IMG/VR virus record: IMGVR_UViG_3300042691_006102
Span: 1-24,224 of that record
Strand: one strand, 5' to 3'
DNA length: 24,224 bases
DNA from: a virus
The notes below the pieces were generated by a model, which made no database searches, was not told the origin of the DNA, and saw nothing but the letters and a program-made list of their open reading frames with translations. Both the position numbers and the translations under genes were made by a program. This document shows, in pieces, positions 1-24,224 of the stretch; position 1 is the stretch's first letter, and each line of letters begins with the position of its first letter.

Positions 1-36
1 CGTCGTGAAGCTGAAATACAATTATACTTTAAGTAA
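1..36 (+). CDS. 3' end of an unidentified gene (partial)
   Basis: The first 12 codons of the window read RREAEIQLYFK followed by TAA, in frame with no interruption, and the TAA overlaps the ATG of the next gene (TAATG). This tight coupling says it is the last part of a real upstream gene on the same transcript. Eleven residues are too few to name it. Because holin-like genes follow directly, an endolysin would fit the position, but that is inference from context only. Confidence 0.5.
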   Translation, partial: RREAEIQLYFK

Positions 37-284
37 TGAACGCAGAAACTGAGATTGCTTTGATACACGAAGAACTTCAAAATATGAACAAGAAGATAGA
101 TAGAATCTATCACGTTCTTATTGGCGACGACGAAATGAAAATCGAAGGTCTTGTCAGCAAAGTTCAGAAGCACGACAAGTACATTCAGAACCAACGTTTG
201 CAGGTCGCTCGTTTGGGTGGTATTGCAACCGCTGCTGGTGTCGTTGGTGGGTTAATCGTTCAGTTGATTTTGAAATTTTTATGA
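36..284 (+). CDS. small membrane protein, holin or XhlA-like accessory
   Basis: This 82-residue protein has a charged, heptad-like N-terminal half (about residues 1-55, rich in E, K, I and L) and ends in one glycine- and alanine-rich hydrophobic segment (about residues 60-82) that could span the membrane. That layout resembles small phage lysis accessory proteins such as XhlA, which sit at the inner membrane and cooperate with a holin. Its start overlaps the upstream stop (TAATG) and its stop overlaps the next start (ATGA), so the three genes are translationally coupled. The lysis role is inferred from shape and position; no family-specific motif is visible. Confidence 0.6.
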   Translation: MNAETEIALIHEELQNMNKKIDRIYHVLIGDDEMKIEGLVSKVQKHDKYIQNQRLQVARLGGIATAAGVVGGLIVQLILKFL

Positions 285-562
285 ATGAGAAACTTAAACT
301 TTGGGTTAAGGAATTAGTATCAAGTTCAAAAAAAGTTTCAAGTAAACGAATTATTGGTATATTTGTCGTAATTAACTTAATTGCTTTCAGTTATGTTGCC
401 ACGTTTACGACCTACATTATTCCAATTGCGATGTTTGACACACTCGCAATTTTAAGTGGTGGTTTGTTTGGTGGTACTGTGATTGAGCGATTTACAAACC
501 AAAAATCAAATGACAAGACCACAGACAGCAGCGAGACAAATAGCACAGGAAACGTGCAGTAA
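281..562 (+). CDS. putative holin, two membrane segments
   Basis: The 93-residue protein starts with a basic amphipathic stretch, then has two hydrophobic segments (about residues 24-46 and 48-66) and a hydrophilic tail rich in S, T, N and D. Two short membrane segments, a basic end and a polar tail are typical of small phage holins, which form inner membrane lesions that release the endolysin. It overlaps the previous gene by 4 nt and the following phosphoesterase gene by 53 nt. Function is inferred from topology and gene order; an unrelated small membrane protein cannot be excluded. Confidence 0.6.
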   Translation: MNEKLKLWVKELVSSSKKVSSKRIIGIFVVINLIAFSYVATFTTYIIPIAMFDTLAILSGGLFGGTVIERFTNQKSNDKTTDSSETNSTGNVQ

Positions 563-1511
563 GTTTCCAAAAACTCCTTCACTTACTTTGGCAAAGAAAC
601 TATTTGCTGAATATCCAGAAGTGTATAAAGATATCGAAGCAGCACGAAGTATTATTCGTCTTATTCGGGGAAAAGTTGGTAGCTTCAATAAAAAAAATAC
701 AGCAGATAAATCTTTGTTTGAAGAAAAGCCACGACCACTTAATCCATTTGCACTTCCAAAGTCATACGCAAAGAAGCGCAGACACGTCGAAGTGAAGGGA
801 ACGAAGTTCTTAATCCTTTGCGATTTACACTTTCCCTATCAAGACAACGAAGCAATTGAGTGCGCTATTAACGAAGGACTGAAACAAGGGTGCGATTCAA
901 TCATTTTGAACGGTGATGCTTTGGATTGTCATATGATTTCAGACTTCGTTAAAGATCCACGCAAGAGAAAATTCAAAGATGAACTTTATTCTATCCGTCA
1001 ATTCCTTGCATCGCTCAGACACACGTTTCCCAACGCAAATATCTACTACAAAGAAGGTAACCACGAAGAAAGATACTGGAGATATATGCGTATCAAAGCA
1101 CCTGAGTTGTTCGACATTGACGCGTTCGACTTTCCTTCGTTAACTCATTGCGACAAGCACGACGTTAAATGGATTGACGGAAAGAGTAAATTGAATATCG
1201 GTAAACTTTCAATCTTTCACGGACACGAATTCGGCAAACAATTCCTTCCGTCTGTTAACGTGGCGCGTGGGTTATTTATGAAGACAAAAGTATCTGCTCT
1301 TTGCGGACATCACCACCAGACAGCAGAACACAACGAGCGCGACGCTAACGGCAAATTTATTACTTGTTGGGGTGTTGGTTGCTTGTCTGAATTAAGTCCT
1401 GACTACAACCCTTATTCGAAGTACAATCACGGCTTTGCTATTGTTGACAAAGGCACGAATGGAAATTACAGCGTTAAGAATTACAGAATACACGAAGGAA
1501 AGATATTATGA
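510..1511 (+). CDS. calcineurin-like metallophosphoesterase
   Basis: The 333-residue protein carries the motifs of the two-metal calcineurin-like phosphoesterase fold in the right order: a DxH (CDLHFPYQ), GDALD, GNHEE, then HGHEFG and GHHH near the end. These supply the Asp, His and Asn ligands of a binuclear metal site. The enzyme should hydrolyse a phosphomono- or diester; the substrate cannot be read from the sequence. The first 90 residues, before the catalytic domain, are basic and include a helical stretch (LAKKLFAEYPEV and onward) that could bind nucleic acid. I chose the ATG at 510; a TTG at 483 would add nine residues. It lies between holin-like and spanin-like genes, yet nothing shows a direct lysis role. 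Confidence 0.85.
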   Translation: MTRPQTAARQIAQETCSKFPKTPSLTLAKKLFAEYPEVYKDIEAARSIIRLIRGKVGSFNKKNTADKSLFEEKPRPLNPFALPKSYAKKRRHVEVKGTKFLILCDLHFPYQDNEAIECAINEGLKQGCDSIILNGDALDCHMISDFVKDPRKRKFKDELYSIRQFLASLRHTFPNANIYYKEGNHEERYWRYMRIKAPELFDIDAFDFPSLTHCDKHDVKWIDGKSKLNIGKLSIFHGHEFGKQFLPSVNVARGLFMKTKVSALCGHHHQTAEHNERDANGKFITCWGVGCLSELSPDYNPYSKYNHGFAIVDKGTNGNYSVKNYRIHEGKIL

Positions 1512-2083
1512 ACCGAAATATACTTGCAGCAATCTTATTGTTTCTTGGAACGTCTTTGCTTTGGTTGGTGTTGTGTTGGAATTGGTGGGGAAAGAAAGAT
1601 GCAAATAATACAATAACTGAAGTTCAGAAACAAGATAGCATAATAAACTACAACGCAGGTGAGTACCAGATGCTACTCGAAGAACAACTGGAATTACAAG
1701 AACAAATCGCATATTATGAAAATGCTCAATCTTCAGCCAAAGCCACCTATCAAAGAACTCGTAATTCTCTTATTGTTCGAGATACTATTATTCGCGTTGA
1801 TGTTATCCGTTTAGTGAACTCTTGCGATAGCGTTATTGCTTCCGATTCGCTCGTTATTGACAACCTCAAAGAACAATTAAACATTGAGGAACGAAAGATT
1901 GACAACTTGCAAGAAACTGTCGTTGCTTATGAACAGAAGGAACAGTTGTTGACTGAAGAAATAAACAGTCTAACTGCTGATAATAAAAAATTAGACAAAC
2001 AAAAAAAGCGCAGAAACCACGCTTTGATTGTAACAACTTCAGTAGCTATTCTTTCTACTTTTGTTCTGTCAATTTTACTTTAG
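1508..2083 (+). CDS. coiled-coil protein with a membrane segment at each end, spanin-like
   Basis: The 191-residue protein has an N-terminal hydrophobic segment (about residues 4-24), a long polar middle rich in E, Q, K, D and L with strong coiled-coil character (about residues 35-160), and a second hydrophobic segment at the very C-terminus (about residues 171-191). Spanins join inner and outer membranes at the end of lysis of Gram-negative hosts, and unimolecular spanins have a lipid or membrane anchor at the N-terminus and a membrane segment at the C-terminus. The residue before Cys23 is Leu, which is a poor lipobox, so a classical lipoprotein is not clear. It overlaps the phosphoesterase stop (ATGA) and ends the rightward lysis cluster, running 29 nt into a gene on the opposite strand. 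Confidence 0.55.
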   Translation: MNRNILAAILLFLGTSLLWLVLCWNWWGKKDANNTITEVQKQDSIINYNAGEYQMLLEEQLELQEQIAYYENAQSSAKATYQRTRNSLIVRDTIIRVDVIRLVNSCDSVIASDSLVIDNLKEQLNIEERKIDNLQETVVAYEQKEQLLTEEINSLTADNKKLDKQKKRRNHALIVTTSVAILSTFVLSILL

Positions 2084-2231
2084 ATTCAGGAATGTAAAAC
2101 TTCATTGAGAACTGGATTGCTTCACTTAAAAAAGTGTTGCGACTGTTCTCTCCGCGTTTCTCGTCAATCTCGTTCCATAGGTCTTTGTGCAAATACACGC
2201 AGATACCTTTCTTAGTTTTGCTCTCTGCCAT
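2055..2231 (-). CDS. ribbon-helix-helix protein
   Basis: A 58-residue frame reads KGICVYLHKDLWNEIDE, then a polar turn with R, then FLSEAIQFSMKFY. This is the ribbon-helix-helix pattern: one beta strand with alternating residues, a helix, a turn, and a second helix with the typical EAI. Such dimers bind DNA through the paired strands and are common phage repressors, or act in partition or as antitoxins. It starts inside the end of the upstream 75-residue gene (20-nt overlap), so it is the last gene of the leftward operon. Its 3' end overlaps the 3' end of the spanin-like gene by 29 nt. Its operator is not identifiable from the sequence. Confidence 0.75.
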   Translation of the reverse strand: MAESKTKKGICVYLHKDLWNEIDEKRGENSRNTFLSEAIQFSMKFYIPESKVKLTEQK

Positions 2232-2439
2232 TTTCTTCGTTTGGTTTAGTCATCATTGAACCTATCATTAAAGCTAAATAGATTTTCTCTTTCGCATTTA
2301 AGTCTTTCCGTTGAGAAAGTTCCAGAAGAATATCTCCTAATATCTTTCCTTGTTGGAAGTATGTTGCTATTGAATTAACAATTTCTCGCTCACGATCATA
2401 AGTCATTTTAAGCGTTTCGTAAAGTGGTGTGTTTTTCAT
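2212..2439 (-). CDS. small hypothetical protein
   Basis: I do not recognise this 75-residue protein. It is predicted largely helical, with a leucine- and isoleucine-rich middle (about residues 20-62), no membrane segment and a polar tail. It sits between the large terminase and the ribbon-helix-helix gene in the leftward operon and overlaps the latter by 20 nt. An AT-rich stretch resembling a Bacteroidetes -7 element (TATATTTA) lies only 4 nt before its ATG; if used it would give an almost leaderless message, but this is weak. A small terminase role is possible from its position beside the large subunit, without sequence support. Confidence 0.55.
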   Translation of the reverse strand: MKNTPLYETLKMTYDREREIVNSIATYFQQGKILGDILLELSQRKDLNAKEKIYLALMIGSMMTKPNEENGREQN

Positions 2440-2462
2440 TTCGTAAATATAATTAAGTTATG

Positions 2463-3773
2463 CTAACCAACAACATATTGTCCGTAACTTGGATTGAGTT
2501 CAAAGTACATACGCATCATAATAGCGTCTGCAACGTCAGGTGAAATACCTTCGCGGTTCTTGATAACGTCCTTCGGAGTTACTTGAAGTTTACCGTCCAC
2601 GTCTGCGCGGTGTCGTTTAATCATTTCAAGTTCACGAATGATTTGTTCTTTGCGCGTACTGGATAAGATTGTTATCTTGTTTTCTTCAACATACTGAGCA
2701 AGTTTGTAATAACATTCGCTTTTTAGATTTTGGTATTGTGGGTGTTTTGGTTTAGATCCGTTGACGAACCCTCGACACTTAAGAAAATCAACCACTCCAC
2801 CGCCTACTCCGTCTTCGTCGCACACTACATCTTGAAGCAAAATTGAGTGTTGTTGACAGGTTAAACGAACTTTGTTCACCACTTCGTCCAACGCTGCACG
2901 ATTGAGTTCAATTATATCGATGATAGTTAGACCTTCCCACACGCAAATGATTGTTCTATCCTTACCGAAACGCGCTATATCGGCTGTTATGTACTTCTTG
3001 CCTTCATTGATTACTTCGTTGCGGAACATTCGAAGTAAGTTCTCCGTTTGAAATAACTTGTCGCTGTCGTCGTCGAACTCCCAGTTGCCTTCAAGAAGTC
3101 TTTTGCGGTCGTACTCTGGAAGTCGTCTAAGAGATTCAATGTAAGCAACAGGAAGGAATGGATTGTCTTGTGGTAACGCTTGAACAAAGGCGCGGTGTGA
3201 AGGTAGTTCGTTGCGGTTGTTCTTCATATAGAACTCATTGTACAACCAACCCTTCGCAGGATTGCACGACAAGAAACCTTTCGGAATAAGACCGAACTCG
3301 TTCAACTTGTAACGACAACGCGAGTGAACAATGCTGACCGCCTTTTCTGTTACTTCGGAACACTCGTCAATAAAGTAGTCTGTTATTTCTAACGAACCAA
3401 GACTATTGAAGTTAACGTCCGAAGGGTAGGCGAACAAGTCTTTCAAAACTATTTCGCTTCCGTTAAAGAACTTTATCACGTTGGACTGTCCGTTAAACGT
3501 GTAGTGTTTGTTCGCTATCAATCCAAACTCCTCAGCGGTTTCAAAGAACGTGTTTAACGTCGTCTTTTTCAGCGTGTCTAATTTGCTACGTCCAATAAGA
3601 GAACGCGTCCCTGCATACTTCAAACGACGTTGTATCTGCCACATACAACCGAACTTCGTCTTGCCACCCCCCGCCGCGCCACCGTAAAGTAATTGCTCAA
3701 CGATACTATCGGTGTTCAAGTAGTTTAACGCTTCAATCTGACGCGGCAGGTAGGTTGGTTTATACGGTGTCAT
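2463..3773 (-). CDS. terL: terminase large subunit
   Basis: This 436-residue protein is the phage packaging motor and headful or site-specific nuclease. The ATPase half has a Walker A motif (GGAAGGGKTK, residues 31-40), a Walker B motif (YFIDECSE, with D136 and E137) and a coupling-type motif around SCNPAKG (169-175). The nuclease half has acidic residues in an RNase H-like order: D265 in ITADIARFGKD, D319 and D321 in VVCDEDGVGGG, and D413 or D416 in SPDVADAIMM. Length is normal for the family. Its start overlaps the end of the methyltransferase gene by 14 nt. It sits on the minus strand, far from the tail genes and from the TerS-like gene at 12003, which is unusual. Confidence 0.95.
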   Translation of the reverse strand: MTPYKPTYLPRQIEALNYLNTDSIVEQLLYGGAAGGGKTKFGCMWQIQRRLKYAGTRSLIGRSKLDTLKKTTLNTFFETAEEFGLIANKHYTFNGQSNVIKFFNGSEIVLKDLFAYPSDVNFNSLGSLEITDYFIDECSEVTEKAVSIVHSRCRYKLNEFGLIPKGFLSCNPAKGWLYNEFYMKNNRNELPSHRAFVQALPQDNPFLPVAYIESLRRLPEYDRKRLLEGNWEFDDDSDKLFQTENLLRMFRNEVINEGKKYITADIARFGKDRTIICVWEGLTIIDIIELNRAALDEVVNKVRLTCQQHSILLQDVVCDEDGVGGGVVDFLKCRGFVNGSKPKHPQYQNLKSECYYKLAQYVEENKITILSSTRKEQIIRELEMIKRHRADVDGKLQVTPKDVIKNREGISPDVADAIMMRMYFELNPSYGQYVVG

Positions 3774-4626
3774 TTAGTCGTTGTATTACTTTGAATATCT
3801 CATAAGCAACCTGTGGAACAATAGCATTTCCATAACCTTTTATTGATTCTTGTCGCCATTTTGAAAAGGTAATTCCGTCCAGTTCGGTGGGAAGCCCATC
3901 ATTTCCCCCACAAATCGGGGATTGAGTTGGGAAGTTGTTCCAGTATTTAAGAGTCTCGTCAATGTCATTGAGTGCATTGATCCCTCTTTCACTTGGCTGC
4001 TTTTCATTGTCGCACTCGCATTCGTGCTGTCGAATACTGTCGGAGTTGGTAGCATCTTCGTCCAACCCGAATTGTGTTCTATGTGTCTTAAACTGAAATT
4101 CTTTTCTTGTACTGTTGTTACATAATCCGATGCTTGAGGTGTTGGCAGCAACGAACCAAACTCTATCTCTGCGATGTGGCGCACCGACGGCACAAGCTGG
4201 CAAAAGTATCGGCTGTACGGTGTACCCTTGACTTTCCAAGTCAACGCACACTTCTTCGAAGACCATTCCCCCGTTCCAATTAGTAAGCCCACGAACGTTT
4301 TCGCCCACAACGTAGGTTGGCTTAATCTCTGAAATTGCTCTGAGCATATGCGGCCAGAGGTGTCGCTCGTCCTCTTTCCCAAGTCGCTTACCTGCGCTTG
4401 AGTATGGTTGGCAAGGAAATCCTCCTGTGAGAATATCAATTGTTCCTCTGTGAATAGAGAAGTCTGTCTTTGTAATGTCTTCATAACTAATTGAATTTGG
4501 AAAATAATGACTTAAAACTTTTCGCGGAAAAGGCATCCATTCACAATGGAATGTATTGTTCCAACCCATCCATTCAGCGGCTAAATCAAAGCCACCAATT
4601 CCGCTAAACAAAGATCCGTGATTCAT
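3760..4626 (-). CDS. dcm: C5 cytosine-specific DNA methyltransferase
   Basis: The 288-residue enzyme transfers a methyl group from S-adenosylmethionine to C5 of cytosine in duplex DNA. Motif I is SLFSGIGGFDLA (residues 5-16), motif IV GGFPCQPYSSAG with the catalytic Cys72, motif VI ENVRG (109-113), motif VIII HRRDRVW (151-157) and motif X GYGNAIVPQVAYEIF near the end. The target recognition region lies between VIII and X and includes the repeated NTSS and NSDS patterns. Its ATG overlaps the stop of the upstream gene (ATGA). No cognate restriction nuclease is seen, so it is probably a solitary methylase that hides phage DNA from host restriction. A second frame of 214 codons runs inside the gene (see 3840-4484). 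Confidence 0.93.
   Translation of the reverse strand: MNHGSLFSGIGGFDLAAEWMGWNNTFHCEWMPFPRKVLSHYFPNSISYEDITKTDFSIHRGTIDILTGGFPCQPYSSAGKRLGKEDERHLWPHMLRAISEIKPTYVVGENVRGLTNWNGGMVFEEVCVDLESQGYTVQPILLPACAVGAPHRRDRVWFVAANTSSIGLCNNSTRKEFQFKTHRTQFGLDEDATNSDSIRQHECECDNEKQPSERGINALNDIDETLKYWNNFPTQSPICGGNDGLPTELDGITFSKWRQESIKGYGNAIVPQVAYEIFKVIQRLNDTV
3840..4484 (-). CDS. overprinted frame inside the C5 methyltransferase gene
   Basis: A 214-codon frame, shifted +1 relative to the methyltransferase, lies wholly within it. Its protein has patterned segments that I recognise from phage proteins encoded near Dcm-type methylases: ALTWKVKGTP (residues 80-89), two LPTP blocks (SLLPTPQASD at 111-120 and MLPTPTVFDS at 144-153) and LNPRFVGEMMGFPPNWTELPF close to the end (187-207). 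The same bases encode motif IV, motif VIII and the segment before motif X of the methylase. Whether the second frame is translated is unknown. The observed facts are the open frame, its length and the motifs; the dual-coding reading is inference. It could also be a by-product of conserved methylase codons. Confidence 0.5.
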   Translation of the reverse strand: MKTLQRQTSLFTEEQLIFSQEDFLANHTQAQVSDLGKRTSDTSGRICSEQFQRLSQPTLWAKTFVGLLIGTGEWSSKKCALTWKVKGTPYSRYFCQLVPSVRHIAEIEFGSLLPTPQASDYVTTVQEKNFSLRHIEHNSGWTKMLPTPTVFDSTNASATMKSSQVKEGSMHSMTLTRLLNTGTTSQLNPRFVGEMMGFPPNWTELPFQNGDKNQ

Positions 4627-5378
4627 TGCTTCGACAAATAAAGTTTGTACAACTCACGGAAGCCTTCGAAAGAAATTGATTCTTTAAGTAGCTGACGTTT
4701 CCTGTCGCTCATTCTTTCAACCATTGGTTTGTTCAATTGCTGTTCGAAGTACACCGTCTTTCGTGCCTTCGCTTTACACAGGTTGTATTCCTCGTCTGTA
4801 AATGTTTCAGCCGTTATACGCTTACTTTCTTCGAGCCACCGCATCATTGACACACCGCGCAATTCTAACGTCGTGTATTTGCCTTGTTTGAAGCTCTCAA
4901 TATCTTCCTTCAACATTCGTCTCCAGCTATCATCGTTTACCGCCATTTCATTCTCCTTTATTAGTTCTGATTTTTCCTCAATTGATTGCGCTATTTCACG
5001 CTGAATTTGTAGATTCGCTTTATCTCTGTGTGGTTTGTAGTGAGTAAGCACGTCGCCTATAAACGAGACGCTTAACGCTCCAAAGTGCTCACACTTTTTT
5101 GTCAGTTCATTCGCTGCATTTAGTTCAAACGCAAGATTAAAGTGTTCAAATGTCACCCACCGAAAGTGCTTTACAATGAACTCGTGCAGCATTTGCAACA
5201 GTTGCGCTTCTGGAAGGGCGATGCCGTACATCGCGCAGACCTTAGAACAAAGTTTTACGAATGTAGGTAGATCGTAGTCGGCTACAAATGCACTTTCACG
5301 CTCTGCACGATCAACCCTTTGTGTAATTGTGAGCGTCGTTGTAGATGCGTTGCGCAGCGTCTGAATCGAATTTTCCAT
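4623..5378 (-). CDS. probable phage replication protein, function unknown
   Basis: The 251-residue protein is not recognised with certainty. It has a short polar N-terminus, a helical domain (about residues 35-120) containing LSVSFIGDVLTHYKPHRDKAN, a charged linker rich in E and K, and a helical C-terminal half. The motif with SFIGDVL and YKPHRD is one I associate with proteins beside DnaA-like and helicase-loader-like genes in Bacteroidetes phages, so a replisome or helicase-loading role is plausible. Its first 68 nt overlap the end of the preceding gene in another frame, and its stop overlaps the methylase start (ATGA). Confidence 0.7.
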   Translation of the reverse strand: MENSIQTLRNASTTTLTITQRVDRAERESAFVADYDLPTFVKLCSKVCAMYGIALPEAQLLQMLHEFIVKHFRWVTFEHFNLAFELNAANELTKKCEHFGALSVSFIGDVLTHYKPHRDKANLQIQREIAQSIEEKSELIKENEMAVNDDSWRRMLKEDIESFKQGKYTTLELRGVSMMRWLEESKRITAETFTDEEYNLCKAKARKTVYFEQQLNKPMVERMSDRKRQLLKESISFEGFRELYKLYLSKQ

Positions 5379-5706
5379 TTTTGATTTTAGTGTTTTGGTT
5401 TGTAGTTACAAAGGTAGATAAGTCCCACTTCCGCACGGCAGCTTTCCAGTCTTTCATTTGATTCCTTCCCACCTTCCAACCGTTTGCTTCGTAGTGTGCG
5501 TGGAATTTCTCTGTGAATTTCAATGCGTCTTCGTTGCTTAGTTTCTCACAGGCATAGTCGTATATCTCAACAACCGTTGGTTTAACAAATGCAGACTTCT
5601 TTTGTTTTGTTGGTACTGGAAGTTGAGCAGGTTGTACGTTGAGTAGTTGTTGAACCTGCGCTTCGAGAATCTCAATTCTTTTTTTTAATTGTAGTATTAA
5701 CATCAT
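5311..5706 (-). CDS. coiled-coil and FVKPT/MKDWKAAVRKW protein, likely replication-associated
   Basis: The 131-residue protein starts with a leucine-heptad coil (about residues 3-23), followed by a proline-rich linker and a C-terminal domain running from FVKPTVVEIYDYACEK to MKDWKAAVRKWD (about residues 40-95). The block with GWKVGRNQMKDWKAAVRKW occurs at the ends of many phage replication initiation or helicase-loading proteins, as I remember that family. A dimeric DNA-replication accessory is therefore likely, but not proven. A second ATG three bases downstream of 5706 could also be the start. The last 22 codons are also read in a different frame by the next gene. Confidence 0.7.
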   Translation of the reverse strand: MMLILQLKKRIEILEAQVQQLLNVQPAQLPVPTKQKKSAFVKPTVVEIYDYACEKLSNEDALKFTEKFHAHYEANGWKVGRNQMKDWKAAVRKWDLSTFVTTNQNTKIKNGKFDSDAAQRIYNDAHNYTKG

Positions 5707-5718
5707 TTTATTTTTTAA

Positions 5719-5919
5719 TTAGTCCCAACCTTCACCTTTGTAGTCGTCTGCGTTGTCCCATTCTTGACAATCGGAACAAAGTTCAATCTCTCCGTCTTCG
5801 TCAATTAGTTTGTAACCATCTTCGTACTCCGCAAGTTGTTGGTCTTCGACTACTTCAGCCACTCTGGAGTGCATCAATTCTTCGTCGCAGTTTGGGCAAA
5901 ATGTTAATTCACTTTTCAT
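5719..5919 (-). CDS. small acidic zinc-ribbon protein
   Basis: The 66-residue protein has two CxxC pairs, CPNC at residues 8-11 and CSDC near residue 48, separated by an acidic stretch, which fits a single zinc ribbon. The tail is rich in D, E and W. Such mini-proteins may bind nucleic acid or partner proteins, though the strong negative charge favours protein binding. Its ATG overlaps the TGA of the DnaA-like gene upstream (ATGA), so it is co-translated with it. No specific function can be named. Confidence 0.7.
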   Translation of the reverse strand: MKSELTFCPNCDEELMHSRVAEVVEDQQLAEYEDGYKLIDEDGEIELCSDCQEWDNADDYKGEGWD

Positions 5920-6446
5920 TTCTTTAATTGTTTTTTAAGTTTGATTTCTTTCTGGTGTTCCAGATGTTCGACAAATTTAGTATAAAATTTCATTGGTTTA
6001 GCATAACCCATATCATTTAACAAATAACAGATACGTTCAACGTTGGCTGCATAGTTCTTGTCGCACTCAATCTGCCAACTAACCTGCTTCACTCCGTGCA
6101 TTACTGTTGCGTGATCTTTGCCATAGTGCTTCCCGATTGATTCGTAGCTTTGAAGGTAGCAGGGACGGATAAGAAAAAAGATTACCTGTCGTGCGGTTAC
6201 AATCTCGCGTCGTCTTGTTGGAGTGTAAAGTGATTGCGAAGGTATTCCCAAGACGCTGCACGTTATATCTTCCAATGCTGACCAAAACATTTCTCTTTCG
6301 TTATCCAGTTCCTGCTGTTGTTTTATTTGTTCGCTTGTCAATCGTTCGTATCGTGGTGTTAACATCAACCACAATGTTTCGAAGCGTTCCATATACCTGA
6401 AAGGTATCATATCAATTAACTCTTGTCTTATTTGCTCGTTAGTCAT
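5916..6446 (-). CDS. stand-alone DnaA domain IV-like DNA-binding protein
   Basis: The 176-residue protein lacks the AAA+ ATPase of DnaA but contains its C-terminal DNA-binding domain (about residues 55-145). The visible signature is RREIVTARQVIFFLI, then SYESIGKHYGKDHATVMHGV (residues 100-119), the counterpart of the DnaA box-binding GRDHTTVLHA-type motif. It should bind DnaA-box-like sequences. It could recruit or block host DnaA, mark a phage origin, or act as a regulator. It starts 8 nt inside the upstream gene. The basic tail (KLKKQLKK) may add non-specific DNA contact. A perfect DnaA box lies at 7585-7593 in the same operon. Confidence 0.85.
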   Translation of the reverse strand: MTNEQIRQELIDMIPFRYMERFETLWLMLTPRYERLTSEQIKQQQELDNEREMFWSALEDITCSVLGIPSQSLYTPTRRREIVTARQVIFFLIRPCYLQSYESIGKHYGKDHATVMHGVKQVSWQIECDKNYAANVERICYLLNDMGYAKPMKFYTKFVEHLEHQKEIKLKKQLKK

Positions 6447-6678
6447 TTTCTTCGTTGATTAGTTTGGTAGGTGTAAAGGTGCTGAATACTTCTTCGCGTG
6501 ACAATCCCGTGTGAAGGCAAATGTTGTTGAAGTCTTTGATTCTCATTCGCTCTGGGTGCGTAACGTAAAGTCGTGCAGTTGGATCGCTTATGCGGAGAAC
6601 TGTTTTGAAGTTGTTCATTGTCTTGAATTGACTTTTGACAAGTCTTCCGAACGGGGTTTTATAGATTGCTTTATTCAT
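6439..6678 (-). CDS. small protein with possible helix-turn-helix
   Basis: The 79-residue protein has a segment TVLRISDPTARLYVTHPERMRIKDF (about residues 26-50) followed by a helix and TGLSREEVF. The spacing suits a small XRE-type helix-turn-helix in which ISDPTARLY would contain the turn and recognition helix. The N-terminus TPFGRLVKSQF is typical of the first helix of such proteins. This would make it a Cro-like regulator, but the fit is imperfect. It is coupled to its upstream neighbour by an ATGA overlap and overlaps the DnaA-like gene by 8 nt. Confidence 0.6.
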   Translation of the reverse strand: MNKAIYKTPFGRLVKSQFKTMNNFKTVLRISDPTARLYVTHPERMRIKDFNNICLHTGLSREEVFSTFTPTKLINEEND

Positions 6679-6968
6679 CGTTTCAATAGTGGTTTAATCA
6701 ACTGCTCTTTCTTCTTATTGTCTTCGTGGTTCGTTCCGCGTAACTCTGGATTGTGTTGCTTAACCAATCGCGCTATGCGTGTGATGTTATCCGCGCTGAC
6801 GTACTTACCAAGTTCATACATAGCAAAGAAGTTGCTTGTAATGTCTTTGCGTTCGTCGAATTGCTGTTCCCAAACTTTCACGCAGAGTGCTTTGTTATTG
6901 TTGCGGAGAAATTTATACTTCTTCAGTAGATTTTCAACGCGCTTTTCAAGTGTTACTAATTTTTTCAT
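6675..6968 (-). CDS. small basic phage protein, unknown function
   Basis: The 97-residue protein begins with a lysine-rich heptad region (MKKLVTLEKRVENLLKKYKFLR), which suggests a coiled coil. It continues with ELGKYVSADNITRIARLVKQHNPELRG (about residues 52-78), a pattern I have seen in small proteins of many tailed phages. The segment is probably two helices, possibly a winged or homeodomain-like fold for binding DNA. No catalytic motif is visible. It is the first gene after the hairpin at 6989-7012, which could reduce its transcription relative to the SSB-like gene. Confidence 0.65.
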   Translation of the reverse strand: MKKLVTLEKRVENLLKKYKFLRNNNKALCVKVWEQQFDERKDITSNFFAMYELGKYVSADNITRIARLVKQHNPELRGTNHEDNKKKEQLIKPLLKR

Positions 6969-6988
6969 TTTGTAGGTTTTAAGATTAA

Positions 6989-7012
6989 GAGAGGGTATAT
7001 TTCAACCCTCTC
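6989..7012 (-). terminator. hairpin after the SSB-like gene, partial terminator or mRNA stabiliser
   Basis: An 8-bp perfect inverted repeat (GAGAGGGT and ACCCTCTC on the plus strand) encloses an 8-nt loop. It lies between the stop of the SSB-like gene (7022) and the start of the next gene in the leftward operon. On the minus strand it is followed by CTTAATCTTAAAA, a weak U-rich stretch. It could be a leaky intrinsic terminator or a 3' stem that protects a highly expressed SSB-like message. Confidence 0.5.
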
Positions 7013-7021
7013 ATTATTGAT

Positions 7022-7819
7022 TTAGAATGGAAGGTCGTCTTCGTTCTCTGTTGGCTTAACTAAACCGCTTTGTTCCAACATTGCCTTCGCGCTGTTCATT
7101 TGGTCGGCTGCACGATCTAATCGTTGGCTAAACTCAGCAGACGAACTCACTTTGTTTTGAAGCCACTCTGGTAGCATCTTGAAACGCAAGTCGAAGTCTT
7201 CGCTGTCGTAGTCCAAAAGAAACGCTGCGTTTACCTGAGGAGGACAAGTCATTCCTTTTGCAAGTGGCGACGCTCCCTTTAAGTCAGCATAGTTGCGTCC
7301 TGTGTTCGCTGTGCGGTGCATTACGCTCACCATTGCTTCTTTGCCTAACAAAGTACCAATGTCAAATTTAGATGCCTCAGAATCGGACATTGCCTTACCT
7401 AACCACGATTGAACGAAAGCGCGTAACCCACTCTTTTCGTGCATTGATAAAGTGAAGTCGCGTCCAATTGAGAAAGGTTGTTCACCTTTACCAAAGTCGG
7501 CTGTTTCGAGAGGTAGTTCGAATACCAAACGAACCTTGTTCACTAACTTTTCTTCACCTTGATAGGTGTCGACGATTGTGCCGATGTGGATAATTTGGTA
7601 ACATCTTGCGACGTGTGTTCCTGCGGGTACTGTCTGTCCTCCGCTTCCGTTGTTGTTTGATTGGGCAATTATGCTCATTGTGTTGTTATTTATTTGTTGG
7701 TTATTAAATGAATTAATGTATTGTTCGAACTTTATAGCGAGTTCTTGGTCGCTTTGAATATGTCTCAACTGGCTGTCGTGAATATCCGACTGCTCGTTTA
7801 TTCGTTTGAAGTAGCCCAT
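7022..7819 (-). CDS. single-stranded DNA-binding protein-like (DDLPF tail)
   Basis: The 265-residue protein ends in ENEDDLPF, the acidic tip with terminal Phe typical of SSB proteins, which docks replication partners. The body from residue 48 (MSIIAQSNNNGSGG, then PAGTHVARCYQIIHIGT) is strand-rich, as in an OB-fold-type phage SSB; the exact family is uncertain. There are two candidate starts. The ATG at 7819 lies 2 nt after the upstream stop. The internal ATG at 7678 follows an A-rich leader typical of Bacteroidetes initiation and would give 218 residues. I list the longer frame because of the tight spacing. A perfect DnaA box lies inside the gene. Confidence 0.75.
   Translation of the reverse strand: MGYFKRINEQSDIHDSQLRHIQSDQELAIKFEQYINSFNNQQINNNTMSIIAQSNNNGSGGQTVPAGTHVARCYQIIHIGTIVDTYQGEEKLVNKVRLVFELPLETADFGKGEQPFSIGRDFTLSMHEKSGLRAFVQSWLGKAMSDSEASKFDIGTLLGKEAMVSVMHRTANTGRNYADLKGASPLAKGMTCPPQVNAAFLLDYDSEDFDLRFKMLPEWLQNKVSSSAEFSQRLDRAADQMNSAKAMLEQSGLVKPTENEDDLPF
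7585..7593 (-). promoter_or_regulatory. perfect DnaA box (TTATCCACA on the minus strand)
   Basis: The plus strand reads TGTGGATAA, the exact reverse complement of the consensus DnaA box. It is within the SSB-like coding sequence and encodes part of QIIHIG. A single 9-mer can arise by chance in 24 kb, so it matters only because a DnaA domain IV protein is encoded about 1.1 kb away. I saw no cluster of further boxes. Confidence 0.3.
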
Positions 7820-7821
7820 TG

Positions 7822-8112
7822 TTACAAGTGGTCGTCGAAAATGTCAAGGTCGAAGCTAAAAGAAACACCGTCTTTTTCTAACGTAACATAGTCCAATTCA
7901 AAGTCAGGATCGTCGTTCTTGTGGAAGCGACCTCGCAAATTGATAGAGTACATATTGTCTTGTTCGTCAATAAATGTCAGGTGTTGTTCTTCGTTTACTT
8001 CAAACCAACCTGTTTGGTCGTCGTTGTAATTGTTTGCAATGGCTTTGATTCTTTCGTTCAGCGCAGATATATCTTCGTCGCTGAAGCAGTAAGTGATTTT
8101 AGGACAGTACAT
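7822..8112 (-). CDS. small acidic hypothetical protein
   Basis: I do not recognise this 96-residue protein. It is strongly acidic (many D and E), with alternating hydrophobic residues after residue 35 that suggest beta strands, and it ends FSFDLDIFDDHL. There is no membrane segment or catalytic motif. It precedes the SSB-like gene by 2 nt, so the two are likely co-translated. Very acidic small phage proteins can act as DNA mimics, but nothing specific supports that here. Confidence 0.65.
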   Translation of the reverse strand: MYCPKITYCFSDEDISALNERIKAIANNYNDDQTGWFEVNEEQHLTFIDEQDNMYSINLRGRFHKNDDPDFELDYVTLEKDGVSFSFDLDIFDDHL

Positions 8113-8123
8113 ATTATTTGATT

Positions 8124-8262
8124 TTAGTGGTTACAAATGTATTCAATTAAGTTGTCGTTCCAACGCGCTTCTGAAAGTTTTTGATGTTTCTCAATGTTGG
8201 CTGCGACCTCGTTGTGAGTTAGGTTGTATGCTGACGCACTCGAATAAACACAAACAAAGTTA
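8124..8262 (-). other. open frame without its own start, after the 75-residue gene
   Basis: Downstream of the stop at 8260-8262, the minus strand stays open in another frame up to a TAA at 8124. It reads from SNFVCVYSSASAYNL to RWNDNLIEYICNH. The composition looks protein-like, but no ATG, GTG or TTG lies in this frame after the upstream stop. The frame extends further upstream only by overlapping the 75-residue gene. It could be the end of a frameshifted longer gene, a product of ribosomal slippage at the A-rich stop region, or non-coding. Confidence 0.3.
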
Positions 8263-8487
8263 GATTTCTTTTGGTGGCTCTGGTAGTTCTTTGAAAGGCG
8301 TTGTATCAAGGTTGTACAATACTCGTTCAAGTTTATCAATTCGAAACTCACAATACGAATCCCAATCCAATGTTCCATTTCTCTTATCACCCCAATAATT
8401 TTGGGTGATGATAATAGCTTCACGAATTTCTTTGAATTCTTGTTCGAATAATAACGGAGTAACATAAAGGTTTTTTTCATTGTTCAT
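8260..8487 (-). CDS. small hypothetical protein
   Basis: This 75-residue protein has a polar, helix-prone sequence with several aromatic residues (QNYWGDKRNGTLDWDSYCEF) and ends in a proline-rich ELPEPPKEI. I do not recognise it. I prefer this frame over the competing 118-codon minus frame in the same bases because its composition is balanced and hydrophilic and its ATG is spaced 14 nt after the upstream stop. The function is unknown; its position among small early genes suggests a host-takeover or regulatory role at most. Confidence 0.6.
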   Translation of the reverse strand: MNNEKNLYVTPLLFEQEFKEIREAIIITQNYWGDKRNGTLDWDSYCEFRIDKLERVLYNLDTTPFKELPEPPKEI

Positions 8488-8501
8488 TTGATTTTTGGGT
8501 T

Positions 8502-8672
8502 TTAGATTTCTTTTGATAAGATGATTTCTTCGCGTGGTGTTGCTTGTTTGATTCGGTCATAAGCGAAAACTGCTTCGTTGTAGTCGTTGTAAGACATTTG
8601 AAACTCTCCGTTTACTTTGATGACGTAATACATATCTGTCAACGTCGTCTTTTGAATTAGTTCTACTTTCAT
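8502..8672 (-). CDS. small hypothetical protein, 56 residues
   Basis: A 56-residue frame reads MKVELIQKTTLTDMYYVIKV, then NGEFQMSYNDYNEAVFAYDRIK and a tail with REEIILSKEI. The alternating pattern suggests a small beta-hairpin followed by a helix, like short single-domain proteins in which strand residues flank an NGEF turn. Its ATG overlaps the TGA of the preceding gene (ATGA), which strongly supports translation. The function is unknown. Confidence 0.7.
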   Translation of the reverse strand: MKVELIQKTTLTDMYYVIKVNGEFQMSYNDYNEAVFAYDRIKQATPREEIILSKEI

Positions 8673-8782
8673 TTGTTTGTTGTGTTTGGGGTTTGTTCTA
8701 ATTGTCTTGTCGATTCGTCAATCGTTCCTGCGATTAACATTGCTCCGAAAAGAAGCGCAATAAAGAGTAGTGTTTTTTTCAT
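8669..8782 (-). CDS. tiny membrane or secreted peptide, 37 residues
   Basis: The frame reads MKKTLLFIALLFGAMLIAGT and continues with a polar tail ending TPNTTNK. A basic start followed by one hydrophobic segment (about residues 4-19) is either a signal peptide or a single membrane anchor. It is embedded in the leftward operon, with its stop overlapping the next ATG. Such peptides in early phage operons can act on the host envelope or in superinfection exclusion; that is inference. There is no Cys, so it is not a lipoprotein. Confidence 0.65.
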   Translation of the reverse strand: MKKTLLFIALLFGAMLIAGTIDESTRQLEQTPNTTNK

Positions 8783-8794
8783 TTGATTATTTGG

Positions 8795-8974
8795 TTAAGA
8801 GAAAGAAATTATGTTTTCATTGCAAATACATTTTCCATTTGGAAATTTGTTTGACTGTACTTGAATACCGCCTTTGAATTTGTCTACTACAATTCCGCTT
8901 TCAATAGATTTTGAAAATGTACCATTTACTAATTCAATAAAGTAAAATGTTGCGATGTCGTTTGTTGTTTTCAT
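8795..8974 (-). CDS. first gene of the leftward operon, 59-residue hypothetical protein
   Basis: The 59-residue frame begins MKTTNDIATFYFIELVNGTF and continues with alternating hydrophobic residues, SGIVVDKFKGGIQVQ, then CICNENIISFS. It is probably a small beta-rich domain; I recognise no family. The two Cys residues lie close together (CIC). It is the first coding sequence downstream of the promoter-like element at 9001-9034, which supports it as a genuine early gene. Confidence 0.65.
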   Translation of the reverse strand: MKTTNDIATFYFIELVNGTFSKSIESGIVVDKFKGGIQVQSNKFPNGKCICNENIISFS

Positions 8975-8988
8975 TTTGTGTATCTTTG
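8961..8988 (+). promoter_or_regulatory. candidate rightward Bacteroidetes-type promoter
   Basis: TATCTTTG at 8981-8988 matches the TAnnTTTG -7 consensus of Bacteroidetes primary sigma factors. A TTTG lies at 8961-8964, 16 nt upstream, slightly shorter than the usual spacing to the -33 element. It would drive the VRR-NUC, sigma-like and cysteine-rich genes from a start near 8994. It lies just inside the start of the leftward operon and faces the leftward promoter. Confidence 0.4.
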
Positions 8989-9000
8989 TTTTGTTGAGTA

Positions 9001-9034
9001 CAAATATATGCTAAACTTTTGAATACACAACAAA
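9001..9034 (-). promoter_or_regulatory. leftward Bacteroidetes-type promoter of the early operon
   Basis: On the minus strand TATATTTG (9008 to 9001) is a full match to the TAnnTTTG -7 element. A TTG at 9030-9028 sits 19 nt upstream, and a TTTG at 9034-9031 sits 22 nt upstream; both spacings are acceptable for the -33 element. Transcription would start near 8995, about 20 nt before the first leftward ATG at 8974. This is the best promoter match I saw in the window. Confidence 0.6.
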
Positions 9035-9075
9035 AAAATGAAAATAAATTGAAAATAATTTCTAACTAATTGAAA

Positions 9076-9480
9076 ATGAACGTTACCACATACAAAAAAA
9101 CTTATAAAAAAAGTGCTTCAAAGCGTAAAGCAGCACCCGAATCTGAATCGAACCAACAAGAAATAGTAATAAAATACCTTCGTTTAGCATATCCCGACGC
9201 TCTTTATTGTGCTTCAGCAGGTGGAATGCGGACAAGTTACTTACAAGCAATCAAAATGAAGCGTACTGGTTACGTTAAAGGGTTTCCCGATCTATTCATA
9301 TACGAACCACGCGGTGCGTTCTATGGTCTTGCTATTGAAATGAAGAAAGAAAAGGGGGGTGTTGCTTCGCCAGAACAAAAGCGGTGGCAAGAACAATTAC
9401 GAAACAGAGGGTATTGTTCTTATATTTGTAAAGGTAGCGAAGAAGCAATCAAAATTATTGATGAATACTTTAATGAGTGA
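9076..9480 (+). CDS. VRR-NUC domain nuclease
   Basis: The 134-residue protein is a compact VRR-NUC (PD-(D/E)XK superfamily) nuclease. After a lysine-rich N-terminus come QQEIVIKYLRLAYP, the conserved GGMRTSYLQAIKMKRTGYVKGFPDL with Asp72, and LAIEMKKEKG with the catalytic E88 and K90, then SPEQKRWQ. Free-standing phage VRR-NUC proteins are thought to be structure-specific nucleases, for example acting on Holliday junctions or flaps during replication and packaging. I chose the ATG at 9076; a TTG at 9070 would add two codons. Its stop overlaps the GTG start of the sigma-like gene (GTGA). Confidence 0.9.
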   Translation: MNVTTYKKTYKKSASKRKAAPESESNQQEIVIKYLRLAYPDALYCASAGGMRTSYLQAIKMKRTGYVKGFPDLFIYEPRGAFYGLAIEMKKEKGGVASPEQKRWQEQLRNRGYCSYICKGSEEAIKIIDEYFNE

Positions 9481-9977
9481 CACTTGACCAATACATAGAA
9501 GGTAACTATAAAAAGTTCAAAGAACTTGCGAAGAACATTTCGCGAGGTGAAGATTACTACGAGGATCTTCTGCACGATTCTTTGCTTTCTATGTTTGGTT
9601 CAAAGCATATTGAAAACTTAATTGACACAGGCGACTTTGAGTTCTATCTTATTCGCGTAATGTATCTGGCAGTTAACTCACCTACCTCACCATTCTACAA
9701 ACAAACAATCGCGTGGAACAGAAACAGACGCGACTTCAAAGAATATGCTCACGAAGTTGACAAGACGTGGTTAGGCGCAAGAATGACAAACGAGCAGTTA
9801 GATATTCTAATTAGTCGACTGAGCGAGTTTGAACGCTTAATCTTTCAAGAATACATATTCGAAGGTTTTACCTATCGAGAACTGTCAAAACAAACAGGTA
9901 TTCCAATGCCATTCCTTTACAGAACAATAGACAATATCAAACAAAAAATACGAGCAAATGTTATTCGCAAAAAGTAA
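9477..9977 (+). CDS. sigma-70-like (ECF-type) factor
   Basis: The 166-residue protein starts at GTG inside the end of the nuclease gene. Its N-terminal part (YKKFKELAKNISRGEDYYEDLLHDSLLSMF, about residues 11-40) resembles sigma region 2. The C-terminal part (RLSEFERLIFQEYIFEGFTYRELSKQTGIP, then FLYRTIDNIKQKI, about residues 114-158) is a clear region-4 helix-turn-helix. The spacing matches small ECF-type sigma factors, though the middle is divergent. It probably binds host RNA polymerase core and directs it to phage promoters, plausibly those of the late operon. A non-sigma DNA-binding role is possible. Confidence 0.75.
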   Translation: MTLDQYIEGNYKKFKELAKNISRGEDYYEDLLHDSLLSMFGSKHIENLIDTGDFEFYLIRVMYLAVNSPTSPFYKQTIAWNRNRRDFKEYAHEVDKTWLGARMTNEQLDILISRLSEFERLIFQEYIFEGFTYRELSKQTGIPMPFLYRTIDNIKQKIRANVIRKK

Positions 9978-10398
9978 TGAGTACAAAAGACGACTTGAAA
10001 TATGTCGCACCTGTAAATTCTTCGAACCTTCAACGCAAAGCTGCGGTCCGTTAATCGTTGGCGACGAAGTAGAAACCGAAGTCCTATTCCGAAAGAAGTC
10101 AATCAAGTTGTGCGGGTGTGTTATGCCTATAAAAGCAAAGTTAGCCTTCGCGTCTTGTCCTGCGTCTAAATGGGAAGGTGTCTTGTCGTTAGAAGAACAA
10201 ATCGAGTTCAAGCGTTTCCTGCTCGATATGAAAGCGCAAGGACGTTTAGAACAGAAAGATATGCTGAAGTTCTATTCGTTCAAGGATAAGGCTACAGGAG
10301 CGTTTAATGAGCGTTCAACTTGTTCCCCTTGCGTGAAGAAAGACATCAACACGTTTCTTGAATCGATGAAAGATGTCGATGTTGATTTGAACAATTAA
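9958..10398 (+). CDS. cysteine-rich, zinc-binding-type phage protein
   Basis: The 146-residue protein has two Cys clusters. The first is CRTCKFFEPSTQSCG (about residues 16-30), followed by LCGCVMPIKAKLAFASCPASKW (about 51-72). The second is CSPC near residue 122. The pattern CxxCxFF, LCGC and CP.SKW is recurrent in Bacteroidetes phage proteins as I remember them and suggests one or two structural zinc sites. The function is unknown; binding to DNA or RNA polymerase would be reasonable next to a sigma-like gene. It overlaps the end of the sigma-like gene by 20 nt and ends the short rightward operon. Confidence 0.75.
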   Translation: MLFAKSNEYKRRLEICRTCKFFEPSTQSCGPLIVGDEVETEVLFRKKSIKLCGCVMPIKAKLAFASCPASKWEGVLSLEEQIEFKRFLLDMKAQGRLEQKDMLKFYSFKDKATGAFNERSTCSPCVKKDINTFLESMKDVDVDLNN

Positions 10399-10450
10399 GA
10401 ACTTAAAACTTTGCAGGCAACTTTTGACACAACAAACGTATATTTGTAGA

Positions 10451-10520
10451 GCCAAGTAATAAGTACTAACCCTCTTTTGTTTTTGCTTGGCGGCTATAAA
10501 CAATTGGGGGTTATTTTTTT
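10451..10520 (+). ncRNA. candidate pseudoknot followed by a T7 run
   Basis: GCCAAG (10451-10456) is complementary to CTTGGC (10486-10491), and TAACCC (10467-10472) in its loop is complementary to GGGTTA (10508-10513), which is the crossing order of a pseudoknot. Seven Ts follow at once (10514-10520). A competing pairing exists between GGCGG (10489-10493) and CCGCC (10555-10559). This could be a conditional terminator. No known riboswitch consensus is recognised, and six-base helices can occur by chance. Confidence 0.35.
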
Positions 10521-10622
10521 GAACTAAATGAAACAAACTGAATAAGAACAACAACCGCCTTCGTAAGTCAAAGCGAAGTAACCAATGACTACACTTGCAA
10601 TACATCAATGCTTGGAACGAGC

Positions 10623-10650
10623 AACTGCTCTTTTAAGAGCAAAGACAGTT
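10623..10650 (+). other. hairpin before a T-rich tract
   Basis: TGCTCT and AGAGCA form a 6-bp stem with loop TTTA (10626-10641). AACTG (10623-10627) and CAGTT (10646-10650) can extend it as an outer stem with a bulge. T-rich sequence (TGTTTTTCTTGG) follows, so on the plus strand it resembles a weak intrinsic terminator or an RNA processing signal. Confidence 0.35.
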
Positions 10651-10667
10651 TGTTTTTCTTGGGGAGA

Positions 10668-10725
10668 CTTTTTCTTTTCTTTCTTTTTCTTTTACCTTTT
10701 TCTTTTTCTTTCTTTTGTTTTCTTT
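10668..10725 (+). repeat. low-complexity pyrimidine tract
   Basis: In 58 bases there are only two purines, with repeated CTTTTT and TTTTCTTT units. Its opposite strand is a polypurine tract. It separates the structured leader from the first late gene. Such a tract can affect transcription, form triplex DNA or bind proteins. Nothing specific can be assigned. Confidence 0.6.
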
Positions 10726-10807
10726 GCACATTTAGAGACAGTCAATAAGTTTAGTGACACAAAAGCAACAACTGAAGTAAATTAGCACAATAATATATTT
10801 AACTAAT

Positions 10808-11998
10808 ATGAAGACAATAACTGTCAAGATAAACGAAGTAAAGTCCAACCCTAATAACCCTCGTATTATTAAGGACGATAAATTCAAAAAGTTAGTCGCT
10901 TCAATAAAAGAACTTCCGCAAATGTTGCAGCTACGTCCAATAGTCGTGAATGAAGATATGGTTGTGTTGGGTGGTAACATGAGATTGAAAGCGTGCAAAG
11001 AAGCAGGACTAAAAGAAATACCAATTATCAAAGCGTCTGAATTGAATGAAGAACAACAACGTGCTTTTATTATCAAAGACAACGTTGGTTTTGGTGAATG
11101 GGACTGGGACGCGTTAGCCAACGAATGGGACGCAGAACAATTGGACGAGTGGGGTTTGGATGTTCCTAACTTTGAAGGTGTGGAGTTAGACGCTGTTGAA
11201 GACGACTTCGACGCTCCAGAAGGCGGTATTGAAACGGATATTGTGATAGGCGACCTATTCGAGATAGGCGAACACCGTTTGTTGTGTGGAGATAGTACGG
11301 ATAGTGATTTAGTCGCTAAATTAATGGACGGGCAAAAAGCGGACATGGTTTTTACAGATCCTCCGTATAAGATAGAAACTGAAGGAGGTTGTAAAGGAAA
11401 TATAGGACAAGGATTGAAAAAACAAGGAAAAGACATTGAATTTATTTCAAACTTTGAACCAAAAGAATTTCTTCAAGTACTTCCCTTAATTTTTGATAAA
11501 AGTAAATTAAATGCTTATATTTTTTGCAACAAAGAATTACTTCCAGATTATTTAATTTGGGCAAGAGATAGTGGTTATTCATTTAATGTATTAATATGGA
11601 AAAAGCCAAACGCAATTCCAATTGGAGATTCTCACAGACCAGATATTGAATATCTTTTATTGTTTAGAAAATCAGCAATTTGGAACAATGGATTAAAAGA
11701 TGTTAATTATTCAAGATGTTTAGAATACGGAAGGGAAAGCGGATTACATCCTACAATGAAGCCGATTGAATTAATTGCAAATGAAATTCAAATAAGTTCA
11801 AATAAGGGAAGTTTAGTATTTGATTTCTTTCTTGGTTCTGGAAGTACAATGGTTGCAGCGCACCAACTAAACCGCAAGTGTTACGGAATGGAACTTGACC
11901 CGAAGTATTGTCAGGTGATAATAGATAGAATGTTGAAACTCGACCCTTCTTTGAGCGTAAAGCGTAACGGTGAAACGTATGCTAAAACAGAACAATAA
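10808..11998 (+). CDS. ParB-like domain fused to a DPPY-type DNA methyltransferase
   Basis: The 396-residue protein starts with a ParB/Srx-like domain (about residues 1-125) that includes NNPRIIKDDKFKKLV, LRPIVVNEDMVVLGGNMRLKA and an acidic linker. It is followed by an N6-adenine or N4-cytosine methylase with DPPY at residues 184-187, HPTMKP (314-319) and motif I FDFFLGSGSTMVAA (338-351). Motif IV before motif I marks a beta-type methylase. ParB-methylase fusions are frequent in phages and mobile elements and probably modify phage DNA. No restriction nuclease partner is seen. Codon use changes inside the methylase half (about 11375-11850), suggesting domain exchange. Confidence 0.93.
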   Translation: MKTITVKINEVKSNPNNPRIIKDDKFKKLVASIKELPQMLQLRPIVVNEDMVVLGGNMRLKACKEAGLKEIPIIKASELNEEQQRAFIIKDNVGFGEWDWDALANEWDAEQLDEWGLDVPNFEGVELDAVEDDFDAPEGGIETDIVIGDLFEIGEHRLLCGDSTDSDLVAKLMDGQKADMVFTDPPYKIETEGGCKGNIGQGLKKQGKDIEFISNFEPKEFLQVLPLIFDKSKLNAYIFCNKELLPDYLIWARDSGYSFNVLIWKKPNAIPIGDSHRPDIEYLLLFRKSAIWNNGLKDVNYSRCLEYGRESGLHPTMKPIELIANEIQISSNKGSLVFDFFLGSGSTMVAAHQLNRKCYGMELDPKYCQVIIDRMLKLDPSLSVKRNGETYAKTEQ

Positions 11999-12002
11999 CA
12001 GA

Positions 12003-12359
12003 ATGAGCAAAGAACATTTAATACCATTTAAGAAAGGCAAAAGCGGTAACCCCAACGGACGACCAAAGAAATACGTTTCGTTGTTGAAGGAAAGCGGATA
12101 CAAGCTGAGCGAAATAAACGACACGATACAAGCGATGATGGCTATGGATATGGACGAACTGAAAAGCGTTTGGGACAACAAGCACGCGACGATACTTGAA
12201 AAGACAATCGCAAATGCAATGATTACTTCGTTAAAGAAGGGTTCGTTATATTCGCTAGAGACTTTGTTAAGCCGTGCGTTTGGTAATCCAAAACAAATGA
12301 CCGAACTGACAGGCGCAAACAGTGAACCTATTCAAATAATAATAAACGACAAACTATAA
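12003..12359 (+). CDS. TerS-like (DUF5681-type) protein
   Basis: The 118-residue protein begins with KKGKSGNPNGRPKKY, the basic lead motif of DUF5681-like proteins that are often annotated as small terminase subunits or DNA-binding phage proteins. A helical region follows (about residues 35-100). I chose the ATG at 12003, 4 nt after the methylase stop; alternative starts at 11970 (GTG) and 11979 (ATG) lie inside the methylase. A small terminase would recognise phage DNA for packaging, but the large subunit is on the opposite strand more than 8 kb away, so the role is uncertain. Confidence 0.65.
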   Translation: MSKEHLIPFKKGKSGNPNGRPKKYVSLLKESGYKLSEINDTIQAMMAMDMDELKSVWDNKHATILEKTIANAMITSLKKGSLYSLETLLSRAFGNPKQMTELTGANSEPIQIIINDKL

Positions 12360-12514
12360 TGAGCGAAAACAAATTGAATTTTTTGCGTTCGCAGATTGCA
12401 ATGTTTCACCCAGAGTGGACGAAGGAACAAATAGAGATGGAAGCTATCAGAATACATAACGAAGCGAACACAATCGACGATGACGACGAAGGGTGTCTTT
12501 ATTGCGGATCTTAA
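12359..12514 (+). CDS. small acidic protein with a terminal CxxC
   Basis: This 51-residue gene overlaps the upstream stop (TAATG) and reads MSENKLNFLRSQIAMFHPEW, then helical EQIEMEAIRIHNEA, then DDDDEGCLYCGS. It ends with an acidic run and one CxxC pair, which could hold half of a metal site. It sits 9 nt before the tail chaperone-like gene. The tight coupling supports it as a real gene; the function is unknown. Confidence 0.65.
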   Translation: MSENKLNFLRSQIAMFHPEWTKEQIEMEAIRIHNEANTIDDDDEGCLYCGS

Positions 12515-12523
12515 AACAAAATT

Positions 12524-13108
12524 ATGAGTATAAAAGTATCAATACCTGCTGACTATTCAAGCGTTAGCGTAAAGCAATACGTTGACTATCACAACGCAAA
12601 GAGCGACATCGACAAGTTGGTTTCAATCAGCAACCTAAGCAAAGAACAGGCGGAGCAGATTCCTTTCCAACACTTGCCGACATTACTCGCAGCATTCGAA
12701 GACACACTCGCAAACGAATCAGCGAAGTTCTTCGAGACCATTACGATTAAAGACAAAGACTTCGGTTTCATTCCCGACCTTTACTCAATCTCAATGGGTG
12801 AGTACGCGGACATTTCAACGTGGGCTTCCGACATTAGCGCGAATATGGTCAAGATTATGGGAACGCTTTACCGCCCTATCGACAAACGCGTGGGTTCGAA
12901 GTACACGATCGTTCCACACAGCAAACAAAATAGAGAACTCGTTGAAGGCTATGTTGAGCAGATGACGCTCGAACAATTCAACGGTGCGATGCTTTTTTTT
13001 TCGACTTTGCTCAACGAACTAAACAACACTTCGCTCGACTATTTGGAAGCGGAAGTGAAGAAGTTGACGGAGGAACTGACGGAGCAATTGAAGACAGAGA
13101 CAACCTAA
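12524..13108 (+). CDS. tail assembly chaperone-like protein
   Basis: The 194-residue protein has a middle block DKDFGFIPDLYSISMGEYADISTW, followed by YRPID and then a helical C-terminus rich in E, L and K (about residues 150-190). The block FIPDL..ISMGEY..I, followed by YRP, is typical of small proteins in the tail region of Bacteroidetes phages as I remember them. In many siphoviruses the gene before the tape measure encodes an assembly chaperone that keeps it soluble. A T9 run at 12993-13001 and a second frame after the stop suggest the usual two-form arrangement of these chaperones. A head-tail role is an alternative. Confidence 0.65.
   Translation: MSIKVSIPADYSSVSVKQYVDYHNAKSDIDKLVSISNLSKEQAEQIPFQHLPTLLAAFEDTLANESAKFFETITIKDKDFGFIPDLYSISMGEYADISTWASDISANMVKIMGTLYRPIDKRVGSKYTIVPHSKQNRELVEGYVEQMTLEQFNGAMLFFSTLLNELNNTSLDYLEAEVKKLTEELTEQLKTETT
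12993..13001 (+). promoter_or_regulatory. candidate -1 ribosomal slippage site (T9 run)
   Basis: Nine Ts fall within the chaperone-like frame as CTT TTT TTT TCG, so the heptamer T TTT TTT is in the right phase for a -1 shift. The -1 frame then stays open through the normal stop (13106-13108) to 13282-13284. A miscounted homopolymer is an alternative. The intervening -1 frame looks less protein-like than the zero frame, which weakens the case. Confidence 0.3.
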
Positions 13109-13113
13109 ACCAA

Positions 13114-13284
13114 GTGCTTGGACGCTACGGTTGGTATCATCTTTTTATGGAAGCCTGTGGGCGCGACATAACAAAGTTGGACGCAATTACGGAAAAAAGC
13201 GCGTGGGAGATATTTACATATATGACTTACCTAATAGACTACAATTATGTCGAACGTACAAAGCTACAACGCGCTCATAGATAG
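13114..13284 (+). CDS. downstream -1 frame of the tail chaperone region
   Basis: Beyond the chaperone-like stop, the -1 frame reads GRYGWYHLFMEACGRDITKLD, then AITEKSAWEIFTYMTYLIDYN up to TAG at 13284. Its pattern W.....A.GDI.K.D.I......E...YL.Y is what I expect of the second part of tail assembly chaperones made by frameshifting. If separate, it could start at GTG 13114 (56 residues) or ATG 13147. It overlaps the next gene by 38 nt. I am sure the segment looks protein-coding; whether it is fused by slippage is open. Confidence 0.6.
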   Translation: MLGRYGWYHLFMEACGRDITKLDAITEKSAWEIFTYMTYLIDYNYVERTKLQRAHR

Positions 13285-16200
13285 ATTCCACGCATTTGCG
13301 TCAGGACACTTTATATTAAAGAGATTCTCTCACGGACAGATTGAGGTTTCAGACCTTGAAAAGTTTGGCGAATATCCATTTATGCACGTCGTGCCTTCGA
13401 ATGTTACTTACGCGAAAGGTATGAAGACGTTCAGTTTTCAGATTGTCCTTGCTGACTTACCACGCGATAAAGAAGATAAACCTGAGTACCAGCGCGAAGT
13501 TCTTTCTGACCTTCAACGGATCGCGGAAGACTTGGTCGCTGAGATAACAAACCACCGCGTGTTGTTTGGTGACTTGATTACCGTGCAGAACGTTTCGTTA
13601 GAACCATTCTTAGAAGAATTTCAACACACGCTAACAGGTTGGACTATTAGTCTTGATCTTCTTGTTCCTTACTATTGGGACGCGTGTTCTATTCCTGCTG
13701 AATGGAACGACTTCTTCGAAAGTTCAACAGGTGGCACAGGATCAATCTTGACCTTCATTGATAGTATCACACGCGACGAAAACGGAAACGTTAGTCTTGT
13801 CAACGACGAAGCAAACCCTTCACCTAACTATTACTATGGTACGAACAACGAAGGGGTGCGCGGTTGGTACTTGACGACGGACAACATCGGGTTAACGTGT
13901 GAAACGATTGGAGATTGCCAAACAATAATAGACATCGAAGCAGCCATTGACGCATTAGAAGAAGAAATACTTTTGAAGGCTGACATCAGCAGCATCAGCG
14001 CGGTAGGTTTCTCGAATGATTACGACGACCTTGACAACAAACCAACAATACCCGCAGCTCAAGTCAATTCAGACTGGAACGCAACGAGCGGAGTAGCGGA
14101 AATTCTTAACAAACCAACGCTAACGAACGGAACAGTTACAAGCGTGGGTTTAACAATGCCTTCAGCGTTCAGCGTTGCAAATAGTCCAATTACTTCGTCT
14201 GGAGATATAGCGGTAACAGGTGCAGGAACGGTGTCGCAATATGTAAGAGGTGACGGAAGCCTTGCCAACTTCCCTGCGTCAACGGGTGGCGGTGGATCAT
14301 TGTCATTCTATTTGAATGGTTCGGTGTCACAAGGTACATTTGGCGGTGTAGCAATGAGAGAAATGGATAGAGTACCAATCATAGGTGCAGGAACAGATTT
14401 CACCATTGCAACGAACGGATATATTCAATCTTTCATAACAGACGCTAACGTTCCTAATCTCTTAGAGATACCCGCAGGAAATTGGAACTTCGAAACATAT
14501 TTTAGTTCATCGAGCGCAGGTGGAACTCCTTCATATTATATCGAGTTATACAAGTGGAACGGCACGACATTATCTTTGATTGCGTCGGGTTCAGCTAATC
14601 CAGAAGGCATAACGAACGGAACGGCAACACACCTTTACGTTAGCGCGATAGCTGTACCACAAACGACGTTAGCATTAACCGACAGATTAGCGGTAAGAAT
14701 CTACGTTAACAATTCAGGAAGAACAATTAAACTGCATACTGAGAACGGACATCTTTGCCAAGTCATAACGACATTCTCAACGGGCTTGACAGCATTGAAT
14801 GGTTTAACGGCACAGGTACAGAACTTCGCAACGGGGACAACAGGAACTGACTTCGGTATCTCGTCTGCGACAAGTACACACACGTTCAACCTTCCTACTG
14901 CTTCAGCAGCGAACAGAGGTGCTTTGAGTTCTGCTGATTGGACTACGTTCAACAATAAACAGGCAGCACTTGTAAGCGGTACTAACATTAAGACGATCAA
15001 CGGTGCTTCAGTTTTAGGTAGCGGAAATTTAGTTGTTAGCGGTACTCAAGTAGGCTACAGAGGATTCAAGTATAATATGGGTATAGGTGAAGACTTTCCT
15101 TCACCTCCCGTTCCTCTTGCAGGTCAGGCATTTTATTTACTTGATACAGATGGTGTTTATCAGGGATTTAGAATAAGTCAAATAGATGCTAATGGAAAAA
15201 ATAACTCTTCTTATCTAAGCCAAATAAATGGTCAGCCACTAACTATAGTAAATGCAGATGACAGTATTACTACTATAGGTACAGGTACTGTAACTTTTGT
15301 AGGAGGGGCTAATCCTTACTACGATATAGGTCCTGGTGGTTTTAGTGGGATTGCTGTTTCAGGTGTAGCTTATATTGATTTTAATACAAGCAATCCTGTC
15401 CTCGTTAGCGGAACGACAATAAAAACAATTAACGGATCTTCAGTTTTAGGAAGTGGTAACTTGATAGTCAGTGCATCACCAAGTGGAGTAGCTGGTGCTA
15501 TTCAATTTTCAAATGGCTCAGCATTTAGTTCAGATGCTGCCAACTTATTCTTTGATGATACCAACAATAGGTTGGGGATTGGTACGAATGCTCCTGCTAC
15601 AACTTTGCAAGTAGGTGGAACAATAACATCACAAGCAATTATACCTTCAGTACATACAGGTTTTAATATAGGTTCTAATTCAGCAGCTTACGGTAGAATT
15701 TTTTCCACAAGATTTGCAGGTACGAGTGTTAGCGATGTTACTTTGTCTTCAACAGGTACAACTACAAATATAAATTTTCAACTAAATGACGGAAGCGGAA
15801 ATGTAGTGGGTAAATTTTTTAACACTACAGGTAACTTCACACTTCAAAACGGAGGTACGTTTACAGACGCAGGGTATAGGTTAGATGTGCAAGGAAATGC
15901 AAGGGTAACGGGAACTTTACTTGCTCAAACTTATAGAGCAGTTGGCACTTCAGAAGGTTTAAGAATCTCAAATGATAACGGCTATCTTGGTATTTTCAAT
16001 TCAGCTGATACCACAAGACACGCGTTTATTCAAGCAACGTCTACTCAACTGAATATAACTGCGGAAAGACCAACTTCTGCCATTGTATTTAATAGCGGCG
16101 GTGTTACAGAACGTATGCGTCTTGCAAGCAACGGTAATCTTTTAGTCGGAACAGCAACCGATGTAGCATCTTCAAAGTTAACTATTGAAAGCACAACGCA

Positions 16201-16342
16201 AGGCTTTCTTCCTCCGAGAATGACAACAACACAAAAGAACGCTATTGCTTCACCTGTTGCGGGTTTAGTAGTTTACGATACAACATTGAATAAACTTTGC
16301 GTTAGAACAGCATCAGCGTGGCAAACAATAACTTCAGTATAA
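13247..16342 (+). CDS. large tail fibre protein with an N-terminal tail-binding domain
   Basis: The 1031-residue protein joins a globular N-terminal domain (about residues 1-165, from MSNVQSYNALIDRFHAFASG to SLDLLVPYYWD), like small tail proteins, to a long fibre. The fibre has a linker with NKPTIPAAQVNSDWN, a block GTVTSVGLTMPSAFS through VRGDGSLANFP (about residues 294-345), two IKTINGxSVLGSGNL repeats (about 574-599 and 718-741) and a C-terminal RMTTTQKNAIASPVAGLVVYD tip. These are standard units of phage receptor-binding fibres in Bacteroidetes. It probably binds the host surface. Several segments are CpG-poor and AT-richer than their surroundings, suggesting modular exchange. Confidence 0.85.
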   Translation: MSNVQSYNALIDRFHAFASGHFILKRFSHGQIEVSDLEKFGEYPFMHVVPSNVTYAKGMKTFSFQIVLADLPRDKEDKPEYQREVLSDLQRIAEDLVAEITNHRVLFGDLITVQNVSLEPFLEEFQHTLTGWTISLDLLVPYYWDACSIPAEWNDFFESSTGGTGSILTFIDSITRDENGNVSLVNDEANPSPNYYYGTNNEGVRGWYLTTDNIGLTCETIGDCQTIIDIEAAIDALEEEILLKADISSISAVGFSNDYDDLDNKPTIPAAQVNSDWNATSGVAEILNKPTLTNGTVTSVGLTMPSAFSVANSPITSSGDIAVTGAGTVSQYVRGDGSLANFPASTGGGGSLSFYLNGSVSQGTFGGVAMREMDRVPIIGAGTDFTIATNGYIQSFITDANVPNLLEIPAGNWNFETYFSSSSAGGTPSYYIELYKWNGTTLSLIASGSANPEGITNGTATHLYVSAIAVPQTTLALTDRLAVRIYVNNSGRTIKLHTENGHLCQVITTFSTGLTALNGLTAQVQNFATGTTGTDFGISSATSTHTFNLPTASAANRGALSSADWTTFNNKQAALVSGTNIKTINGASVLGSGNLVVSGTQVGYRGFKYNMGIGEDFPSPPVPLAGQAFYLLDTDGVYQGFRISQIDANGKNNSSYLSQINGQPLTIVNADDSITTIGTGTVTFVGGANPYYDIGPGGFSGIAVSGVAYIDFNTSNPVLVSGTTIKTINGSSVLGSGNLIVSASPSGVAGAIQFSNGSAFSSDAANLFFDDTNNRLGIGTNAPATTLQVGGTITSQAIIPSVHTGFNIGSNSAAYGRIFSTRFAGTSVSDVTLSSTGTTTNINFQLNDGSGNVVGKFFNTTGNFTLQNGGTFTDAGYRLDVQGNARVTGTLLAQTYRAVGTSEGLRISNDNGYLGIFNSADTTRHAFIQATSTQLNITAERPTSAIVFNSGGVTERMRLASNGNLLVGTATDVASSKLTIESTTQGFLPPRMTTTQKNAIASPVAGLVVYDTTLNKLCVRTASAWQTITSV
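14969..15472 (+). repeat. two similar fibre repeats flanking a variable module
   Basis: Near-identical protein blocks IKTINGASVLGSGNL (14969-15045) and IKTINGSSVLGSGNL (15401-15472) flank about 355 bases. The DNA copies differ at many third positions, so they are not a recent duplication. The intervening module has a different base composition (few CpG). It looks like a cassette held between conserved fibre repeats. Confidence 0.7.
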
Positions 16343-16354
16343 TAAATAAATACA

Positions 16355-16609
16355 ATGGCTAAAATTCAACCAATCACCTTCCCGTTAAACGCAGGAACAG
16401 CAACAGAGATCAGTGTACTAATCTTAGGATTTGACACAAGTGCGACAACTTGCACTACCTACTACGAATTAAAGACCGACGAAGGCGCAGTGCTTTCCAA
16501 TGGTAACTACACTTTAACCGAAGATGAGTTCGCAGCGTGGGGAACAGATAACGAGTGGGTAACCGAGTGCGTAGCGAGTGCAATAGGTGTAACAATAATT
16601 AAAGAATAA
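16355..16609 (+). CDS. small beta-rich tail or fibre-associated protein
   Basis: The 84-residue protein has strand-prone segments (ATEISVLILGF, CTTYYELKTDEGAVLSNGNYTL), then DEFAAWGTDNEWVTECVASAIGVTIIKE. I recognise it as a small protein that often follows fibre genes in Bacteroidetes phages, without a known biochemical function. It may be a fibre tip or assembly factor. It lies 12 nt after the fibre gene and 1 nt before the next small gene. No signal peptide is visible. Confidence 0.6.
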   Translation: MAKIQPITFPLNAGTATEISVLILGFDTSATTCTTYYELKTDEGAVLSNGNYTLTEDEFAAWGTDNEWVTECVASAIGVTIIKE

Positions 16610-16610
16610 T

Positions 16611-16736
16611 ATGAACTTAACAGAGGAACACTTGAAGCAGTTAGATGCTTTCATTCAAGAGATGCCAGTTAAATTTGGCTTACCACTAATCCAATTCTTT
16701 AACAAGATTAAAGAGGAACAAGATAAAGATGCCTAA
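16611..16736 (+). CDS. small hypothetical protein, 41 residues
   Basis: The frame reads MNLTEEHLKQLDAFIQEMPV, then FGLPLIQFFNKIKEEQDKDA. It is a short amphipathic helical protein, probably a pair of helices split by PVKFGLP. Its TAA overlaps the start region of the next gene (8-nt overlap), which supports translation. No homologue is recognised; a scaffold or chaperone-like peptide is possible. Confidence 0.6.
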   Translation: MNLTEEHLKQLDAFIQEMPVKFGLPLIQFFNKIKEEQDKDA

Positions 16737-17262
16737 CGAACAGAGCGCACCCAACTTCTTCGCTGTCGTGAACGATATGGCTAAACGCTTTGTCGAATTG
16801 ATGCAGTCTGACTATCGTATGAAGCGAAAGGTCGGACGCAACTTCACGAACGCGATTGCAAGTGGTACGCTCGAAAAGTCTTTGAAATACCGCCTTCAAA
16901 TCAAAGGCAACAACATCAACATTTCGGTTTATGCAAAGGGCAAGGCATCAAACTATTTTCTTGCGCGTGAGAACGGAAGGAAACCAGGAAAGCAACCGCC
17001 TGTTGACGCGATTCTTGAATGGATAAGAATTAAACCTATCAAGTTACGCGACAAGGAAAGCGGTAAGTTTAAGAAGCCAACGGAAGCACTTAAAAGACAA
17101 GTGGCTTTTCTTATTGCTCGAAAGATAGGACGTGACGGAATCAAGGGGTGGAAAGCGTTCGACTACGCAATGGAGAACATTTGGGACGAATACGAAGCAA
17201 AAATAATTGACGCTTACGGCAAAGACTTCGGAGCAAGTTTAGAAGGATTAAACGACATATAA
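16729..17262 (+). CDS. tail or neck protein, HK97 gp10-like
   Basis: The 177-residue protein has a basic N-terminal half, then YFLARENGRKPGKQPPVDAILEWIRIKP (about residues 75-105) and QVAFLIARKIGRDGIKGWKAFDYAMEN (about 124-150). The blocks GRKPGKQPPVDAI and FLIARKIGRDGIKG are characteristic of a minor structural protein of head-tail joining or tail completion type in Bacteroidetes phages. It is likely a virion component acting at the neck or tail terminus. It is coupled to the 41-residue gene before it and followed 9 nt later by another tail gene. Confidence 0.7.
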   Translation: MPNEQSAPNFFAVVNDMAKRFVELMQSDYRMKRKVGRNFTNAIASGTLEKSLKYRLQIKGNNINISVYAKGKASNYFLARENGRKPGKQPPVDAILEWIRIKPIKLRDKESGKFKKPTEALKRQVAFLIARKIGRDGIKGWKAFDYAMENIWDEYEAKIIDAYGKDFGASLEGLNDI

Positions 17263-17271
17263 AAAAATACA

Positions 17272-18507
17272 ATGGCAATTACAATAGAAGATCAACCATA
17301 CGAATACACACCAGTTGGGCAACGACTTATCATTGTTTGTAAATCAAATAACGTAAACAACGCAGGGTTTCGTTTCGTGTTCGACTTCGGTGCGTTTCAA
17401 GTAAACGTACAACCTAACGCTTCGAACAAAGGAATGTTAGACCTTGCACCTATCTTTCGTGAAAAATTAAAACACGACGAAGGAGCAAGTAATGAATCAA
17501 TGAACGAAGAAGTAAGAAGCGTCGCGTTTATTTCGTGTACAATAAAAGAGGGTTGGCTCGTTGACGGAGTATTCACAGTAAGCGGTTCGGGTATGGCTGA
17601 CATCGACGATGTATTTCCTTTCCTTGCTGAATATCAAGTGAGCGACGGCTACAAACCAAACCCAAACGACAGATATGCTTTGTCGAATACATCAAAATAC
17701 TTGTTAAGCGAACGCACAACAGATACGCATAAATGGATTGAAGCACCAGCAAGAGGATTGTCGAATGATTGGGTGTATATACCTACGCGATTAGCTGACT
17801 TCGGACAATTGTATTCTATTTCAAACAACGGATTGTTAGTTGACAATTTAGCGACTGACTTATTCGTGACAACTTATGACGATACAGATACAATAATTGA
17901 AACAATAAATTATACACTTGCAACAGAAAACAGAAGCGTTTCTCGTTTGGGTGCTTACCCTGCCAACTTAATTACTGACGGCTTAGATTTTACCAATGTT
18001 AAATACTACACAATACAAGCAGGTGAATCAATTGCGCCACCTATCTACACAGCTGTTTCACGCGTGTATTGTTTCTATCTTGTTCCTGATGATTGTCGCT
18101 TTGACAATGTTCGTTTGGGTTGGACGAATACTGTTGGTGGTATTGATTACTTCAACTTCACGAAGAAGTCAGAGTTGTCGTTTAACTACGATCGTAAGCA
18201 ATATCAAAAAGTAGTTGGAAGTTACAACACGGCATCGTTTACTTTCAACACTTGGGATAGAGGAACAACGGATAGATATGTTACAACGACGAAAGGACTA
18301 CAAATAAATAGCGACTGGATTAGCGTTGGTGAGTTCGAATTGTTACAAACGCTTTGTCGTTCAAATGATGTGTTCATAATCAACGACGACGCTACAATGA
18401 CACCTGTTTTAGTTGACACGCAGAACTTTGTTATCAAGGACGAACGCTATTCAAAACTTTACAACGTTACTTTGAATCTTAAATACTCTCAACCTGTTGG
18501 CTTATGA
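17272..18507 (+). CDS. tail structural protein
   Basis: This 411-residue protein is beta-rich with no signal peptide. Recognisable blocks are FRFVFDFGAFQVNVQPNASNKGMLD near the start, SRVYCFYLVPDDC and VRLGWTNTVGGIDYFNFTKKSEL (about residues 265-305), and a C-terminal VTLNLKYSQPVGL. The GGxDYFNF motif recurs in structural proteins of Bacteroidetes phages. It likely forms part of the tail or baseplate. It is coupled to the next gene by an ATGATGA overlap. The specific position in the virion is unknown. Confidence 0.7.
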   Translation: MAITIEDQPYEYTPVGQRLIIVCKSNNVNNAGFRFVFDFGAFQVNVQPNASNKGMLDLAPIFREKLKHDEGASNESMNEEVRSVAFISCTIKEGWLVDGVFTVSGSGMADIDDVFPFLAEYQVSDGYKPNPNDRYALSNTSKYLLSERTTDTHKWIEAPARGLSNDWVYIPTRLADFGQLYSISNNGLLVDNLATDLFVTTYDDTDTIIETINYTLATENRSVSRLGAYPANLITDGLDFTNVKYYTIQAGESIAPPIYTAVSRVYCFYLVPDDCRFDNVRLGWTNTVGGIDYFNFTKKSELSFNYDRKQYQKVVGSYNTASFTFNTWDRGTTDRYVTTTKGLQINSDWISVGEFELLQTLCRSNDVFIINDDATMTPVLVDTQNFVIKDERYSKLYNVTLNLKYSQPVGL

Positions 18508-21152
18508 TGAATCAAGTAATTTTAACGCTTACTGACAACGACGGCAACAGCGCGATTCTCGACCTTTACGAGAACGAGAAGATGCACTTGAACTATAAGT
18601 TCACCGACATAACCGACTTCGCTTCTGTGGGCAATTACTCGCAGGAATTTCGCGTTCCCGCAAGTAAGACTAACGTCGATTTCTTCGGTGCTATCTTCAA
18701 TGTAAACTTTGACGGGTGGTTTGACTTTCGCAAGAAGGTTGAAGCCGTGCTAACGGTCAATACTATACCTATCGCAAGTGGACATATTCAGGTGAAGAAG
18801 TTGTACTGGCAGAGTGGTAAGTTGTTCGAATTTGAGATTGTGTTCTTCGGGGAAGTTCCAAACCTTGCACGACTACTCAACGAAAAGAAACTTAAAGATA
18901 TTGAGAGTATCGTTGCAGGTGACTTGGATTACGATCTATTACACGAATACGTTGAAACACCACCTAATGAACATACGATATTAACGCTTTGCGACAAGTG
19001 GAACTTAACCGCTACAAATATCGAAGGGCAACCTGTCTATTCAAACACAATTCCCATTTCGCCTTTGTACAAACCGCTTTACGTTGGGCACTTAACCCCT
19101 GCTGTCAAGGCGCAATACTTGTTCGATCAAATAATGAGCGACGCAGGTTTGCAGTATTCGAGTGACAATCTTTCTGAGTGTTTAGATAACGTCTACGTTC
19201 CATTTGTTAATGGTCAGTATTTGAATAGTGCGTTGGGGTTAAATGACGTTGTGAGTACGTTAGCTTATGCAACAGACCAAACCTTTACATTCACACCAAC
19301 AAATAACATTAAAAATTTCTATTTACCATTAACCGAATATGAAGACGCGGGAAATGATTGGAGTGGTGGAATTTATACCGCGCCTTTTAGCGGTGAATTT
19401 ACTTTTCGTATATGGGCAAATGGAACAGCAACTTCTTCGGGATTAAATTATGTAAGCGAATTAAATTTAAGTTTTTTTTATTACGTTAATGATGTATTTG
19501 TAGATTCTACATATAACAATTTTGTAAACAATTCAAATATATATTCTCACACTTTTGTAAAAGACAATACAGTTACTCTTTCGTTAAATGCAGGAGATAC
19601 TTTGAAAATAAAAATTGAAGGTATTGGTGGTCCATTTAACACGTCAAGTTTTAACATTGCATTTGTAGGTAACGGAGCAAACGACTACACAGGAACGGGA
19701 GTTGAACTTATTAGTGTTGGAACAGCATTGACGGGCGACACGGTGTTAATGGAGTTCAACGCTCCAGATATGAAACAAATAGATTTCATAACGTCAATTC
19801 AAAAGATGTTCAACCTTGTTTTCGTTGCTGACAAGACGCTTCCGAACACGCTCAAGATTGAGCCAATGGTTGAGTATATCGCAAGTGCTAACACGCTCGA
19901 TTGGTCGCAGAAACTCGACTTGTCGAAAGACATTATGTACTCACCAACGACAGACTTGCAAAAGGCTAAGTTCTCTTTCACCTACACCGAAGACGGAGAC
20001 TATTTCAATTCTATATACAAAGACAACGGGCGCATCTACGGACGCTACGAAGTAACAGAAGCAGATTTTGAAGTAATCAATGAGTTCGCAACGGGTGAAG
20101 AAAAGGTTGAGTTAGCGTTTGCATCTACACCTTCAGCACCTGTTCAAAGCACCGATGTTGTCGTTCCTAAATTCTTGAACGCTGAAGGACAATTCGTTCA
20201 ACCGAAACCACGCATACTTTATTATTTCGCTGACTTCTTTGTCAATATGTTTGACGAGGTAAGCGGTGACGTTGTGCAAACTGCGGTGAAGTGTTTGAAT
20301 AACTATTCGACAATGAACGCAACGGTAACGGATAGCGACTTAAACTTCGCTCCCGAAGTGCCTATTCACACAATCATTGCTAACCCATACAACAATCTTT
20401 ACAATCGTTGGTGGAGAAACTACTATCGCGAACTATTCGACGGACAGGCGCGCATCTTGGAAGGAATGTTTGCGCTTACCTTGAACGACATTTTTACGTT
20501 TCAATTTAGCGACAAGATATGGATTATCGATTCTTGGTGGCGCGTTCTTGAAATTCAAGGGTACGTTGTAGGTGAGCAAGATATGACGAAGGTTAAACTT
20601 ATTCGCGTTCTTGACATCGAGAATGGTTGCGACCTTATACCCGTGTCTGCTAACCTCGACCAAAGTCTTAATTGGGAAACACCGAACGGAGATCCTGCGA
20701 CGATTACGGAAGACTGTTGCACACGTTTTGGCTACAATTGGAACTCTGCAAAGAATGATTGTTTCTCGCAACCAAACGGAGGAACGCGTTCGTTCATAAC
20801 ACAACAAGTGCCTTCGTTGGCACCAACACGATTCGGCGCGCCTGTTAGCTTTAGCGGAGCAATTAGTCAACCAGTAAGAACGATAACAACGGATTATGTT
20901 GTAACGAACTTCGACAGAATGATTTTCGCAGATACAACGGCAGGAAGCGTAACGATTTATTTGCCTTCAGCAACGACGACAGCAGGACGTGAATTGATAA
21001 TTCAAAAGTCGGTTGCGGCTAATGGAGTAACAATACAAGCATACACAGGAGAAACGGTTGAAGGTAGCGGAAGCGTTACGTTGAGCGCAGCAGGTGACAC
21101 AATAACAATAATAAGTAATGGGAGCGACTTCAAAGGAACAAGTTCAAAATAA
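18504..21152 (+). CDS. large baseplate or tail tip protein with an inserted beta-sandwich
   Basis: The 882-residue protein starts with a domain (about residues 1-250) including GNYSQEFRVPASKTNVDFFG and LFEFEIVFFGEVPNLARLLNE, typical of tail hub or baseplate proteins. Residues about 262-395 form a jelly-roll-like segment (YTAPFSGEFTFRIWANGT, VTLSLNAGDTLKIKIEG) in a more AT-rich stretch. A conserved tail domain follows, with IDFITSIQKMFNLVF. The C-terminal end (about 785-882, DYVVTNFDRMIFADTTAGS then TIYLPSATTTAGRELIIQK) looks like a trimeric fibre tip. Its ATG overlaps the previous stop. Confidence 0.75.
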   Translation: MMNQVILTLTDNDGNSAILDLYENEKMHLNYKFTDITDFASVGNYSQEFRVPASKTNVDFFGAIFNVNFDGWFDFRKKVEAVLTVNTIPIASGHIQVKKLYWQSGKLFEFEIVFFGEVPNLARLLNEKKLKDIESIVAGDLDYDLLHEYVETPPNEHTILTLCDKWNLTATNIEGQPVYSNTIPISPLYKPLYVGHLTPAVKAQYLFDQIMSDAGLQYSSDNLSECLDNVYVPFVNGQYLNSALGLNDVVSTLAYATDQTFTFTPTNNIKNFYLPLTEYEDAGNDWSGGIYTAPFSGEFTFRIWANGTATSSGLNYVSELNLSFFYYVNDVFVDSTYNNFVNNSNIYSHTFVKDNTVTLSLNAGDTLKIKIEGIGGPFNTSSFNIAFVGNGANDYTGTGVELISVGTALTGDTVLMEFNAPDMKQIDFITSIQKMFNLVFVADKTLPNTLKIEPMVEYIASANTLDWSQKLDLSKDIMYSPTTDLQKAKFSFTYTEDGDYFNSIYKDNGRIYGRYEVTEADFEVINEFATGEEKVELAFASTPSAPVQSTDVVVPKFLNAEGQFVQPKPRILYYFADFFVNMFDEVSGDVVQTAVKCLNNYSTMNATVTDSDLNFAPEVPIHTIIANPYNNLYNRWWRNYYRELFDGQARILEGMFALTLNDIFTFQFSDKIWIIDSWWRVLEIQGYVVGEQDMTKVKLIRVLDIENGCDLIPVSANLDQSLNWETPNGDPATITEDCCTRFGYNWNSAKNDCFSQPNGGTRSFITQQVPSLAPTRFGAPVSFSGAISQPVRTITTDYVVTNFDRMIFADTTAGSVTIYLPSATTTAGRELIIQKSVAANGVTIQAYTGETVEGSGSVTLSAAGDTITIISNGSDFKGTSSK

Positions 21153-21336
21153 AGCAAACGCAATGGTTGCTTGTTTAGAGTTCATTAAACTCAACGTCAA
21201 GAGCAATAGCGAATACGGGCGCATTGCTAACGGTAAACGTAAGCTAAAATTATGGAAGCATTATGCGTGGAAAGTAACGCGTATTTCCGTAAACGTCGCG
21301 TTCTGGATATTTATCTTATATAAACTACTCTCATAA
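21118..21336 (+). CDS. small protein with a C-terminal membrane segment
   Basis: This 72-residue protein starts inside the 3' end of the baseplate gene (35-nt overlap) and ends at the TAATG start of the tape measure. The body is basic (KRKLKLWKHYAWKVTR), and the C-terminus ISVNVAFWIFILYKLLS is a probable membrane anchor. It could sit at the inner membrane during DNA entry, or assist tape measure insertion. No family is recognised. Confidence 0.6.
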   Translation: MGATSKEQVQNKANAMVACLEFIKLNVKSNSEYGRIANGKRKLKLWKHYAWKVTRISVNVAFWIFILYKLLS

Positions 21337-23132
21337 TGGCGAATACAATTGATTTTAATGTAGGCACAAACGCGGTTACCGTCCTCAATCAAACGGCAGC
21401 AGCAGCGGACAATACGGCGGCAGGGTTTAGTTCAGCAAAGGCGGAACTTCGTGCCTTAAATCAACAGTTGTTGCAAATGGATTCTTCGAGTGAGGAGTTC
21501 AAGAAAGCCTCAGCACGTGCTGCTGAATTGAAGGACAACATTTCCGACTTATCGGCAGAGATTAGTGCGAACGCAGGTAACGCATTTGAAGGTCTTTCGA
21601 ACAACATTGGATTGTTTGGTAGTCGTCTTATGGACTTGGACTTAGCAGGAGCAGGACAAGCGTTGAAGAATATGGGGACAAACGTTTCGCGTATTGACTT
21701 TAAGACATTACAAAAAGAGGTTGGTGGTTTAGTTAGTGGTTTTGCATCTTTGGCTAAGTCAATTTTAGCTAATCCAATTTTATTGTTAGCAGGTGCGGTT
21801 GTTGCAATCATTGCAAACTTTGACGACTTAATAAAAATCTTTCCTTCTGTTGAAAAAGGACTGTCTGGAATAAACGAACAAGAGCGCGAAAGTCTTGCGT
21901 TGTCAAAAGCAAAAGCTGACGCATCGCAGAAGGCTTACGAAAACATCGACAAACAAGCCAACATATTAAAGTTACAAGGTAAGAGCGAACGCGAGATTCT
22001 TAACATTAAAATTAAAGCGTTAGAAACAGCCATTGCAGATAGAAAGGCACAGTTAGCAATAACGGAGAAACAAGCAATCACGCAGGTTCAAACGGCTAAA
22101 AGAAACAGAGAGATTCTCGAAGGAATTATTCGCTTTCTTACCGCACCGCTTCAACTTCTTTTAACCGCTGTTGATGAGATAGCAAAGACAATAGGAGTAG
22201 ATTCCAAACTTGCAGAAGGCTTCACAGATTTAGCAGCAGGATTGTTGATTGATCCGCAGGAATTGGAAACTGAATTGAATAAAACAATTCAAGAAAATAA
22301 AGATGCCATTGCTACAATGGAAAACGACTATGCTGGGTTGAAGTTGGCTGTGAAAGAGATGGATAAGAAAGCAGCAGACGACAGGAAAGCAGCAATTAAA
22401 AAAGAGAATGACGATAAAGAAAGATTGCAAAAAGAAGCCGACGAAAAAGAGTTGGAGCGTCGTAAAAAGTTAAACGAAGAATTAGAAGCCGAAGATGACC
22501 GAATGGCATCTATTACTTATGAAGACTTAAAGGCAAGAGAAAAGAAAAAAGCAGATGCTAAACTTCTTGCTGAAATGGAAGGTCATTCCAAATTAACAGC
22601 ATTAAAAGCACAAAACTCACAAGACGAATTAAAGAAAGAAGAAGAAGCGTTTAACGCACGTTTAAGCATAGCATCAAGTGGAATAGATGCTTTGATTGCA
22701 TTGAACGAAGCGTTTACAAAGAAAGGACAACAACAATCGAAGAAACAATTCCAAATACAAAAAGCGTTGAATCTTGCATCTGCTGTTATCGATACTTACG
22801 GTGGTATTAATAGAGCGTTAAACGACAAGACAATGCCCTCGACAACAGCGCGTATTGTTCAAGCGTCAATCGTTGGAGCAATGGGCTTAGCTAACGTGTT
22901 AAAGATTAGCAAGACGGAATACGGAAACGCAAGTGCACCTTCTGGAACAAATATGAGCGCAGGTGGTGGAGACGGAGGAACGGCTGCTCCTTCACCTGCA
23001 AATTTCGCCTTTGTAGGCAACCAACCCAACCAACAACAACCACCGCTTCAGGCATACGTCGTTGGAACGCAAGTGAGCAGCAATTTAGAAGCACAACAAT
23101 TAATTCAAAACCAATCAAGATTAGGAGGATAA
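21336..23132 (+). CDS. tape measure protein
   Basis: The 598-residue protein is mostly helical. It has an N-terminal alanine-rich coiled coil (about residues 20-85), a hydrophobic segment ILANPILLLAGAVVAIIANF (about 143-165), and a long charged coil from about 330 to 440 rich in K, E, D and A. It ends in a glycine-, serine- and proline-rich tail. This is the standard build of a siphovirus tape measure, which fixes tail length and helps DNA ejection. At about 0.15 nm per residue it predicts a tail near 90 nm. Its ATG overlaps the preceding stop (TAATG), and the next gene follows 3 nt later. Confidence 0.85.
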   Translation: MANTIDFNVGTNAVTVLNQTAAAADNTAAGFSSAKAELRALNQQLLQMDSSSEEFKKASARAAELKDNISDLSAEISANAGNAFEGLSNNIGLFGSRLMDLDLAGAGQALKNMGTNVSRIDFKTLQKEVGGLVSGFASLAKSILANPILLLAGAVVAIIANFDDLIKIFPSVEKGLSGINEQERESLALSKAKADASQKAYENIDKQANILKLQGKSEREILNIKIKALETAIADRKAQLAITEKQAITQVQTAKRNREILEGIIRFLTAPLQLLLTAVDEIAKTIGVDSKLAEGFTDLAAGLLIDPQELETELNKTIQENKDAIATMENDYAGLKLAVKEMDKKAADDRKAAIKKENDDKERLQKEADEKELERRKKLNEELEAEDDRMASITYEDLKAREKKKADAKLLAEMEGHSKLTALKAQNSQDELKKEEEAFNARLSIASSGIDALIALNEAFTKKGQQQSKKQFQIQKALNLASAVIDTYGGINRALNDKTMPSTTARIVQASIVGAMGLANVLKISKTEYGNASAPSGTNMSAGGGDGGTAAPSPANFAFVGNQPNQQQPPLQAYVVGTQVSSNLEAQQLIQNQSRLGG

Positions 23133-23135
23133 ACA

Positions 23136-24047
23136 ATGAAAAAAATTAAAGTAATAGAATACGGAATCGACGACGCAGGATTGTTGGGTGTGTTCGCAAT
23201 CAGCGTAGTTGAACAACCTGCAATCGGTGTAGACTTTGTAGCGTTAAGCGAACAACACGTTGTTAAGTTCAAAGAAGATTTTAGAGGTCTTTTGTACGGA
23301 GCGTTATTAATTCCCGACCAACTGATTTATAGACGCAACGACGAAACAGACGAGGAGTATTACGTTAAGTATTCAAAGGAAACAATCAGAGCAATTGCTT
23401 ACAATTACTTAAAGCAAAACAAGACGAACAACGCAACAGTTGAACACGCGAAAGTGGTTGACGGTGTTTCGTTGGTTGAGACGTGGATCATTGAAGGTGA
23501 AAACGACAAGTCGAAGAACTTCGGCTTTGACCTTCCAGAAGGTACTTGGTTCGGCTGTATGAAAGTAGAGAACGAAGAAGTGAAGAAACAGATACAAAAC
23601 AAAGAAGTGTTAGGTTTCTCAATCGAAGGCAACTTCATTGCAGAGAAAGAAATGTATTTAAGTAAGCACGAAGAATTCGCAGCCATTCTTGCAGAGATTG
23701 AGCAACTTTTGACTTTAGCCACGCAAGAAGAAATAGACGCGCGTTATGACGACTATATGAGCGCGGTGAATATGACCTATTCAGAACTAAAAGCGTGGTC
23801 AGAAACGGAGTGTTCTCAGTTGGCTTCACTTGATCGTGGACCAATCGAAAGAAACCTTGAATTGTTACAAACAAATAAAGCGGATTGGAACGACAGCCAT
23901 TACGAAGACGCAGGAAAGACAATCGCGTTTATCAATCGTATGCGTGAGAATAGCGCAGGTGACATATTGGAAGACAGCAACGGAAATGTTTGCGGAAGTA
24001 AGCGCACGATTTCTCTTTTGAATTGGGCATACAATCCGAACAAGTAA
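23136..24047 (+). CDS. XkdF-type prohead protease with an added C-terminal domain
   Basis: The 303-residue protein has an XkdF-like serine protease domain (about residues 48-168): FRGLLYGALLIPDQLIYRR, YYVKYSKETIRAIAYNYL, VEHAKVV with His104 and GFSIEG with Ser162, the likely catalytic pair. Such proteases cleave scaffold and capsid during head maturation. The C-terminal part (about 212-303) holds SELKAWSETECSQL, WNDSHYEDAGKTIAFINRMR and GSKRTISLLNWAYNPNK. I recognise this as a separate domain seen fused to other phage proteins, without a known function. Its stop overlaps the next ATG (TAATG). The protease is normally near portal and capsid, so those genes are expected to the right. Confidence 0.8.
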   Translation: MKKIKVIEYGIDDAGLLGVFAISVVEQPAIGVDFVALSEQHVVKFKEDFRGLLYGALLIPDQLIYRRNDETDEEYYVKYSKETIRAIAYNYLKQNKTNNATVEHAKVVDGVSLVETWIIEGENDKSKNFGFDLPEGTWFGCMKVENEEVKKQIQNKEVLGFSIEGNFIAEKEMYLSKHEEFAAILAEIEQLLTLATQEEIDARYDDYMSAVNMTYSELKAWSETECSQLASLDRGPIERNLELLQTNKADWNDSHYEDAGKTIAFINRMRENSAGDILEDSNGNVCGSKRTISLLNWAYNPNK

Positions 24048-24223
24048 TGAATATCGAAGCAGGTGGTTTCTTAAAGTTGGAGTTGTTCAACGACGACGCT
24101 ACTCTGTTTTTGAACGCACTTACCAAAATCACAAACGACGGTGGTAAAATGGGATTCAAAAGTTACGGACTAACGGAAGACGAAATGAAGACGCTAAACG
24201 CAATACTTGATTATTTAGGATAA
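24047..24223 (+). CDS. small hypothetical protein, 58 residues
   Basis: The frame starts at the ATG overlapping the XkdF stop and reads MNIEAGGFLKLELFNDDATL, then FLNALTKITNDGG, and ends DEMKTLNAILDYLG, with TAA at 24221-24223. It is a small acidic alpha/beta protein. I do not recognise a family. Its coupling to the protease gene suggests a head-assembly accessory. It ends one base before the window end and is complete. Confidence 0.6.
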   Translation: MNIEAGGFLKLELFNDDATLFLNALTKITNDGGKMGFKSYGLTEDEMKTLNAILDYLG

Positions 24224-24224
24224 A

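Follow-up and report, generated by a model that had tools for sequence, protein, structure and literature searches.

The single-chain phage C5-cytosine methyltransferases of SPR, phi3T and rho11 are multispecific: ahead of motif IX they have a series of short target-recognition modules that can be exchanged. Other C5 methyltransferases, M.EcoHK31I and M.EaeI among them, are made of two polypeptides, and the small gene of M.EcoHK31I reportedly lies nested within the large one in another reading frame, as Lee, Kam and Shaw are said to have described in 1995. The alpha polypeptide of M.EcoHK31I contains motifs I–VIII and X as well as the region assigned as the recognition domain, and motif IX is in the small polypeptide (PMC3404938). 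M.AquI is a natural two-subunit enzyme in which the break falls after motif VIII and ahead of the recognition region (PMC3404938).

Here we describe a related arrangement in a 24,224-nucleotide stretch of viral DNA (IMG/VR record IMGVR_UViG_3300042691_006102, positions 1–24,224), referred to below as the window. The window encodes a terminase large subunit, a tape measure protein and an XkdF-like protease and is phage DNA. On its minus strand, an open reading frame of 288 amino acids at positions 3760–4626 (alpha) encodes a C5-methyltransferase and hosts a second open reading frame (beta) in the +1 frame at positions 3840–4484 of the same strand, which starts with an ATG and extends over 214 codons, as the initial annotation of the window had pointed out. 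We propose that alpha and beta are the chains of a single C5-cytosine DNA methyltransferase that is split in the manner of M.EcoHK31I and in which the specificity half is overprinted on the catalytic half, and we assign this reading a probability of about 0.87.

The two proposed chains and the location of motif IX

Alpha has the features of the catalytic part of a C5-cytosine methyltransferase, namely motifs I, IV (PCQ), VI (ENV), VIII and X and the catalytic fold. It matches PF00145 with an E-value of 1.4e-45, the match being confined to positions 2–227 of the 324 positions of the profile, and it also matches TIGR00675. The AF2 model contains a confident catalytic domain for which Foldseek finds M.HhaI and M.HaeIII. 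When an alpha profile was compared with canonical single-chain enzymes by hhalign, it aligned over motifs I–VIII, with no alignment at the recognition domain or motif IX. Neither of these parts was found in the alpha chain, where the corresponding region is variable and predicted to be disordered. Alpha residues 177–241 (positions 3904–4098, minus strand), which are the alpha-frame reading of the beta modules described below, have AF2 pLDDT values below 50. Motif X (GNAIVPQ) follows in the alpha frame at positions 3811–3831 (minus strand), past the end of beta; its assignment is in keeping with the alpha periodicity of substitutions there and with its fixed spacing to motif IX.

Beta covers the alpha-frame motifs IV (PCQ), VI (ENV) and VIII (HRRDRVW) and stops 8 bases before motif X, which agrees with the extent first claimed for it. 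The sequence features originally noticed in beta (ALTWKVKGTP, two LPTP blocks and LNPRF..MMGFPPNWTELPF) are all present. The repeated NTSS/NSDS of alpha, noted earlier as mirroring the LPTP repeats, come from the same stretch of DNA read in two frames and are the shadow of LPTP in alpha. Four parts can be distinguished along the minus strand. The N-terminal part (4149–4484) contains the conserved LTWK block, overlaps alpha motifs IV–VIII and is under constraint from the beta ATG on; its AF2 pLDDT is 70–82 over about residues 50–100, and it is perhaps a surface that binds alpha. Two modules follow, module 1 at 4053–4148 (LPTPQASDYVTT...) and module 2 at 3930–4052 (LPTPTVFDSTNAS...), both of which we propose to be target-recognition units on the basis of the module analysis below. 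The last part is motif IX at 3864–3929 (QLNPRFVGEMMGFPPNWTELPF).

Beta is a member of phrog_1008 (9.5e-24), a family described in PHROG as ‘DNA methyltransferase’. No Pfam or NCBIfam model scored above threshold for beta, and standard pipelines consequently miss it. PDB sequence searches with beta and with a beta profile gave no match; the AF2 model of beta alone was of low confidence overall, and Foldseek found no usable structural match for it.

The motif that alpha lacks is found in beta (LNPRFVGEMMGFPPNWT), preceded by the variable LPTP modules. In hhalign comparisons with canonical C5 methyltransferases, a beta profile aligned at motif IX only, pairing LNPxFVAEMMGFPxxW of beta with RxLTPRExARLQGFPD of the canonical enzymes. 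The match is short (22 columns, E-value 8.8e-4) and scores 31.8, whereas none of 30 column shuffles scored above 16.3. The invariant beta residues M, G, P and W are located in this segment. The distance from it to motif X of alpha is fixed at 23 codons in 92 of 100 loci, and canonical enzymes have about 20. Motif IX is present at the locus, in the beta frame rather than the alpha frame, and the layout is that of a split enzyme, with motif IX on one chain and motifs I–VIII and X on the other.

The genes around the locus add some context. The terminase large-subunit open reading frame (2463–3773, minus strand) shares 14 bases with the end of alpha (3760–3773), which places the methyltransferase directly upstream of a packaging gene. 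A second methyltransferase, at 10808–11998, joins a ParB N-terminal domain to an N6/N4 DNA methylase, so that the phage possesses two kinds of DNA methylation genes. A small phage protein encoded at 5916–6446 has a C-terminal DnaA DNA-binding domain (PF08299) and is perhaps a replication initiator.

Selection on the two frames

In a +1 overlap, the third position of an alpha codon is the second position of a beta codon, and the first position of an alpha codon is the third position of a beta codon. Between close viral pairs, alpha positions 1, 2 and 3 differ at rates of 0.08, 0.05 and 0.33 upstream of the overlap and of 0.03, 0.01 and 0.42 at motif X. In the same pairs, the third-position rate is halved to 0.17 over the initial part of the overlap. 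Across motif IX the three rates are 0.17, 0.02 and 0.06, a reversed order that is the periodicity of the beta frame. The LPTP modules also follow the beta frame (0.35, 0.10 and 0.10). The flip in the modules and motif IX indicates that beta is translated and selected, and that coding for beta is the primary role of the DNA between motif VIII and motif X. In a test on 44 independent pairs with no sequence in common, the beta frame was favoured at motif IX in all 38 informative pairs, and the alpha frame was favoured at motif X in 44 of 44. Both frames are under selection. The +1 frame of relatives, which had been suggested as a check, is free of stops and under strong constraint of its own.

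The drop in the silent-site rate of alpha starts at the beta ATG, and this ATG occurs at the same position in 81 of 100 loci. Because the ATG is conserved and the constraint sets in there, beta is likely to be initiated independently. Single loci have good-looking internal ribosome-binding sites at the beta ATG, and the enrichment of Shine–Dalgarno sequences at the internal ATG (6 of 15, compared to 22% of control ATGs) is not significant (P = 0.12). One could instead suppose that the ribosome shifts by +1 after motif VIII and returns before motif X, producing one continuous methyltransferase with no separately initiated beta. The order and spacing of the motifs over both frames do match those of a single-chain enzyme. 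However, such programmed frameshifting would require two shifts in opposite directions and has no need for constraint on the beta frame upstream of the modules; since the beta frame is constrained for approximately 100 codons before them, from the conserved ATG on, we regard this mechanism as unlikely.

Occurrence of the pair

A search that started from beta matched 540 viral contigs, and both frames were present in all 80 contigs kept, with beta always in the +1 frame. A search that started from alpha and was blind to beta found an open +1 beta in 164 of 165 phage loci, the odd one having an interrupted alpha. Nearly all of 80 loci from bacterial genomes contain the same pair, the exceptions being visibly interrupted copies (for example, L153 and L176). 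The pair is near-obligate in these relatives. It is present in annotated phages of Escherichia (N15 gene 58), Salmonella, Xanthomonas, Acinetobacter, Bacteroides, Lactobacillus and Paenibacillus and in a cyanophage; the suggestion that the nested protein belongs to a phage protein family is borne out by this recurrence in phages of many bacterial groups. A near match to the DNA of N15 gene 58 was not found in E. coli genomes. In most phage records examined only alpha is annotated, and the record of Paenibacillus phage Shelly names beta ‘g55 internal gene’. The nested arrangement is widespread in phages and usually overlooked by annotation.

Among the PF00145 open reading frames of Bacillota genomes, a beta recognised by the profile was found in only 2 of 43, which makes the nested arrangement a minority type among chromosomal methyltransferases. 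Six loci with a truncated PF00145 match (L192, L193, L196 and L397–L399) have no recognisable beta, and a truncated match is therefore not always a sign of one; in another such locus (L400) beta is a weak match of 68 amino acids only.

Some variants of the arrangement were also observed. In phages of Acinetobacter and Salmonella (L092 and L096), beta starts within a few bases of the alpha start, so that the overlap is near-complete, and its N-terminal part (MSWLFSQAL..) is longer and differs from the usual one. In L076–L078 the beta frame continues into the motif X sequence (GNAIVPQ) without the LNPRF motif IX, and alpha stops early; these loci are either a natural rearrangement or disrupted copies. 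Two Bacteroides finegoldii plasmids (L087 and L088) have an interrupted alpha frame and an open beta, and the RefSeq-derived table shows fragments only. The nested chains from a variety of phages match five PHROGs (phrog_1008, phrog_31772, phrog_27243, phrog_26627 and phrog_35493). Two of these are described as ‘DNA methyltransferase’ and the other three are listed with unknown function; all five seem to represent parts of one beta family.

Beta could also be a real protein with another job, such as a regulator or an anti-restriction protein, that merely resembles motif IX in one segment, and its N-terminal part does lack a known relative or fold match. We consider this very improbable, as beta carries exactly the motif that alpha is without, at near-canonical spacing, and alpha and beta co-occur almost without exception. 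The possibility raised initially that a new gene was born here by overprinting is not supported in the sense of an unrelated protein; most likely, beta supplies the same enzyme with the motif IX that alpha lacks and with its recognition part.

The length of the +1 frame is not a product of chance. In 1000 synonymous-codon shuffles of alpha from L007, a contig identical to the window at this locus, the 223-codon +1 opening was never reached (mean 87, maximum 217 codons), and the +2 frame was ordinary in the same test. For the +1 opening of relatives, P was mostly ≤ 0.01, with exceptions of 0.07 (high-GC) and 0.04 (short). Similarity between +1 translations was compared in 22 pairs of relatives with alpha 29–56% identical and exceeded all 200 synonymous-shuffle nulls in every pair. 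The suspicion that the +1 frame is an annotation artefact, a shadow that a conserved methyltransferase casts and that is not translated, draws on the fact that beta is seen only within methyltransferase genes. We hold it to be highly improbable, since the shadow nulls fail in 22 of 22 pairs and, unless the frames were misassigned, the substitution periodicity in the modules and motif IX is that of beta, not alpha. It had been argued that hits confined to methylase genes would count against beta. None was found outside methyltransferase genes among the kept viral and bacterial loci, but the strong constraint on the +1 frame does not fit a mere shadow. The shuffles and the codon-position rates together uphold the impression that both frames are meaningful and linked, both being coding. 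The +1 open reading frame is neither chance, nor an annotation shadow, nor an unrelated new gene.

Recognition modules and comparison with known enzymes

The part of beta that separates the LTWK block from motif IX contains one to four LPTP modules of roughly 30–45 residues each. In 100 loci the modules form 97 clusters and 53 architectures, and the commonest family, to which module 2 of the window belongs, has 51 members at varying positions. At least one module differs in 224 of 238 pairs whose motifs I–VIII are at least 93% identical; the beta modules are shuffled while the catalytic part stays near-identical. Short modules that vary in number and order ahead of motif IX are characteristic of multispecific methyltransferases with modular recognition domains, and the beta modules vary in this way. 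Since multispecific phage methyltransferases have such modules, each beta module is probably a target-recognition unit, and their shuffling suggests fast retargeting of methylation.

In the split enzyme that we propose, alpha and beta would both be produced from one message, with translation of beta beginning in the +1 frame from the internal ATG. Alpha would bind AdoMet and catalyse methylation with motifs I–VIII and X, and beta would provide the small-domain part, consisting of the LPTP target-recognition modules and motif IX. The two chains would then assemble as a heterodimer into an enzyme of standard layout. We propose that the alpha sequence between motifs VIII and X is a disordered by-product, which mainly has to lack stops so that translation of alpha can pass the beta modules and include motif X. 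Shuffling of the modules may allow phages to change or add methylation targets quickly, presumably against host restriction. We further lean, with less assurance, towards a general view in which phage C5 methyltransferases split by overprinting form a large class, most of it unannotated, with specificity located in a nested +1 chain of swappable recognition modules. Such enzymes would be retargeted by recombining cassettes that are open in two frames, and alpha between motifs VIII and X would be largely a shadow of beta.

If so, many phage and prophage cytosine methyltransferases that are annotated as complete would be half an enzyme, and a codon-optimised copy of the annotated gene would destroy the nested half. 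The locus is also a very clear case of a long same-strand overlap of prokaryotic genes, with strong statistics and a plausible function for each frame, and the shuffled modules could serve as a natural series for testing the evolution of methylation specificity.

A full-text search of open-licence papers for nested or overlapping phage methyltransferase genes yielded no description of this family. PHROG 1008, matched by beta of the window and by diverse relatives, is silent in its description on the nested-frame origin. The nested two-chain layout itself is already known from one characterised enzyme, M.EcoHK31I; what appears to be undescribed is its breadth in phages, the frame-resolved evidence of selection, the modular nature of the nested chain and the placement of recognition in beta. 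Compared by published layout only, the phage pair resembles M.EcoHK31I in having two chains with motif IX on the smaller one, whose gene is nested in another frame. It differs in that no obvious restriction enzyme is located near the phage genes in the window, and in that the phage beta also contains variable, shuffled recognition-like modules, whereas the recognition domain of M.EcoHK31I has been placed in alpha. Like M.AquI, the phage pair is divided past motif VIII and ahead of the recognition region, but the small subunit of M.AquI comprises motifs IX and X, while the phage pair has motif X on alpha and two genes that overlap out of frame with each other. Like the enzymes of SPR, phi3T and rho11, the phage pair has arrays of short, exchangeable modules, here proposed to recognise targets, ahead of motif IX; in those enzymes the modules share one frame with the catalytic part, whereas here they are on a second chain in the +1 frame.
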